A DNA stretch of 64,000 nt from Bacteroidia bacterium (GTDB lineage Bacteria; Bacteroidota; Bacteroidia; Chitinophagales; Saprospiraceae), in contig JAUHXV010000001.1 of assembly GCA_030426765.1 (NCBI GenBank), forward strand, positions 62,001 to 126,000, given 5' to 3'. A program made the position numbers and the translations under genes. This document shows positions 1-64,000 of the stretch, piece after piece. How positions within the stretch are numbered: the stretch's first letter is position 1; each line of letters begins with the position of its first letter. The notes under the pieces are model-generated. The model did not search any database. It saw only the letters and a program-made list of their open reading frames with translations, and was not told where the DNA came from.

Positions 1-305
1 TGATCATCGCCACGATGTCAAATGCCAACATCATCAAGATCATGCTCCCTAAATCCGATACGACCAGTAAGATGGCCAAGCAGCCGCTTACGCTTACCGT
101 AACTGATGACCTCAGGTATTATATCAACTCGAATGAGATTCCGTCTGAACAACTTGAAGCTGCTCTCGCAGATGCTGTCAAGCGCAATGAAGACCCGACA
201 GTCGTGCTGCGTATTTCGAAAGCACTTTCTGTTCAGGATCTCGTTGATGTGATGTCTGTTGCCGCAAAACTGAATTTGAAAATGGTGTTGTCTACTGAAA
301 AGTGA
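1..305 (+). CDS. exbD: ExbD/TolR-family biopolymer transport protein, C-terminal part
   Basis: This is the 3' end of a gene that begins before the window; the frame is open from base 3. The visible residues read as the end of the single membrane anchor (MIIAT), a LPKS motif just outside the membrane, then the small periplasmic alpha/beta domain typical of ExbD/TolR. ExbD works with ExbB and TonB to couple the proton gradient to outer-membrane transport. The protein ends ...VLSTEK with TGA at 303-305, followed by a strong terminator, so it is probably the last gene of its operon. The family call rests on the LLPKS-like region and the ending and is fairly secure; partners lie outside the window. 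Confidence 0.85.
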   Translation, partial: IIATMSNANIIKIMLPKSDTTSKMAKQPLTLTVTDDLRYYINSNEIPSEQLEAALADAVKRNEDPTVVLRISKALSVQDLVDVMSVAAKLNLKMVLSTEK

Positions 306-324
306 CAACACATTTTATGAAATA

Positions 325-358
325 AAAAAGGGGATACAACTAATTGTATCCCCTTTTT
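325..358 (+). terminator. Rho-independent terminator after exbD
   Basis: A perfect 15-bp stem pairs 325-339 with 344-358 around a 4-nt loop. The GC core is GGGGATACAA/TTGTATCCCC, flanked by an A-run on the left and a T-run on the right, so it can act in both directions. It lies 20 bp after the exbD stop. Confidence 0.9.
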
Positions 359-520
359 ATTTGTTGGTTAAAGACAGAATGTGTACAAAATAAATTTTGC
401 ACACATTAGAACCAATATCCAGACACCTTTCTTGTTACTTTTTCCGGTTCTGGACTATTGGTAAATTCACAGTAATCCCTGCACTATTAGCAAGTTCAGG
501 GAAGTTAAAAGGCACAGATT

Positions 521-804
521 TGTTACTTTTTTCCTTGCCATGTAGATGATAATTCTACAGGGACGTGTCCTGAAACCAACCGTGTTGCAGGACACGAAAA
601 AGTAACCAAAAAGTCTATGAATTACTTGTTCTTTTTTTCCGGAAAAAAGAACCAAAAACCTCGTCGCTGTAAAAACTCGCTTTCGCCTCACAACATTTTT
701 TAGGGTTTATTGCTTCCATTTGCATCCGTTTTCACACCCCCTTGTATTTCTGCTTGCGAACAGAAATACAAGCTGTTAAGGGTGCTCAAACAATTTACAG
801 CGAC
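521..804 (+). repeat. Dispersed structured element, copy 1 (composite)
   Basis: Non-coding element in the convergent gap between exbD and the carboxypeptidase gene. The parts in order are: a long hairpin whose foot is GTTACTTTTT (522-531) and AAAAAGTAAC (597-606), with an inner 8-bp stem GTGTCCTG/CAGGACAC (565-572/588-595); a second palindrome, GTTC plus T-run then A-run plus GAAC, at 628-652; then CAAAAACCTC; an 11-nt arm at 663-673; conserved AACTC; a 12-bp hairpin at 741-772 with loop CTTGCGAA; TCAAACAA; and an 11-nt arm at 794-804 that perfectly pairs with 663-673. The strand is given relative to copies 2 and 3, which lie the same way; the transcribed strand is unknown. The 38 nt at 625-662 are identical to copy 3. 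Confidence 0.8.
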
Positions 805-980
805 AGGACTTTTCTGGTAGAAATTGACTTTTCAATCCCATATAAAATAATTTCCCCTTCGGGAAAATGCATCGGTCCCGCTGTGCAGGGGTTTCGCTGA
901 CGGTGATGCATGAGAATCTGAACATCAACACAATTTCTTCTCCTTTTCAAATATGCTGAACAGCGTTGAGTTAAAGACAG

Positions 981-2108
981 TTATAATTCATCCAGGATAT
1001 GCAGTACCGGTTGCAAAACAGAGGCACCTAATTGGCGGGAGCGCTCATCTGACCATCCATATTTTTTATCCGGTAGGTCCGCATTGTCTTTAAACGGCAT
1101 TTCAATGGTCAGCGCAAGACAGCCATACCGATAGGCAAGCTGTGGCGTGCAGATGCGCATATCAGCTTTCCCCGGAGCATCGAGCGGATATTTATAGGTA
1201 TCCTGAAAGTCCGGGCAGACGTCCATCCAATGTTGGATAAATCCTGCTTCTTTTTGCGCAAGCTCCTCTGTGTATCCCGGAATGCCTTCGGAAGCCGCTA
1301 CGAAGTTGTACGGAAGTTCTTCATCTCCATGCACATCCAGTGCCAGGTCAATGCCGGTTTCATCCATTTTATTGCGCACGTAGAAGACTTCGGGGCTGCG
1401 ACGTTTGCTTGGACGTCTCCATTCTCTGTTTAGGTTTGCACCGGAAGCACTGGCGCGGAGATTGCCCGCGATCGAGCCATCGATGTTCATATTTGGAACA
1501 ACGTAGAACACGCATTTTTGAAGCAGGGCTTTTGAAACCGGATCGTCTTCATCGAGCAGGCGGCTTAAAAATCCTTCCATAAACCATTCGGCCATACTCT
1601 CTCCCGGATGCTGGCGGGCGATGACCCATACTTTCTTTTTGTTTCTCCGGGGTTTTCCGACAACGAGCATTTCAATATCTCTTTTTTCGAATGTCTGGCC
1701 GATCACCTCCATGCTGACATGATCCGACATCTGGGCATTATGCACCAGGTCGAGATGGCGCTCATAAGAATAAGGGGCAAAGTAAGCGAAGTACACTGCG
1801 TTATGGGTTGGTTTGAAGTCAACCGATAAAACCCCTCTGCGGAAAGAAGTCGGGACTCTGAACCATTCCTCGCGGTCATAGGATGCACAGATGTTGTAAT
1901 CTTTCCAACCTCCGGGATAGGATGACTTTCCTGCGTTGATGATAGAAATTTTGCAATGACGTCCGGCAGCACCGGTTAGCCTGAAGTGAAACCATTGGAA
2001 AAAGTCTGAATTTGTGTCTTTCCTGATCTTCAGTTTGATGGTGTTTTTCTTCTCATCGATTTGGGCGACTTCGATATTTCCGCTGTCGAAATTTGAGCTG
2101 ATTTTCAT
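981..2108 (-). CDS. M14-family zinc carboxypeptidase, cytosolic carboxypeptidase-like
   Basis: 375 residues without a signal peptide, so probably cytoplasmic. An N-terminal beta-rich domain (about 1-130) is followed by the peptidase domain. The zinc site is readable as H167-P-G-E170 and H260 in LDVHGDEE, with the catalytic-type glutamate E336 in LTIEMPFKD. The substrate-binding N-R pair fits GANLNREW (223-230). This layout matches the M14 subfamily that includes the cytosolic carboxypeptidases that trim C-terminal glutamates; the physiological substrate in bacteria is not known. It is transcribed alone, converging on exbD. The start is the ATG at 2108; I see no better internal start. Confidence 0.85.
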   Translation of the reverse strand: MKISSNFDSGNIEVAQIDEKKNTIKLKIRKDTNSDFFQWFHFRLTGAAGRHCKISIINAGKSSYPGGWKDYNICASYDREEWFRVPTSFRRGVLSVDFKPTHNAVYFAYFAPYSYERHLDLVHNAQMSDHVSMEVIGQTFEKRDIEMLVVGKPRRNKKKVWVIARQHPGESMAEWFMEGFLSRLLDEDDPVSKALLQKCVFYVVPNMNIDGSIAGNLRASASGANLNREWRRPSKRRSPEVFYVRNKMDETGIDLALDVHGDEELPYNFVAASEGIPGYTEELAQKEAGFIQHWMDVCPDFQDTYKYPLDAPGKADMRICTPQLAYRYGCLALTIEMPFKDNADLPDKKYGWSDERSRQLGASVLQPVLHILDEL

Positions 2109-2305
2109 AGTTGCTTGTGTTTAAAGTCAAATATCTGAAATGCCAAGATAAGGGTTTGCGGAAGGTATCCGGCAAAGGGTCGGAAGGGCAGTGGAACCAA
2201 TTCCTATAAAAATCACAAGGAACCATTAGGATTCTGTTAAAAATATAAAACGAGAATTTGATCATGGCAATTCTCCTATCTTTCGGTTCTAAAACATAAA
2301 ACCAT

Positions 2306-2767
2306 ATGAAAAAAGTACTCATTCTTTTTGCCTTTGCCCTGGGCTCTTTTCAGTGGGCATCCGCACAGTCGGCCCAATCAGTTTATTTCGAACTCTTAGG
2401 CCCCGGACTGGCATCGTTCAACTATGATACCCGATTTACCGGTCGCGAAGACGGGATCGGAGGTCGGATTGGAATAGGTGGCTTTTCCGTTGATGGCTCT
2501 GGTGTGATCTTTTTGCCTGTGGGCGTAAACTATCTCCTGGGAAAAGACAGCCGACACTATTTTGAAATTGGTGCGGGGGCGACACCCGTTTTTGCCAACG
2601 ATGATACCGACGGAAACTTTTCCGACACTTTCGGCCACCTGTTGTTTGGGTATCGCCTGCAACCGCTCAACGGAGGTTTTACCTTCAGGGCTTTTATCAA
2701 CCCGATCTTCGGCAATGGATATTTTATACCCTATTACGTAGGCCTCTCTTTCGGGTATAAGTTTTAA
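2306..2767 (+). CDS. Small secreted barrel-like protein of unknown function
   Basis: 153 residues. A clear signal peptide (MKKVLILFAFALGSFQWASA, cleavage near residue 20) is followed by alternating hydrophobic/polar beta strands rich in G and aromatic residues, ending in ...GLSFGYKF with a terminal F as in outer-membrane barrels. I do not recognise a named family; an outer-membrane or periplasmic barrel is the best structural guess. A TATCTTTC sequence close to the Bacteroidota -7 element sits at 2277-2284, 22 bp before the ATG, and a terminator follows the stop, so it is a single-gene unit. It diverges from the carboxypeptidase gene. Confidence 0.65.
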   Translation: MKKVLILFAFALGSFQWASAQSAQSVYFELLGPGLASFNYDTRFTGREDGIGGRIGIGGFSVDGSGVIFLPVGVNYLLGKDSRHYFEIGAGATPVFANDDTDGNFSDTFGHLLFGYRLQPLNGGFTFRAFINPIFGNGYFIPYYVGLSFGYKF

Positions 2768-2787
2768 GAAAAAACACACTACATGAT

Positions 2788-2823
2788 AAGGGAAACATGG
2801 ACCTGCCATGTTTCCCTTTTTTT
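2788..2823 (+). terminator. Rho-independent terminator after the 2306 gene
   Basis: A 13-bp stem (AAGGGAAACATGG, 2788-2800, with 2806-2818) and a 5-nt loop, followed by a T-run. The T-run is only on the right, so it acts on the rightward transcript. Confidence 0.85.
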
Positions 2824-2876
2824 ATAGTTAGTATTAAAATTGTATTTCCGCAAGGGCAATGCAACCCGTTGAAAAA

Positions 2877-4049
2877 CTAGAAATAACTCAACCACCATTT
2901 CTCTTTGTGGCTGGTTTTGTACACACTAAAGCGCTTGCAAAGCGGATACAACAGAAGCACGATGGCGATCCATATCAGGTAGACCCACACAAGAGACAGC
3001 CCGTATCCATCAAGCTCCTCTGACATCGTAATCCAACCATCCAGAATCATAGTCTCCCATCCGAAACCGGTAAGCTCGGCTAGCAACAAAGCGAAAATGT
3101 GAATCACATACAAGTGAAGGATATAATAAAAGAAGGGCACCTTTCCGAACACGCTACAGAAATTGGTCACTTTGTTTTTAAGATTTTCGGTTGTCCCTAA
3201 AAACAAAAACGTACCTCCAATCGTCATGAGGGTGAAGGAAAGCGAAGGGGGATATTTGACAGGATTAAAAAACGAGTATGCGGTCTGAGCAAATGTTTCG
3301 TAGTGTTCCCAAATCATGGAATTGCCATACTGATTGAAATAGCGAAGAATAAGAAATCCTAAAATTCCCAACAGACCGATTCTTGTAAACAACCTTTGGC
3401 GGTGGCCGGCATCAACCGATTTGTCGTAATAGGAGCCGAAATAATATCCGAGGGACATGATCGCAAACCATGGAATCAGCGGATACACCACCCGCAAATA
3501 GTTATGCGGTGTTATGTAAAACCCTCCTTGTTCATGAAGGATTGACCAAAGCACGGAGTCTTCAATCGTGAGGTAGTCTAATGCGTTGTGTCCGACTATC
3601 ACAGCAAGACTCAGCGCAAGAATATATTTCATCGGAAGGTAGATAATACCTGCCAGAATGATCATCGAAAGTCCCAGCACCCAAATCACCTGGAGGCTGA
3701 TGTTAGGAAAGTGGATATTAAACCGCCAGGCGAAGCACACCAGTGTGAATTCGATAAAGATTAACCACAGTCCTCGCTTAACGAGGAAGGATGCCAGTTC
3801 GTTTTTTGATTTTCTGCGTCCAACGAGAAAGGCGGACATGCCGGCGAGAAAGGCAAAGGCCGGCGCGCAGAAGTGAGAGATCCATCGGGTAAAAAACTGA
3901 GCTAAATCTGTCTGCAAAGGATCGGCAGGATCATAGAAAAAGGCGTCGAAATGAAAATAGTCTCGCGTATGATCCAATGCCATGATGATCATGACGAGGC
4001 CTTTGAGAACATCAAGGGATTCGATGCGTTTGGTTTTGGCAGGGTTCAT
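2877..4049 (-). CDS. DUF1624 / heparan-acetyltransferase-like membrane protein
   Basis: 390 residues with about ten hydrophobic segments. The N-terminus carries the family hallmark: RIESLDVLKG, then an early membrane helix with ALDHTRDYFH, and FTRWISHFCAPAFAFLAG near residues 54-71. The conserved histidines in these segments fit the DUF1624 / COG3503 group, related to heparan-alpha-glucosaminide N-acetyltransferase, which moves acyl groups across the membrane onto sugars. The acyl acceptor here cannot be told from sequence. It lies downstream of an FkbM methyltransferase gene on the same strand (60-bp gap), which weakly suggests glycan modification as a shared theme. Confidence 0.75.
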   Translation of the reverse strand: MNPAKTKRIESLDVLKGLVMIIMALDHTRDYFHFDAFFYDPADPLQTDLAQFFTRWISHFCAPAFAFLAGMSAFLVGRRKSKNELASFLVKRGLWLIFIEFTLVCFAWRFNIHFPNISLQVIWVLGLSMIILAGIIYLPMKYILALSLAVIVGHNALDYLTIEDSVLWSILHEQGGFYITPHNYLRVVYPLIPWFAIMSLGYYFGSYYDKSVDAGHRQRLFTRIGLLGILGFLILRYFNQYGNSMIWEHYETFAQTAYSFFNPVKYPPSLSFTLMTIGGTFLFLGTTENLKNKVTNFCSVFGKVPFFYYILHLYVIHIFALLLAELTGFGWETMILDGWITMSEELDGYGLSLVWVYLIWIAIVLLLYPLCKRFSVYKTSHKEKWWLSYF

Positions 4050-4109
4050 AGAGATTGGATTTTAGAAAAGCAGGTATAAAAAATTGGAAAAGAGTTTGTG
4101 GTTACACCT

Positions 4110-5009
4110 TTATTGAATGAAATCGCGGATTAACTCAAGTTTATCCGGGTGAACAAAAAAGCAATTGCGCACCCCATCATCTTTCTGACGTATTATCGTC
4201 TCCACTTTTTTTAAGCCATGGGGTGTGTGATTGTAAAAACAATATTGGTGCGACCGCATGATGGCCTCGAGTTCAGGTTCAATACCATTAAAAAGAGTCT
4301 CGCAAATGATGATGGGTTTCATTTTAGAAAGAACATTTGCCGCATTTTCAAGGATCAGGTTTTCAGTTCCTTCAGTATCCATTTTGATCAGGTCAATTTG
4401 CGTTTCTTTTTTATATTGAACATATTGATCAAGGGTAGTTGTTTTTACGTTCACAGAAACAAAATGACGTCGATCAGTTTTGACTCCTGCATTACTTTCA
4501 CCTGCGAGATTGTGCGTTAAGTATCGGTACTTTTTATTCTGTACTTCCTGAAAGACAATTTCACCTTCTACATGTGATAAGGCAACAGGCTCGACAGCAA
4601 TGTTGTCAAAATGATTTAATTGCACATTTTTTTTGAAGTAAAACAAGGGGCCGGAAGCCGGTTCGAAACCCACGACTTTGATTTCAGGGTTTTCCATAGC
4701 CGCCAACAAGGAATAGTACCCGATGTTGGCCCCTATATCATAAAACACCTGAACTTTTTTGATTAACGGAGTAAATATGTCCGTGTATTCAAAATTTTGA
4801 TATCCTTCCCAGTATAAGAGATGCGCCAGATAGCTGGTCTGATTCGTTTTGATTTTCAATTGCTTTCCTGCGTCATTTTTTAATGTAATTGTACCGGATG
4901 GGGACAGCCGGATTCGAGAAGGTAGTATGGGCTGTAAAAACTTGTTGACAGATCTCAGCAAGGGGTTGACAACAGGACTATAGATCGTTTTATAAATGAG
5001 CTGAAGCAT
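4110..5009 (-). CDS. FkbM family SAM-dependent methyltransferase
   Basis: 299 residues. The SAM-binding motif I is DIGAN at 91-95 (FYDIGANIGYYSLLA), the acidic end of strand 2 is GFEP at 114-117, and the FkbM-specific motif IKMDTEGTE sits at 208-216. FkbM enzymes O-methylate hydroxyls, often on sugars or polyketides. The first ~30 residues are hydrophobic and amphipathic and may sit at the membrane. It is upstream of the DUF1624 gene on the same strand. It is a distant relative of the second FkbM gene at 22926, sharing the motifs but little else, so the two are not a recent duplication. The specific acceptor is unknown. Confidence 0.85.
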   Translation of the reverse strand: MLQLIYKTIYSPVVNPLLRSVNKFLQPILPSRIRLSPSGTITLKNDAGKQLKIKTNQTSYLAHLLYWEGYQNFEYTDIFTPLIKKVQVFYDIGANIGYYSLLAAMENPEIKVVGFEPASGPLFYFKKNVQLNHFDNIAVEPVALSHVEGEIVFQEVQNKKYRYLTHNLAGESNAGVKTDRRHFVSVNVKTTTLDQYVQYKKETQIDLIKMDTEGTENLILENAANVLSKMKPIIICETLFNGIEPELEAIMRSHQYCFYNHTPHGLKKVETIIRQKDDGVRNCFFVHPDKLELIRDFIQ

Positions 5010-5092
5010 ATTTAGTTTTTACACAATAATCGGTATCAAGACCCGATGGAAACACGTTTTAAAATTAAGGATGTGCGTATGTGGAAAGGCGT

Positions 5093-6133
5093 TTAAAACG
5101 ATTGGCTGTGTACGTCACGAATAAATCCAATAAGGCCAGCAAAATACGTCTCAGGATCATCATATTGAGATAGGTGACTTCCATTGGTGGTGATGCTCCT
5201 GCCATTCTGCACTTCTGTGCTCATCCACTGTAGGTATTCCGGATCCATGGTGTCGTATTTTCCACCGATCACGAGTGTGGGGACACGTATCTCTATGAGC
5301 CTGTTGGAGACATCCCAGCCACGCAATGTGGCATTGCCGGTGATGCCAAACTCACTATAGCCCTGCATATAGATATAGATGTCGGGATTGAGGTGATTGA
5401 ACGCGCGCGTGATGGATTCTGGCCACTCGTCAAGTGGTTTGCGCAGGATATGTCTTGTGTAATAGTGTTCAAAAAGTAATTCGCCATATCGCGGATTTTC
5501 AAAGTCACCGGCTTCTTCCATCGCCATAATCTCATTGAAAACGCCATCCGGAAGCTTTGGCCCCAGCACTTCTTTTGCATACGCTTCGTATTTGGGAGCG
5601 CTTGCCATCATATTAGAGATAATGAGCCCTTTGATGTTGTCCTGGTATTTCAGTGCATACTCCATAGCGAGTATACCACCCCATGATTGTCCCAGCAGAT
5701 AAAAATTGGAGCTGTTCATACCGAGTGCTTTGCGCACTTGTTCGACTTCTTCGACAAAGTGTTCGGTCGTCCATAGCGAAGTGTCACCGGACTTGTCGCT
5801 GTAATAAGAGTCCAGCTGATCGTAATACACGTACTCTATACCTTCCTGGGGAAAGTAGCCATCAAAACATTCAAAAAATTCGTGAGTGCCTCCGGGTCCG
5901 CCATGGAGCAGGAGCACTTTGATCGAAGGGTTGTTGCCCACGCGTTTTGTCCAGACATTAAAGGTGCCTTTGGAGGTTTCGATGGGGATCATTTTAATGC
6001 CTCCGGTGGCCTGGTCATCGCGACCGGTGTAGTCAAAATAGGAAGGGGAAAATCCTGAACGTTCTTCGGTATGTTGCTCATTGCAGCTGAACAGCATAAA
6101 AACTGACAGCAAAAGAAAAAGATAGTTCTTCAT
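5093..6133 (-). CDS. Proline iminopeptidase-like alpha/beta-hydrolase lipoprotein (S33)
   Basis: 346 residues from the chosen start. A longer frame runs back to 6205, but the ATG at 6133 begins a textbook lipoprotein signal (MKNYLFLLLSVFMLFSC, lipid cysteine at 17), so I take that start. The catalytic parts are visible: oxyanion HGGPGG at about 77-82, nucleophile S150 in GQSWGG, D294 in GGKYDTMDP and H320 in NGSHLSQYDDP. The HGGPGG plus GQSWGG pair is the signature of S33 prolyl aminopeptidases and tricorn-interacting factor F1. As a lipoprotein it would act in the periplasm or at the outer membrane on proline-starting peptides. It is a single-gene unit. Confidence 0.85.
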   Translation of the reverse strand: MKNYLFLLLSVFMLFSCNEQHTEERSGFSPSYFDYTGRDDQATGGIKMIPIETSKGTFNVWTKRVGNNPSIKVLLLHGGPGGTHEFFECFDGYFPQEGIEYVYYDQLDSYYSDKSGDTSLWTTEHFVEEVEQVRKALGMNSSNFYLLGQSWGGILAMEYALKYQDNIKGLIISNMMASAPKYEAYAKEVLGPKLPDGVFNEIMAMEEAGDFENPRYGELLFEHYYTRHILRKPLDEWPESITRAFNHLNPDIYIYMQGYSEFGITGNATLRGWDVSNRLIEIRVPTLVIGGKYDTMDPEYLQWMSTEVQNGRSITTNGSHLSQYDDPETYFAGLIGFIRDVHSQSF

Positions 6134-6298
6134 GAAAAGTGGAATTCGTTTCAAAATAGCCTGAAACGAATGTACGGAACTGCGGGGAAAGCGAAATGAG
6201 TCCATAGTGTTAGTGCTGCTAACATTTTTGGAGGTGGGTATTGTAAATGTGATTGAAATACCCTATATTTATTTCAAATTTAAAAGGTTAAAAAATGA

Positions 6299-6332
6299 AG
6301 CCTTGCATTTCGATGCAGGGCTTTTTTGTTTT
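6299..6332 (+). terminator. Hairpin with T-run at the island edge
   Basis: A 9-bp stem (AGCCTTGCA, 6299-6307, with 6314-6322) around TTTCGA, followed by a T-rich run. It looks like an intrinsic terminator for rightward transcription, but no rightward gene lies before it; the only neighbour is the leftward peptidase gene starting at 6133. It may insulate the peptidase promoter or be left over from a lost gene. Confidence 0.5.
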
Positions 6333-6404
6333 AATCCGATTATGCGCATCAGCGCGAAATCCAATTTTATTAATTCATGTAATGGGAAAGGCTATAGAAC
6401 CTGT

Positions 6405-6426
6405 GTAGTCCCGTGAGGAATCGAAC
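6405..6426. other. Attachment-site copy (attL-like), 22-bp tRNA-Arg 3' end fragment
   Basis: These 22 bp are identical, in direct orientation, to 10282-10303, which is the T-arm and acceptor 3' end of the intact tRNA-Arg gene. Nothing of the rest of a tRNA is present here. This is the classic footprint of tyrosine-recombinase integration into a tRNA 3' end, with the intact tRNA restored at the other boundary. Two direct copies of AGTTGACG follow at 6479-6486 and 6491-6498. Confidence 0.85.
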
Positions 6427-6613
6427 AAAAGAATATAATGCACTGTAATACAACACAATATAAAAATCTAATAAATATAGTTGACGTATAAGTTGACGAA
6501 ATTGAGCTTTTACTACCCTTTTCGGTTTAATCTGAGCGATTGATTTTGAAAAGCGACTTTCCCGTAACTTGGTATATTAATTCTTCATCTCAAAATAACT
6601 AAAATATATCGGG

Positions 6614-7414
6614 ATGCTTTGGTTTCTTCTCTTTCTCTTATTTGTACTTATTATTTATATGTTTGGTAAAAACCAGACACTATCAAATGAGCACAACCAA
6701 TCCACATTAGTAACATCCAAAGCCACCAGAAAAAGTGTTGCGGAAGACACACTTTATAAGACTAAGGGGATCAGAGAATTTGAAATGAAGGGGATGTTTT
6801 ATCGCAATTTAAGCCATGATGAGTACAGAGAATTTACGGGCTATGCTGAAACAGAGGATAACAAGCACGATAAGTACGCTGTGGCTATTTATGACAGTAA
6901 AAACAAACATCAAGGGTATGTTTCACGAGGTCATAAGCGGCTTGCAGACTCATTAAATGCCTGGCATAATGGAAAGGTCTTATGCTGGGGTCATGTAGGC
7001 TACGACAAATATTCTAATAATTGGTTTGGGTGGGTTTCTATCCCAGTGGGACTTGAAGAAATTAGAATTAAGGAGATAAAAGGAGCTTTTGAATTGCAAG
7101 AAAGGAATGCAGCAATTTTGTCCAACAAGAACCTCTTAGTTCCACAGAGTTTTCAAGTTTTAATAAACCAAGAAAAAATGAAGAGAATAAGCGATAATTT
7201 AGGAAACCCGAGAGGTGTATATCGAGCACTCCCTGCTTTGTTTCTTACTCAACTATCCATGAAGCTTGAAAAGCTAAGAGACTATGATTCGCTTATTCAA
7301 CTTGAGCAATATTTACATTTAAATGAAGATGTTGATGTCCGATATAAAAATGCAATTAACAAAAGAATAAAGAAAGCTAAGGAAAACAAAGGAAGCCAGA
7401 AAGTCAACACATAA
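6614..7414 (+). CDS. HIRAN-domain protein with N-terminal membrane anchor
   Basis: 266 residues. Residues 1-18 form one hydrophobic helix (MLWFLLFLLFVLIIYMFG), so the protein is probably membrane-tethered with the rest in the cytoplasm. Residues about 50-145 match the HIRAN pattern: FTGYAETEDNKHDKYAVAIY followed by HQGYVSRGHKRLADSL. HIRAN domains, known from Rad5/HLTF, bind single-stranded or 3'-end DNA; bacterial stand-alone forms are poorly understood. The C-terminal third (about 160-266) is charged and helical and unrecognised. It is the first gene of the island and is separated by 3 bp from the next gene, so the two are co-transcribed. Membrane anchoring of a HIRAN domain is unusual. Confidence 0.75.
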   Translation: MLWFLLFLLFVLIIYMFGKNQTLSNEHNQSTLVTSKATRKSVAEDTLYKTKGIREFEMKGMFYRNLSHDEYREFTGYAETEDNKHDKYAVAIYDSKNKHQGYVSRGHKRLADSLNAWHNGKVLCWGHVGYDKYSNNWFGWVSIPVGLEEIRIKEIKGAFELQERNAAILSNKNLLVPQSFQVLINQEKMKRISDNLGNPRGVYRALPALFLTQLSMKLEKLRDYDSLIQLEQYLHLNEDVDVRYKNAINKRIKKAKENKGSQKVNT

Positions 7415-7417
7415 AAG

Positions 7418-7831
7418 ATGGAAGAATCAATACTTTATAAGGATAAAGAGATAACAGTTACGACTAAAGAGTTTCGGCATAAAGACAACAAACACTCTAT
7501 GAGTAATGTGACTCGTGCACTTGTTACCTGCTCAAACGAACTCAACAGAATTTCCATTGGCCTCTTGGTTATTGCTGTTTTCTTTTGGTTTGTAGAAGGC
7601 ACAGCGATTGTAAGGGTAGGATTGGTGTGGACTTTGGCCTCCTATTTGTTTTTTGTTCTTTTTCTCATGTGTGAGTTTTTCAATTTCCCAGAATATCCCA
7701 AACCAACGTATTCAATCACTGTGGATACAGACGAAGGGTCTAAAATTTTGTTCTATTCTCAGGACAGAAACTACATAGAAAAAGTTGTCGAAGCAATCAA
7801 TGCAGGGCTTCATCGAGAGAAGTGGAATTGA
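7418..7831 (+). CDS. DUF6232-like membrane protein
   Basis: 137 residues. An N-terminal strand region (ILYKDKEITVTTKEF) is followed by two hydrophobic segments at about 47-62 and 68-86 and a C-terminal soluble part (YSITVDTDEGSKILFYSQD...EAINAGL). The YxDxxIxVT opening and two-helix layout resemble the DUF6232 group, a small family of unknown function; the match is from memory and moderate. It is co-transcribed with the HIRAN protein 3 bp upstream. Two membrane-attached products in one transcript suggest they act at the membrane together, which is inference. Confidence 0.55.
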   Translation: MEESILYKDKEITVTTKEFRHKDNKHSMSNVTRALVTCSNELNRISIGLLVIAVFFWFVEGTAIVRVGLVWTLASYLFFVLFLMCEFFNFPEYPKPTYSITVDTDEGSKILFYSQDRNYIEKVVEAINAGLHREKWN

Positions 7832-8008
7832 CATAGAGATGTTCATTTCTTTTTGGATCAACTTTTTCCCGAATTTGTAAAAATATCCGAGCGCCTATCC
7901 CTGCGGTATACGGGCTTTCGCCCAAAAGGTAAAATACTTAGGAGGTGGGTGTTGATGATCGTTTATTCTTCCCCAACTTTTGAATGAAGGAAAGCAAAAC
8001 TTACTGCC

Positions 8009-8113
8009 ATGCTTGGAAAACGATTAGCGCTGAAAACAAGTATAATTTTTACTTTTATTAGCTTGGCTCTCTTTGCTTTGGCATACTTTTTAAAAGGGGT
8101 TTGGACGTTTTGA
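8009..8113 (+). CDS. Possible 34-residue single-helix membrane peptide
   Basis: ATG at 8009, TGA at 8111-8113. The peptide has a basic start (MLGKRLALK) and one strongly hydrophobic helix (IIFTFISLALFALAYFL). Small peptides of this shape occur as holin-like or toxin peptides in mobile DNA, but nothing besides composition supports expression. A purine-rich stretch (GAAGGAAAG, 7986-7994) lies upstream. Low confidence. Confidence 0.25.
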   Translation: MLGKRLALKTSIIFTFISLALFALAYFLKGVWTF

Positions 8114-8220
8114 TCCTCTCCTCCTCACAAATGGTTAAAAACCTATCCTGGAGGGCGACCGAAAACTATTGCAAGCCTCTTTTTTTCTCCCACCACCTGT
8201 AGGTAAATTCTTTAGTTGTC

Positions 8221-8273
8221 AAATAGTTTGGAAAAAGCATATCTTCAAGTTAAGCATTCAACTTAAACTATTT
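8221..8273. promoter_or_regulatory. Stem-loop upstream of the DUF6602 gene
   Basis: AAATAGTTT (8221-8229) pairs perfectly with AAACTATTT (8265-8273), with an inner AAGTT/AACTT pair (8247-8251/8260-8264). It ends 38 bp before the start codon, so it could be an operator for a dimeric repressor or a 5'-UTR structure. Confidence 0.4.
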
Positions 8274-8311
8274 CATTAGAACCTATTTAACTAAAACAAA
8301 GACATTCAATT

Positions 8312-9130
8312 ATGAATGATGTCCTAAGAAAGTTGACTATTGAGAACTACTTAAACCTAAAAGCAGCGTTTGATAATTCAAAAAAAATTTTTACACGCGA
8401 AGAGGATGGCAGACTTATTCATCCAGGTGAGTTTGGAACATATAGGGAAAGACTAATAAAGCAATGGTTAAGACTATATGTACCTAGCAAGTACGAAATA
8501 ACGTCAGGGTTTGTAATCAATTCAAATAACGAAGTTTCTACTCAGTGTGACATAATAATATATGATAAAAGAAATACCCCGCAGATTGAAAGCAATGAAA
8601 AACAGAGTTTCTACCCTGTTGAAACCGTCGTAGCGATTGGCGAGGTGAAATCGGACATTAACTCAGCTCCAGAGATAAACCAATACCTTGAAAAGCTATC
8701 GAAGACTAAAAGTTTGAGAGATAGAGTTGCAAACCCTAAACCATATTTTCAACTACCAGATCGAGCATATAACCCATCAATTTACCCTTTTGACAGCGTT
8801 TTTACATTCTTAATATGTAACAAATTCAATGGTATTGATATTTCAAAGGATTTTATAAACTATGAGTGTGAAAGACATCATAAACACAATTTAATTCTAA
8901 GTTTAGAGGACTGTTTAATAACATATGAGCATCGAGGCCGTAACCTCCCTACTCCCATTGCTAATCAGGAAGATTGTGCATATAAGGTTATCGAAAAAAC
9001 CACTGATGAATTATCAAGGCATATAGAACGGTTTATTACTTCGTTTGATCAAGGGATATCTTTCACAACTCTTCTTAAAATAGACATGACCCATTATTTG
9101 ACTAATGCACCACGCGTTATGGTTTCATAA
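8312..9130 (+). CDS. DUF6602 protein, PD-(D/E)xK-nuclease-like
   Basis: 272 residues, no signal peptide or membrane segment. The conserved core is GEFGTYRERLIKQWLR (about 39-54), YEITSGFVI, then D80 in CDIIIYD and E111-V-K113 in AIGEVKSD. The D...ExK spacing is that of PD-(D/E)xK nuclease-fold enzymes, and the whole core matches DUF6602, a domain often seen as a single gene in accessory regions. A catalytic lysine is present, so it may be an active nuclease. The C-terminal 130 residues are unrecognised. It is transcribed alone after a 480-bp gap. A defence role is plausible from the context (tRNA island) but unproven. Confidence 0.7.
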   Translation: MNDVLRKLTIENYLNLKAAFDNSKKIFTREEDGRLIHPGEFGTYRERLIKQWLRLYVPSKYEITSGFVINSNNEVSTQCDIIIYDKRNTPQIESNEKQSFYPVETVVAIGEVKSDINSAPEINQYLEKLSKTKSLRDRVANPKPYFQLPDRAYNPSIYPFDSVFTFLICNKFNGIDISKDFINYECERHHKHNLILSLEDCLITYEHRGRNLPTPIANQEDCAYKVIEKTTDELSRHIERFITSFDQGISFTTLLKIDMTHYLTNAPRVMVS

Positions 9131-9308
9131 CGTCACTTAAATAGCTTTTTAAGTTAATTTTTAGTGCCGCACTTATTTTTGACACCCTTTCATTGCCAGT
9201 TGTATTTTTTTTATCACAAATTATAGGAACCATTAGCCTTTTGAGTTATTGGGTCTGTCACAGCATGATTAACAGTATTGATATTGTCTGAGTAAAAAAG
9301 ATAGCTCT

Positions 9309-9896
9309 TTACCAATCCTTAGTCTCTTTTCTTAAAGACTCCTCTACTTGATCCATTAACACTTGTACAGCCTCCCTTGCCGCCAATAATGCCTTACCGT
9401 ATGCACCCTTATTGTTTCCTCTGTCCTTAAACGGATATAGACTAGTCATTAAATACACATCATCGTAGTATGCATCTCCGCCCCATGCAATAGTGTCTTC
9501 AACATAATGGGTTAATGATACTGTAATTCTTGCTTTACCATCTTTTACCTCCACTTTTAAAATGTAAATAACATCTACTGTAGCAATCCATAGGCCAACG
9601 GATTGTGCCATCGTTCCAAATGTGGCCTTGCCTACTAGTCTTCCGGTTTCCCTGTCGTTTATTTGAATTATACCATTTCCGTTTGTGTATTTATATACAA
9701 AGTATTCTTCTGCTTTGCTGAATAATAAATTCTTTAATGCTCCATTCAAGTCTATTATTCTCTCGTAATTAATATAGCCATTAGGATCAATAGTCCAATC
9801 GGGATTTTCAAGCAAAGCCCTAAGTTGTTTGTCGAGCTTTACAGATTGTGCATTACCAGAAAAACAAACAAACAGCAGAAAAATAATAATTCTCAT
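9309..9896 (-). CDS. Secreted DUF4468-like protein
   Basis: 195 residues. Signal peptide at 1-16 (MRIIIFLLFVCFSGNA). Residues about 48-130 fit the DUF4468 pattern: the ALKNLLFSKAEEYFVYKY helix, then GIIQINDRETGRLVGKATF and a closing strand KVEVKDGKARITVS. DUF4468 proteins are Bacteroidota exported proteins with a TBP-like fold and unknown function. It is the only leftward gene in the island and faces the DUF6602 gene across a 178-bp gap. Bacterial island cargo is rarely of this type, so it may have been carried in with chromosomal DNA. Confidence 0.65.
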   Translation of the reverse strand: MRIIIFLLFVCFSGNAQSVKLDKQLRALLENPDWTIDPNGYINYERIIDLNGALKNLLFSKAEEYFVYKYTNGNGIIQINDRETGRLVGKATFGTMAQSVGLWIATVDVIYILKVEVKDGKARITVSLTHYVEDTIAWGGDAYYDDVYLMTSLYPFKDRGNNKGAYGKALLAAREAVQVLMDQVEESLRKETKDW

Positions 9897-10281
9897 AAAT
9901 CATGTCTTCTCGTTAACATAACAGTGCTTCTATACTCTTTCTTCTTCCTCATTGATATTCACAGGATCTACAAACATGCAATGCTCCTATAAGTCCTACT
10001 TCGCGGTACGTTGGGCAAAGAGTTCCCTCTTCTTAAAATTTTGTCTCATTTTAATATAGCATTTGCAACAACATAAGTCATCATATGCACAAACTAGACT
10101 AGACATACAATCGTTCTCGATCGTATAAATATAAGGGTTCCAAATGGATCAATTAAAGGTATTTGACCCATATTTTTAAAAAGCTTTAATTGCTTAAATG
10201 GTGGAGCAAAGCTTTTAAAATAAGGCATTCAAAAAAAAACAACTATAAGAAAATATTTTCGAAGGATTAACTAGCGAAAGC
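9897..10281. other. 385-bp AT-rich gap at the tRNA-proximal end of the island
   Basis: No coding frame found. A 13-14-bp inverted repeat (TTTTAAAAAGCTTT at 10174-10187 and AAAGCTTTTAAAA at 10208-10220) lies about 60 bp from the attachment site. It could be a recombinase or accessory-factor site, or a terminator. Confidence 0.6.
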
Positions 10282-10303
10282 GTAGTCCCGTGAGGAATCG
10301 AAC
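10282..10303. other. Attachment-site copy (attR-like) within tRNA-Arg 3' end
   Basis: Identical to 6405-6426 in direct orientation. It covers the T-loop through the discriminator base plus one flanking base, the usual core of tRNA-targeting tyrosine recombinases. Confidence 0.85.
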
Positions 10304-10354
10304 CTCAATCTCAGGCTCCGGAAACCTGCATACTATCCGTTGTACTACGGGACC
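10283..10354 (-). tRNA. tRNA-Arg (anticodon CCG)
   Basis: 72 nt on the minus strand, folded by eye: acceptor GGTCCCG/CGGGACT (with a G-U first pair) and discriminator A; D-arm GTAC/GTAT; anticodon arm with stem CAGGT/GCCTG and loop TTCCGGA, giving anticodon CCG that reads CGG; T-arm TGAGG/CCTCA with loop TTCGATT. CCA is not encoded. Its 3' end lies at the lower coordinate and directly abuts the island, and the last 22 bp are duplicated at 6405-6426. Confidence 0.93.
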
Positions 10355-10506
10355 AATAGAAGTGAGGAGTGAAAATTGAAAAACGAAAAATGTTATTCGT
10401 GATTCGGTGGTGAAGATACGGATTTGCCTCAATCCAGTCCTTTTTTTCAGCTCATATGGATGAGGATTGAAATTAGAACACTACAATGATTTGGCAGGGA
10501 ATTCTC

Positions 10507-10977
10507 TTATTGGAATGATTCTTTTTCTACGACTGCATACGTTGACAAACCATAGTAATCAACCACCTTTTCTACAAGCCCTTCACGTACCACCAGGATA
10601 AATTCTTTTTCCGAAGGAGTCGCCAGTGCTTTTCTGAGCCAGGTGTCCCATCCTTTGCCCGACAATTCAAGTGGTCCAACTTCGTCTAAGATCAGGTATT
10701 TAATCCGGGCATCTTTGAGTTGATCATCAAGCCAAACAATCGCCTGATCAAAAGCAACACGATCAAAAACAAAGCGCCCAACCAGCACATCATCCGGTGC
10801 ATCCGAAACCGGCTTTTGCCAGGGCAAAGTTGTTCCGTCTTTCACATTATACAATTGACGAAGCCCTTCGATATCAGGTGTGAGGATGCCCCCACATCCA
10901 GCACGGCCCTGTGCCCACCGCATCAACGATGTGGTTTTAAGACTTCTGACTGGTCCCGTTACTATCCGTATCGTCAT
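10507..10977 (-). CDS. P-loop NTPase of the THEP1 (nucleoside-triphosphatase) type with degenerate Walker A
   Basis: 156 residues from the ATG at 10977 (MTIRIVTG); an upstream ATG at 11019 would add 14 unlikely Cys/Tyr-rich residues. Walker A reads GPVRSLKTT (8-16), with Leu where GKT proteins have Gly before the lysine. Walker B is YLILDEVGPLEL (94-105) with D98 and E99. The DEVGPLEL box is characteristic of THEP1-type nucleoside triphosphatases, which hydrolyse NTPs and sometimes pair with transport or modification genes. The gene starts 41 bp inside the end of the upstream membrane-protein gene, so the two products are translated from one message and probably work together. Confidence 0.65.
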   Translation of the reverse strand: MTIRIVTGPVRSLKTTSLMRWAQGRAGCGGILTPDIEGLRQLYNVKDGTTLPWQKPVSDAPDDVLVGRFVFDRVAFDQAIVWLDDQLKDARIKYLILDEVGPLELSGKGWDTWLRKALATPSEKEFILVVREGLVEKVVDYYGLSTYAVVEKESFQ

Positions 10978-11998
10978 GTGTTCGATATTGTAATATGTAC
11001 AGCAGACTATGCACCACAATATATTTTAATCGACGCAGAGATCGAAGACCGCTGCTTTCGGTCCTGACGCGATCTATGATCCACAGGAACCGGGGAAACA
11101 TCTCCATAGTTTGGGCTACCTCGATTGAAAGCTGTTTGTGTTTTTTACTCAGATAACCTTGCAACCATCTAATCAAGGCAGGAGCCAGAAATACATACCA
11201 CAACGTGAGGATGGCAAAGGCGCGCATAACAGCGATGAGCCCTTGCTGGATATTGGACTCCGGATCAGGCACCCCACTGTAAGCGAAAACGATCATGGCG
11301 ATCAATGCCAGAAAGAAAACATACCGACGCCATTTGTTTTTTTTTCTCACCTTGAAAAAAGTGCGTGTATCTGTCTCTGTCAAAACAAGTTGGTACTGTC
11401 CTTTCCCCCATTCTGAGGATACTGCTTTTAAGGATTTATAGACAGACCAACCTATCAATACTCCGGCAGCCAGATGGATCGTGAGATAGGTCCAGATGAT
11501 CAACGAGGCAGACGAAACCGGCATCAGTACACCCCATCTTTCGGTGACCCATTCACCCCAGATATTGATGGCATCCCAAAGCGTATTACCATACAGTATG
11601 GTGAGCGTCAGCAGGCGTTGTAAGGCAGACTCTATAAGGCCAAGGGTCACAAAGAGCACTGAAGCGATAGACAGATAGGGAATAAAACGGTAGATCAGGG
11701 CTCCGGTGACCGCCTGAAACGTCACTGCCAGATAGGCGGTTGGAGAGCTGTGTGGGCTGACCAGCGCTTTTATGACCAGTACGAGCAAAAGCGAGGTCAT
11801 GACCGTTTTCCACTTTTGTTCGGACAGCGCACAGATAAACGCAATACAAACCATCGCCAGGCTTCCGACCAACAAACCTGTAAAAGGCGAATTGAACGCA
11901 TGCAGGACACCTCCCAGACCACATTCGTTAAGCGCCCATAGGGCAGTCAAACGTTGTATCGCCAGCCTTCGATCCGAATCAGTGAGGGTTGCAAACAT
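10937..11998 (-). CDS. Multi-pass membrane protein coupled to the NTPase gene
   Basis: 353 residues from the likely start at 11998 (MFATLTDSD); an ATG at 12019 adds seven residues. About seven to eight hydrophobic segments in two groups: roughly 35-190 (GLLVGSLAMVCIAFICAL..., SLIIWTYLTIHLAAGVLIG) and 230-300 (YVFFLALIAMIVFAYSG, LTLWYVFLAPALI). A cytoplasmic linker and a basic C-terminal tail follow. No family recognised. The two-part topology followed by a helical tail, and the overlapping NTPase gene, recall energy-coupled transporters, but I see no coupling-helix motif, so this stays a hypothesis. It diverges from the cytochrome cluster across a 530-bp structured gap. Confidence 0.6.
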   Translation of the reverse strand: MFATLTDSDRRLAIQRLTALWALNECGLGGVLHAFNSPFTGLLVGSLAMVCIAFICALSEQKWKTVMTSLLLVLVIKALVSPHSSPTAYLAVTFQAVTGALIYRFIPYLSIASVLFVTLGLIESALQRLLTLTILYGNTLWDAINIWGEWVTERWGVLMPVSSASLIIWTYLTIHLAAGVLIGWSVYKSLKAVSSEWGKGQYQLVLTETDTRTFFKVRKKNKWRRYVFFLALIAMIVFAYSGVPDPESNIQQGLIAVMRAFAILTLWYVFLAPALIRWLQGYLSKKHKQLSIEVAQTMEMFPRFLWIIDRVRTESSGLRSLRRLKYIVVHSLLYILQYRTHDDTDSNGTSQKS

Positions 11999-12019
11999 AC
12001 ATTGAAATTGGAGGGTCAA

Positions 12020-12530
12020 GATACTTGATAAAGCCCTATCCCTCTACAGAGCTTTTCAAATGAAGCTCCCGCAGCCTCTTCTGCCCGTTCGTCACTCTAT
12101 TTGGCATCTTCGGTATCTGTGGTTTGCAATTGATATGGGGCAGGCGCATTTTTATGCTGTGAAAATGCGAACAAACTATGAGTCTTATTCAGGGTAAGAA
12201 CACCTTGGCGGGAATACATCCTGAAACAGGCTCCGGTGGGCGATTTGTGGCTACAGGTTGGGACGTGCCCAATCGCCCACCCATCTATGAAAGGTAAAAG
12301 GCGAAAAAAGGTCGCACATCATATTCTGGTTTATAAAAAGGGGTGTGGTAACTCCGTGATGCAGGGGAGAAGGGAACTGTCCGTCAGGGCATCCCTTTTC
12401 ACTGCAACTAAAACCAGCCATACGTACTATTGTCTTCCGGAGGCATGATCACATTTTAAGTTGAATTTAACAAGTGAAAAAAACGCTCAGTCAATAATTG
12501 GATTTACTGACCCGTTAGCATGAAAGTAAC
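12020..12530. ncRNA. Structured divergent intergenic region; candidate regulatory RNA
   Basis: About 510 bp without a credible gene but with several strong stems: CGCATTTT/AAAATGCG (12145-12152/12162-12169); an 11-bp stem GGTGGGCGATT with 12271-12281 (from 12235); CTGGTTT/AAACCAG (12326-12332/12411-12417) enclosing a bulged 11-bp hairpin at 12370-12397 with loop GTCA, followed by TTTTC. The density of stems suggests one structured RNA or 5' leader. The strand is not decided: the last hairpin plus T-run favours the plus strand. It does not match the cobalamin, TPP or FMN consensus I can recall. Confidence 0.4.
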
Positions 12531-13280
12531 ATGAATCATCAGCGTATATACATACGATCAAAAAAACGTGTTTGGGATAAAGTCCCGGGCTTGATTGTGG
12601 CTCTGGGTCTTATTCTTTCCCAGGCATGCACCCATGAGGCCGTGTCTCCGGGTTCGGGGGATCCTAATGTTGATCCCCAGGATATGCCATGTGATCCGGA
12701 GGTCGTGTATTTTGAAAATGAGATACTTCCTATCCTGCGATCAAACTGCGCCAAAAGCGGATGCCATGATGCCGCCACGCATGAATCTGATATCATTCTC
12801 GATACATACGAAAATGTCATGGCAAGCGATATCATCAGACCGTTTGACAGCGAAGACTCGGATTTGTTTGAGGTGATCACAGAAACGGATCCGGATAAAG
12901 TTATGCCTGAACCTCCGAATCAACGACTCAATGCTGAGCAAATCGCACTCATCCGTCAATGGATTGATCAGGGTGCCGAAGAATTATTTTGTGATGATCC
13001 GAACACACCCTGCGCAACAGAAAATATCAGCTATTCGGGATTTGTTGCTCCGCTTTTGGCGACCAACTGTGTAGGATGTCATTCAGGAGGCACTCCTTCC
13101 GGAAATATCGTCTTAAATTCGCACTCTGCTGTGCAAACCCTTGCGCTCAATGGACGATTGTTTGGGGCGATCTCCTGGGCTAATGGCTACCAGCCTATGC
13201 CTCAGGGTTCAGCGAAATTGTCAGCATGTAATATTGATAAAATTAATGCCTGGATAAATGATGGAGCACCGGATAATTAA
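12531..13280 (+). CDS. Lipoprotein with two c-type cytochrome-like heme modules
   Basis: 249 residues. A basic N-terminus leads into a hydrophobic signal ending LILSQAC (lipid cysteine at 33). Two cytochrome-like halves follow: the first carries CAKSGCH (CX4CH rather than CX2CH), the second the standard CVGCH. Both have a closing MP-x-P/Q segment (VMPEPP; PMPQGS) that can give the distal Met ligand. The pattern fits the planctomycete-type cytochrome C (PSC1-like) domains common in Bacteroidota lipoproteins. Likely role: periplasmic electron transfer; partner unknown. It opens a rightward cluster of exported proteins that runs to 15655. Confidence 0.75.
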   Translation: MNHQRIYIRSKKRVWDKVPGLIVALGLILSQACTHEAVSPGSGDPNVDPQDMPCDPEVVYFENEILPILRSNCAKSGCHDAATHESDIILDTYENVMASDIIRPFDSEDSDLFEVITETDPDKVMPEPPNQRLNAEQIALIRQWIDQGAEELFCDDPNTPCATENISYSGFVAPLLATNCVGCHSGGTPSGNIVLNSHSAVQTLALNGRLFGAISWANGYQPMPQGSAKLSACNIDKINAWINDGAPDN

Positions 13281-13629
13281 AGGTTTTTTGATGGGAGTTG
13301 TGGTCTTTTTTGGATCATGCTATTATGACAATGAAGAGGATCTTTATCCTCCAACCGATTGTATGACAGAGAATATGAGCTATCAGTCAGATGTGGAGCC
13401 GATTATTTCCAACAATTGCTATGTCTGCCATAGTGCGAATACAAACAACGGAGATGTGACGCTGGAAGGGTATGATGAAATCATAAATTACGTGAATAGC
13501 GGCCAACTTATGGGAGCCATTAATCACGATCCCGGGTTTTCTCCCATGCCCCAGAACGCACCAAAGCTTGACGACTGCAGTATCTCAAAAATAGATTCCT
13601 GGATCGCGGATGGCGCGCCAAACAACTGA
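13258..13629 (+). CDS. Single-heme c-type cytochrome-like lipoprotein
   Basis: 123 residues. Signal ends VVVFFGSC (lipid cysteine near 21). One CYVCH heme site and a closing FSPMPQNAP Met region, then ...KIDSWIADGAPNN, almost the same ending as the second half of the upstream gene (KINAWINDGAPDN). It therefore looks like a duplicated half of that protein. It overlaps the upstream gene by 23 bp, so translation is coupled; ATG at 13258 or 13261 are equally possible. Likely periplasmic electron carrier. Confidence 0.75.
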   Translation: MMEHRIIKGFLMGVVVFFGSCYYDNEEDLYPPTDCMTENMSYQSDVEPIISNNCYVCHSANTNNGDVTLEGYDEIINYVNSGQLMGAINHDPGFSPMPQNAPKLDDCSISKIDSWIADGAPNN

Positions 13630-13671
13630 TCGTAGAGATCAGGGAATCGATTATCGATCAAAACCAACAAC

Positions 13672-14079
13672 ATGAAAAAAAAGATTCTATTTGCGGTGAT
13701 TATTCTGGCAGTGCTGGGAGGCGCATACGGATACTATGAATACAACAGACCGGTCGCCGGTACTGAGAAGAAAAAAGCAGATGTTGAGATATCTGCTTCG
13801 GATTTGCTCGCTGCCTTTGAGGCGGATGAAGCCGCAGCCAACAGCCAATATTCCGGAAAAGTTATCCAGGTGAATGGGATAATCGGTAGTATGGAAAGCA
13901 AAGAGTCCGGAAATAAAATATCTATACAGACGGACAACCCAATGTCAGGAGTCATATGTGAAATGGAAGACGGGCAGGATATCAGTTCGCTCAACACAGG
14001 AGAGACGGTCACCGTGAAAGGAGTATGTACCGGCTTTCTGAGTGATGTGGTGCTGGTTCGATCTTCCCTTGTCAAATAA
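13672..14079 (+). CDS. OB-fold tRNA_anti-like protein
   Basis: 135 residues. One N-terminal membrane anchor or uncleaved signal (KKKILFAVIILAVLGGAYGYY), then an OB-fold domain: ISASDLLAAFEADEAAANSQY, GKVIQVNGIIGSM, a strand pair around ISIQTDNPMSGVICEM, and ETVTVKGVCTGFLSDVVLV. This is the tRNA_anti-like family seen in Bacteroidota next to YceI and cytochrome genes. Despite the family name, the exported location argues against tRNA binding. Its role is unknown. Confidence 0.75.
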   Translation: MKKKILFAVIILAVLGGAYGYYEYNRPVAGTEKKKADVEISASDLLAAFEADEAAANSQYSGKVIQVNGIIGSMESKESGNKISIQTDNPMSGVICEMEDGQDISSLNTGETVTVKGVCTGFLSDVVLVRSSLVK

Positions 14080-14123
14080 CATAAACACACCACACAAAAA
14101 AGAGAATAATAAAAAAAGAAGCT

Positions 14124-14672
14124 ATGAACACTAAGATTTTATTCGCCCTGGCGCTGTGTCTTTGCACACAAGTAGCTATCGGGCAAAAGTATTTTTCCAA
14201 GTCAGGAAAGATTTCATTTTTCTCAGATACGGACATGGAGAAGATCGAAGCCGAAAACACTTCAGCCAGTACTGTAATTGATTTTTCTTCCGGTGCGATT
14301 GAATGGGCGGTACTAATTCAGGGATTCCAGTTTGAAAAAGCGTTGATGCAAGAGCATTTTAACGAAAACTACATGGAAAGTTCGAAGTACCCTAAGGCAA
14401 AATTCAAAGGCGTCATCGAAGACCACACCAAAGTTGACCTGACAAAAGATGGCACATATGAAGTGATGGTCAATGGTGAACTTGAGATTCGAGGCATTAA
14501 AAAACCGGTATCCACCAAAGCTAAGATTGATGTGGCCAATAAAATGTTTACCGGAACATGCAGTTTTTCAGTCATGATCGCTGACTATGGAATTAAAGTG
14601 CCTAAAGTGGTGGAGAATAATATCGCCGATGAAGTGGATATCACCATTCTGGCAGAATACAAACCGCTGTAA
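14124..14672 (+). CDS. YceI-family lipocalin-like periplasmic protein
   Basis: 182 residues. Signal peptide 1-19 (ending ...TQVAIG). The YceI pattern is clear: SGKISFFSDTDMEKIEAEN, ESSKYPKAKFKGVI near the middle, GELEIRGIKKPVSTKAKI, and a closing FSVMIADYGIKVP. YceI proteins form a lipocalin-like beta barrel that binds polyisoprenoid or other hydrophobic molecules in the periplasm. It sits in the same rightward run as the cytochromes, with a terminator 35 bp after the stop separating it from the DUF5777 gene. Confidence 0.88.
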   Translation: MNTKILFALALCLCTQVAIGQKYFSKSGKISFFSDTDMEKIEAENTSASTVIDFSSGAIEWAVLIQGFQFEKALMQEHFNENYMESSKYPKAKFKGVIEDHTKVDLTKDGTYEVMVNGELEIRGIKKPVSTKAKIDVANKMFTGTCSFSVMIADYGIKVPKVVENNIADEVDITILAEYKPL

Positions 14673-14706
14673 TGAAATCCCCCATGCACATTTAAAATAC
14701 ATTGCG

Positions 14707-14738
14707 AAAAAACCCCTGGTGACAAACAGGGGTTTTTT
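14707..14738 (+). terminator. Rho-independent terminator after the YceI gene
   Basis: A 12-bp stem AAAAAACCCCTG/CAGGGGTTTTTT (14707-14718/14727-14738) with an 8-nt loop and a following T-rich stretch. It is symmetrical and could act both ways. The DUF5777 gene beyond it probably has its own promoter. Confidence 0.85.
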
Positions 14739-14776
14739 CTATTTTTAAGCGACAACGAAGACTAAAACCCATTATC

Positions 14777-15655
14777 ATGAAAATATACAGGTACGCTTTT
14801 ATCCTTTTTATTCTGCTCGGATGTAGTTTAAACCTGATCAGCCAGGAGAGTGACTTACTTTCCTTGCTTGATGAAGAAGAAACTACGCATTATACCACGG
14901 CGAGCTTCAAGGCAACGCGCGTGATCAATCTACACTCTCTGGAAAACATGTCAGCAGGCGAGTTGGATATCAAGATTCAGCACCGATTTGGATTTATCAG
15001 TGGCGGTGCGTATGAACTATGGGGGTTAGATCAGTCTACCATTCGCATTGGTGCGGATTACGGGGTGACCAATAGTTTTATGATTGGTCTCGGCAGGAGT
15101 AGTTATGAAAAAACCTACGATGGTTTTATGAAGTTGAAGGTGCTGCGACAGAGTACAGGAGCGAAGAACATGCCGGTCACGCTGGCATTGTTTTCTTCCA
15201 TGGCGATTAAAACACTAAAACCTTCTGATCCCAACCGGGAAAACTATTTCAGCAACAATCTTTATTATGCCTTTCAGATGATACTGGGGAGGAAGTTTTC
15301 AGATGCCTTTTCGCTGCAGCTAAGCCCTTCTCTGGTGCATCGCAATCTTGTGGCTACTGCTGAAGAATCTAATGATGTGGTGGCGCTGGGTGTTGGGGGA
15401 CGAATCAAGCTCAGTAAGCGCGTTTCGTTAAATGCAGAATACATTTATGTATGGCCGGATCAGATTGCTGATATTTACACCAATTCTTTCAGTATTGGAT
15501 TTGATATAGAGACCGGGGGGCATGTCTTCCAGTTGCATTTCAGCAATAGCACATCCATGATCGAAAAAGGATTTATTGCCGAAACGGTTGGGGAATGGGG
15601 CAAGGGTGAGGTGCATCTGGGATTCAATATTTCCCGGGTGTTTAATTTGAAGTAA
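14777..15655 (+). CDS. DUF5777-family outer-membrane beta-barrel protein
   Basis: 292 residues. Signal at 1-22 (FILFILLGCSLNLIS; a cysteine is present but not in a good lipobox). The family hallmarks are TTASFKATRVINLHSLENMSAGELD and the IQHRFGFISGG strand, followed by alternating strands to a terminal ...GFNISRVFNLK. DUF5777 barrels are found in Bacteroidota directly after cytochrome and YceI genes. Co-occurrence suggests an outer-membrane channel or receptor serving that periplasmic system; the substrate is unknown. Confidence 0.75.
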   Translation: MKIYRYAFILFILLGCSLNLISQESDLLSLLDEEETTHYTTASFKATRVINLHSLENMSAGELDIKIQHRFGFISGGAYELWGLDQSTIRIGADYGVTNSFMIGLGRSSYEKTYDGFMKLKVLRQSTGAKNMPVTLALFSSMAIKTLKPSDPNRENYFSNNLYYAFQMILGRKFSDAFSLQLSPSLVHRNLVATAEESNDVVALGVGGRIKLSKRVSLNAEYIYVWPDQIADIYTNSFSIGFDIETGGHVFQLHFSNSTSMIEKGFIAETVGEWGKGEVHLGFNISRVFNLK

Positions 15656-15704
15656 CTCTGTTGTATATTCCATTTGGAACGTAATTAATAGTAAAAAAGC
15701 ATCT

Positions 15705-16136
15705 ATGACGTTTAAGCAACTCATTAGACTAGAGAACAAAGCCAGGGAGATCTGGGTCATCAGTCCGACGCTGCACTATGATGTGGAGCACAAGGAATTT
15801 TCCGAGCTGGTGAGTGTCAACCTTGGGGAAAGCACCAAGTATAAATACATCGTGCCTGCTACACCCCTGGTGGAGAAAAACATCAAATTATTTAAGAAGA
15901 GATTCAATGTCGGGGAAAGTTATATCACCGATAATTTTCTGCTTCTGCCACCATCAGAAGTTAACCCGTTTCTGATGGAGATCGCGATCTATGACGCTTC
16001 GACAAACTGTGTGGCATGTGCTGCTCCGGCTGCGGATGACAGTGACGAGGTAATTGTGTTTAAAAAAGAGACCGCCCAAAAGCTGGCAAAGGATTTTACA
16101 GCGCTCTGGAAAAAGTATAAGCGGAGTCGGCCATGA
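15705..16136 (+). CDS. Hypothetical protein, cytoplasmic
   Basis: 143 residues, no signal or membrane segment. It opens with MTFKQLIRLENKAREIWVISPTL in which IWVISPTL looks like the first strand of an alpha/beta fold, and ends in a basic helix (ALWKKYKRSRP). A CVACAAPA segment near residue 102 has two cysteines, CxxC. I do not recognise it. It precedes the aminopeptidase P gene by 19 bp and is probably co-transcribed with it, although a TATCTTTC sequence at 16143-16150 could also start a separate transcript. Confidence 0.6.
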   Translation: MTFKQLIRLENKAREIWVISPTLHYDVEHKEFSELVSVNLGESTKYKYIVPATPLVEKNIKLFKKRFNVGESYITDNFLLLPPSEVNPFLMEIAIYDASTNCVACAAPAADDSDEVIVFKKETAQKLAKDFTALWKKYKRSRP

Positions 16137-16155
16137 TTTTGCTATCTTTCCGGCT

Positions 16156-17523
16156 ATGATACTTTTTGATTCGACGATCTATACAGCGCGCCGGAATGCC
16201 CTGATGAAAGCTATGGGAAAAGGCGTTTTAGTCTTTCCGGGAGCGACAGAACAGCCCTTCAACTACAAAGGCAATACCTATCCGTTTAGACAGGATAGTT
16301 CTTTTTTATATTACTTCGGTCATCCGCAACCCGGGCTCACCGGAATCATTGATGTGGATAATGGAAAGGCGATCCTGGTCGGTGATGATGCCGCGATTGA
16401 AGACATCGTCTGGATCGGTCCGCAACTCACTATGGCGGAGCGGATCCACCACATAGGAGCAGATGAGCATATGCCTTCTGCTGACCTGGCAGCATGGCTG
16501 AAGGGAAAGGAGGTGCATTACCTGCCCCAGCATCATGCGGATCGCATTTTTTATCTCGCCGAACTGCTGGGTAAATCTACAGATGAAGTAAAAGCGGGCC
16601 ATTCAATGAACCTGGTCCGTGCTGTGATAGCTCAGCGATCGCATAAAGGATCCGAGGAGATTGAGCAAATGGAGCACGCGTTGCATATCACGCATGCCAT
16701 TCATTCACAAATCAATAAATCTATTACTCCGGGCAAGCTTGAAGCTCACATTCGGGGGGTTGCTGAAGGTGTCGCATTTGCCAATCAGGGGCGACTCGCC
16801 TATCAGGCGATCTGTACTGTAAATGGTCATACACTGCACAACAATCACTATCACCGTACCCTGAAACACGGAGACATGTTGCTTTGTGATATCGGCGCAG
16901 AGACCATGATGAGTTATGCAGGTGATATTACACGAAGTTATCCGGTGAGTCCAAAATTTTCAACGCAGCAGGCAGAGATCTATGACCTGGTGTTAAAAGC
17001 TGAAATGGAATGCATAGAAGCCGTAAAGCCGGGTGTCCGATATCTTGACATCCATCTGCAAGCCGCGCGAATTATTACAGACGGTCTTAAGGATCTGGGT
17101 CTGATGCAGGGCGATACTGAAGAAGCCGTTCAGGCAGGCGCGCATGCATTGTTTTTCCCACACGGCCTTGGCCACATGATTGGACTTGATGTCCATGACA
17201 TGGAAGGGCTCGGAGAAGATAATGTAGGGTATGACGCTGAGACTACACGCAGTAAACAATTTGGTACCGCGTATCTCCGACTGGCGAAAAAACTGGAACC
17301 CGGTTTTGTCCTGACAGTGGAGCCGGGGATATATTTCATTCCAGAGCTCATTGACTTGTGGCAGAAAGAGGGGAAATTCAGTGACTTTATTTGCTACAAT
17401 AAACTTGATCCATACAGACATTTTACCGGCATCCGGATTGAAGATAATGTACTGGTCACGGAGAAAGGGCAGCAGATTCTAGGACCTGAAATAGAGAAGC
17501 TCAGATCGGAGGTTGAGAGATAA
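16156..17523 (+). CDS. pepP: Xaa-Pro aminopeptidase (aminopeptidase P, M24B)
   Basis: 455 residues from ATG 16156 (MILFDSTIY...); an open frame extends upstream to 16054 but the extra residues overlap the previous gene and match nothing. An N-terminal creatinase-like domain (1-165) precedes the pita-bread domain. The five metal ligands are visible: D245 (LLCDIGAE), D257 (AGDITRSYP), H340 (HGLGH), E389 (LTVEPGIY) and E429 (IRIEDNVLV). Two Mn or similar ions would cleave Xaa-Pro bonds at peptide N-termini in the cytoplasm. The length is usual for bacterial PepP. Confidence 0.9.
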   Translation: MILFDSTIYTARRNALMKAMGKGVLVFPGATEQPFNYKGNTYPFRQDSSFLYYFGHPQPGLTGIIDVDNGKAILVGDDAAIEDIVWIGPQLTMAERIHHIGADEHMPSADLAAWLKGKEVHYLPQHHADRIFYLAELLGKSTDEVKAGHSMNLVRAVIAQRSHKGSEEIEQMEHALHITHAIHSQINKSITPGKLEAHIRGVAEGVAFANQGRLAYQAICTVNGHTLHNNHYHRTLKHGDMLLCDIGAETMMSYAGDITRSYPVSPKFSTQQAEIYDLVLKAEMECIEAVKPGVRYLDIHLQAARIITDGLKDLGLMQGDTEEAVQAGAHALFFPHGLGHMIGLDVHDMEGLGEDNVGYDAETTRSKQFGTAYLRLAKKLEPGFVLTVEPGIYFIPELIDLWQKEGKFSDFICYNKLDPYRHFTGIRIEDNVLVTEKGQQILGPEIEKLRSEVER

Positions 17524-17703
17524 CCTTTAAACATCAGTATTTGGCCATTTCTGATTGTTGGTTGGTCATGGTATGATCAAACTGAGTTTCAAATCTAGTT
17601 ATGATTTCCCCAAGGCATTTGACTTCTTTTAGACACTTATAGAAGCATATATTGCTTACCTTGTTGGGTATTCACTGGTGCAAACCCAATGGATTTTTAA
17701 CGG

Positions 17704-20700
17704 ATGAAAACACTGACACTTATATTCCTGGGGCTATGTTTATGCCAGGCAATAGCGACCTGTCAGGATGGTTGTAGTGAGACGTACTTCAAAATATTTG
17801 GACTGCCAGGAGAAGATGAGCAGGGGTATAGTCTTGCGACATCACTGGATGAACAATCCGTGTATGTTGGTGCCGGTAAAAACGGAGAAGCCATTATTCT
17901 GAAGATTTCATCGCTTGGAGTGGTAGAATGGGTAAGATCATTTGATATCGTTCCGAATGAATCGGATATCATTTTCAAAATACTGGTAGATAGTGAAGGG
18001 ATGATCGGGGTTTCAGGAATTTCTGGTTCACAGAATGGAGGAGGTACCGTCTTTGTGTTCCGATACAACCCTTTTAATAATACCGTACTGTGGGCAAAAG
18101 AGTTAATCAGTACGAGTGATAATTTTAACTTGGGAATGATTGAAAAAGGATCCGGTGGGAATTATCTGGTGATAAATAACCCATCTGCCCCCAATGTAAC
18201 TGAATTAGTTGAGTTGAATCGAACCACTGGAGATATTGTCCCTTCATTCTCACGACACTATGATTTAGGTTCTTCCGAAACAATTTACGATATGGTATTT
18301 GAGGGAGGGAGCCTGTATGCTTCTGCACGATTTTCTGATGGAGGAGGTCCAGCGCAGATGCGAAACACCCTTCTAAAACTCAATCCATCGAATGGCGATG
18401 TTGACTGGATGAAACTGGGGCATAAACCAGCAGCTCAACCATGCAGGCTTTATGGGATTGATCTGGTTGTGGCGCAGAATGATATATTCTCTCTTTGTCT
18501 TGGCGATGAAACAGGAACCAACCTAAGTTCAGATACTGAAGTCTATGTACAAAGAACTAATCTGAATGGAACATTACAATGGCTTAAAAAATATCAACTT
18601 CCTGGTAACAATAACTGGTTTGATGAAATCATAGAATCCAGTGGGGGGCTTGTCATACTTGGAAGAAACCGGGTATCGCCCAGCGATTTGTTCTTGTTTA
18701 AAATTGACTTCAACGGCAATGTACAGTGGGCAAAGAAATTCGATTATGCCACTAACGACAATGCTGCATTTCTGGGCGGCATTCAATCGCAATTAATTGA
18801 GGCGGACAATCATTTATATTTTACTGCGATCGCACAGGAGGGGAGCAATAATGACATAATACTGGGTAAAACAGATTTGGATGGTGAAATTGAAGGAGAA
18901 TGTGCCGAATCCATGGATATCAGTATTCCTGTGACAGAAATCAGCAATCCGGTTTTTTATGACCAAACGCCTATCATTACAGACTATGAACCACAGGTCA
19001 TTACACACGATGTAGTGGAAGGTGTAGACGTTTCTCTTGAAAGTAATACAATCTGCTCTTTGCCTATCATCATCGAAACCGACCTAAGTGTTTCCATATG
19101 CGAAGGACAAATGTTTGAGGGGTATTCAGATGAAGGATTTTACATAGATACTTTTAGCAGTGTACTCGGTTGTGATAGCATCAGGTCTTTGGATCTGCAA
19201 CTACTTCCTCCTACACAAACTCAAATGCAAATCACCATATGTGAGGGCGAGCAATTTGAAGGGTACAGTATGACAGGTATTTACTTGGACACTTTTACCA
19301 CTATGGATGGATGTGACAGTATCCGGTCACTTGACCTTCAGGTAAATGAAGCCGTCATTTCAAATGTTTTTGCAGAGATATGTCCTCAGGAAATCTTTGA
19401 AGGCTATAGTGAAGAGGGAATCTACCAGGATACATTTCCGGGCCAGAATGGTTGCGACAGTATTCGCATTTTGCAATTAACCGTGCTTGAAGAAGTTATG
19501 ATGGACCTTGATATAACTATTTGCTTTGGAGAAGAATATGAAGGGTATACTGAGGAAGGGATCTATCAGGATACCTTCCTCACGCAACAAGGGTGTGATA
19601 GTATCAGAATATTAAATCTGGATGTCGGTGAATTCATTCTGAGCAGCATTGAAATTGAACTTTGCGAAGGAGAAACGTATGAGGGCTATAGTGATGAGGG
19701 TATGTATCAGGATACTTTCCAAACGCAAAGAGGATGTGATAGTATCAGGCTATTGACCCTAATAATACAGGAAGAAGTGCAGGAAACGCTGGATGTCGAC
19801 ATTTGTGAAGGGGATAGTTATGAAGGATATTCTCAAACAGGAACATATCAGGATACCTTCCAGACGCAGCAAGGCTGCGATAGCATCAGAATTTTGAATT
19901 TATTCATTCAACCACCTGTTTCTTCTTTCATTGATATAGGCATTTGTGAGGGTTCGGAATATGAGGGCTATATGGAAGAGGGTATCTATCAGGACACCTT
20001 TCAAACGCAAGATGGTTGCGATAGCATCCGCATACTTACGCTCACCATTACGGATACTGTCTATACAAATATTGAGGTAGAAATCTGTGAAGGCGAGAGC
20101 TATGAAGGGTTTAATACATCAGGTATTTATCAGGATATCTTTCAGACACAACAGGGTTGTGACAGTATAAGGGTGCTTGATTTAAGTGTAATTAATACCA
20201 TGATGTTCAATCAGGATGTGGTCATCTGCCCTGGCTCTACTTATGAAGGGTATGATTCACCGGGAACGTATCAGGATACCTTTCAAACGCAACAAGGGTG
20301 TGATAGTATCAGGGTGCTCAATTTAGCGGTCTCGAATACGATCATGAGTAACCAGGATGTAGTCATTTGCCAGGGCTCCATGTATGAAGGGTATGATTCA
20401 CCCGGAACGTATCAGGACACCTTTCAAACTCAACAAGGGTGTGATAGTATCAGGGTACTCAATTTAGCGGTCTCGAATACGATCATGAGTAACCAGGATG
20501 TAGTCATTTGCCAAGGCTCCATGTATGAAGGGTATGACTCTTCCGGAGTGTATCAGGACACCTTTCAAACACAAAATGGCTGCGACAGTATTAGAATGCT
20601 CAATCTAACGGTCGCTGATATCATTGTGTCAAATCTGGACAAAGTAATCTGTCAGGGTTCTTCTTATGAAGGCTATTCTATGCCAGGAATGTACCAGGAT

Positions 20701-21879
20701 ACTTTTCAGACAGCGGAAGGCTGCGACAGTATTAGAATCCTTCAATTAGATGTAGCCGATGAGGTTTTTGAAAGTCTCGATATCCGGATCTGTGAAGGAG
20801 AGATGTACGAAGGTTACAGTCAGGAAGGCATATATGAAGATACTTTTCAAACACCATCCGGCTGTGATAGTGTTCGTTTGTTGAATTTAATGGTGGAGAG
20901 TACTTCGACATCTTTTATTGCCATAGTGTTATGTCAGGGTTCTTCTTATGAGGGTTACACCATGCCCGGAATGTATCAGGATACTTTCCAAACAGTTAAT
21001 GGCTGCGATAGTATCAGAACGCTGATGCTTGAAGTGGCTGACACCCTATTTACTTCGATGACGGTTTCATTGTGCCAGGGTGAATCCTATGAAGGCTACT
21101 CGATGGAAGGGATTTATCAGGACACCTTTCAGACGATCAATGGGTGTGATAGTATAAGGAGGTTAGTCTTATCTATAGATGATTTCATTTCTTCGATGAT
21201 CACTGCTCAGATTTGTCAAGGCATGGCTTATGAAGATTATTTTTCTTCAGGGATTTATCAGGACACCTTTCAAACGATCGATGGGTGTGACAGCATTCGC
21301 GTATTGGACCTGTTGGTATTGATTGCTGACATCACTGATATTGATGTGGCCCTTTGTGAAGGTGAATCCTATGAAGGATATTTTGAAGAAGGAATATACC
21401 AGGATACTTTTCAAAATCTGGCAGGTTGTGATAGTGTAAGAAACCTGGTAATCACCACCATGCCTCCCACCACCACCTATGTAGAAGCAAGCCATTGCGA
21501 CGATAGTTACTATGGATACCACCACGCCGGAGTATATATTGACACCTTTACAAACACTATGGGCTGCGATAGTATCAGGACGTTAAACCTGACAGGCATC
21601 AATGTCTATGTTCCAAATGTTTTCTCACCAAACAACGATGGCGTAAACGATCTGTTTGAAATCAGCGTCTTTCCGGAAACGTTTGACAAGAACCCTTCTT
21701 TTACCATTTTTGATCGGTTTGGGGACATGGTGTTTTTTGCTGAGGAATGGCCTGTGATTTGGGATGGGAGGAGTAAAAATGGTGAGTTCTACAACCCAGG
21801 CGTATTCACGTATATCCTTAGTTACTTTTGTAATAACAAACAAATCAACGAAAAAGGAGATATTACTTTGATCAGATAA
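17704..21879 (+). CDS. Giant repeat surface protein with gliding-motility/T9SS C-terminal domain
   Basis: 1391 residues. Signal peptide at about 1-18. Residues 20-450 form a beta-propeller-like region with repeated strand/turn motifs (GEAIILKISSLGVVEWVRSF; LFLFKIDFNGNVQWAKKF). Residues 461-1300 are 18 tandem 47-residue units, consensus ICEGxSYEGYxxxGxYQDTFQTxxGCDSIRxLxL, each with two cysteines. Residues 1300-1391 are the CHU_C / gliding-motility-associated domain (VPNVFSPNNDGVNDLF... FDRFGDMVF... WDGRSKNGEF...), a T9SS sorting signal. Likely a cell-surface adhesin or stalk. It stops 3 bp before the convergent glycosyltransferase gene. Confidence 0.88.
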   Translation: MKTLTLIFLGLCLCQAIATCQDGCSETYFKIFGLPGEDEQGYSLATSLDEQSVYVGAGKNGEAIILKISSLGVVEWVRSFDIVPNESDIIFKILVDSEGMIGVSGISGSQNGGGTVFVFRYNPFNNTVLWAKELISTSDNFNLGMIEKGSGGNYLVINNPSAPNVTELVELNRTTGDIVPSFSRHYDLGSSETIYDMVFEGGSLYASARFSDGGGPAQMRNTLLKLNPSNGDVDWMKLGHKPAAQPCRLYGIDLVVAQNDIFSLCLGDETGTNLSSDTEVYVQRTNLNGTLQWLKKYQLPGNNNWFDEIIESSGGLVILGRNRVSPSDLFLFKIDFNGNVQWAKKFDYATNDNAAFLGGIQSQLIEADNHLYFTAIAQEGSNNDIILGKTDLDGEIEGECAESMDISIPVTEISNPVFYDQTPIITDYEPQVITHDVVEGVDVSLESNTICSLPIIIETDLSVSICEGQMFEGYSDEGFYIDTFSSVLGCDSIRSLDLQLLPPTQTQMQITICEGEQFEGYSMTGIYLDTFTTMDGCDSIRSLDLQVNEAVISNVFAEICPQEIFEGYSEEGIYQDTFPGQNGCDSIRILQLTVLEEVMMDLDITICFGEEYEGYTEEGIYQDTFLTQQGCDSIRILNLDVGEFILSSIEIELCEGETYEGYSDEGMYQDTFQTQRGCDSIRLLTLIIQEEVQETLDVDICEGDSYEGYSQTGTYQDTFQTQQGCDSIRILNLFIQPPVSSFIDIGICEGSEYEGYMEEGIYQDTFQTQDGCDSIRILTLTITDTVYTNIEVEICEGESYEGFNTSGIYQDIFQTQQGCDSIRVLDLSVINTMMFNQDVVICPGSTYEGYDSPGTYQDTFQTQQGCDSIRVLNLAVSNTIMSNQDVVICQGSMYEGYDSPGTYQDTFQTQQGCDSIRVLNLAVSNTIMSNQDVVICQGSMYEGYDSSGVYQDTFQTQNGCDSIRMLNLTVADIIVSNLDKVICQGSSYEGYSMPGMYQDTFQTAEGCDSIRILQLDVADEVFESLDIRICEGEMYEGYSQEGIYEDTFQTPSGCDSVRLLNLMVESTSTSFIAIVLCQGSSYEGYTMPGMYQDTFQTVNGCDSIRTLMLEVADTLFTSMTVSLCQGESYEGYSMEGIYQDTFQTINGCDSIRRLVLSIDDFISSMITAQICQGMAYEDYFSSGIYQDTFQTIDGCDSIRVLDLLVLIADITDIDVALCEGESYEGYFEEGIYQDTFQNLAGCDSVRNLVITTMPPTTTYVEASHCDDSYYGYHHAGVYIDTFTNTMGCDSIRTLNLTGINVYVPNVFSPNNDGVNDLFEISVFPETFDKNPSFTIFDRFGDMVFFAEEWPVIWDGRSKNGEFYNPGVFTYILSYFCNNKQINEKGDITLIR
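19084..21600 (+). repeat. 18-unit in-frame tandem repeat of 141 bp
   Basis: Units start every 141 bp exactly from 19084 (the 18th at 21481, one codon shorter). Units 9-11 (from 20212, 20353 and 20494) are nearly identical at the DNA level, while the rest have diverged, which points to recent unit duplication by unequal recombination. Confidence 0.9.
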
Positions 21880-21882
21880 ACC

Positions 21883-22929
21883 TCAATCGCTACTAAGAAC
21901 TCTCAACAACAATTGTTCTCTGTTTTTGATCGCAAACTCTTTTACGACATAAGCACGCATTGCATCAAGAGAAGTTTTAGCACTGGTTAGATTTGCCTGT
22001 TCAATCAAAGCCAATAGTGCATCAATGCTTTTTTGAGGAAGCACAAAACCAAAATCACCTGCAATTTTGGGCAAGACTCCCGCAGTAGATACAATCGGTA
22101 TACAACCACTCATCATCGCCTCAACGACGGAAATTCCAAAACCCTCCGAAACCGATAATTGGAGGTAATACTGATGCTGGTTATAAATCGAGGATAAAGC
22201 TTCATTAGGCACCGGAGGTACTACTTTAATATTGGAAGGTAAACTCAGGTCTGAACTTTTGCTTCCACCAATAAAGGTAAACTTACCTTCAGGATATTTT
22301 TCTGCCAACGCACAGATCAAATCTAAACCTTTAATACCCCGGCGATTTGGATCATTTAAACCTGTAGCCACCGTAACAAAGCTACCGGGTACTCTTTCGA
22401 CGTCAGGAAGTATCGTAAATCGATCTTCAGAAACGCCATTATAAATTACCTCAACTGGAGTATTTAATCCCGGATAGAATGCGCGTAATCCCTGCTTTTG
22501 ATAGGAAGTATTCATATACGTGTATGACTGTTCGATAAGTGCTTCGCTAACAGGCAATATGTGGTAGGCAAGCGAAAGTGATTGCCTGGAAAACCAAAAC
22601 AACAAGGGACGGATTTTGTATCCATATCGGTATTCTGGAAAGTTGTTACACTCTGTTCCATGGACAATGATAAAATGATTACATCGGAAAATGCGTCCAA
22701 ACAATGAAGGTAAAAAGGAGTGATATCCTGAAAACTGAGAGACCATCACGGATGCACTGGGCAGATGGATAAAAAGAAAAAAGAGTTGTTGTAAAAAGGC
22801 AATCGGAGTGAATGCTTTTCGTTTCACGGCAAACGAAAAGCATTTTACGGAATAATGCTTCGCCAGTAAATCAAAATCAGATTCAACAAACGAGTTTTTA
22901 ATCGGATAGAAGTACAGGAGTTTTTTCAT
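21883..22929 (-). CDS. Glycosyltransferase, GT4 family
   Basis: 348 residues. GT-B fold: N-terminal half with FIIVHGTECNNFPEY near 86-100, linker VEVIYNGVSEDRF (159-171), then TVATGLNDPNRRGIKGLDL and the GT4 signature E262-GFGISVVE-270, the E-x7-E motif that holds the sugar nucleotide. It transfers an activated sugar to an unknown acceptor. It overlaps the upstream FkbM methyltransferase by the shared ATGA (22926-22929), so the two are translated together and may build a methylated glycan. The pair is tail-to-tail with the adhesin gene, 3 bp apart. Confidence 0.85.
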   Translation of the reverse strand: MKKLLYFYPIKNSFVESDFDLLAKHYSVKCFSFAVKRKAFTPIAFLQQLFFLFIHLPSASVMVSQFSGYHSFLPSLFGRIFRCNHFIIVHGTECNNFPEYRYGYKIRPLLFWFSRQSLSLAYHILPVSEALIEQSYTYMNTSYQKQGLRAFYPGLNTPVEVIYNGVSEDRFTILPDVERVPGSFVTVATGLNDPNRRGIKGLDLICALAEKYPEGKFTFIGGSKSSDLSLPSNIKVVPPVPNEALSSIYNQHQYYLQLSVSEGFGISVVEAMMSGCIPIVSTAGVLPKIAGDFGFVLPQKSIDALLALIEQANLTSAKTSLDAMRAYVVKEFAIKNREQLLLRVLSSD

Positions 22930-23813
22930 GTATCAACCCTGAAGATATAATTGCCCCAGGCAGACAAGGCAGTACGATCAATGGATTTTAAACGACCGCG
23001 GTAAATTTTGAAAGGTTTGTATCCAAATGATTCAAGGTAATGCAAGACATCAGCCGTATTGTACCCGGCGGCATTAAACGTTTCTTCGTTTATTTCAATC
23101 AGAATCTCAGGATGATATTTTTCCAAGAAAGAATGCATTCCTTTCAGCGCAAACAATTCAGCACCTTCCACATCAATTTTGATAAAGCTGATAACCTGCT
23201 CTTCTGCGTTGAAACAATCATCAAAGACCTCCAGTGATATATTCTCTTCTACTTCGTTTCTTCCACCAGATTTAAACAAAGTAGATAGACCTTCATGAAT
23301 ACCATGAAACGTCGAAGCGTCGGTTGATGTGTAAATTGGAAATGAACCCTTCTTATCTGAAAGGCCGTAATTGAAAACACCCAAATTTTTTAAGGCATTT
23401 AACTTTATATTTTCCTTTAAGAGTTCCCTGTTTTTAGTGACCGGTTCAAATGCAAGAACTTTTCCTTCAGTGAGTTTCATAGCAGCAAACAGAGCAAACT
23501 CACCCTGGTTGGCCCCCACATCTACAAAGACCATATTTTTTTTCAATTGTTTGTCCAGATAAAGCAATTCCTGCAAATGATGAAACCCTGACCAATAAAT
23601 AGACCCACCCATATATGAATTTCGATCAACAGCCATTTTCGCTTTTCCTGCACAACACACCACACGATACTCAACACCGGCAGAAGGGGAATAAAAATAC
23701 TTGCGCAGCATCCTGGATAAACGGACAAGAACCATCCCCGGTAAGTATAGCCACGAAATCGAAACAATCGGGTAGCAAAGTCCGCGAAACAAAAAAGCCA
23801 AATAATCTATCAT
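22926..23813 (-). CDS. FkbM family methyltransferase
   Basis: 295 residues. SAM motif VDVGANQG at 97-104, AFEP at 121-124, and the FkbM motif FIKIDVEGAEL at 210-220. The first ~35 residues are hydrophobic (FLFRGLCYPIVSISWLYLPG), suggesting membrane association. The stop codon overlaps the start of the GT4 gene. Together they look like a two-gene unit for adding and O-methylating a sugar. The target could be a T9SS surface protein, since T9SS cargo is often glycosylated, but only position suggests that. Confidence 0.85.
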   Translation of the reverse strand: MIDYLAFLFRGLCYPIVSISWLYLPGMVLVRLSRMLRKYFYSPSAGVEYRVVCCAGKAKMAVDRNSYMGGSIYWSGFHHLQELLYLDKQLKKNMVFVDVGANQGEFALFAAMKLTEGKVLAFEPVTKNRELLKENIKLNALKNLGVFNYGLSDKKGSFPIYTSTDASTFHGIHEGLSTLFKSGGRNEVEENISLEVFDDCFNAEEQVISFIKIDVEGAELFALKGMHSFLEKYHPEILIEINEETFNAAGYNTADVLHYLESFGYKPFKIYRGRLKSIDRTALSAWGNYIFRVDT

Positions 23814-23959
23814 GAATGTATAAAATGTAATCGCGTTAAGAGCAAAGAAAATTCACAGCGCTAATTGAGGGGGTTTAAAGAAAAAATATACAGAGAATGT
23901 CTTTCCTCATGATGCCAATATATGCGTTTTTTGTATTACAGCGTGTATATTTACTGCTT

Positions 23960-25609
23960 ATGACAGCCATCCTTTATTATATAAAACTAACCATCCTTTG
24001 CCTTATTGTCCTGCCATTTTGTATGGTGCCACTATTCGCACAATCATATACGCATCAGGATACCCTGCGAGGCTCCATCACCCCGGAACGCGCCTGGTGG
24101 GACCTCAACTACTACGATTTGGCCCTCGAGGTCGATATCGACAACAAAAGCATACAAGGGTCCAATACGATTTTCTTTTTCGTAACGATTCCACAGCAAC
24201 GGATGCAAATTGATCTGCAGCAACCACTCGAAGTCACCGAGGTGGTATATAAAGACAAACCCATCACCTTCTCGCGGGAGGGCAATGTATACTGGATTGA
24301 TTTTCCATACCCGCTGTCTTCGGGAGCCAGAGAAAGCGTGACAATCCATTACGAAGGGGTTCCGCGACAAGCCAAAAGGGCTCCCTGGGATGGAGGCTTT
24401 TCCTGGTCAACAGATTCTGCAGGAAGTCCTTTTGTGGCCACGAGCAACCAGGGACTTGGCGCCAGTGTATGGTGGCCGTGCAAAGATCACATGTACGACG
24501 AACCGGATAGCATGCTCATGCGTATAACGGTACCCGCACCGCTCACAAATGTGTCCAATGGTCGACTACGACAAATCGACTATCATCCCGAAGGAAGGCG
24601 AACCTATCACTGGTTTGTCAGCAATCCGATAAACAACTACGGTGTCAATCTGAATATCGCGCGCTATGCCCACTGGTCCGACACCTTACATGGCGAAAAA
24701 GGAATACTGGATATGGAATTCTATGTGCTCGAAGAAAATTATGAAAAAGCAAGAGTGCATTTCCAGGATGCCCACCGTACTATACGCGCATTTGAATACT
24801 GGTTTGGACCCTACCCTTTTTATGAAGATGGCTATAAGCTGGTTGAAGCACCATATCTCGGGATGGAACATCAGAGCAGTGTTACCTATGGTAATGAATA
24901 TAAGATGGGCTATCTCGGCGCAGACTTATCGTCAACCGGATGGGGGTTGAAATTTGATTTTATCATCATCCACGAATCAGGCCATGAATGGTGGGCCAAT
25001 AGCATCACGTATAAGGATATTGCAGACATGTGGATTCACGAATCGTTTACCAACTATTCTGAGTCGCTCTATCTCGATTACCATTTCTCAAAAAAAGCCG
25101 GTAGCGAATATGTGATTGGTACGCGTAAAAATATCATCAACGACAAACCGATCATTGGTCCGTATCATGTCAACCAAAGAGGATCCGGAGATATGTATTA
25201 CAAAGGCGGTAATATGCTGCATACGCTGCGCACATGGCTTGATGATGATGCCCTGTGGAGAGAAATTTTACGCGGTATGCAAAAAGAGTTTTATCACCAG
25301 ACCGTGACGACCAACCAGATCGAAACCTATATGGAAGAGAAAACGGGGTTGCCGCTGAATGCTTTTTTCAACCAGTACTTGCGCGATGTGAGAATTCCTG
25401 TCCTGGAATATGAAATCAAAGGCAAAAAAGTCAAATACAGATACGGCGAAGTAGTGGAAGGTTTTTCTATGCCCTTACAAGTGATGATTAATGGTAAGCT
25501 CGAAACACTACGACCCACAAATGACTGGCAAACTTTTCAGGGTGATAAAGCCGTGAGGACATTTGTGGTGGATGAAAACTACTATGTGCTGCAAAAAAAC
25601 ATGCATTAA
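23960..25609 (+). CDS. M1-family zinc aminopeptidase, exported
   Basis: 549 residues from ATG 23960, chosen because it gives a normal signal peptide (MTAILYYIKLTILCLIVLPF... ending near PLFAQ at 28); a longer frame from 23897 adds 21 residues with no sense. The N-terminal beta domain (40-240) leads to the catalytic domain with the exopeptidase box GMEHQ (301-305), zinc site H338-E-S-G-H342 and E361, spacing HEXXH-x18-E as in M1 enzymes. It lacks the ARM-like C-terminal domain of long aminopeptidase N; short Bacteroidota M1 proteins are usual. It should act in the periplasm or outside the cell on peptide N-termini. Confidence 0.88.
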   Translation: MTAILYYIKLTILCLIVLPFCMVPLFAQSYTHQDTLRGSITPERAWWDLNYYDLALEVDIDNKSIQGSNTIFFFVTIPQQRMQIDLQQPLEVTEVVYKDKPITFSREGNVYWIDFPYPLSSGARESVTIHYEGVPRQAKRAPWDGGFSWSTDSAGSPFVATSNQGLGASVWWPCKDHMYDEPDSMLMRITVPAPLTNVSNGRLRQIDYHPEGRRTYHWFVSNPINNYGVNLNIARYAHWSDTLHGEKGILDMEFYVLEENYEKARVHFQDAHRTIRAFEYWFGPYPFYEDGYKLVEAPYLGMEHQSSVTYGNEYKMGYLGADLSSTGWGLKFDFIIIHESGHEWWANSITYKDIADMWIHESFTNYSESLYLDYHFSKKAGSEYVIGTRKNIINDKPIIGPYHVNQRGSGDMYYKGGNMLHTLRTWLDDDALWREILRGMQKEFYHQTVTTNQIETYMEEKTGLPLNAFFNQYLRDVRIPVLEYEIKGKKVKYRYGEVVEGFSMPLQVMINGKLETLRPTNDWQTFQGDKAVRTFVVDENYYVLQKNMH

Positions 25610-25753
25610 TCCGCTCATAAACACCGGTTCCAAAAACCGCTTTGAAATGAAAAGGGCCCGGATCCTTCGATCGCGAGCCCCGGAGACGCGACAAAACGTC
25701 AAACAATACAAAGACCATGTTTCTCATTAATCGTTGCACAGGACGCTAATCGA

Positions 25754-26452
25754 ATGAAGGGAAAACAACCATCCATAGCTCCTCGCCAATACCTCGATCT
25801 GTTGTCAGAAAAATTCCTGAAAGAAGGAGATCCGCTAAGGGCCGAACAGCAACACGCGTATACGCGACGTCAATTTGCTTACTATGGTTTGGGAGCGCCT
25901 CAGTGGATGGCCATCGCAAAAGAATTTTTTCACGAGCACGGTGTGTACTCCGGCCACCAGCTTGAAGAGTTTATACACGGTTGTTTTGAACAGGAGTATC
26001 GCGAGATTCATTTTGTCGGATTGCAGATGATGGAGCAGATGCTCAAATACCAGGACAGATCCTGGATAGGCGTTTTGGAATACTGTATTACCACACAATC
26101 CTGGTGGGATACTGTCGACTGGATCGCCAAACTCACAGGAAAGCATTTTCAAAGCTATCCGGAACAGCAGCACGTATATGCCAGAAAGTGGATCTCATCT
26201 GACCATATGTGGTTGCAGCGAGTGGCCATTATTCACCAGCTTTTCTATCGCGAAAAGACCGACGAAGCCCTGTTGTTTGAAATGATTTTGGCTGTAGCAG
26301 ACAGTAAAGAGTTTTTTTTACGAAAAGCCTGCGGATGGGCCTTGCGTCAGCACGCGAAAGTGTTTCCGGATCACGTCCGTACGTTTATTGAAAGTCATAA
26401 ACTTTCAGGGCTGACAGTACGGGAAGCCAGGAAGCAGCTTTTGCGAGGCTGA
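25754..26452 (+). CDS. DNA alkylation repair protein, AlkD-like
   Basis: 232 residues of HEAT-like alpha repeats. The features seen are YTRRQFAYYGLGAP near the start, QSWWDTVDWIAKL (about 115-127) and FFLRKACGWALRQHAK (about 191-206), matching the AlkD positions that line the DNA groove, including the Asp/Trp pair that handles damaged bases. AlkD excises alkylated purines such as 3- and 7-methyl derivatives. It is a single-gene unit beginning 144 bp after the M1 peptidase. It could also be a non-catalytic HEAT relative, but WWDTVD is intact. Confidence 0.85.
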   Translation: MKGKQPSIAPRQYLDLLSEKFLKEGDPLRAEQQHAYTRRQFAYYGLGAPQWMAIAKEFFHEHGVYSGHQLEEFIHGCFEQEYREIHFVGLQMMEQMLKYQDRSWIGVLEYCITTQSWWDTVDWIAKLTGKHFQSYPEQQHVYARKWISSDHMWLQRVAIIHQLFYREKTDEALLFEMILAVADSKEFFLRKACGWALRQHAKVFPDHVRTFIESHKLSGLTVREARKQLLRG

Positions 26453-26680
26453 CATTTTGTTTTAAGTGGGGAGGAAAGGAACCGTGATATTGATTTTGCT
26501 GGTTCCCGGAGAACCCCCTCACGCTGCGCGTGATCCCCCTCAAAAAGGGGATACTCTTTTCTTGAGACAGATATGGATTTATTTACCTAAGCTATATCAC
26601 AAATTGCTCCATGCTCCATGCTCCATGCTCCATGCCTTTCAGTCGCCGTAGCTTTAGCGAAGGAGACCCTCGCTCCACGC
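26453..26680. repeat. Low-complexity repeats at the 3' end of the ABC permease gene
   Basis: Holds CACGCTGCGCGTG (26520-26532) with adjoining CCCCCTC/AAAAGGGGAT, a 7-bp microsatellite (GCTCCAT, about four units, 26607-26637), then GCTTTAGCGAAGGAGA (26651-26666), a word that recurs at 48738-48753 and 48811-48826. The tract runs up to the permease stop codon at 26681. Confidence 0.7.
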
Positions 26681-27922
26681 CTATTCGTATCGCAGCGCCT
26701 CAATCGGATCCAGCCTTGACGCTTTAAGAGCAGGATAAAGTCCGGAAACAAGACCCACGATCATGCAGGTGACAAACCCCAGGATAATCCAGGCCCAGGG
26801 GATGATAAACTTACCCCCGAGAGCAAGTGCTACTCCATTGCCCATCAGGATGCCGAGGATGATGCCGACGACGCCACCCATCTGGCAGATCAGAACAGCT
26901 TCTGTCAGAAACTGAGACATGATATTCGTTCGCGTCGCTCCGAGCGCTTTGGATATGCCGATTTCCCGAGTGCGTTCAGTGACCGAAACGAGCATAATAT
27001 TCATCAGGCCGATGGCAGCGCCCAGCAAAGTGATCAGGCCAATACCAATCGTAGCGAGCCGAATGGTGACAGTGTTTTCTTTCAATATATTCATAAGGCT
27101 ATCACTCTGTCGCATTTCAAAGTCATTTTCTTCAGAAGCCTTGAGTCGACGAATATTGCGCATCAAACCGGTGGCATTCGAGATAGCATCCTCGAGGGAT
27201 TCTGCTTCGCCAACAGACACCGAAATGTTATAATTTTTATTGGCAAATCCATAAAGCCTGCGTTCTGTGAGAAGCGGGATCAGAATCCTGCGATCAGCAC
27301 TGCGCCCCATATTAGATCCCTTGGAGGTAAGTACGCCGATGACGGTAAACCGCCGCCCATCTACAGTGATGTTTTCGTTGAGCGCGGCCAAGGGCTTTTT
27401 ATCAAAAAGGTCATTGACGATATCCATTCCGATCAGCGCTACCTGCGTACCGGACTCATGTTCTATGTTGGTAAAATTCCGGCCGATATCAATCGAATAA
27501 TCCTTTACATCCAGAAACAGATCGTCCACACCAACAACAAGGACGGTCGGATTTGTCTTTTCATCACGATATTTCAACGTGGCACTACCGGTGGAATAGC
27601 CGAAAACCGATACTTTGGAAGACTGAAAATCATATCGCTCTTTAAACGCTATGGCTTGTCGGAAGTCGATCGGATCTCCTCGTTTGGCTCTTCTTCCATC
27701 CCGATTGGAATGCAAGCTTGAGCCACTCCGGATGACTTCGAAAGAGTTGGCCCCCATTCGGGAGAAGCTGTCATTCATTGTAAAAAGTAGTGCATCGATG
27801 GAGGTGAGAATACCCACCAGCGCCATGATCCCAAAAGCAATAATCAGTAAGGTGAGAATTGCTCGGAGCGCATTGGCGCGAACGGACTTAACAGACTGTG
27901 ATAGATTTTCAGCGAATAACAT
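26681..27922 (-). CDS. ABC transporter permease, MacB/FtsX-type
   Basis: 413 residues. One N-terminal helix ([22 protein letters not shown]), a large periplasmic MacB_PCD domain (about 40-270), then three helices in the C-terminal FtsX domain with the typical [27 protein letters not shown] segment near 315-345. These type VII-ABC permeases pass force from a cytoplasmic ATPase to periplasmic partners (lipoprotein or toxin export, division). The partner ATPase gene is not adjacent, so it acts with a subunit encoded elsewhere. It ends ...DPIEALRYE, the common family ending. Confidence 0.88.
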
Positions 27923-28017
27923 AACTTCCGGTTCCGGCGCAAGATAAAGATACTATCTCCATCCTGAGGCCGGGTATTTAGGAATCCATAATTAGACCTG
28001 AACGCCACCCTCTTCGA

Positions 28018-28812
28018 CTAAGACTCAAAAATATTGCGGATATGAGTAGTCACAGCGTGGTGAATAGCTTTGGGTGCCGCGATGACTTCGCCATTTTGAA
28101 GCATCTGATCCTCCCCTTTAAAGTCTGTTGTTTTTCCTCCCGCTTCCTCGACAATGATAATACCGCCTGCTATGTCCCAGGCATTGAGCGTGGTTTCGTA
28201 ATAGACATCAAAACGACCACACGCTACATATGCCAGATCGATGGCAGCAGATCCCAACCGTCGAATTCCACTCGCATGATTCAGGAAAAAGTCAAAAGCA
28301 GAACTTAGTTTAGGCAGGTTACCACGAGAGGCATATGGAAATCCGGTCGCCACAATCGCCTCGTCGATTTTATTTCTCGTAGACACTTGAATTCTCTGCC
28401 CGTTACACCACGCACCACCACCTCTCCATGCATAGTAGTTTTCGTGGTTTTCAACATCGCTGACGATACCGAGCAGGATTTCATCCTGTCGAACCAGACC
28501 GACCGAAACGGCATACAAAGGGATGCCCTGCAGAAAATTGGTTGTGCCATCCAGCGGATCGATGACCCAGGTATACTCAGAGGTTTGCTGTTCAACAGTT
28601 TCTTCTTCTGTGATAAAACCAGCCTTCGGAAGTGTTTTTCCCAGACCGGAAACCAGAATTTCTTCGGCACGCTGATCCACATAACTGACAAGACTGTTTT
28701 TAGATTTCGTAATGATATCAGCTTCTCTGACTTTCCCCGCCTGTGAACGGATAAACTGAGCCGCTTCTTCGACTACGATCAGCGCTTTATCCAGGATATT
28801 TTTTAACTCCAT
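28018..28812 (-). CDS. suhB: Inositol-1-monophosphatase family phosphatase
   Basis: 264 residues. Three metal-site motifs are present: E69-E70 (ITEEET), D85-P-L-D88-G-T (VIDPLDGTTNF) and W212-D213-IAGG near the end. These bind the two or three Mg ions of the inositol-phosphatase fold. The substrate may be inositol-1-phosphate or another sugar phosphate; SuhB-like members also influence ribosome biogenesis, so the symbol is family-level. No signal peptide, so cytoplasmic. Stands alone between the permease and DUF1572 genes. Confidence 0.88.
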   Translation of the reverse strand: MELKNILDKALIVVEEAAQFIRSQAGKVREADIITKSKNSLVSYVDQRAEEILVSGLGKTLPKAGFITEEETVEQQTSEYTWVIDPLDGTTNFLQGIPLYAVSVGLVRQDEILLGIVSDVENHENYYAWRGGGAWCNGQRIQVSTRNKIDEAIVATGFPYASRGNLPKLSSAFDFFLNHASGIRRLGSAAIDLAYVACGRFDVYYETTLNAWDIAGGIIIVEEAGGKTTDFKGEDQMLQNGEVIAAPKAIHHAVTTHIRNIFES

Positions 28813-28907
28813 GCGTACAAAGATACAATGTTGCCTGTAGTGGCCTGAAGCCCGGAAAAGGGATTGCAGGAAAGAATGGGCAGAAGGCTTTTCACTACTT
28901 TTATGAA

Positions 28908-29462
28908 ATGAAATCAGCAGCTGTTACCCCGTTTGAAAATCTTTTTCAATACTATAAAAGGCTTGGAGAAAAAGCAATGGATCAGGTGAGCGATGAGGCA
29001 CTGTTTCACACACCGGATCAAAAAAGCAATAGCATCAGTGTGATCGTCAAGCACCTGCACGGCAATATGCTTTCAAGGTGGACGGACTTTCTGACTTCCG
29101 ACGGGGAAAAGGAATGGCGCAAACGCGATGAGGAGTTTGAAGAGACCCTTACCACCCGCGCTCAAGTCTTGCACTTGTGGGAAGAAGGGTGGAAATGTTT
29201 GTTTGACGCCTTGCATCCACTCACCGAAGAAGACCTGAAGAAAGTTGTCTATATCCGAAACATGGGACAGCCTGCTGAAGAAGCGATACTTCGGCAACTC
29301 GCCCACTATGCCTACCATGTCGGTCAGATGGTATATCTCGCGAGAATGCTGAATGAAGGAGACTGGACATCATTAACGATTCCAAAAAATCAATCGAAAC
29401 AGTTTAATGAGGAGAGGTTTGGAAAAGAGAGAAGGATGAAGGACTTTACGGAGGACAAATAA
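28908..29462 (+). CDS. DUF1572 / DinB-like four-helix protein
   Basis: 184 residues, all helical. Putative metal histidines are in SVIVKHLHGNM (about 45-55) and LRQLAHYAYHVGQM (about 132-145), the DinB-superfamily layout of three His on a four-helix bundle. DUF1572 proteins resemble bacillithiol or mycothiol transferases (DinB_2/YfiT), so a thiol-transfer role is possible; no direct evidence. A charged tail (EERFGKERRMKDFTEDK) follows. It is followed by structured repeat copy 2. Confidence 0.75.
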   Translation: MKSAAVTPFENLFQYYKRLGEKAMDQVSDEALFHTPDQKSNSISVIVKHLHGNMLSRWTDFLTSDGEKEWRKRDEEFEETLTTRAQVLHLWEEGWKCLFDALHPLTEEDLKKVVYIRNMGQPAEEAILRQLAHYAYHVGQMVYLARMLNEGDWTSLTIPKNQSKQFNEERFGKERRMKDFTEDK

Positions 29463-29877
29463 AAGTTAACTACGAATTACGAATTACGTTTTTTCTTAGT
29501 TTTGTTTTTGCCTTGTGTAGGTCCAAAATTTTCAAGTATTTAAAATCATCCTGATTGGGAGATTTGTTACTTTTTTCACATGTCCTGAAACCGAAAGTGT
29601 TTCAGGATTGCCATCCTGCAATATTTTAATTGCAGGACACAAAAAAGTAACCAAAAAGTCTAGTGATTCAAAAAACTCACTTTTAGGTCCGTTCAATTTT
29701 TAGCATTTTGGTATGCTGTCTCGCTATCTCGGTTTTCATAGTCCACCTTTTTTCTCTTGCGGACGAAAAAAGATGGCCGCCGGAGCGTTCAAACAGTTTT
29801 GAATCACAAAATGATTTTACCTATTCTCTCTGAAATTACTTAAGCGAGTGATTCTATTTAATATTGGCTTGAAGTTG
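29463..29877. other. 415-bp convergent gap holding repeat copy 2
   Basis: No gene. Contains ACGAATTACGAATTACG just after the stop (29472-29488) and structured element copy 2; the remainder is AT-rich with nothing else recognisable. Confidence 0.7.
29563..29807 (+). repeat. Dispersed structured element, copy 2
   Basis: GTTACTTTTTT (29566-29576) pairs with AAAAAAGTAAC (29641-29651) around two inner stems (TCCTGAAAC/GTTTCAGGA and TCCTGCAAT/ATTGCAGGA). Then CAAAAAGTCTA, an 11-nt arm GTGATTCAAAA at 29663-29673, AACTC, an inner hairpin (29743-29754 with 29765-29776, one mismatch) with loop TCTTGCGGAC, TTCAAACAG, and the matching arm TTTTGAATCAC at 29797-29807. Spacing agrees with copies 1 and 3 within a few nucleotides. 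It ends 70 bp before the stop of the oxidoreductase gene. Confidence 0.8.
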
Positions 29878-31050
29878 TTATATGTTCTTTGTTTTACTTC
29901 TTTCACTTTCAATCCAGGATTTCTCCTTATAAGACTGGACAACAGCCTCAATAAACGCCATCCCACGCACACCATCATCAGCAGATGGGAAGTCAAGATA
30001 GATTTCGTCAACTGTTTCATGGTTCAGTCGGGCCTGAATACAATGAGCCACATTTCGATAAATATTCGCAAAGGCTTCCAAATAGCCTTCCGGATGCCCG
30101 GAAGGTAGGCGCGTATGCGCTTCCGCCTGAGCACAAAGTCCAGGACCACCGGTTCGATAAATCTGAGTGGGTTTGTCATTCCAGCGAACGATCAATGTGT
30201 TGGGTTCCATCTGGGTCCACTCGAGTCCGCCATACTCCCCGTAGATTTTAATACGCAGGTTATTTTCTTCTCCGGCCGCAACCTGACTGACTGTAAGAAT
30301 GCCACGCGCATCATTTTCAAAACGCAACAGGACATTTCCATCATCATCCAACCGACGCCCGGAAATATGGGTATGCAGATCAGCACAAACGGAGGCTACC
30401 TGAAGTCCGGTGATATACGCACAGAGATTTTCAGCATGCGTGCCAATATCGCCCATGGCTCCGGCAATTCCCGCAAGCGCAGGATCCGTTCGCCAGGAAG
30501 CTTGTTTGTGCCCAGTGGATTCGAGATCGTCGCTGAGCCATCCCTGGGCATATTCAATGACTACCCGTCTGATTTTTCCTAATGCGCCACCAGACACCAG
30601 ATGTCGCGCCTGTTTGACCATTGGGTAACCGGTATAGTTGTGCGTCAAAGCAAAAATCAACCCTGTCGTGCGAACTTTTTCACGCAGCTGAATAGCTTCA
30701 TCCAATGTCAAACACAAAGGTTTGTCGCAAACCACATGGAATCCATGTTCCAGTGCCAGCATGGCAGGGGTAAAATGAAGATGATTTGGGGTCACAATGG
30801 AAACAAAATCCATTCGCTCTCCTAAAGGAAGCTTTGCCTCTTCCTCCATCATTTGCGTGTAGGAGGCATAACATCGTTCAGCCGGAAGAAATAAGTCTTT
30901 TCCGCTGAGCAGGGATACTTGCGGATCGGAACTGAAAGCTCCGCAAACGAGCTCAATCTGACCGTCAATTGCGGCTGCCATGCGGTGGACTGCACCTATA
31001 AAGGCGCCACGGCCACCGCCCACCATTCCCATTCTTATTTTGCGTTTCAT
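29878..31050 (-). CDS. Gfo/Idh/MocA-family oxidoreductase
   Basis: 390 residues. N-terminal Rossmann domain with GMVGGGRGAFIGAVHR (8-23) and VSIVTPNHLH (about 84-93); the family EKP motif appears as C108-D-K-P111, which supplies the lysine. The C-terminal alpha/beta domain follows, with GAMGDIGTHAENLC placing the catalytic-type D and H. Such NAD(P)-dependent enzymes act on sugars, inositols or sugar nucleotides; the exact substrate is not readable. It diverges from the OmpA-type gene, the two starts being 138 bp apart. Confidence 0.88.
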   Translation of the reverse strand: MKRKIRMGMVGGGRGAFIGAVHRMAAAIDGQIELVCGAFSSDPQVSLLSGKDLFLPAERCYASYTQMMEEEAKLPLGERMDFVSIVTPNHLHFTPAMLALEHGFHVVCDKPLCLTLDEAIQLREKVRTTGLIFALTHNYTGYPMVKQARHLVSGGALGKIRRVVIEYAQGWLSDDLESTGHKQASWRTDPALAGIAGAMGDIGTHAENLCAYITGLQVASVCADLHTHISGRRLDDDGNVLLRFENDARGILTVSQVAAGEENNLRIKIYGEYGGLEWTQMEPNTLIVRWNDKPTQIYRTGGPGLCAQAEAHTRLPSGHPEGYLEAFANIYRNVAHCIQARLNHETVDEIYLDFPSADDGVRGMAFIEAVVQSYKEKSWIESERSKTKNI

Positions 31051-31072
31051 ACCTAAAGGTTGGTATTAATAA

Positions 31073-31080
31073 TATTTTTG
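31073..31080 (+). promoter_or_regulatory. Bacteroidota -7 element (TATTTTTG)
   Basis: Fits TAnnTTTG. It lies about 110 bp before the ATG of the OmpA-type gene at 31189. No clear -33 TTG at the usual spacing, so confidence is moderate. Confidence 0.4.
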
Positions 31081-31188
31081 CGCCGTAATTTATTCTAAAA
31101 AAGACAGTTTCCGGTGGTCACAGACGTAATCCATGCCGGGAAACGTTATGAAGGAGAACATTTGGAAATTTTGTCAGACAAACCGATA

Positions 31189-32967
31189 ATGAAGCACACG
31201 AGAATTATACTTCTGTTGATCACCGCCCTTTTGGCGTCCATCGCGACATACGGTCAGCAGTTGAAAGCAGTAAAGCAAATCGAGGGGATTCCGCCCAAAG
31301 TCGAGTACCGGGCCATGGCTCATGATGAGGCAGGCAATCAGTATGTCGCAACCAGCGTAGATGTATTTTTGATAGCCGCCAATAGCTACCAGGCACAAGC
31401 CCTGGGCGTTGGCGATCAAATCGTGGATGTAGACTGGCACAAAGACTATGGCCTGATCATGCTCTACAAAGACGGACAGATTCATTTTACCGGTTCCGGA
31501 AAGGTCATTACAGTAGAAGCAGACTCAGGAGCCACCTGTATGGACGTTTCGAAATCCATGATCTGGGTAGGCACCAACAATGGTGTGTCCACCGTCTCAA
31601 TCCTCAAGGAGCAGGTAGTGGATCGGTATACAACAGAAGATGGTGTGCTGGAGAGTAACCACATTCATTTTATTCAATCGGACAACTACGGTGTGCGTTG
31701 GATTGGCACGGATGCCGGCGTCGTTAGGATCGTTAAAGACAAATGGAAGCTGTATGAAAAAACGCAGGCCGTAACCGCGATCACGATGACTTCTGAAGGC
31801 GCCTGGATGGCTGCCGACAGCAATATGTGGCTTGTGGATTCCTATAACCGATGGTATACCATTGATGCCTGGAAAGATCTCGTGGAAGGAAGGGTAAAAG
31901 CACTCTCTTCTGATCGCAATGAGCACATTTATATTGCTTCGGAAGTGATGGTCAAATATAATCCGTATGAAGAGGAGATCGTCATGCTCAATGAAGGCGG
32001 TGCATCCGACCAAATGATCCTGCTCTCTCAGGGCCCTGGCAAAGATGTCTGGATGGCGGGTCATAATGGTTTGGCCAAAGTGGTCGAGGACACCACAACA
32101 GTTTTGGTACCTGTATCCAAAGGAGATAAACTCGCTGCCGTCGTCAATGTCAAATCCACGCCCGTGTGTGTCGGTACAACTACCGGTCACCTGGTGGTTG
32201 ATGTAGCCGGAGGATCTCCACCTTACACATACGCATGGGGAGGACTGGATACGGAACTCAACGAGGCCACCGGGCTTGCGCCTGGATTATATCAAGTGAC
32301 CGTCACTGACACAGAAGGGAACACAATACTTGCCAGCGGAATTATTCCTGCCTCACCGCAATTGAATCTCGTGACCACCATTGGTGCAAAAGCTTCAGAC
32401 AAGCTTGCAAGCGACGGAAAATCCTCAGCCCGAGTGGAAGGCGGAGTTGCACCTTATACGTATGCCTGGAGCAATGGAGAAACAACAGATTATGCCTTAG
32501 CGCTACCGGCAGGAGAACACACCCTGACCGTCAAAGACGCCAACGGTTGTCTGGCTACATCAACAGTCGTTATGGAGGCCGACAAGGTGCTTAAGTCACT
32601 CGACATTGCTACCCTTTCATTGGGGCAGACGATACGCGTAGACAAACTGTATTTCACGGCTGATAGCACCAATATCGAACCCACATCCTATGCGGTGCTC
32701 GAAGAGATATATGATTTTCTGGAAGAGAACAAAAATGTCGTTATAGAAATCGGGGGGCATACCAACGGACTTCCCGAACACGAATACTGCGATCGACTTT
32801 CTACCGACCGAGCAGAAAACGTAGCCGAGTATTTATATGACCGAGGAATTCCAAAAACGCAGATCACCGCAAAAGGGTATGGAAAACGAGAGCCGATTGC
32901 GACAAACCGAACGGTCGACGGGCGGCGAAAAAATCAGCGGGTGGAAATAAAAGTGGTCTCGATGTAA
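31189..32967 (+). CDS. Exported propeller/SprB-repeat/OmpA protein
   Basis: 592 residues from ATG 31189, which begins a good signal peptide (MKHTRIILLLITALLASIATYG); the frame is open back to 31114. Residues 25-330 hold propeller-like repeats (IWVGTNNGVSTVSI; RWIGTDAGVVRIV). About 335-455 are two SprB-type Ig repeats (GGSPPYTYAWGG; GGVAPYTYAWSNG). About 475-592 is an OmpA peptidoglycan-binding domain (LYFTADSTNIEPTSY, IGGHTNGLPEHEYCDRLSTDRAENV, NQRVEIKV). It probably ties the cell wall to a surface or periplasmic sensor. The three-part fusion resembles T9SS-associated OmpA proteins. Tail-to-tail with the ATP-grasp gene, 14 bp apart. Confidence 0.82.
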   Translation: MKHTRIILLLITALLASIATYGQQLKAVKQIEGIPPKVEYRAMAHDEAGNQYVATSVDVFLIAANSYQAQALGVGDQIVDVDWHKDYGLIMLYKDGQIHFTGSGKVITVEADSGATCMDVSKSMIWVGTNNGVSTVSILKEQVVDRYTTEDGVLESNHIHFIQSDNYGVRWIGTDAGVVRIVKDKWKLYEKTQAVTAITMTSEGAWMAADSNMWLVDSYNRWYTIDAWKDLVEGRVKALSSDRNEHIYIASEVMVKYNPYEEEIVMLNEGGASDQMILLSQGPGKDVWMAGHNGLAKVVEDTTTVLVPVSKGDKLAAVVNVKSTPVCVGTTTGHLVVDVAGGSPPYTYAWGGLDTELNEATGLAPGLYQVTVTDTEGNTILASGIIPASPQLNLVTTIGAKASDKLASDGKSSARVEGGVAPYTYAWSNGETTDYALALPAGEHTLTVKDANGCLATSTVVMEADKVLKSLDIATLSLGQTIRVDKLYFTADSTNIEPTSYAVLEEIYDFLEENKNVVIEIGGHTNGLPEHEYCDRLSTDRAENVAEYLYDRGIPKTQITAKGYGKREPIATNRTVDGRRKNQRVEIKVVSM

Positions 32968-32981
32968 ACCTGCTCAGCGGG

Positions 32982-34202
32982 TTATTCAATCACCACCTTT
33001 ACAGTTTCCACAATTTCCTTTAACGCCTCCTCGATGACCGAGGCCTCTTTGTGACGCAGGATGACAAACCCCTCTCCCTCATAGCTGGAGGATTTTTCCC
33101 GCCCCTTTTTGGGTACCCGAATATCCGTGATGATGTCCGCATACTTCAAGCGCATTTCCTGAAGACCCTCCACATGGGATACGCGACCTTCTCCCTGGCC
33201 GCGCAGATAGGCAGCACCACTGCAGTAGGTGATTTCAGGGTTGATGACTTCATCATACACCATCAACCTAGCCCAAGCCAGCACGACATTATAATCACAA
33301 GCCCGGGAGATCAGGGTGGTAAATTGTGCTCCGGGAGGCCTGGCGGCTACCTCTGAAATAGCGATCGAACCATCGCTCCGACGAAACCACTCCATATGGC
33401 TCAAGCCTGTCTTCATGCCCAGCACATCGAGTGCTTTTTTTCCGGCTTTGCGAATATCATCAAAGGATTTGTGTGCATGCTCTTTGCGCAAAATGACGCG
33501 CCACTGAATCCACGGATTGGCCATGGCTTCCAGCGGCGTCGGATAATATTGATTGATCGTTTGACCGATGACCTTTCCGTTATGAGACAGCGTGTCCAAA
33601 GAAAACTCTTCGCCCTGAATAAACTCTTCAATGATCACACCTTCTGCCGAATGGTGGCCCAAGGATGAAAAAGCAGCATGCATATCCTGGTCATTCGTGA
33701 CGCGAAAGGTAGCCTGCGCGCCGGCCCCGGCGACTGGTTTAGCTACCACAGGATAAGGACAGGACCGGGTAAATCGGAGTGCGCCTTCCAGGTCGTGCAC
33801 CAAGGCATGCTTTGCACAGGGAATCTGATTTTCTTCAAACAAAACCTTCATTCTCGACTTATCGCGAAAATTCATCGCCGTGTCGATATCCATTCCTTCA
33901 ATACCCAGAGCCGCCCGTGCTTCAGCCATAGGCACCTGCAATTGTTCAGTCGCCCCGAGAATGCGATGGATCGTGCCGGTAGTCTTCTGCAACTCGGTCA
34001 GCACCTTGATAAGCGTCCACTTATCAAAGACATCTGCCACCTCGCGGCTCGCCGAAATCCGACTTTGTTGCCAGGACGGAAGCAGCGTGATGGGTTCCTG
34101 ACTGATGATAATCAGACGAATGTCGTGCAGAGAGACCAAAGCTTCAATGAAGCGGACAGCGTTGGCCGTAAAATTTGGGGTGATATATGCTATGGGATTC
34201 AT
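32982..34202 (-). CDS. ATP-grasp ligase-like protein
   Basis: 406 residues. The N-terminal ~95 residues form the pre-ATP-grasp alpha/beta domain (AYITPNFTANAVRFIEAL). The ATP-grasp domain shows MNFRDKSRMKVLFEENQIPCA (about 118-138), the lysine strand PYPVVAKPVAGAGAQ, the EEFIQGEEFS loop and the metal-binding SEVAARPPGAQ. This resembles carboxylate-amine/thiol ligases of the biotin-carboxylase and D-Ala-D-Ala-ligase class used to join amino acids or make small peptides. The substrate is unknown; I see no neighbouring biosynthetic partner. Confidence 0.8.
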   Translation of the reverse strand: MNPIAYITPNFTANAVRFIEALVSLHDIRLIIISQEPITLLPSWQQSRISASREVADVFDKWTLIKVLTELQKTTGTIHRILGATEQLQVPMAEARAALGIEGMDIDTAMNFRDKSRMKVLFEENQIPCAKHALVHDLEGALRFTRSCPYPVVAKPVAGAGAQATFRVTNDQDMHAAFSSLGHHSAEGVIIEEFIQGEEFSLDTLSHNGKVIGQTINQYYPTPLEAMANPWIQWRVILRKEHAHKSFDDIRKAGKKALDVLGMKTGLSHMEWFRRSDGSIAISEVAARPPGAQFTTLISRACDYNVVLAWARLMVYDEVINPEITYCSGAAYLRGQGEGRVSHVEGLQEMRLKYADIITDIRVPKKGREKSSSYEGEGFVILRHKEASVIEEALKEIVETVKVVIE

Positions 34203-34407
34203 CAGGGCAAGTTAAGCGAAAATCGAAATACGCATAAAGATTGAAGCTATATTTATACCCGGCAGAAATATAATGTATCACAAGCCGGAAACATGCTTAA
34301 CTTCTTACACGTATCGAATCAATAACTATTGCTATTATTATTACGTTAATATTTCCGGAAGAAAGTAACCCTTTCCAAGCCAAAACGTCAATCCAGAAAC
34401 TTTAAAA

Positions 34408-37311
34408 ATGCACATACCAGGAAAATCGTTTTTTATTCTCTTTTTGAGCCTCTTTGCCATTTCTCTTTCCGGACAGGTAAAAGACAACGCGGAGATCGCA
34501 AAGATGATACAGGAGTATAAGCAGGATATCCGGGGACCCTATAAAGACATTCGATGGTTCTGCAAGGATGGTACCATCAATCCTCCAAAAGAGCCCTGTG
34601 GTGAAGTGGGTGGGTTTCAACGCGCACGCTATAAAGATGCCGTGGAAGCGTTGGCAAAGTCAAATAAAATCTATCTCGGACAGATATTATCCACGACCTC
34701 AAAAGAACAATTCTGGGATGAGGCAAATCACCATTCCAGACTTAAACAATATCAGCTCGAACAATTTTTACGCGCCAACGATGGCGGCTGGATCAATAAA
34801 AGAGCGCAATATTACCGAGGAGCGTATCAAATCGAAGATGAAGAAGCATGGGGGATTGACTTTTTGCAATTTGTGCTCAGCGATGCACAGAAAATAGAGA
34901 AGTCTTTTTTCCTGATCAGACAGAGTGCGCGAGACATCCCTCATGCGGGCGACAACAATACTACGCAAACGGTACGCGCGGTATCTAAGGAAATATCCGA
35001 TCTGTATACACCCTTTATGGATTTGCGGGTGAAAATTCACGGCCAGCCGGATCAGGGCGATATTCAAAAAGTCAAGGATTTCCGAACTAAACACAAAACA
35101 AAGTTTGACGAGAGTGTGGATAAAATGTTCACTCGCCTCATCGCGGAAATGGAAATCATGTATAAGCCGATCCAAGTGGAGGACTTCCGATCGTATCTGA
35201 AAAAGTTGCCTGGTGACAGCGAAGCAGCTAAATCGTTAGCGAAGTTTATTGATGAGTATAAAAAAGCGGAAACGCATAAGGATAAGTGTTCCCTGATCAG
35301 CATGCTTGCGTTTACTTTACGTCAGGATATCACATCGGTTTCCAAACCGGCAGCACGACTTGCTATACTCGATGTTTCTAACAAACTTGAGGTACTGATG
35401 AATCGGGAAGCCCCTTTGTGGGTGCCTCAGACCCTTGAAGAACAATTGGGAAAAATCATGACCCTGGTGGTAGCTTCCGGAGGGTTTGGATATCTGGAAT
35501 TTTGGGAATTGGAAACTTTCCTGAAGGACTTTGGTATGATTGGTGTTGACGAGACCATCACACTCGATGCACTCAGCAACATGCTTGAGCGATCACAAAA
35601 AGCAGTGGAATGGAGCACGGGCATGTTTCGTGCGACGTATCAGGATGTGATTCGACTCTATGCCGGATTCGAACCGCTTGCATATGGTCTGATCGATGAT
35701 AAAGTGAGGTCTTCTGTGCTGCTTGAGTTGGGCAGTAGTGTGTCGGTCTTAGGCGATTTTTTCTCCGGAGAAGCCGGTTTTGCCAATAAAGTGATGGACA
35801 TTAAAAACCAGAGTTCGATGCGCGGACTCAACCCCGGCTATGCCATGGGAGAGCTTGTTGTCACCAACCAGGCTCCGGAAGACATTGAAGTGGCTAAGGA
35901 TAAAATCTATGTGTTTAACCGACCGCCGGCAGACCTGAAACCGATTGCCGGAATCGCAACGGTGACCGAAGGAAATATGGTCTCGCATGTCCAGTTGCTG
36001 GCAAGAAACCTTGGAATACCGAATGCGGTACTTTCAGCAGAAAATCTCCAGTCTCTTCTCCCCTATCACGGGCAGGAAGTGTTTTATGCAGTATCAAACC
36101 GAGGCACAGTCATTATGAAACCAGCCACTGATATGACTGATGAAGAAAAAGTCTTGTTTGCGACGCGTACGCGAAGCGAAGAAATGATCACTGTGCCGGT
36201 GGAAAACATACAACTAGATGATTCAAGGATTCTCAATTTGCGCGAGGTTCATGCTTCACACTCCGGTATTGTATGTGGCCCGAAAGCAGCGAATCTCGGT
36301 CAGCTCAAATTGATGTTTCCGGACCACGTTGTGGAAGGCCTTGTAATTCCATTCTCCATTTTCAGAGAACACTTTGATCAGCAAATGCCTGGAGACGAAC
36401 AAACCTACTGGGAGTTTTTGAATGCTGTGTTTGCCCACGCCCGAGACCTGCAGGCGGACGAACAGCCGGAAGAAAAAGTGCAGCGATATGTGCTTGATAA
36501 ACTTGAGGAACTTCGGGCTGCCATTAAAGAAATGCCGTTGTTACCGGAGTTTAAATCTGCTCTACAGGATAGCTTTAAATCTGTTTTTGGAAATGAAATT
36601 GGAACAGTACCTGTGTTTTTGCGCAGTGATACCAACATGGAAGACCTGAAGGATTTTACGGGCGCCGGCCTTAATCTTACTTTGTTTAATGTCCTGAATG
36701 CGGATAAAATTCTCCAGGGTATCAAAGATGTCTGGGCTTCACCGTATGTCGAGCGGAGTTATATGTGGCGTCAGCGTTATCTCCTCAATCCGGAAAATGT
36801 GTTTCCTTCCATTCTGATCATCCCGAGTGTCAATGCAGATTACTCGGGTGTGCTGATTACCAAGGGGATCAGTTCGGGATCTCCGGATGATGCGACTATT
36901 GCCTTCAACCGGGGTGTCGGAGGTGCGGTCGAAGGACAGGCCAGTGAATCATGGTTGCTGAAAGCAAATGGGGACAACCTGCTTTTAACCCCGGCGCGCG
37001 AACCGGAGTTTACCAGTATTCCCGCCACAGGAGGCAGCCTGAAGCTGCACACTTCTTTTGAAGAACAACTGCTGAGTGAAGGAAGATTGGCATCATTAAG
37101 AACGATGGCGACATCCCTTTTAGAAAAACTACCCGCCACCGACATGAAGTGGCCGTATGATGTGGAACTGGGTTTTAAGGATGATCACATCTGGTTGTTT
37201 CAGGTACGTCCTTTTGTGGAAAACAAACGAGCCTCATCATCGCAGTACCTTCAGTCTATCACTCCCCAAATGGATCGTGATAAGACGATACCTTTAAATG
37301 CCTCGATATGA
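34408..37311 (+). CDS. Exported PEP/pyruvate-dikinase-like protein with glucan-water-dikinase domain order
   Basis: 967 residues. Signal peptide 1-22 (SFFILFLSLFAISLSG). Residues 25-450 are helical and unrecognised. A phosphohistidine mobile domain follows (VTEGNMVSHVQLLARNLGIP, with H527), and then the PEP-synthase-type ATP-grasp domain (GPKAANLG near 624; R739-SDTNMEDL then FTGAGLN; DYSGVLITK; DVELGFKD...LFQVRPF near 930). The His domain before the nucleotide domain is the order of alpha-glucan water dikinases, not of PpsA. It overlaps the next gene by ATGA. Exported location with an ATP-binding fold is odd: ATP is scarce outside the cytoplasm. Confidence 0.8.
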   Translation: MHIPGKSFFILFLSLFAISLSGQVKDNAEIAKMIQEYKQDIRGPYKDIRWFCKDGTINPPKEPCGEVGGFQRARYKDAVEALAKSNKIYLGQILSTTSKEQFWDEANHHSRLKQYQLEQFLRANDGGWINKRAQYYRGAYQIEDEEAWGIDFLQFVLSDAQKIEKSFFLIRQSARDIPHAGDNNTTQTVRAVSKEISDLYTPFMDLRVKIHGQPDQGDIQKVKDFRTKHKTKFDESVDKMFTRLIAEMEIMYKPIQVEDFRSYLKKLPGDSEAAKSLAKFIDEYKKAETHKDKCSLISMLAFTLRQDITSVSKPAARLAILDVSNKLEVLMNREAPLWVPQTLEEQLGKIMTLVVASGGFGYLEFWELETFLKDFGMIGVDETITLDALSNMLERSQKAVEWSTGMFRATYQDVIRLYAGFEPLAYGLIDDKVRSSVLLELGSSVSVLGDFFSGEAGFANKVMDIKNQSSMRGLNPGYAMGELVVTNQAPEDIEVAKDKIYVFNRPPADLKPIAGIATVTEGNMVSHVQLLARNLGIPNAVLSAENLQSLLPYHGQEVFYAVSNRGTVIMKPATDMTDEEKVLFATRTRSEEMITVPVENIQLDDSRILNLREVHASHSGIVCGPKAANLGQLKLMFPDHVVEGLVIPFSIFREHFDQQMPGDEQTYWEFLNAVFAHARDLQADEQPEEKVQRYVLDKLEELRAAIKEMPLLPEFKSALQDSFKSVFGNEIGTVPVFLRSDTNMEDLKDFTGAGLNLTLFNVLNADKILQGIKDVWASPYVERSYMWRQRYLLNPENVFPSILIIPSVNADYSGVLITKGISSGSPDDATIAFNRGVGGAVEGQASESWLLKANGDNLLLTPAREPEFTSIPATGGSLKLHTSFEEQLLSEGRLASLRTMATSLLEKLPATDMKWPYDVELGFKDDHIWLFQVRPFVENKRASSSQYLQSITPQMDRDKTIPLNASI

Positions 37312-38564
37312 ATTTTCGAATCCTTCTGGTCACACTAATCAGTCTTACTTTTCTGACGTCAGCTGCACCTCCGTATCCCATTGACGGATATTCCCTGACA
37401 GGCATTAAACGTCTGCATCGTTTGGAATTGATTGTGTCGGGTGAGATCAAAGAAACCATGCCGATTCCCGGAGCGATGAAATCCATTCAGGACATCGGCC
37501 TCAACCTGATGAATGCCAGGGGCGATAGTCTGGACGTCATTCCATCGCCGGATCCGGTGTTGCAAAAAAGCATCAATGCGCTCTTTCCAAATCTGAGCGA
37601 GAAGTATTCAATTTCGATTCTGGATATCACCCCAGGGAAAAAGATCCGGTATGCTTCGCGAAAAGAGACAGCCGAGTATCAGCCGGGCAGTGTGGGAAAG
37701 ATTGCTGTTGCCGCAGGATTGCTTACTGAGCTTCAGAAGATTTATCCGGACTCTTTTTCCAAACGCCAGGAACTCCTGCGCACTAAGTCTGTTCGCGCGG
37801 GAAAATGGGCAATGACTGATTCCCACACCGTTCCGTTTTTCGATACAGAGACCAACAAACTGGTGAAGCGGACTGTGCAGGAGAAAGATGTTTTTACGCT
37901 GTACGAATGGCTGGATCACATGATGTCGGTCAGTAATAATGGCGCGGCGAGTGTATGCTGGAGAGAAGCGGTGCTGATGCGGGCTTTTGGAAAAGCGTAT
38001 CCAACACTGACGGAAGAAGAAGCGGATTTATTTTTTAAAAACACCCCTAAATCAACTCTGACAACTATGGCCAATGCCCTTGTCAACGAACCCATGCGGG
38101 TACAAGGCATCACCGAAAGGGAATGGCGCCTCGGGCGATTGTTTACAGCAGGCGGTGAGTCCTATATCCCACCAAGAGATGGCAGTACAGGTACAACAGT
38201 TGGGCTGATGAAATTTCTAATCGCCATGGAAAAAGGCCTTGTCGTGGATCCCGAAAGCAGCCTGGAATTGAAGCGACTGATGTACATGACGGATCGACGC
38301 ATTCGCTATGCATCTGCATCGGCGCTGAAGGAAGCAGCCGTGTATTTTAAATCAGGAAGCCTCTACAAATGCAAACCGGAAGAAGGGTATACCTGCGAAA
38401 AATACAAAGGCAATGTGGACAACTTCATGAACTCGGTTGCGATTATTGAACATCCGGATGGCACGACGTACCTGGTCGCCATGATGAGCAATGTGTTGAA
38501 GAAAAATTCAGGAAGCGATCACATGGCACTGGCAGCGAGCATAGACAAGGTGATTCGAAAATAG
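37308..38564 (+). CDS. Exported serine hydrolase with class A beta-lactamase fold
   Basis: 418 residues. Signal peptide 1-18 (ILLVTLISLTFLTSA). Active-site motifs in class A order: S128-V-G-K131, S209-N-N211 (the SDN position) and K348-S-G350. It lacks an obvious Glu166-type omega-loop motif and is far longer than a beta-lactamase (about 290), so a peptidase or esterase role on the cell wall is more likely than antibiotic resistance. Its ATG overlaps the stop of the dikinase-like gene (37308-37311), so the two are translationally coupled. Confidence 0.78.
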   Translation: MNFRILLVTLISLTFLTSAAPPYPIDGYSLTGIKRLHRLELIVSGEIKETMPIPGAMKSIQDIGLNLMNARGDSLDVIPSPDPVLQKSINALFPNLSEKYSISILDITPGKKIRYASRKETAEYQPGSVGKIAVAAGLLTELQKIYPDSFSKRQELLRTKSVRAGKWAMTDSHTVPFFDTETNKLVKRTVQEKDVFTLYEWLDHMMSVSNNGAASVCWREAVLMRAFGKAYPTLTEEEADLFFKNTPKSTLTTMANALVNEPMRVQGITEREWRLGRLFTAGGESYIPPRDGSTGTTVGLMKFLIAMEKGLVVDPESSLELKRLMYMTDRRIRYASASALKEAAVYFKSGSLYKCKPEEGYTCEKYKGNVDNFMNSVAIIEHPDGTTYLVAMMSNVLKKNSGSDHMALAASIDKVIRK

Positions 38565-38600
38565 AAAGCTACTTTCTCTGGCTGAAATAAATGATAAGGG

Positions 38601-41417
38601 TCAGGCGGACAGATCCCGTACAACTTCTATAGCGCGTTCTCTGATTTTCTGATACGGACTTCGTGTGAACGGTTCCACGAGCGCGATGTATTCTTTTTTC
38701 TTAAGCAAAGTGATCAGCTTGAACACCGCCATCTTCAATTTCGGGTCGCGACCTTCGAGCAGCAATGCGAGACACCGGGCTTCATCGGGTACTTTAACCT
38801 TGAGGTTGTGTATCGCTTCAACGGAAAGAGATTCAAACGAAGCGGTTTCAACAATTGGCACCAGTGTTTTTTTCAAAGTGGGTTCGAGGACATTATCCAG
38901 AAACTCCACCGAGTTCATGCGGACATCCGGATTGACACTCCGGATACCTTCATACACGGGAATAACATCTTCCGGTGGGTAGCGAAGGCCGAGTAATCTA
39001 AAGATCCTTTCAAGTGTGCCATCCAGTCTGCGCTCGAGGAGCTCAATGAGTTTTTCGCGTGCTTCATGAACCTCAGGAGGCTCTTCTACGGGCAACATCT
39101 GGTTTTGTAAATACAATACACCCAGAATTTCTTTGTACAAGGTGGCTTCATCAATGATGTGATTGACGATGTCCTCCTTTTTTATTTTCAGGTGTGGAAA
39201 ATTATGCTGAATCGTATTTAAAGCGCGCAGCGCCTCCAGGCGAAGGTTGACATCTCTGGTGTTTAAAAAGTGCAACAAAGTGCGCACAGCGACCTGATCA
39301 TCCAGTCGTTCCATGACGCCCGGAATCTGGTGAATGACAGCGAGATTAATTTCGGGGTTTTTAGCGAGCAACTGCAGTTCGTGCGCGATACCTACGCCAT
39401 ACAGAAGCAAAGCTTTTTGTGCATACGGTCGCGTATCTTTAGTAATCAGAAAAGAGGATATAGGCTCGATGAACGGCTGGTGCATGGTATGCCCGGCCGC
39501 AAGAATCGCTTCTTTGACAATTTGCGGATCGTTGTCCTTCATGAAACCAGCGATGATATTATAATGGTTTTTCAACCGCGCATGACCGATCGCGCGCAAC
39601 ACCATTTTTTTATACAACAGACGCTCATCTTCATCTTCAGAAAGCTCGGCATATTTTAGTTTTTCACTGACGCGCTGATCGATTCTGAGGTGTTTCTTGA
39701 GTTCCGGATTATTTCTCGCTTCCACGGCGAGACCTACCAGTGCTGCTCCGCTGATCATCGGGTCTTCATGCAGCAGGTATTGATTGATGATGTCGATCCG
39801 GTTGTCTGTCGTTTGCCGGAAGAGTTGCTCAAAAGCCAGATATCGAACGTCCTGATCGGGATCGTGAAGGAGCCTCTCAATCACTACCGGGGACAGGGTT
39901 TTTTCCAGAAAATAAATGCACTCCAAAGCTTTGATCCTGACCTGTGCATTTTCGTGAGAGAGAAACCTGGCCACATCTCCAAACATGCGTTTGTCAGATA
40001 TCTCCCGGACTTTTTCCAGCACGTATATGATCTGCTTGTCCGTCCCGGAGTCAAGTGCTTTTTTCAGTCCACTTAGGACAGAGGTGTTTTGAAAATCAGG
40101 TGCCTTCTTTGAAGCCTGCTTGTCTGCCTGAGACAATTTGGATTTAAATGAGTTGATGTATTCATGTCGCACCTTCAGAGCGATCCAAAACCAGATGGCC
40201 AGCATAACGATGGTAAGCAAGCTCACCGCCTGCACGGAGAGGTCGAGACCACTGATGATAAAGATGAGCAGCACACCCGCGATCCCTGTAGCCGCCATGT
40301 CGACAAACACATCGATAAACGTTTTTGTCTGGCTTTTTATACTTGCAGGAATCGGGAGTGCAAGAAGTTCTGTGGCGGCTTTGTTGACGGATTGCTTAAC
40401 TGATACTTCCCATAGCTTCGTAAAAATTCCGGCCCAAAGGACAGGTGCAAAAAGCAAGGTTAATGATCCGACCATCACACCGCCGGGCAACACATACAGG
40501 GAAGAGCCTACGCCAAATGTCCCCACAATGCGTTTTGTCAGAAATAGCTGCACGAGCAGTGAGACAACATTAAACGTGGAAAACCAGAATCCAAAAAACG
40601 CAGTGAGTTCGTCCGGATCCTCAATACTCGCCGACGCAACGCTACTGTACTGAAATTCGACCAACTTAGAGACAATGACTCCGATCCCGATGATCAGGGC
40701 CAGATAGGTAAGATGTTTTGATTTTCGAATCAACCATACCGGGTGATCGGCAAATCCGGAGAGACGTTTTTTTTGCTGAAAAGTACTGAGTGGTTTGATG
40801 TGTTTCCGCCAGATGATATTGTTTAGCGGAATGCAAATGGCGAGTAAAGCAGCCGCAACAAACAGCAGGTCGGGACCTTCGACAAAAGATACCAGGATAG
40901 AAGTCAGGTATCCTCCGGCCACACCACCGGCAATGGGTCCGGCACCAATAAAACTAAAAAGGCGCTTAGCTTCCCGCGCATCAAAAGCCAGATTGGCCAT
41001 GATCCAAAACTGTGAAGTAGTCAGTACGCCGAAAATAGCCACACCGATATAGAAGATGTACAGGACCAGTTTTTCGGCGATGTTGAAGTTGAGCAAAAGT
41101 CCAATGCCGATGAGTGCGAGGATCGACACCATCAGGGTGCCGGAGGTGACACGCCGCAAGGAACGCGTATTCAGCACGCGTGCATAAAAGGTGGAAACGC
41201 CCATGGCGGAAATCGCCACCAACAGGAAAGCAAAAGGGAGTTGTTCAATACCGATGACCGAAAGAAACTGCGCATTGACCACCGGTTTGATGATCAGCAG
41301 TGTCAGAATGATCAGAAAAATATTCAACTGCATCAGGAGTACCCGCTGGTACTCACCCTCACGAATGTCAAATGTTTTGAGCAGAAACTCTCTGATCAGT
41401 GGGGTCAGTCGATTCAA
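38601..41417 (-). CDS. MFS/ATP-ADP-carrier-like membrane protein fused to HEAT repeats
   Basis: 938 residues. Residues 1-410 have about eleven to twelve hydrophobic segments, beginning LLMQLNIFLIILTLLIIKPVVNAQFL, with spacing like nucleotide-carrier (Npt/ATP-ADP translocase) or MFS transporters. Residues about 445-935 are HEAT repeats: DVARFLSHENAQVRIKALECIYFL, LLHDPDQDVRYLAFEQLF, FLNTRDVNLRLEALRAL and more. The fusion is seen in Bacteroidota; the HEAT part probably lies in the cytoplasm and binds partners. Transport substrate unknown. It follows a serine hydrolase gene by 4 bp on the same strand. Confidence 0.78.
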   Translation of the reverse strand: MNRLTPLIREFLLKTFDIREGEYQRVLLMQLNIFLIILTLLIIKPVVNAQFLSVIGIEQLPFAFLLVAISAMGVSTFYARVLNTRSLRRVTSGTLMVSILALIGIGLLLNFNIAEKLVLYIFYIGVAIFGVLTTSQFWIMANLAFDAREAKRLFSFIGAGPIAGGVAGGYLTSILVSFVEGPDLLFVAAALLAICIPLNNIIWRKHIKPLSTFQQKKRLSGFADHPVWLIRKSKHLTYLALIIGIGVIVSKLVEFQYSSVASASIEDPDELTAFFGFWFSTFNVVSLLVQLFLTKRIVGTFGVGSSLYVLPGGVMVGSLTLLFAPVLWAGIFTKLWEVSVKQSVNKAATELLALPIPASIKSQTKTFIDVFVDMAATGIAGVLLIFIISGLDLSVQAVSLLTIVMLAIWFWIALKVRHEYINSFKSKLSQADKQASKKAPDFQNTSVLSGLKKALDSGTDKQIIYVLEKVREISDKRMFGDVARFLSHENAQVRIKALECIYFLEKTLSPVVIERLLHDPDQDVRYLAFEQLFRQTTDNRIDIINQYLLHEDPMISGAALVGLAVEARNNPELKKHLRIDQRVSEKLKYAELSEDEDERLLYKKMVLRAIGHARLKNHYNIIAGFMKDNDPQIVKEAILAAGHTMHQPFIEPISSFLITKDTRPYAQKALLLYGVGIAHELQLLAKNPEINLAVIHQIPGVMERLDDQVAVRTLLHFLNTRDVNLRLEALRALNTIQHNFPHLKIKKEDIVNHIIDEATLYKEILGVLYLQNQMLPVEEPPEVHEAREKLIELLERRLDGTLERIFRLLGLRYPPEDVIPVYEGIRSVNPDVRMNSVEFLDNVLEPTLKKTLVPIVETASFESLSVEAIHNLKVKVPDEARCLALLLEGRDPKLKMAVFKLITLLKKKEYIALVEPFTRSPYQKIRERAIEVVRDLSA

Positions 41418-41421
41418 AAAA

Positions 41422-42429
41422 TCAAGTCTTCGGTTTTAGCGTTTTATCTACTTCCATCATGAGGTCACGCATGATCTGCTCACCATTTGGGTCATCGGCC
41501 AGCGCGACAAGAATATACTTGCGCCAGGAAGATCCCCAAACCAGGGCAGAGTCAGCGTGATAGGTCTGCCACGAACCGGACTTGCGATAGACTTTTGCCT
41601 TGGGCGCTACCTTGTCCAGTGTGTTGACAAATTTATGATGCAACTCTGGATCGCAAAGATAGCCCAGCATTTGTTGCGAACGCTCAAAATTGACCAGTCG
41701 GCCAAAAGAAAGGAGATAATAGTACCGACATACCTGCGTAGCACTGGCGGCATGACTCAGGTTTTTCATCGGATCGCCTTGTCGGTATCCGGATTGGGCA
41801 TATCTTTTTCCGACCCAAAGACCACCACCTTCTTCTTCATCATAAAAGTCATATTCCGGGTCCTCCATGACGTCTGCAATTTTGTCAAAACCAATGCGGT
41901 TGATCATCCGGGTAGCGGCACCGTTGTCGCTTTTTGAGATCATGATACGCATATCGTGTTTGACCTCTTCCGTTTCTTCCAGCTCACCTTTGTCTATAGC
42001 ATCAGTCGCAGCCAGGAGGATGGCGATCTTAGGAAGACTGGCGGCATACATCATGTGATTGCCGTTGATGCGGGCAAACTTTACATGGTTGATGTCACGC
42101 ATGTCAACGAGACCCACACATAGTTTTTGGTTAGCGGCCAGATTAGCCCATTTCTTGTTTTTGGCAATGATTTTATCCAGGCTTTTCTGCAGGGATGAAT
42201 CAACAAGCGATCGCAGTGGTTTGATCATTGAATCCGGCACTTCCACCGGTAGCGATTCCATGCTGATAGCCGGCGTGTATCGAGTCTTGGCAGCTCGGTT
42301 TGCTGCATTGCTCTGATGGTGCACGGACAGTATAACAAATCCGAAAACCAGCAGCGTGTAGAACGCCCACTTAAACCCTTTTCGATTCCGTAGGATTTGC
42401 ACCATGCGGGATAGTTGATTCATTGCCAT
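41422..42429 (-). CDS. Membrane-anchored serine hydrolase, class A beta-lactamase fold
   Basis: 335 residues. One N-terminal anchor (WAFYTLLVFGFVILSV, about 21-36) places the domain in the periplasm. The active site is complete in class A layout: S131-L-P-K134, S167-D-N169, K283-S-G285. The omega-loop glutamate is not obvious, so the enzyme may be a penicillin-interacting peptidase or an atypical lactamase. It is the first gene of a two-gene unit with the carrier/HEAT gene. It shares its motifs with the protein at 37308 but is otherwise diverged. Confidence 0.78.
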   Translation of the reverse strand: MAMNQLSRMVQILRNRKGFKWAFYTLLVFGFVILSVHHQSNAANRAAKTRYTPAISMESLPVEVPDSMIKPLRSLVDSSLQKSLDKIIAKNKKWANLAANQKLCVGLVDMRDINHVKFARINGNHMMYAASLPKIAILLAATDAIDKGELEETEEVKHDMRIMISKSDNGAATRMINRIGFDKIADVMEDPEYDFYDEEEGGGLWVGKRYAQSGYRQGDPMKNLSHAASATQVCRYYYLLSFGRLVNFERSQQMLGYLCDPELHHKFVNTLDKVAPKAKVYRKSGSWQTYHADSALVWGSSWRKYILVALADDPNGEQIMRDLMMEVDKTLKPKT

Positions 42430-42751
42430 AATACTCTGTAAAAAAATAAAACGTATTGCACTCCACTTTTAGTTTTCATCGCATCAGGCAGCTGTCACAG
42501 GCGGGGCAGGAGTTTCCCCGCTTTGTCATGGAATGGTTGACATTCCGGATGCAAAATTATGCGAATAATGAATCTTTGTATCTGCCCGTTTCTTTTAGGA
42601 AAATTAGAAAAGTAAAAGCAGGATTCTTTTCTACTCCAAAAACGGAAAAAGAAGTTGCAACGTATTGATTATAAAATACTTATAAAAAACATGTCGATAA
42701 TATAATGATACGTTAATGAGGTACAAGAACGCCTTTCCGAAAGCTGGAAAA
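42430..42751. other. 322-bp gap: promoter region of the serine hydrolase operon
   Basis: On the minus strand there is a TAATTTTG -7 element (42552-42559), followed before the start codon by a stem-loop GCGGGG/CCCCGC (42501-42506/42516-42521) that would lie in the 5' leader. The rest is AT-rich with no gene seen. Confidence 0.5.
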
Positions 42752-43153
42752 TCAATGTATCTCCACGGAATAGATGTCCAGATCATTGCGCTCGATATCC
42801 GAAACAAAAAAACCACCTGCCTGAGGAATCACTTCAATCAGATCAAAGCGCTGACAGTCTTTTGGGAGACCGGTAAAAATGAGAGAAAACTGATTGGATT
42901 CTCCCGGTTCGACAATCTTCCATTCCGGAGCAAACGGGATATTTTCCACATGTACGAGTTCACTTTTATGGGCGATATTTTTCGCCACCAGATAGGTCGA
43001 TGGCCAGATCCGGATGTTCATTCCAAATGGGTTGGAGCAGGTATAGCGGCAGTGAATGATCACCTGCTTTTCTTCCTGCACGACTTCTTTGACCATCCTT
43101 TTTATGGTGGGCTTCTTTCGGGTGACCGGCTGCTGAAACGTAGAATGGCTCAT
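42752..43153 (-). CDS. Conserved hypothetical protein downstream of metH
   Basis: 133 residues, cytoplasmic. After a basic start (MSHSTFQQPVTRKKPTIKRM), a beta-sandwich-like sequence follows: VIIHCRYTCSNPFGMNIRIWPSTYLV, EWKIVEPGESNQFSLIFTGLPKDCQRFDLIE, GGFFVSDIERNDLDIYSVEI. I recognise this as a conserved Bacteroidota protein of unknown function, and prefer it to the antisense frame at 42716-43177, which has no family signal. It follows metH by 32 bp on the same strand and is probably co-transcribed. Confidence 0.65.
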   Translation of the reverse strand: MSHSTFQQPVTRKKPTIKRMVKEVVQEEKQVIIHCRYTCSNPFGMNIRIWPSTYLVAKNIAHKSELVHVENIPFAPEWKIVEPGESNQFSLIFTGLPKDCQRFDLIEVIPQAGGFFVSDIERNDLDIYSVEIH

Positions 43154-43185
43154 GAGCGAAAATGCATGGGTTTATAATGACTAAG

Positions 43186-46100
43186 TTACAAAAGCGGACC
43201 TAACCATCGCTCCATTTCAGGCAGGGACATCTTTTTGCGTTCTGCGTAGTCCGTGAGCTGATCGCGGTCAATGCCACTCACCGGAAAATACCGACTCGCA
43301 GGATGCGCAAAATACCATCCGCTGACACTGGCAGCCGGATGCATCGCCATGCTTTCGGTAAGGGAAATACCGGTGCCATTGGCTTTTTCGAGCAACGTAA
43401 AAAGGATTTCTTTTTCCGTATGATCGGGACATGCCGGATAGCCGGGGGCGGGACGAATACCCCGATATTTTTCATCGATCAATGCTTCATTATCTAAGCC
43501 TTCATCCGGGACATACCCCCACCATTCTGTCCGCATACGCTCATGCATTCGCTCGGCAAAGGCTTCTGCCAGGCGATCCGCTAATGCTTTGAGCATAATG
43601 GCTTCGTAATCGTTGTGCGTCTTCTGAAACTCCGCCACTTTTTGTTCGATATCGACGCCGGCCGTTACAGCAAACCCACCGATATAATCTTTCAACCCGC
43701 TTTCCACCGGAGCAATGAAATCCGATAAACAATAGTTTGGCTTCCCCGGGGCTTTCTCCACCTGCTGACGCAAATGATGGAGCCGGGTCAATTCCGTTTG
43801 GCGACTATCATCTGTATACACGATAATATCGTCACCCCTGCTGTTTGCCGGAAACAACCCGATCGCCGCATTTGCGATCAGCCACTTTTCCTTCACAATC
43901 TGATCGAGCATTGCCTGTGCATCGTCGAACAATTTTTTTGCTTCTTTGCCGACTACTTCATCCTCAAGGATAGCCGGATACTTTCCGGCCAGCTGCCAGC
44001 TTTGAAAAAAGGGCGTCCAGTCAATGTAGTTTCTGAGTTCAGAAAGATCGTATCCCAACAGAGACCACACACCGGTTTTGTTGGGTGCAGGGGGTGTATA
44101 ATCCGACCAATTTATTTGAAACTTGTTTTCTCTGGCTTCGGGCAAAGGCAGGTATTTCTTTTTGTTTTTACCGGCTCGCGCAATGCGCATTTGTTCGTAG
44201 TTGTCCCGAATCTCTTTTAAAAAGTCCGCGCGTTTTTCTTTGTCATCCGAAAGCAATTGCGAAGCCACGCCTACGGCTTTGGAAGCATCCAGCACATGGA
44301 CTACCGGGCCTTTGTTGTACTTCGGCTCCACTTTCAGCGCAGTATGTAATCTTGATGTTGTCGCTCCCCCGATCATAAGGGGCAGAACAAATCCTTCGCG
44401 TTCCATCTCTGCGGCAACGTGTACCATTTCGTCCAGTGAAGGTGTGATCAATCCACTCAGTCCGATGATATCCACCTGCTCTTCTCTTGCTGTTTTTAAA
44501 ATCTTATCTGCCGGCACCATCACGCCGAGATCCACGATGTCGTAGTTGTTACACGCGAGTACAACACCCACGATGTTTTTACCTATATCATGGACATCGC
44601 CTTTGACGGTAGCCATGAGGATTTTCCCTTTTACTTTGGCATCGCCGAGTTGTTTGTCTGCTTCCAGGAAAGGCGTGAGATAGGCCACCGCCATTTTCAT
44701 GACGCGGGCGCTTTTCACCACCTGTGGAAGAAACATTTTTCCTGTGCCGAAGAGTTCACCGACTACATTCATTCCATCCATCAGTGGTCCTTCGATCACC
44801 TCGAGCGGGCGTGCGTATTGCTGACGCGCTTCTTCTGTGTCGGCTTCGATGTATTCGGTGATCCCTTTGACCAGGGCATGTTTTAAACGCTCTTGCACGG
44901 TGTCGTTACGCCATGCCTGATCGCGCTGTACGGTTTTACCGGAGGACTTCACTTCAGTGGCATAGGTGGTGAGGCTTTCTGTGGCATCCGGATGACGGTT
45001 GAAAAGAACATCCTCCACTTTTTGCAAAAGCTCCTTGTCGATCTCTTCATACACTTCGATCATCCCGGCATTGACGATCCCCATATCCATGCCGGCGCGA
45101 ATAGCATGGTACAAAAATGCGGCATGCATTGCTTCCCGGACGGCATTGTTGCCGCGATAGGAAAATGAAATATTACTTACACCACCACTGACTTTTGCAC
45201 CGGGACAAAGTTGTTTGATTTGTCGCGTCGCTTCAATAAAATTGATCGCATAGGTGTTGTGTTCTTCAATACCCGTTCCGATAGCAAAAATATTGGGGTC
45301 GAAGATGATGTCCTGGGGTGGAAAACCTAATTCGATTGTAAGGATTCGATATGCGCGTTGGCAAATCTCAACTTTCCGTTCGATGGTATCCGCTTGTCCT
45401 TCTTCATCAAACGCCATGACGACCACTGCTGCGCCATATTTTCTAACCAACTTTGCCTGGTGTATGAAAACTTCTTCACCTTCCTTCAGTGAAATACTGT
45501 TGACGATACATTTCCCCTGAACGCACTGAAGACCGGCTTCGATGATCTCCCATTTCGATGAATCGATCATAAACGGAAGCTTTGCAATATCAGGTTCAGA
45601 ACCCATCAGATTAAGAAACTCCACCATCACAGCTTTGGAATCCAGCAGCCCTTCATCCATGTTGATATCCAGGATCTGTGCGCCACTTTCTGCTTGTTGC
45701 GCAGCGACGCTTAGCGCTTCTGCATATTTTTCTTCGCGTATCAGGCGGGCAAATTTCGCCGATCCTGTCACGTTGGTTCGCTCGCCAATATTGACAAAAT
45801 TGCTGTCGGGGCGAATCGTCAGCGGTTCCAGTCCACTGAGCTGCGTGTATGGATTCGCTTTCGGGATCACACGTGGAGGTAGCGTGGAAACAGCTTCGGC
45901 GATCGCCTGGATGTGATCCGGTGTAGTCCCGCAACATCCGCCCGTGATATTGAAAAAGCCACTTTGTCCAAACTCACCAAGGAGTTCTTTCATGGCTTCC
46001 GGAGTCTGATCGTAACCTCCCAGTTCGTTAGGCAGGCCTGCATTGGGAAAAACGATCAGCGGCACATTGGCAATCTGGGAAAGCTCTTCGACATAAGGAC

Positions 46101-46899
46101 GCATTTCTGCGGCTCCGAGCGCGCAGTTGATCCCTACGCAGAACAGCGGTGCATGTGAAATAGAAATCCAGAAGGCTTCAATCGTCTGCCCGGAAAGCGT
46201 GCGACCACTGGCATCGGTGATCGTCCCTGAGACGCCGACCAGTATATCAGCATTTGTTTCCTCTATAAGCGTCGTAATGCCAAACAGTGCAGCTTTGCAG
46301 TTAAGTGTGTCAAAGACAGTTTCGATGAGCAGAAGATCCACACCCCCATCGATCAACCCGCGGGCTTGTTCGGTGTAGGCATCCGCAAGTTCTTTGAAAG
46401 TCGTCGCGCGAAATCCGGGTTTGTTGACGTCCGGCGACATCGAAGCGGTGCGGTTGGTCGGTCCTATTGACCCAACGACAAATCGTGGTTTGCCGGAATC
46501 TTTTGTGGAAAATTCATCCGCTACTTTGCGTGCGATTTTAGCGGCTGCCAGGTTGATTTGGTATACGTGGTCTTCGGTGCCGTAGTCTGCCTGGCTGATG
46601 GCATTGGCGTTAAAGGTATTCGTTTCCACCATATCTGCCCCGGCCAGAAAATAATCGCGATGTACTTGTTCGACGACGTCCGGCCTTGTGAGATTCAGGA
46701 GGTCGTGATTTCCTTTCAGATCCGATGGCCAATCAGCGAATTCCTTACCGCGATAATCTGACTCCGTTAGTTGGTAGCGTTGCAACATCGTGCCCATGGC
46801 GCCGTCCAGCACCAGGATACGCTTTTTGACTTCCTCCTGTAGGAGGGTTGTACGCGACACTGTCTTTTGATGTGCTTCAATCATAACCTGCTTACGCAT
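43186..46899 (-). CDS. metH: Cobalamin-dependent methionine synthase
   Basis: 1237 residues, the usual full length. Domains in order: homocysteine-binding barrel (about 25-340) with zinc cysteines C259, C322 and C323 ([10 protein letters not shown]); methyltetrahydrofolate-binding barrel (about 365-640); B12-binding cap and Rossmann domain (about 660-900) with H770 in D-VHDIGKN, the lower axial ligand of cobalt; SAM-dependent activation domain (about 915-1230). It makes methionine from homocysteine and needs vitamin B12. Transcription starts at a strong promoter (47076-47106) and passes a SAM-type riboswitch (46980-47065), so it should be shut off when SAM is plentiful. Confidence 0.97.
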
Positions 46900-46979
46900 T
46901 TGTGGTTTGGCATCAGGAGATCATGACGAGACAATGGCATACAGGTATAACGGCGGGATAATGTGAACATACGTTTGAT

Positions 46980-47065
46980 CCGCGTGGACCCGCATCTGCC
47001 GGGCACCGTTCCGTTCACCTGGTCGGTTGCCGCCCCGTGCATCGCACAGGATCTCTTGATGCAAG
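46980..47065 (-). ncRNA. SAM riboswitch (SAM-I/SAM-IV clan) upstream of metH
   Basis: Read on the minus strand: P1 5' strand GCATC (47058-47062), AAGAG, P2 stem CCTGTGC/GCACGGG with a GAT loop, conserved GGCAACC, a third arm closing GACC...GGTGCC, and P1 3' strand GATGC (46992-46996). The ATCAAGAG, GGCAACC and GGTGCC blocks are those of the SAM-I/SAM-IV core; the short P2 and the layout look closer to SAM-IV or SAM-I/IV variants. It lies between the metH promoter and the metH start about 80 nt downstream. The subclass is not certain. Confidence 0.72.
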
Positions 47066-47075
47066 AAATATGAAG

Positions 47076-47106
47076 CAAAGCTAAGGTATTGTGATGAAAT
47101 GTTCAA
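47076..47106 (-). promoter_or_regulatory. metH promoter (Bacteroidota sigma type)
   Basis: Minus strand: TTG (47104-47106), 20-nt spacer, then TAGCTTTG (47076-47083). This agrees well with the TTG / TAnnTTTG pair of Bacteroidota. The predicted transcript start (~47069) is just before the riboswitch. Confidence 0.75.
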
Positions 47107-47160
47107 TTTTTCTTTTGGAGGGCTCCCGATTTTTTGAGCTTAATGGTCAATGGTAAACGG

Positions 47161-48018
47161 TTAACGGAAGAGAAGAGAGTTTGCCGAAGATTCGACATCA
47201 AGTCTTATGTCCTATGTCTTGTGTCTAACATCTGACAAAGTGTGTAACTGTGCAAGCGGAGAAATTAAACTGCGTCTTTGCGCCTTTGCGTGAGATAAAA
47301 GAGGGCAGAACGGATGCCGAGTAGACAGAATTAAGTTTTAGGGTTTTATTTCTGGGTAGAAAAGAGGAAGAGGCGGAAGAGGCGGAAAAGCTAGCGATGT
47401 GTCGGGGTTAACAGCCAACGGAAATATTCCGAAATAGGTAACTTAAAATAGAATCATCCACAAATTTTAGGTCTTGTGACTATCGTCTTTTGTCTGGCCA
47501 ATTTTATAACTGTGAATGTGGAGAAATTAAACTGCGTCTTCGCGCCTTTGCGTGAGATAAAAGAGGGCAGAACGGATGCCGAGTAGACAGAATTAAGTTT
47601 TAGGGTTTTATTTCTGGGTAGAAAAGAGGAAGAGGCGGAAAAGAGAAAGAGCTGGAAAGACGGAAGGGCGTCGGATTTTTGGGGTTAACGGAAGAGAAGA
47701 GAGTTTGCCGAAGATTCGACATCAAGTCTTATGTCTGAAGTCTTGTGTCTGGAATCTGGCAAAGTGTGTAACTGTGCAAGCGGAGAAACTAAACTGCGTC
47801 TTAGCGCCTTTGCGTGAGATAAAAGAGGGCAGAAAGGATTCCGAGTAGACAGAATTAAGTTTTAGGGTTTTATTTCTGGGTAGAAAAGAGGAAGGGGCGG
47901 AAAAGAGAAAGAGCTGGAAAGACGGAAGGGCGTCGGATTTTTGGGGTTAACGGAAGAGAAGAGAGTTTGCCGAAGATTCGACATCAAGTCTTATGTCCTA
48001 TGTCTTGTGTCTAACATC
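47161..48018. repeat. 262-bp tandem array, about 3.3 units
   Basis: Units start at 47161, about 47423 (5' part diverged), 47685 and 47947 (partial), with an exact 262-bp period checked on several words (TGCGTC at 47271, 47533 and 47795; TTAACGG at 47161, 47685 and 47947). Units contain CTTTGCGCCTTTGCGTGAGA, a word widespread in Bacteroidota intergenic DNA, and a degenerate tract of GTCTTATGTCCTATGTC type. No coding frame is kept across units. Confidence 0.88.
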
Positions 48019-48127
48019 TTGAGTGTCATTTTTAATTTGCCCCATGCTGCGCCTCTTCCGCCTTTTCTGCCTTTTCCTCTCTTCCGCCCTTCCTATCTGT
48101 AAATGATAAACTATCTTGCGAAAGTAA

Positions 48128-48661
48128 ATGGTCATGAATTTTACTTCAATCGTACGTGTCACGCCTGCCGGCTTACAACCCTTAGTGGATATCAGTCGGA
48201 AGACTTTTTTGGAAAAGTTTTATGCCGACAACACACCGGAAAACATGAAGGAGTACATGGACCGCGTGTATGCGACATCTCAGCTCGAAAAAGAACTCAA
48301 CGACCCTTTGTGCGAATTCTATTTTTTGTTTTTCAACGGAGCGCTGGCCGGCTATCTCAAGATCAATCGCGGAGCCGCGCAAAGTGATGTTCGCGACGCA
48401 AGCAGCCTTGAAGTCGAACGCCTCTACATCGATGCTGAATTTCAAAACAAAGGCTTAGGTGCACAGTTGCTCGAAAAAGCAGAACAAATCGCAGAGTCAT
48501 ATGGCCTCAACTATATCTGGCTCGGTGTCTGGGAGAAAAATCCCGACGCGATCCGATTCTACGAACGAAAGGGGTATGTTCGATTTGGTGATCATCCGGT
48601 ACAGGTGGGGGATGAAGTGCAGACGGATTTTCTCATGAAGAAAATGGTGAGAAGTGAGTAG
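48128..48661 (+). CDS. GNAT N-acetyltransferase
   Basis: 177 residues (175 if the second ATG at 48134 is used, MNFTSIV). GNAT fold: an N-terminal strand/helix, DISRKTFLEKFYADN, the core strand EVERLYIDAEFQNKGLGAQLLEKAEQIAE (acetyl-CoA loop Q-N-K-G-L-G at about 104-109) and the C-terminal NPDAIRFYERKGY. Resembles spermidine/spermine or phosphinothricin-type acetyltransferases; the target amine is unknown. It stands alone between two repeat tracts. Confidence 0.88.
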   Translation: MVMNFTSIVRVTPAGLQPLVDISRKTFLEKFYADNTPENMKEYMDRVYATSQLEKELNDPLCEFYFLFFNGALAGYLKINRGAAQSDVRDASSLEVERLYIDAEFQNKGLGAQLLEKAEQIAESYGLNYIWLGVWEKNPDAIRFYERKGYVRFGDHPVQVGDEVQTDFLMKKMVRSE

Positions 48662-48829
48662 GCAGAAGTGAGTAGTGAATAGTGAGTAGTGAATAGTGAG
48701 AATAGTCATAATCATCCATCACCTTTAAATCACCGAAGCTTTAGCGAAGGAGATACTCACTACTCACAACTGACCACTCACTGCTCACCGCTCACCTTTT
48801 AATCGCCGAAGCTTTAGCGAAGGAGATCC
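48662..48829. repeat. Low-complexity repeat tract between GNAT and lipid-kinase genes
   Basis: Degenerate TGAGTAG and CTCACTAC words in opposite orientations, plus two copies of GCTTTAGCGAAGGAGA (48738-48753, 48811-48826), a word also found at 26651-26666. The tract touches the lipid-kinase stop codon. Confidence 0.7.
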
Positions 48830-49720
48830 TCACAATATCCTCCTCATCGCCCCAAACACCGTCGTCAGCTTTACAGGGCTGTAGCCCAGAAACTCGCCGT
48901 CGGATTCAATTGGAATCGGAGTCTTAATGTGATCAATACTGATCTCTGAAAAATGCCCGGTGATTGCTTCTTTGTGATGAATCAGCTTGCCATTGTAGAT
49001 GGATGGAAACTGAAACAAAAGTTTCAACAATGGCTTAGGTTTCATGATAAGCAGTCCGGGAGAATCGTTTTTCGCGTGAGGTAGTACATACATTCCGCCC
49101 CCGCAGTATTTTCCAAAACCCGCTTGCAGCGTCAGTATTTTTCCTGAATAGGAAACAGTATCGCTTTTAATGGTTCCTTCCCACTCGTGTGGTTTCAACA
49201 GCGTTTTGATCAGCCCAAACGGATACAAGATAAAAGAAGGAATTCTAAACGAGGCGCGTCTCAGATTATATACTACCGCAGCATCCAGCGCACCACCGAC
49301 CATATTAAATGCATAGCGTGTTTTTCCATCTGGCCATTCGATTTTGACCAGGTGCAAAGGCACCGTATTTTCCTCCAAAATGTTTTTGGCCAATACTTCC
49401 TTCGCTGTTCCTAATACTCTGACCCAATCATTCCCTGTGCCACAAGGCAACACGCCAATGGTTAGATCTGAGGATTGATTTCCCGCAACCTGCATTAAGG
49501 CATTTCCAGTCTGATGGATGGTCCCGTCGCCCCCGACAAAAAGATAATGTCTCGCACCTTCTTTAAAAGCAGAAGAAATAGTTTCGTGCAACTGCTCCAG
49601 CGAGAAGGTATGGTACTCCAGAAATGAAATCTGATGTTCGATCAAAAAAGATTTCCACCTGTTCCATCCTGACCGACAGGTCTGACGATTGATGATGATA
49701 TGCCAGGTTGTTTTTGACAT
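48830..49720 (-). CDS. Diacylglycerol/lipid kinase family protein (YegS-like)
   Basis: 296 residues. Nucleotide site GGDGT at 63-67 and GTGND at 94-98, the two hallmarks of the DAGK_cat fold. The C-terminal beta domain continues to ...VKLTTVFGAMRRIL. It would phosphorylate diacylglycerol or a related lipid at the inner membrane. The length is typical. Its upstream region carries structured repeat copy 3. Confidence 0.88.
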   Translation of the reverse strand: MSKTTWHIIINRQTCRSGWNRWKSFLIEHQISFLEYHTFSLEQLHETISSAFKEGARHYLFVGGDGTIHQTGNALMQVAGNQSSDLTIGVLPCGTGNDWVRVLGTAKEVLAKNILEENTVPLHLVKIEWPDGKTRYAFNMVGGALDAAVVYNLRRASFRIPSFILYPFGLIKTLLKPHEWEGTIKSDTVSYSGKILTLQAGFGKYCGGGMYVLPHAKNDSPGLLIMKPKPLLKLLFQFPSIYNGKLIHHKEAITGHFSEISIDHIKTPIPIESDGEFLGYSPVKLTTVFGAMRRIL

Positions 49721-50195
49721 TATTTCTTCTATTATAGAAATTGTTTTAGGGGTTCGGGTATATCACAACTAGTCTTTTTACAATAGAGTGGATATTCAAA
49801 TTAACTTATTTCTTCAGCTTGAAACAACCTTGTTCTTTTTTTCCGGAAAAAAGAACCAAAAACCTCGTCGCCCTTTAAACTCCCCTTGAGTTTTGTTCGT
49901 TGGTTAATTTTTTTGCTTGCTTATTGATTATAACATTTCGCCCTACTTTTCCCTCTTGCGGACGGGAAAAGCAGGCTGCCGGAATGGTCAAACAGTAAAG
50001 GGCGACCAGATTCTTCTGAATCAATTTGAATGTCTGGGATTTCAGCGGATTTTGAGAACGTTGTCCTTAAAAATGTTTAAGCTGTGATGTGATACCACGA
50101 GCACTTTACTTCATACCATTCCTACCTCAACAAACCCTTTAGCCCTTAGCTCTTAGCTCCACGCCCCATGCCCCATGCCCCATGCTCCAAGCTTC
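49721..50195. other. 475-bp gap holding repeat copy 3 and a CCCCATG microsatellite
   Basis: Contains structured element copy 3, an AT-rich stretch, TTAGCTC words and GCCCCAT units (50162-50184) ending next to the alanine dehydrogenase stop. No gene. Confidence 0.7.
49829..50006 (+). repeat. Dispersed structured element, copy 3
   Basis: Palindrome GTTC plus T-run/A-run plus GAAC (49832-49856) followed by CAAAAACCTC; 49829-49866 equals copy 1 over 38 nt. The 11-nt arm GTCGCCCTTTA (49867-49877) is followed by AACTC; the inner hairpin is 49942-49953 with 49964-49975 (one mismatch), loop TCTTGCGGAC; then GTCAAACAG and the partner arm TAAAGGGCGAC (49996-50006). It lacks the GTTAC-type first hairpin of copies 1 and 2. 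Confidence 0.8.
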
Positions 50196-51404
50196 TCATA
50201 GGCGTGAGGGTAAAATCAGGTCCAGCGCCGTATACTTATGTCCGAAGCGATTCGCGAGATATTCATTCGTGAGGTGTCCTTTGAAGGCGTATACGCCATG
50301 TCTGAATCCCGGATGATCGCGCAAAAGGGCTTCGACGCCTCCGTAGCGGCCGGCTTTGATGAGCAGGGGTGTGAGGATATGGCTGACGGCCGCCGAAGCT
50401 GTGCGGCTGACTTTTGAAGCGATATTGGGAACGCAGTAATGGGTGACACCGTGCTTGACAAAAGTGGGTTTGTCGAGGGTCGTGAGTTCGGACGTTTCAA
50501 AGATACCGCCCTGGTCGATGCTGACATCGATGATGACACTGCCTTCTTTCATTTTCATGACCATGTCTTCGGAAACGAGAAGGGTTGATCTGCCGGTGGG
50601 AGAGTGCACAGCTCCAATGACCACATCGGCAGTGAGTAGTTCATTTTGTAATGTGATGGGATTGAGTGTGGAGGTAAACAGGCGACTTCCGATGAGTTCC
50701 TGGATACGCATCAGCTTATATACATTGTCATCAAAGACGCGTACGGCAGCACCGAGACTGCTGGCTGTGCGAACAGCAAATTCGCCTACTACTCCTGCGC
50801 CGAGTATCACGACTTTGGCAGGAGGTACGCCCGAAACGCCTCCAAGGAGAACACCCCTTCCGTGTTCGGTTTTGCTGAGGAGTTCCGCTGCAGTTTGTAT
50901 CGCTGTGATGCCCGCTATTTCACTCATGGTGCGAACCATAGGATAGGAGCCATCGGCGGCCTGCAGGTATTCCATGGCGACAGCAGTAACGCGGTGACGC
51001 AAGAGGCGGTCGACATAAGATTCTGACAAAGTCGGAAGCTGGAGCGGAGATATCAGGGACTGATCAAATTGTAGCAATTCGATTTCATCGATGGTCGGTG
51101 GTGCGACTTTAAGGATGATATCACTTTTAAAGACCTCTTCTTTGCCTTCGACGATTTCTGCTCCGGCTTCACTGTACTGGTGGTCATCAAAACTGGATCG
51201 GAGGCCGGCGCCGGACTGGATTTTTATCCGGTGTCCCTGCATGACGATGGGCTTGACTGAATGCGGTACGATGGCTACGCGGTTTTCGGTAGCCGAGGGT
51301 TCGCAAGGAATGCCAAGCGTAAAATGCTTACCGTCTCTGGCGAGAGCCACCTTTTCGGGCATCGTCTCCAGGCTAAATCCAAACTTATGCGTCCATTCCG
51401 TCAT
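50196..51404 (-). CDS. ald: Alanine dehydrogenase
   Basis: 402 residues. The AlaDh/PNT N-terminal domain (GIPCEPSATENRVAIVPHSVK; QGHRIKIQSGAG) and the NAD-binding domain with KVVILGAGVVGEFAVRTASSLGAAVRVFDD (about 203-232) are clear; VAMEYLQAADGSYPMVRTMSEIAG fits the hinge. It interconverts L-alanine and pyruvate plus ammonia with NAD. It is somewhat longer than the 370-residue enzymes, with an N-terminal extension. The start overlaps tsaE by 20 bp, so the two are co-translated; this tsaE-ald order recurs in Bacteroidota. Confidence 0.87.
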   Translation of the reverse strand: MTEWTHKFGFSLETMPEKVALARDGKHFTLGIPCEPSATENRVAIVPHSVKPIVMQGHRIKIQSGAGLRSSFDDHQYSEAGAEIVEGKEEVFKSDIILKVAPPTIDEIELLQFDQSLISPLQLPTLSESYVDRLLRHRVTAVAMEYLQAADGSYPMVRTMSEIAGITAIQTAAELLSKTEHGRGVLLGGVSGVPPAKVVILGAGVVGEFAVRTASSLGAAVRVFDDNVYKLMRIQELIGSRLFTSTLNPITLQNELLTADVVIGAVHSPTGRSTLLVSEDMVMKMKEGSVIIDVSIDQGGIFETSELTTLDKPTFVKHGVTHYCVPNIASKVSRTASAAVSHILTPLLIKAGRYGGVEALLRDHPGFRHGVYAFKGHLTNEYLANRFGHKYTALDLILPSRL

Positions 51405-51822
51405 CTGTCGTAATCTTGAAAATACGAATATTGTCTGAGCCCATCGCTATTTCGATGCGGACAAGTTTTTTGTCAAATTTCCCTTGCGCCACCTCGGGCC
51501 ATTCGATAAAACACAGATTGCCCGAATCCAGGTATTCTTCCAATCCGATCTGGACCAGGTCTTCCTCTTTCTCAAGGCGATAGAGATCCATGTGATATAC
51601 CGACCCGTAGTCAGGAGAATCATATTCATTAACCAGCGAAAACGTTGGGCTTGTCACCGGTTCCTCAACCCCCAGAAATGTACACATCGATTGTATGAGC
51701 GTCGTCTTTCCGGCACCCAGATCGCCTTGTAGAAGGAAAAGCGTGTACCCGTCTTTGATATAGCCCGCAAGCACAGCCGTGACGGTATGGAGGTCTTCGA
51801 TAGCGCGGATATGGAGTTCCAT
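51385..51822 (-). CDS. tsaE: tRNA threonylcarbamoyladenosine biosynthesis ATPase TsaE
   Basis: 145 residues. Walker A GDLGAGKTT (33-41), then TSPTFSLVNEY and HMDLYRL, the family boxes, and FIEWPE near the end. TsaE is the ATPase of the TsaBDE complex that makes the t6A37 modification of ANN-decoding tRNAs. First gene of the tsaE-ald unit. Confidence 0.92.
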   Translation of the reverse strand: MELHIRAIEDLHTVTAVLAGYIKDGYTLFLLQGDLGAGKTTLIQSMCTFLGVEEPVTSPTFSLVNEYDSPDYGSVYHMDLYRLEKEEDLVQIGLEEYLDSGNLCFIEWPEVAQGKFDKKLVRIEIAMGSDNIRIFKITTDDGMDA

Positions 51823-51886
51823 GGTGCAAGTATACGGCTGATGAGGTGAAATATTTTGTAAATTGAATCATCCATTAGATCAAACT

Positions 51887-52405
51887 ATGTCTATCACCGA
51901 GTTTTCAACGATCACCACTACCATCGCCATCATCCTGGCCGGCATATGGACACTCTACAGATTCGGCTTGTCTCGCGAACGGTACCCCAAACTGCAGTTT
52001 GATCTGGACCTGAGAAGTTTGGGTGAAACGGAAAACAAGAACGTTGTTGAGCTGGTAGCAGTGATCACCAACAAAGGGATCACAAGACAGTACGTCCACG
52101 ATTTTACATTCAACATCCTGGTGTTTGAGGAAGGAATGCCGCTGGATATGACAGATGAAAAAATTGAAAAAAGACTAAAGTTCAAAGACCTTGAAAAAGG
52201 ATTAAACTGGGACGACCCTAACCACTCTCCTTTTGTAGATGGCGGTATGCGACGTGAGTTTACCTATGTCACCGCCCTAGAAAAGAAGGTTCAGTTTGTT
52301 ATGATTTATGCCAAGTTTAAGGAGACTAAACGAGGACTGTTTGCCACCCGACCGGAGCAGTATCACATTTCGAGAGCCTTTCCGGTTAATAGTCGATATA
52401 ATTAA
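51887..52405 (+). CDS. Membrane-anchored hypothetical protein
   Basis: 172 residues from ATG 51887 (MSITEFSTIT); an ATG at 51863 would add eight. One hydrophobic helix near residues 5-25 (TTTIAIILAGIWTLYRFGL), then a soluble beta-rich domain with no motif I recognise (FDLDLRSLGETENKNVVELVAVITNKG; MIYAKFKETKRGLFATRPEQYHISRAF). The strand pattern resembles immunoglobulin-like sandwiches. Divergent from tsaE; function unknown. Confidence 0.6.
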   Translation: MSITEFSTITTTIAIILAGIWTLYRFGLSRERYPKLQFDLDLRSLGETENKNVVELVAVITNKGITRQYVHDFTFNILVFEEGMPLDMTDEKIEKRLKFKDLEKGLNWDDPNHSPFVDGGMRREFTYVTALEKKVQFVMIYAKFKETKRGLFATRPEQYHISRAFPVNSRYN

Positions 52406-52682
52406 AATGGGTTGCTATAGTAAGCTGTCGTAACCAGCCGTTTAATTCTTTTGTTCTCGCAAAGGCGCAAAGCGCGCAAAGAAAAATTCATGGAGTTATC
52501 AATATAGCAGAACAGAATTATTCGCTCACAACATTTTAAGTATCCCAAAAACAAATAATTTCCACTCACCACTCACCACTCACCACTCACCACTCACCAC
52601 TCACCACTCACCACTCACCACATCACTCCATCACCCTATCACTCCCTCACTCCCTCACTCCCACACTCCATCACCCAATGAT
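52406..52682. repeat. Microsatellite and CGCAAAGGCGCAAAG tract
   Basis: Holds CGCAAAGGCGCAAAG (the reverse complement of the word in the 262-bp array), then about eight units of CACTCAC (52564-52620) and degenerate CACTCCC units up to the stop of the T9SS gene. Confidence 0.75.
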
Positions 52683-53441
52683 CTAGCTCCTGTTCATCTT
52701 CACAATATTCCTCCGCACCGTCTTGCCGCCATATTCAAGAAACAACGCGTACGCACCGGAAGGCAAATCGCCGCCAATTTGAAGTTGGGTCTCCTGGCCT
52801 TTCACGAGTTGTGTAGTTTGCGTGGACAACAATTTTCCTCCACCATCGTAGATCATGATGTTCATATCACCATCGCACTCTGAAGAAAGGCCAAGGGTGA
52901 TTTGAGTGGCAAAAGGATTAGGATATAAATTGATCTCAACACAAGCCAAAGTCGTTGGATCCTCGACCGCTGATATGATCACCTCTTCGCCGACCACATT
53001 CATCTCACTCAGGCCATAACATTCACCACCATAATTCGTCAGCGCCGTGATCAGCAGATACCGCGCTTCGATGTCATTGAGATTGGGACCCTCGTCACCT
53101 TCATAGGTGCTCAGGCCACTTGCCTGGGCTAAAACAAAGTCACCCGCATGATACCAGGTCATGCCATCGCGGCTGTAGTCAATCGCCACATCTTTCATCC
53201 CAGAATCGAGATAGGAAGGATCATTGGTATTCCAGATGGTCATCTGACCGAGTTTGAATACGTTTTCAAAATCGTACAGGATAAAATGACTCTCCGGCCG
53301 TTCAGGATTCGGACTCATCGCAGGTTCGCAGGACAACCACCCATCAAAAAAATTGGTGCTGTGACGATCCGGATAACATTGCGCAGTAGCCAACTGCTGG
53401 AACAGCATACATATTGAAAATGCGAAAATGAATTTTTTCAT
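52683..53441 (-). CDS. T9SS-sorted secreted protein with discoidin-like domain
   Basis: 252 residues from ATG 53441 (MKKFIFAFSICMLFQQLATAQ, a good signal peptide); an ATG at 53447 adds two residues. Residues about 25-160 look like an F5/8-type C (discoidin) domain: ILYDFENVFKLGQMTIWNTND, DVAIDYSRDGMTWYHAGDF, ARYLLITALTNYGG. The last ~75 residues are a type A T9SS sorting domain (VEINLYPNPFATQITLGL... GAYALFLEYGGKTVRRNIVK). Third gene of the DUF1800-DUF1501 operon, 11 bp after it. Likely a surface carbohydrate-binding protein. Confidence 0.8.
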   Translation of the reverse strand: MKKFIFAFSICMLFQQLATAQCYPDRHSTNFFDGWLSCEPAMSPNPERPESHFILYDFENVFKLGQMTIWNTNDPSYLDSGMKDVAIDYSRDGMTWYHAGDFVLAQASGLSTYEGDEGPNLNDIEARYLLITALTNYGGECYGLSEMNVVGEEVIISAVEDPTTLACVEINLYPNPFATQITLGLSSECDGDMNIMIYDGGGKLLSTQTTQLVKGQETQLQIGGDLPSGAYALFLEYGGKTVRRNIVKMNRS

Positions 53442-53452
53442 AACCATTTGTC

Positions 53453-54877
53453 TTAGATGTTCAGAAAACCAATGGGTGGTGTACCACCGGGTTGATAAAA
53501 ATTAGTCAGTGTTGGAAAGATGTTTGACAATTCAGACGGGCTGACGCCAAACCACAATGCGAGTTCCGCAAAATACGTGTCAGCACTCACCTGCGGAATC
53601 AACACACCACTTCCTAACTCAATGCTGGAATCCAATGCCAATGTTGGATATTCTCCGTAAATGTTTTTTCCAATCACATTATCGCCCATGACCATGACAT
53701 TGCCGCCCCAGGCATGATCGGTTCCATTGCCGTTGGAAGTCAGTGTTCGGCCAAATTCAGAAAGTGAGAACGTAGTGACCTGTTGCCCCAAACCAAGTTC
53801 GGTCAGCGCATCATTAAATTCGCCAAGCGCAGTATCTAATGCATACAACATATTGGCTTGCTCGTTGAGTACTTCGTCGTGATGATCCCATCCGCCAAAG
53901 TCGATATAAAAAATCTGCCGCTTCATGCCCAGCGCTTCATGGGCTGCAATCGAATACGCCGCCATTTGAAAACTCCTTGACAGGTAGTTGTCGGTAAACT
54001 GCGTTTGCAAGGTCGGCACACTTTCGAGTGCTTCCTGAAACTGAAGATGTCCGTCACGCGATTTGCGTATGACATCGACATATGTTTTTTGGAACATATT
54101 ATTGTACTCCGCTTCCACCATGCTGTTGATCGCCTGCGTGCGCATATTGTCAAACACATTCCACTGGTCGTGATCGCCGTAGCCATAAATCCCCGCACTA
54201 CCGTTATACGGATCCAGTGCAAACTCGATGGTTTCCTTTCCGGTCTGGAAGATATTGGTGCCTCCCAAAGAAAGGTTCATCGAGATATTCGGATTGTTGT
54301 TCATATCATTGATCAGGTCCGCTACTTTTCCACCCCACCCTGTCGCACTACGGCCATTGGGAAGTCCCGTCATCCACTGCTGTCCCTGATCTGAATGTGA
54401 AAACAAACCAAGCGGAAGGTCTACCTGTCCCTGGTATAACTCCTCTTTCGTCGTGGGCTCTACAAGCGTTCCGACATTCGAGATGAAAGCCATTTTTCCC
54501 TCATTAAAAAGCTGCTGTGAACGCATCATACTCGGATGCAAACCAAACAATCTTCCTGCTGCATTATCTGGAAAGATCGGAAGCATATTGTCAAGAGGAA
54601 TAGCCAGATTAGAACGCGTCGTGGCGTAGTCATTATACTCATCCGCAGTACGCGGCATCAGCATATTGAATGAGTCATTTCCTCCGGAGAGGTTGACGCA
54701 GACGAGGGCTTTGTATTCGGGATCCAGCATCGTAGTGCTGTTGGCCAAAGCCGCTGCGGAAAACGCTTTAAGGTTGACCAGCGAAGAATACAAGGTGGAA
54801 ACACCAATGGCAGCGCAACTCGCCTGGCCAAAAAATTTCCTTCTGCTGATCGGATCGTTGTTAAATTTTATTTTCAT
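53453..54877 (-). CDS. DUF1501 family protein, Tat-exported
   Basis: 474 residues. Twin-arginine signal SRRKFFGQ (11-18) then a hydrophobic stretch (CAAIGVSTLYSSLVNL). The DUF1501 features: ALVCVNLSGGNDSFNMLMP (about 56-74), FHPSMM-like LFGLHPSMM, FYIDFGGWDHHDE and SEFGRTLTSNGNGTDHAWGGN (sulfatase/phosphatase-like fold). Function not established; it almost always pairs with DUF1800. Middle gene of the three-gene operon. Confidence 0.9.
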   Translation of the reverse strand: MKIKFNNDPISRRKFFGQASCAAIGVSTLYSSLVNLKAFSAAALANSTTMLDPEYKALVCVNLSGGNDSFNMLMPRTADEYNDYATTRSNLAIPLDNMLPIFPDNAAGRLFGLHPSMMRSQQLFNEGKMAFISNVGTLVEPTTKEELYQGQVDLPLGLFSHSDQGQQWMTGLPNGRSATGWGGKVADLINDMNNNPNISMNLSLGGTNIFQTGKETIEFALDPYNGSAGIYGYGDHDQWNVFDNMRTQAINSMVEAEYNNMFQKTYVDVIRKSRDGHLQFQEALESVPTLQTQFTDNYLSRSFQMAAYSIAAHEALGMKRQIFYIDFGGWDHHDEVLNEQANMLYALDTALGEFNDALTELGLGQQVTTFSLSEFGRTLTSNGNGTDHAWGGNVMVMGDNVIGKNIYGEYPTLALDSSIELGSGVLIPQVSADTYFAELALWFGVSPSELSNIFPTLTNFYQPGGTPPIGFLNI

Positions 54878-54916
54878 AAAACGTCGGTATGTCGTGGATT
54901 AGAAAATTCAATTGAG

Positions 54917-56716
54917 TTATTTCATGATGGCATAGTCCGGAGAGATCATCATCAGATAGATGGCCAGTCGCACACGGTCGTCGCGGTAGTCACCGGAGAT
55001 CAATGGCGTGATAGCGTCTTTAATGATTTGCCTTGTCCTTTCCGAAAGCATGCCATAGGTAAAGAGTACATCAAGTCGATTGATCAGCACCTCAGGATCA
55101 CGAGCGAGTGTTTTCAATTCATCGATGTTGTACGTGACATATGGATGGTTGTCTTCCCAGTCATCCATGACATATCCCCATACGGCCCAGTCATTGACCT
55201 GGTTGATGTATTCGATGCTGGTCCTTGAGTTGTGCAACTGATACTCCGGACCCACTAAATCGTTTTCATTGATTGGTCCGAGAGGTTGGTAGTCAGGCAG
55301 GAAAAAATTAAAAACCGTGCGGGAAGCAAGTGGTACTTGTCCGGTGGCTGTGTAGAAACCGTAGGCCACATTCCAGTATCGACCGTAAAAATGTTCCAGG
55401 GCAATCGCTTTTGTGAAGTGCGTGTAGCGCATAAAGGGTTCGCGAAGTTTACCAAATGAGTCATCCAGTGATGCTTCACATGTTCTTGCTTCAGGATCCA
55501 TCAGTATTGCTTTCACCACGGCACCCAAATCGCCTCGTTCACCCTGGCCATTGTCCGCAAATACCGCAGAGATCCGGGCGATATACTCCGGGCTGGGGTT
55601 AGAAGTCACGAGCCGTTGGATGAGTTGCTTGCCGATAAACGGCCCCACATTCGGATGCATATTGAGTTGATCGATCGCATCTTCAATATCGGTCAGACCG
55701 TCTTGTCCATCCGGAATCACATATCCATTGAGCATCGTTTTGGTGCCCTGCTGATGCCAGTCTTCATACATGATCATCGGCACCGCCATATCCGCGAGGT
55801 AAATGTCAAGCCCGAAAAAAGGTTCGTCGACGAATTCATTTTCCATCACATCCCCGACACCCAGACCGGTAAATACTTTCGCCAGTTCTTTGATATGCGT
55901 TTGATTGTATGTGGGAATCCAGTTGCCCAGCGTATCAGTCTTTCGACTGCCATCCGGGTTGAGTTCGTAGAGTCCGATGGAGAATAACTGCATAATCTCC
56001 CGGGCGTAGTTTTCATCCGGATGGATGTTTTCTTCTTCAATTTCCCTTGGGTTGTTCAAGTGACTCAGATAATAGCCCATGGTAGGATGTAGTGAAACTT
56101 CGAGAAGTAAGTCTCTGTAGTTGCCAAAAGAATTTCTAAGCAACAAATCATAATAATCCGCAAGTCCCGGACCATGACCTGAAAGGTCAGAATCAAAAGA
56201 GATCACAAAAATTTCACTCAATGCCAAAGCTACTTTATGACGCAATACATCTTCCGCACGCATGTGGCTTTCCCACCACGCGTAATTAAATACCGTCCAT
56301 CCGGGTCGAGCAGATATCTCATCCGGATCACCTCCATTGAGCAGATACCATTCAATGACTTCGGCATAGACAGCATTCAGCGTTTCAAGCATCTCGGTCT
56401 GAGGTAGTGCCAACTGTTCGTCAATCCAGGCTTCAATACCCATCTCAGCGACGCGTTGCGTAAGCTCAAGATCTGCACCTAATGAAGCCTGTGAGAGAAA
56501 CCGCGACGCCTCCATCAGCGGGCCTTCAAGACCAGTTTTATTGATGGTTTTATCGCCGGAAGCAGCCTGTGTCCAGTACTGAGGCTGGAAGTCGCTGCTG
56601 GTCGTCACTTTGATGTGCTGTGAGGTGTCCGTACCCAGAATGACCTGTGCCTGCATGAAGCCGGCGCAGCACATAAGGCTGAAAATGAAAACGAGTTGTT
56701 TGCTCTTCATAAGCAT
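54917..56716 (-). CDS. DUF1800 family protein
   Basis: 599 residues (597 from the next ATG). Signal peptide at about 3-23 (KSKQLVFIFSLMCCAGFMQA). DUF1800 motifs include EASRFLSQASLGADLELTQRV, HKVALALSEIFVIS, NYAREIMQLFSIGLYELNPDG and KVFTGLG. It heads the DUF1800-DUF1501-T9SS operon; the pair is thought to act together on exported or surface material, but its biochemistry is unknown. Confidence 0.9.
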   Translation of the reverse strand: MLMKSKQLVFIFSLMCCAGFMQAQVILGTDTSQHIKVTTSSDFQPQYWTQAASGDKTINKTGLEGPLMEASRFLSQASLGADLELTQRVAEMGIEAWIDEQLALPQTEMLETLNAVYAEVIEWYLLNGGDPDEISARPGWTVFNYAWWESHMRAEDVLRHKVALALSEIFVISFDSDLSGHGPGLADYYDLLLRNSFGNYRDLLLEVSLHPTMGYYLSHLNNPREIEEENIHPDENYAREIMQLFSIGLYELNPDGSRKTDTLGNWIPTYNQTHIKELAKVFTGLGVGDVMENEFVDEPFFGLDIYLADMAVPMIMYEDWHQQGTKTMLNGYVIPDGQDGLTDIEDAIDQLNMHPNVGPFIGKQLIQRLVTSNPSPEYIARISAVFADNGQGERGDLGAVVKAILMDPEARTCEASLDDSFGKLREPFMRYTHFTKAIALEHFYGRYWNVAYGFYTATGQVPLASRTVFNFFLPDYQPLGPINENDLVGPEYQLHNSRTSIEYINQVNDWAVWGYVMDDWEDNHPYVTYNIDELKTLARDPEVLINRLDVLFTYGMLSERTRQIIKDAITPLISGDYRDDRVRLAIYLMMISPDYAIMK

Positions 56717-56851
56717 TTTTTTTGATGTGTTAGTTCAACACAATAGCAGGAACAATCAATGATTAGTTCATGAAAAAATAATAAAAGAGGAGTGGATTAT
56801 GCATTGGTAAGATACAATATCCATTCAAAAGGTGGCTTTGCAACCCTGTTT

Positions 56852-57760
56852 TTAACGCAAAGTCGACCATATTCGGCCCAGACCGGTGTATTTCTTAATC
56901 TGCCAATAAGGGGTTGGCTTCGCACCAAACGACTGAAAAAACTCAGCAATCCCGGGATGCATACTGCCTTCAAAATCAAACCCTTTTTGTTGCTCATGCG
57001 CTATCGAGATACAGTGATCCAACAGCAAAGCGTGTGCGGAAGCAGCCTGTGCATGCTCACTTCTTCCTCCCGCGAGGTAATAGACAGTGTGCGCATCCCA
57101 GCCGATCATGACACCGGCAATCAGCTGAGAACCTTCATAGGCGAGCCATATACACCCGCACTTTCGGGCGGTTAGATTTTTGAAGACACCCGGAATGACG
57201 CGATCAAGCCACGGAGGAGGTGAGACGCGTTGTAGTTGATACGAGGATTTGCATAAAGCCAGAAACGTCTCCACCTGATCAGCGGATTCTATCCGGTAAT
57301 TTTCCAGAGTCATTCGGATGTTGCGCCGCAAACTTATGCTGTAACCGACTTTCATTACCTCTACCTCCGGATGGTAAGGAAGGACGTAGCTATATCGCTG
57401 GTGAAGCGGATATTTTTTTCCGGGTGTTTGAATTGGTTGATCGGCGTGTAATGCGAGAACCGTAATTGCAGCTTTTGGTAATTGCGCAAAAAGGGATTCG
57501 GTGAGACTTTCAATTTGTGAAGAGGATGAGATCACAGGCATCCATTGGGTAAATGGAGGTGTGATCACCGCCGACAAACTGCGTATTGAAGTAGGAAAAA
57601 AAGCAAACCCGGCTGCAGGCTGTTCATCCTTAAAGACCACCCTTGCATCCCATACACCGTCGCCGCAAGTTGTGTCAAGCCACCAGGGAGCTCCGTACAA
57701 GTACGGTTTTTCCTGTTGGTCATAAAGCTCACGATAAGCGTCGGAAGCGGTCTTTGGCAT
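56852..57760 (-). CDS. FemAB/GNAT-like acetyltransferase
   Basis: 302 residues from ATG 57760 (MPKTASDAYRELYDQQ); the frame extends upstream to 57844 but the leading residues look random. Two GNAT-like halves: residues about 1-150 (YGAPWWLDTTCG...) and 150-300 with SLRRNIRMTLENYRIE, IWLAYEGSQLIAGVMIGWDAHTVYYLAGG and ALLLDHCISIAHEQQKGFDFEGS. This is the Acetyltransf_6 / FemAB-related pattern, typical of peptidoglycan or polysaccharide aminoacyl or acyl transfer. Substrate unknown. Confidence 0.72.
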   Translation of the reverse strand: MPKTASDAYRELYDQQEKPYLYGAPWWLDTTCGDGVWDARVVFKDEQPAAGFAFFPTSIRSLSAVITPPFTQWMPVISSSSQIESLTESLFAQLPKAAITVLALHADQPIQTPGKKYPLHQRYSYVLPYHPEVEVMKVGYSISLRRNIRMTLENYRIESADQVETFLALCKSSYQLQRVSPPPWLDRVIPGVFKNLTARKCGCIWLAYEGSQLIAGVMIGWDAHTVYYLAGGRSEHAQAASAHALLLDHCISIAHEQQKGFDFEGSMHPGIAEFFQSFGAKPTPYWQIKKYTGLGRIWSTLR

Positions 57761-57916
57761 GCGTGCAATATAATGGGAGTTGAGAGCATTCCGTGCATGA
57801 AGCGATTCAGAATTACCCGTATCGGGCCTTTTTCCAAAACACATCTATTAATTCTGTGTTAAGCCCTGTAGGAAAATGCAGGTATAAGGCATAAGTTCCC
57901 ATATTTGTCCTCCTAA

Positions 57917-58384
57917 ATGATGCAAACCATGAGTCGTACGTTTTTGTTTTTAGTGATGGCATGTCTGATGACCGCCCCTCAGGCTCTGCAGGCACAATCA
58001 GGTCAGGAGGAGAGTTTGTGGAAAACACTTGCCAAAATCACCTACAAAAAAGAGTACGACGAGTTTCTCGGTTTTAAAATTGATAAGCCCGTTTTCAGCG
58101 AACAAATACACGCGCTCGATGGAAAGGAAGTCACAGTCAAAGGCTTCATTATTCCGGTTGAAGGATATAAGGACCACAAAGAATTTATCTTTTCAGCATT
58201 CCCCTACAGCATGTGTTTCTTTTGTGGAGGCGCAGGACCGGAATCAGTCATGGAAGTCGTGGCGAGTGAACCAGTGGAATACACGGCCGAGTCCATCACG
58301 ATCACAGGGATACTAAAGCTCAATGCCGATGATGTCAACAAGCTGATGTATGCCCTGACGGATGCCAGGATGGTTAAAAAGTAA
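57917..58384 (+). CDS. Exported DUF3299-like protein
   Basis: 155 residues. Signal peptide to about 26 (SRTFLFLVMACLMTAPQALQA). LDGKEVTVKGFIIPVEGYKD (about 69-88) followed by EFIFSAFPYSMCFFCGGAGPESVMEVVA is the DUF3299 pattern, including the two-cysteine CFFCGG element. Unknown function; these proteins often sit near metal or cofactor transport genes. Ends 6 bp before the convergent sugar dehydrogenase gene. Confidence 0.72.
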   Translation: MMQTMSRTFLFLVMACLMTAPQALQAQSGQEESLWKTLAKITYKKEYDEFLGFKIDKPVFSEQIHALDGKEVTVKGFIIPVEGYKDHKEFIFSAFPYSMCFFCGGAGPESVMEVVASEPVEYTAESITITGILKLNADDVNKLMYALTDARMVKK

Positions 58385-58390
58385 ATCTGA

Positions 58391-60091
58391 TTACCAGATC
58401 ACCTGATCTGTCCATAGGCGTTTTTTCCCTTTCACTTTCACCACATACACACCGGGTACTACAGGAGGCGTAAGATTTACGGAAGTCTCTCCGGAAACAG
58501 CCTGCTTAAACACTTCCCGGCCTTGCAGATCATATACGGTCACAGAACCATGCTGCCAGTTTTCCGGCAGTTGAACACGCCATTGGTTGCTATCACCGGA
58601 GTATACAAGTGAAGGCTTTGACACAGGATCCGCCTGTATGCGGACGACAGGAGAGTATTCTGTGGTACCATCCGAACGCATGCCGGCGACGCGGTAATAA
58701 ACATACTCTGGTTGTCTGTAAGGATCGTTAAACTGATACTGACTTTGACCATCCATCGGATCAACCAGTCCCACTTCATCAAAGCGGTTAAAATCAGCCC
58801 ATAACGAACGTTCGACAACAAACTGATCTACATCTGTAATGCTGTTGACGATCCAATCAATTTTGTTTCCCTGTTCGGAAATTATTCCCTGGATGCCCGT
58901 CCACTGTATCGGCTGCAATCCCTCAGCGCCTACCCGGTAAAGAGTTCCATTCAGATTGCAGGCAAAAAGTTCTCCATTATCATCTTCACCAAAGGAGGCG
59001 ATCTGACTGACCATACCTGAACCGTTTTGAGTGATCACTTCGACCTCTACAGGGTTTGAGCTGGTTTGTTTCAGCATCCACACATAATTACTCACATAGT
59101 CAGCGCAGATATACATACCTTGCAAAGCGGGAAAGTCATTTCCGCGATACACAAAACCACCGGTGAGTGAAGCGCCTCGGCCAACCGGACACGGATTGCA
59201 GTTGTGCGGATATTCAAACACCGGCCAGGCAAACACCGTACTCTGCTCACAATCCTGAGGTGAATAATCGTGATTCCCTTCTTTGCAATTCCAGCCGAAG
59301 TTTAAACCCCCTTCGCTACCGGCAGGGATCATGTCCACTTCTTCCCAAAGATTTTGACCCACATCACCGATCCAAAAATCACCGGTAAGGCGGTCGAAAC
59401 TTATACGCCAGGGGTTTCGAATGCCATAGACCCAGATTTCGTCGAGCCCGGACTTGCCGACAAATGGATTGTCCGGCGGAATGGCATAATTAAGTCCATT
59501 GTCACGTCGATCTACATCAATGCGTATGATTTTACCCAGCAGAGTTTGGAGGTCCTGCCCCGCATCTGCAGGATCACCACCACCACCGCCATCTCCAAAA
59601 CCGATATACAGAAATCCGTCCGGACCAAAAGCAAGGTCACCGGCTTTGTGATTCGTTTGAACACCTTCCTGTTCGACCAGAATGAGTTCGCTGTTTTCAT
59701 CCATATCATTTTCGTCCTCCTCATTGAGGGTAAATCGGCTGATGCGGTTGATGATCGTTCCCGTGATCACATAATTGACGTAGACATAGGGGCTGTCAGG
59801 ATATTTTGGATGAAACGCCAGACCGAGCAGTCCTCTTTCCCCTGAGTTAACCACTTTTGACCGGATATCGAGGAAGAAATCGTCCTGGACCACATTGTCT
59901 TTGATGATCCGAACGGTGCCCCCTTTTTGTGTAATAAACAGTCTGCCGGATCCATCACCGCAGCCGGTAATATCCAGCGGTTGCGAAAGAGAAGGGCCGG
60001 ATAAATTTACAGGCGTAAATTCCAACACGGGTTGCGCATCGGCTGTCAGAAGGACGAGCGAAAGCACAAAGCAGGTTACTAACTTCATCAT
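58391..60091 (-). CDS. PQQ-type glucose/sorbosone dehydrogenase-like protein with T9SS domain
   Basis: 566 residues. Signal peptide at about 1-19. Residues 25-370 are the six-bladed sugar-dehydrogenase propeller: HKAGDLAFGPDGFLYIGFGDGGGGGD (calcium/PQQ side), LLGKIIRIDVDRRDNG, ETWVYGIRNPWRISFDR-type WVYGIRNPWR. A fibronectin-like region and a ~75-residue type A T9SS sorting domain (VTVYDLQGREVFKQ... GVYVVKVKGKKRL) close it. Likely a secreted or surface aldose dehydrogenase-like enzyme. Confidence 0.85.
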   Translation of the reverse strand: MMKLVTCFVLSLVLLTADAQPVLEFTPVNLSGPSLSQPLDITGCGDGSGRLFITQKGGTVRIIKDNVVQDDFFLDIRSKVVNSGERGLLGLAFHPKYPDSPYVYVNYVITGTIINRISRFTLNEEDENDMDENSELILVEQEGVQTNHKAGDLAFGPDGFLYIGFGDGGGGGDPADAGQDLQTLLGKIIRIDVDRRDNGLNYAIPPDNPFVGKSGLDEIWVYGIRNPWRISFDRLTGDFWIGDVGQNLWEEVDMIPAGSEGGLNFGWNCKEGNHDYSPQDCEQSTVFAWPVFEYPHNCNPCPVGRGASLTGGFVYRGNDFPALQGMYICADYVSNYVWMLKQTSSNPVEVEVITQNGSGMVSQIASFGEDDNGELFACNLNGTLYRVGAEGLQPIQWTGIQGIISEQGNKIDWIVNSITDVDQFVVERSLWADFNRFDEVGLVDPMDGQSQYQFNDPYRQPEYVYYRVAGMRSDGTTEYSPVVRIQADPVSKPSLVYSGDSNQWRVQLPENWQHGSVTVYDLQGREVFKQAVSGETSVNLTPPVVPGVYVVKVKGKKRLWTDQVIW

Positions 60092-60181
60092 AGTGTCAAC
60101 ATAAATGGTGTTAAAAGAATTGGAAATACCGGGGTAGCAAGTCTATAAAGTTAAGCAACAAATAGCAAACCCGAAAAAGCG

Positions 60182-60685
60182 TTAACGGGTTATTTGCCTG
60201 TATGCCATGCGCACGACCAGGAAACCCACCACCAGCATCAGGATCACAAAATAGAACGGGATAATGGTGATCGACAGAATGTGGGTTTTGTCCAGAATCC
60301 ACATCAGCATCATCAAAACGGTCAGGATCGTGATCATCCCGGAGAGTTTGTCAAACCCGGGCACCCGATCAAAATCTATCTGCTTGCGTATGAGGATAAA
60401 CGTGGCCAGCATCGACACGACAGGCAGGATCTGTGTATATATATTGGTGTCGAGGATGGATCGTCGCTCAAACAGGAAAAAGTAAACACTCAGGGTAACC
60501 GCAAAAATGCCCGGGATGGCGACCAGATAGATCAGGACCGAATACAGGTAAACACCTGAGCCACCCAGCCCTTTTCCTTTGGAAATCAACAAAGTAAGTA
60601 GCGCTGTCAGCGGAAGAAGAGCAAAAAAACCAAGTAATAATGCCGGGTTTTGCCCGCAGTGTTCAAAAAATTCGCCCAGAGTCAT
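60182..60685 (-). CDS. Small multi-pass membrane protein
   Basis: 167 residues with five hydrophobic segments (ALLLGFFALLPLTALLTLLI; LYSVLIYLVAIPGIFAVTLSVYFFLF; QILPVVSMLATFILI; ITILTVLMMLMWIL; IIPFYFVILMLVVGFLVVRM). No family recognised. It diverges from the pyrophosphatase gene (176 bp between starts) and may share its regulation. Confidence 0.65.
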   Translation of the reverse strand: MTLGEFFEHCGQNPALLLGFFALLPLTALLTLLISKGKGLGGSGVYLYSVLIYLVAIPGIFAVTLSVYFFLFERRSILDTNIYTQILPVVSMLATFILIRKQIDFDRVPGFDKLSGMITILTVLMMLMWILDKTHILSITIIPFYFVILMLVVGFLVVRMAYRQITR

Positions 60686-60807
60686 AGTTTCTAAGATAGC
60701 AACGAGGTAAATATATGTGTTTCACGCTGATTCCTAGGGACTACGGTGGCGTATCCTAAACCTCCGGCGAAAAGGGTCCGGTGGACCCTCAAATAGGTGG
60801 CTTTGAT

Positions 60808-60815
60808 TATCTTTG
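60808..60815 (+). promoter_or_regulatory. -7 element (TATCTTTG) of the pyrophosphatase gene
   Basis: Perfect TAnnTTTG, 45 bp before the hppA ATG. No TTG at the -33 spacing; a GGGTCC/GGACCC hairpin (60774-60788) occupies that region instead. Confidence 0.6.
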
Positions 60816-60860
60816 CGCGCTCAAAATGGACAATTCACCAAAGATCAATAATCAAACAAT

Positions 60861-63257
60861 ATGGATAATCTGATTTACCTCGTGCCCGCCATGGGCCTGA
60901 TAGGACTTATTTACACCTACATCAAATTTGTGTGGGTGGGAAAACAAAACCCGGGCAATGAGCGGATGCAGGAGATAAGCAACTATATAGCAGAAGGCGC
61001 TATGGCCTTCCTGCGTGCTGAGTGGAAAGTGCTGGGCTACTTCGTCGTTATCGTGGGCTTGCTTCTCGCTGTCATGGCGTCTGCCAACCCACACGGACAC
61101 TGGAGTATTGCCCTTGCTTTCGTTGTGGGCGCCGTCTTCAGCGCGTTTGCCGGATATGTGGGGATGAAAGTGGCGACCAAGGCGAATACCAGAACAGCTG
61201 ATGCAGCCCGTACGAGCCTGAGTAAAGCGCTTAAGGTCTCCTTTACAGGTGGATCTGTGATGGGTATGGGCGTGGCCGGACTTGCTGTCCTTGGTCTGGG
61301 CGGATTGTTTATTATCTGCCGATACATATTTGCGGATGGTGCAGCGGTCAACAGCAGTGAAATGCTGATGGCGGTAGAAGTGTTGACCGGATTCTCTCTG
61401 GGCGCAGAAAGTATAGCACTCTTTGCGCGTGTAGGCGGAGGTATTTATACCAAAGCGGCGGACGTAGGGGCTGACCTCGTAGGAAAAGTAGAAGCCGGTA
61501 TCCCGGAAGACGATCCACGCAACCCTGCGACGATTGCCGACAACGTTGGCGACAACGTAGGTGATGTGGCCGGTATGGGTGCTGACCTGTTTGGTTCGTA
61601 TGTGGCCACAGTTCTCGCGACTATCGTTCTCGGTCAGCAAACACTGGTTACAGGTGATGATGGTCTTGGAGGACTTTCTCCAATCCTTTTGCCGATGTTG
61701 ATCGCCGGAGTAGGTATTCTCTTTTCGATCGCCGGTACTTGGTTTGTAAAAGTCAGCGATGCTTCAGGTCTGAACACAGGGCATGTACAGAAAGCATTGA
61801 ATATGGGTAACTGGGGTTCCATCGTTTTGACTGCCCTGGCATCCATCGCCCTTGTATATTATGTATTGCCGGAGACTATGTCCCTTCGCGGACACGAGTT
61901 TACAAAGTGGGGTGTGTTGGCCTCGATCATCGTGGGATTGGTTGTGGGTACGCTTATCAGTATCATCACTGAATATTACACAGCGATGCACAAGCGTCCG
62001 GTGGATTCTATCGTACAGCAATCCTCAACGGGACATGCTACCAATATCATCGGTGGACTGGCTGTCGGTATGGAAAGTACGTTTCTTCCAATCCTGGTGT
62101 TAGCCGGAGGTATCTGGGGAAGTTATTATTTCGCCGGTCTGTATGGTGTGGCTATCGCGGCTGCCGGAATGATGGCGACCACCGCGATGCAGTTGGCGAT
62201 CGATGCCTTCGGACCGATTGCCGATAATGCCGGCGGTATCGCTGAGATGAGCGAACTGCCTGCTGACGTGCGCGAGAAAACAGATATCCTGGATGCTGTG
62301 GGTAATACGACTGCTGCTGCCGGAAAAGGATTTGCCATCGCTTCTGCAGCCTTAACCGCCCTGGCGCTTTTTGCCGCCTTTGTGGGTGTTGCGGGGATTG
62401 ATGGAATCGATATTTATAAAGCTGAAGTATTGGCGTCTCTGTTTGTCGGAGGTATGATCCCATTCTTGTTTTCTTCTTTAGCCATCCGCGCTGTTGGCGA
62501 AGCGGCCATGTCAATGGTGGAAGAAGTCAGACGACAATTCAAATCCATTCCCGGAATTATGGAAGGCACGGGAAAACCTGAATACGATAAATGTGTGGAA
62601 ATCTCCACCGATGCATCGATCAAGAAAATGATGTTGCCCGGAGCCATTACGATCATTTCTCCTGTTCTGATTGGATTTCTGGTAGGACCGGAAGCCCTCG
62701 GCGGATTTCTCGCCGGCGCAACAGTTAGTGGTGTTTTGATGGGTATTTTTCAAAACAATGCCGGTGGTGCCTGGGACAATGCAAAAAAGAGTTTTGAAAA
62801 AGGAACCGAGATCAATGGTGAAATGCATTACAAAGGCAGCGACGCGCACAAAGCGTCTGTCACCGGTGATACGGTAGGTGATCCGTTTAAAGATACTTCC
62901 GGACCATCCATGAATATCCTGATCAAACTGATGTCTATCGTTTCCCTGGTTATCGCTCCGACGCTCGCACAGATGTACGGCACTGGAGGGCATGATCAGA
63001 TGATGGGCAATGTAATGGAGACCGAAATGATGATCGAAAACACGGATGACGCCGTGTCTGCGGTAGAAACAAGCAAGGAGTTTACCGCCTTCATCGGAGC
63101 ACTGGAAGAAGACGGTTTGTATACCGAAGCGACTAAAAAGATTTCCGTGGTCAACGATCAGATTGTGATTGATGGTACAACGCTGGATACTGAAGTAGCG
63201 GCCAAATATCTCAGTCACCTGAAGGGTGAAACGAACATCGAACTGGAGTTTAAATAG
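60861..63257 (+). CDS. hppA: K+-dependent membrane-bound pyrophosphatase
   Basis: 798 residues, about sixteen helices. The catalytic loops are intact: [47 protein letters not shown] spans residues 192-239 (Mg-pyrophosphate binding), and [10 protein letters not shown] at 481-490 has Ala at the position that is Lys in K+-independent enzymes, so this is the K+-dependent class. It hydrolyses pyrophosphate to pump H+ or Na+ out of the cytoplasm; which ion cannot be told. The C-terminal ~90 residues (about 710-798, [15 protein letters not shown]...[12 protein letters not shown]) lie beyond the last helices and are an acidic extension not needed for the core. Confidence 0.95.
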
Positions 63258-63304
63258 ACAATAGCATCTGAACATTTTCGTTTAAGATGCGTTTCTAGAG
63301 TCCC

Positions 63305-63694
63305 ATGAGAAAATCTGTTACCCTGCTTATCACAGGCGTGCTATGCCTTTTATTTACCTTTTCTGCTTCCGCGCAGGAAAAGGGCATTGCCAGCTATTAT
63401 CACGATTCACTGGAAGGACTACAAATGGCCAACGGCGATTATTATGATCCCGCGCAGTTGACATGCGCTCACCTGTCGCTGCCTTTTGGCACGGTCGTCA
63501 AAATCGCCAGTGTCGACAATCCCGATCAATCCGTCATGGCCATCGTCACAGACAGAGGCCCATTTGTGGATGGACGTATCGTAGATCTTTCCAGAAGTGC
63601 TGCGGAGGAACTCGGCATCATAGAGGATGGAATCACGGAAGTAGTGGTCGCGGTGGTCAAGGTCGGCGACAACAAATACAATCCAAAAGACTAA
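63305..63694 (+). CDS. RlpA-like double-psi beta-barrel protein
   Basis: 129 residues. Signal peptide to about 23 (...LLFTFSASAQ). GIASYYHDSLEGLQMANGDYYD, LPFGTVVKI and VTDRGPFVDGRIVDLSRSAAEELG are the RlpA boxes; the catalytic-type Asp is in DRGPF. RlpA proteins cut glycan strands or bind naked glycan in the cell wall. No SPOR domain, so it is the short form. It follows hppA by 47 bp and stops 6 bp before the convergent E2 gene. Confidence 0.85.
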   Translation: MRKSVTLLITGVLCLLFTFSASAQEKGIASYYHDSLEGLQMANGDYYDPAQLTCAHLSLPFGTVVKIASVDNPDQSVMAIVTDRGPFVDGRIVDLSRSAAEELGIIEDGITEVVVAVVKVGDNKYNPKD

Positions 63695-63700
63695 GGCGGA

Positions 63701-64000
63701 TTAAATACCGAGCATAAGCTTGGTTGGATCTTCGAGGAGTTCCTTCACGCGCACCAGGAAAGTGACACTGGTACTCCCATCGATGACCCTGTGGTCGTAT
63801 GACATCGCCAGATACATCATCGGCCGAATCTCCACTTTACCATCGATCGCAACAGGTCGCTCCTGGATATTGTGCATGCCCAGGATGGCCGACTGAGGCT
63901 CATTGATGATTGGTGTGCTGAGCATCGAACCAAAAATGCCGCCGTTGGTGATGGTAAACGTCCCTCCGGACATCTCTTCCAGTGTGAGTTTTCCGGCACG
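63701..64000 (-). CDS. odhB: 2-oxoglutarate dehydrogenase E2 (dihydrolipoyl succinyltransferase), C-terminal part
   Basis: The frame is open to the window edge at 64000, so only the last ~99 residues are visible: [21 protein letters not shown], a catalytic-domain stretch, and [10 protein letters not shown] with the His and Asp of the acyltransferase active site, ending [12 protein letters not shown]. That pattern is the inner core of E2; the [17 protein letters not shown] wording is typical of the succinyltransferase. The lipoyl and E1-binding parts lie beyond the window. Confidence 0.88.

What the first reader, a model, noticed from the sequence alone, without database searches (positions are those of the whole stretch)
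521..804. Dispersed element whose 11-nt outer arms covary across three copies
In all three copies (663-673/794-804; 29663-29673/29797-29807; 49867-49877/49996-50006) an 11-nt arm is followed by invariant AACTC, and about 120 nt later invariant TCAAACA is followed by its perfect reverse complement. The arms differ between copies: 4 of 11 positions between copies 1 and 3, 7 of 11 between copies 2 and 3. Pairing is 11 of 11 each time. Ordinary transposon ends would be the same sequence in every copy. Pairing kept while sequence changes means the helix, not the sequence, is maintained, in RNA or single-stranded DNA. I cannot name a known family for it.
Basis: seen in the sequence. Interest (0 to 1): 0.85.

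Follow-up and report, generated by a model that had tools for sequence, protein, structure and literature searches.

The report
Dispersed foldback repeat with covarying helices
A roughly 150-base non-coding repeat, scattered in at least 50 copies between the genes of an uncultured Saprospiraceae-like bacterium, keeps its folded shape while its sequence changes, which points to a previously undescribed family of mobile foldback elements whose shape is what gets recognised.

Summary
All three window copies have perfectly paired 11-nt arms of different sequence. A covariance model finds 58 copies in this draft genome (about 48 strong and full-length), at least 21 in a second species of the genus, and one or two each in two other draft genomes annotated as or placed near Saprospiraceae. 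Covariation is strong: against structure-free simulations on the copies' own tree, 9 of the 10 best-scoring column pairs out of 10,153 lie in the two helices. Three further features were found. (1) An inner hairpin covaries as well. (2) A further base pair flanks the conserved AACTC/TCAAACA loop and covaries. Copies are strongly enriched between convergent genes and are absent at one syntenic site in the sister species. There is no Rfam match, no reverse transcriptase, no TnpB and no integron integrase, and none of the three Y1 transposases is flanked by the element. Best reading: a new REP/MITE-like non-autonomous mobile foldback family, recognised as folded single-stranded DNA (about 0.5) or as RNA (about 0.27). 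The mobilising enzyme is unknown.

The parts
522..606 (-). Copy 1: first 5' hairpin H1 (GTTACTTTTTT...AAAAAGTAAC) with an expanded multi-hairpin tip
628..652 (-). Copy 1: second 5' hairpin H1b (GTTCTTTTTTTCCGGAAAAAAGAAC)
663..673 (-). Copy 1: outer arm of helix P1 (GTCGCTGTAAA on +)
674..680 (-). Copy 1: invariant AACTC (GAGTT on -) plus covarying G679 and C680, which pair with C785 and G784
741..772 (-). Copy 1: inner hairpin P2 (741-752 with 761-772), GCAA in its cap on the - strand
784..792 (-). Copy 1: G784, C785 and invariant TCAAACA (TGTTTGA on -)
794..804 (-). Copy 1: outer arm partner of helix P1
29566..29651 (-). Copy 2: 5' hairpin H1 with two nested hairpins at its tip
29663..29673 (-). 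Copy 2: outer arm of P1 (GTGATTCAAAA on +)
29743..29776 (-). Copy 2: inner hairpin P2 (29743-29754 with 29765-29776), one C.A on + = G.U on -
29797..29807 (-). Copy 2: outer arm partner of P1
49832..49856 (-). Copy 3: 5' hairpin H1b
49867..49877 (-). Copy 3: outer arm of P1 (GTCGCCCTTTA on +)
49942..49975 (-). Copy 3: inner hairpin P2 (49942-49953 with 49964-49975)
49996..50006 (-). Copy 3: outer arm partner of P1

Best explanation
A new family of non-autonomous, dispersed intergenic foldback elements of the same general kind as REP/REPIN, ERIC and bacterial MITEs. SHOWN: the unit is a 5' A/T-rich hairpin (H1) followed by an 11-bp closing helix (P1), an internal loop with invariant TGTTTGA/GAGTT on the minus strand, a covarying 2-bp helix, and a covarying inner hairpin (P2) usually capped by C(GNRA)G. 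Pairing is kept while sequence changes. The minus strand is the one whose folding is conserved. Copies sit between genes, mostly convergent ones, and at one syntenic site the sister species lacks the element. INFERRED: a trans-acting enzyme, not identified, recognises the folded minus strand when it is single-stranded (for example during replication) and moves or copies it. Only correctly folding copies propagate, so selection acts on the element's shape rather than on a fixed end sequence, and arm sequences drift by compensatory change into subfamilies. The most probable type of enzyme is an HuH/Y1-like hairpin-recognising nuclease that is absent from this assembly, or one of the Y1 proteins acting at a distance.
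For: 58 model matches in own genome and 21 in the congener, which was scored with stricter filters. Covariation score 0.622 against 0.157 in shuffles, 15 pairs with two-sided changes; 0.490 against 0.142 on 27 diverse copies read on the minus strand, with P1 99.7% and the 2-bp helix 100% paired. 9 of the 10 best covarying column pairs among 10,153 lie in the helices, 3 above every simulated structure-free alignment. Asymmetric mismatches: A.C versus G.T on + = 17:3 after clustering at 85%, p = 0.003 (weaker, 10:3, p = 0.09 at 70%); X-X' pair G-C 33, C-G 24, A-T 6, A.C 4. Minus strand folds slightly better, 48 of 75 copies, p = 6e-4. Convergent gaps 19 of 39 with element versus 34 of 230 without; divergent 4 of 39 versus 68 of 230; p = 3e-6. 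Element absent at the syntenic C22 site of the congener. No orientation bias relative to neighbouring genes, which argues against a cis-acting 3'-UTR role. No reverse transcriptase in the genome, which argues against an RNA-copy route.
Against: No partner gene found. The three Y1 genes have other hairpins beside them and none is flanked by this element. No target-site duplication was noticed by eye at unit ends, and boundaries are blurred by neighbouring palindromic modules. GNRA-like caps and tandem G.A are usual RNA motifs, so RNA remains possible. No replication-strand bias was seen, although GC skew is weak. The syntenic absence is one site, cannot tell gain from loss, and yields no clean empty site because intergenic DNA has diverged.
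Confidence: 0.5

Rival explanations
1. The minus strand is transcribed into a structured small RNA (P1, tandem G.A internal loop, P2 with GNRA cap, then H1 at the 3' side). The repeats are a mobile family of RNA genes or non-autonomous relics of an RNA-using mobile element.
For: G.U-type intermediates on one strand only; GNRA caps and invariant GA/GA tandem; minus strand folds slightly better; z-scores of -3.4 to -5.1 for the three window copies on the minus strand.
Against: No Rfam hit; no RT or TnpB; no convincing promoter near two of the copies; no orientation bias relative to neighbouring genes; host-level selection on 50 or more redundant copies is implausible. G.T wobbles, GNNA loops and tandem G.A also form in DNA (general knowledge).
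Confidence: 0.27
2. An ordinary MITE: a transposase binds double-stranded ends, and ends differ between subfamilies because different transposases moved them.
For: Arms are largely constant within a subfamily; neighbouring tails are subfamily-specific.
Against: Closely related copies (91-94% identical outside the helices) have different, compensated arms; the inner hairpin and X-X' pair covary as well; the wobble asymmetry picks one strand; the arms are not at the unit's left end.
Confidence: 0.12
3. Neutral hairpin homogenisation: template switching during replication keeps rewriting one arm as the complement of the other, so covariation needs no selection.
For: Published mechanism (PMC8794818). 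Some close relatives differ by G-C to C-G swaps or adjacent double changes with no wobble path.
Against: Arms are about 120 nt apart and the invariant single-stranded loop bases between the helices are conserved across genera; single-pair changes with wobble intermediates on one strand are common; the mechanism does not explain dispersal.
Confidence: 0.08

Closest known systems
REP / REPIN elements mobilised by RAYT (TnpA-REP) HuH nucleases, in particular the 'atypical secondary structures' reported beside subclass 2.6 RAYTs of Bacteroidetes (PMC6006769)
   Same: Dispersed, intergenic, foldback DNA; enriched away from promoters; family-specific; several arranged as inverted pairs.
   Different: About 150-190 nt with nested covarying helices rather than a 20-40 nt hairpin; no GT[AG]G foot as a rule; not adjacent to the genome's RAYT, beside which sits a different palindrome, ACAGTGTGCCACACCTAGGTGTGGCACACTGT, that recurs elsewhere.
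ERIC / RU-1 and other bacterial MITE-like intergenic repeats (PMC2229807, PMC2759123)
   Same: Similar size, intergenic, foldback, non-coding, nested insertions at fixed points.
   Different: Here the closing arms covary between copies; different phylum and no sequence relation claimed.
Stem-loop sequence families of bacterial genomes (PMC2267715)
   Same: Repeat families defined by a shared stem-loop.
   Different: A search of that paper's text for Bacteroidetes and for covariation terms found nothing.
Integron attC sites
   Same: Folded single strand (bottom strand) recognised by structure, with variable sequence and conserved unpaired bases (general knowledge).
   Different: No arrays or cassettes; no integron integrase above the curated cut-off.

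Membership tests
REP/REPIN of a RAYT | GT[AG]G tetranucleotide at the foot of the hairpin | tested here: not met
   Arms begin GTCG, GTCA or GTGA; only one listed arm type begins GTGG
REP/REPIN of a RAYT | Copies flank the cognate RAYT gene | tested here: not met
   No model match near the RAYT at C64:90226; it has another palindrome
REP/REPIN of a RAYT | Intergenic, avoiding promoters | tested here: met
   Convergent enrichment and divergent depletion, p = 3e-6
IS200/IS605 non-autonomous derivative | Related to ends flanking a Y1 tnpA in the genome | tested here: not met
   Both IS200-like Y1 genes have other hairpins nearby; the nearest element copies lie 1.5-2.5 kb away
MITE of a DDE transposase | Constant terminal inverted repeats | tested here: not met
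   About 20 different perfectly paired arms; arms not at the left end
MITE of a DDE transposase | Target-site duplication | tested here: inconclusive
   None noticed on reading the flanks, but unit boundaries are uncertain
Known Rfam RNA (HEARO, Flavo-1, Bacteroidales-1 and others) | Match at or near the family's threshold | tested here: not met
   cmscan of the window at gathering threshold and of five copy-bearing loci with E up to 5
Retron | Linked reverse transcriptase | tested here: not met
   No RVT_1 in own genome, 95% complete; not tested in the congener
OMEGA (TnpB) guide RNA | TnpB present in the genome | tested here: not met
   No PF07282 in own genome or congener; IscB/IsrB not searched
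Integron attC | Integron integrase IntI | tested here: not met
   Only sub-cut-off tyrosine recombinases, as in all control genomes

The most novel reading that the evidence does not exclude
A mobile family of structured RNA genes in Saprospiraceae: the minus strand of each repeat yields an RNA with a covarying closing helix, a conserved tandem-G.A internal loop and GNRA-capped hairpin, and this RNA (not the DNA) is what is recognised for spread.
Probability: 0.22. Interest if true: 0.85.

Novelty: new variant of a known kind. Interest (0 to 1): 0.6.

Why it matters
Mobile repeats are usually recognised by fixed end sequences. Here closely related copies have different, compensated arms, so the folded shape seems to be the recognised feature, as in attC sites or IS200-type ends, but in a family with no known enzyme. 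It gives a natural set of 60 or more variants for working out which bases are read and which are only paired. It also gives a clean case for separating selection on a fold from template-switch correction.

Tried and rejected
Y1/RAYT transposase as flanking partner: the three genes have other hairpins. Retron: no RT. OMEGA and integron: no TnpB or IntI. Rfam: nothing. Plasmids, phages and viral contigs: no match. Class-wide motif searches found only chance-level hits, so the family looks confined to one genus and a few relatives, though these were exact motif scans with limited reach. Cis-acting terminator or 3'-UTR role for one strand: no orientation bias. GC-skew orientation: no bias, weak test. 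A kink-turn was considered for the GA/GA loop, but the bases around it do not pair as a kink-turn requires, so it is not claimed.

Full report
OBSERVATION. The motif pair AAACTC..TCAAACA occurs 3 times in the window against 0.19 expected. A pattern search of the genome gave about 20 copies with paired arms among chance matches. A covariance model built from 17 of them finds 58 matches in the 3.98-Mb draft; about 48 are strong and full-length, the rest are degraded, interrupted or cut by contig ends. Among 60 related genomes, 21 matches lie in the one other species of the genus and one weak match in another genus of the family; a motif search shows a second copy there. An exact motif scan of GTDB genomes identifies the congener as MAG 'Bacteroidetes bacterium Ww118' and finds one further copy in a MAG named Saprospiraceae bacterium Go_SlAct_bin_199. 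In that third lineage and in the distant genus the arms pair too; the two copies of the distant genus, AAACAGAAAA and AAACATAAAA, differ by a compensated change.

COVARIATION. On 17 sequences the covariation score is 0.622 against 0.157 in shuffles; 15 of 20 pairs show changes on both sides, and sliding the partner by one column destroys it. On 83 matches it is 0.395 against 0.109. Because relatedness can mimic covariation, 60 structure-free alignments were simulated along the maximum-likelihood tree of 63 intact copies. Of 10,153 column pairs, 9 of the 10 best-scoring lie in the two helices, and three exceed every simulated value. The tenth joins the base after AACTC to the base before TCAAACA. 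Checking it directly shows an additional covarying base pair (G-C 33, C-G 24, A-T 6, A.C 4), followed by a C-G pair in 66 of 67 copies and A-T in one.

WHICH STRAND. Departures from Watson-Crick pairing are not random. On the + strand they are mostly A.C and rarely G.T (21 to 3 in 63 copies; 17 to 3 after merging copies alike at 85%, p = 0.003; 10 to 3, p = 0.09 at 70%). On the - strand these same pairs are G.U wobbles, the normal intermediate of helix evolution. GC, A.C and AT states of outer pair 4 all coexist among close relatives. In hairpin H1 the same holds: the C.A form was seen and G.T was not. The - strand also has an invariant GA/AG tandem in the internal loop in all 27 aligned copies, including the distant genus, mostly GNRA-type caps on P2, and slightly better folding energy (48 of 75 copies, p = 6e-4). 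Read on the - strand, 27 diverse copies pair in 99.7% (P1), 100% (2-bp helix) and 92% (P2) of cells. The functional strand is therefore probably the opposite of the one first reported.

ANATOMY AND SURROUNDINGS. Left of the arms every subfamily has hairpin H1, in the forms GTTAC/GTAAC, GTTCT/AGAAC or GATAC/GTATC, which also change in a compensated way. H1 may carry further hairpins at its tip. Many copies share a 3' tail, which differs between subfamilies. Other short palindromes (TCCCGCTGTACAGCGGGA, TCCGCCTGCGGCGGA) replace or interrupt parts of some copies. Copies often stand in inverted pairs. Intergenic gaps that hold a copy are 19 convergent, 16 co-directional and 4 divergent, against 34, 128 and 68 for gaps without one (p = 3e-6; ORF-based gene calls, so approximate). 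There is no preferred orientation relative to neighbouring genes or to GC skew. At the syntenic site of copy 2 in the congener both flanking genes are present but the element is not.

MECHANISM. Dispersal, absence at a syntenic site and nested or paired copies point to mobility. Selection to keep the fold in each of 50 or more redundant copies is hard to place at the level of the host, but follows naturally if only folding copies propagate. Since the genome has no reverse transcriptase, I favour recognition of folded single-stranded DNA by an enzyme acting in trans (inference). The three Y1 transposases of this genome have other hairpins beside them: for the RAYT the palindrome ACAGTGTGCCACACCTAGGTGTGGCACACTGT, which recurs elsewhere in the genome and is also present beside the syntenic RAYT of the congener, and CCTCCAC and GGGCTGAAGCCC type repeats for the IS200-like genes. 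None is flanked by this element, so the enzyme is not identified. A structured RNA is the main rival. Template-switch homogenisation of hairpins is published (PMC8794818) and may contribute, but it explains neither the one-strand wobble bias nor the conserved unpaired loop.

COMPARISON. No Rfam family matches, and no plasmid, phage or viral contig matches. It works like REP, ERIC or attC-type foldback DNA, but tested defining features of those families are not met, so it is not filed as a member of any of them.

Noticed in passing
L101:3267-3300 (G000:C64) and L215, L239, L247: The genome's RAYT (after guaB and mpg) is followed by a perfect palindrome ACAGTGTGCCACACCTAGGTGTGGCACACTGT that recurs at several other places; the congener has a RAYT and palindrome at the same syntenic place. 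Looks like a vertically kept REPtron.
   Followed up: partly
L041:1140-1440 (G000:C5): A single IS200-like tnpA without tnpB, syntenic in the congener beside an aminotransferase gene, followed in this genome by an array of CCTCCACTTGAAAGTGGAGG-type hairpins.
   Followed up: partly
L097:3950-4480 (G000:C133): A second IS200-like tnpA followed by repeats containing GGGCTGAAGCCC and AAAGCCATGAAATGGCG foldbacks.
   Followed up: no
loci L093, L094, L095, L097 (element ends) and flanks of many copies: Short perfect palindromes TCCCGCTGTACAGCGGGA, TCCGCCTGCGGCGGA and TCCCGATACATCGGGA replace or interrupt parts of the element at fixed junctions, as if palindromes substitute for each other.
   Followed up: partly
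window 47188-47973: Three tandem copies of a 262-nt non-coding unit, 70-88% alike, close to a SAM-I/IV riboswitch.
   Followed up: no
window 17704-21879: Long ORF (1391 aa) with about 16 repeats of 141 nt (47 aa).
   Followed up: no
window 46961-47067 (-): SAM-I/IV riboswitch upstream of a 1237-aa ORF at 43186-46899 on the minus strand.
   Followed up: no
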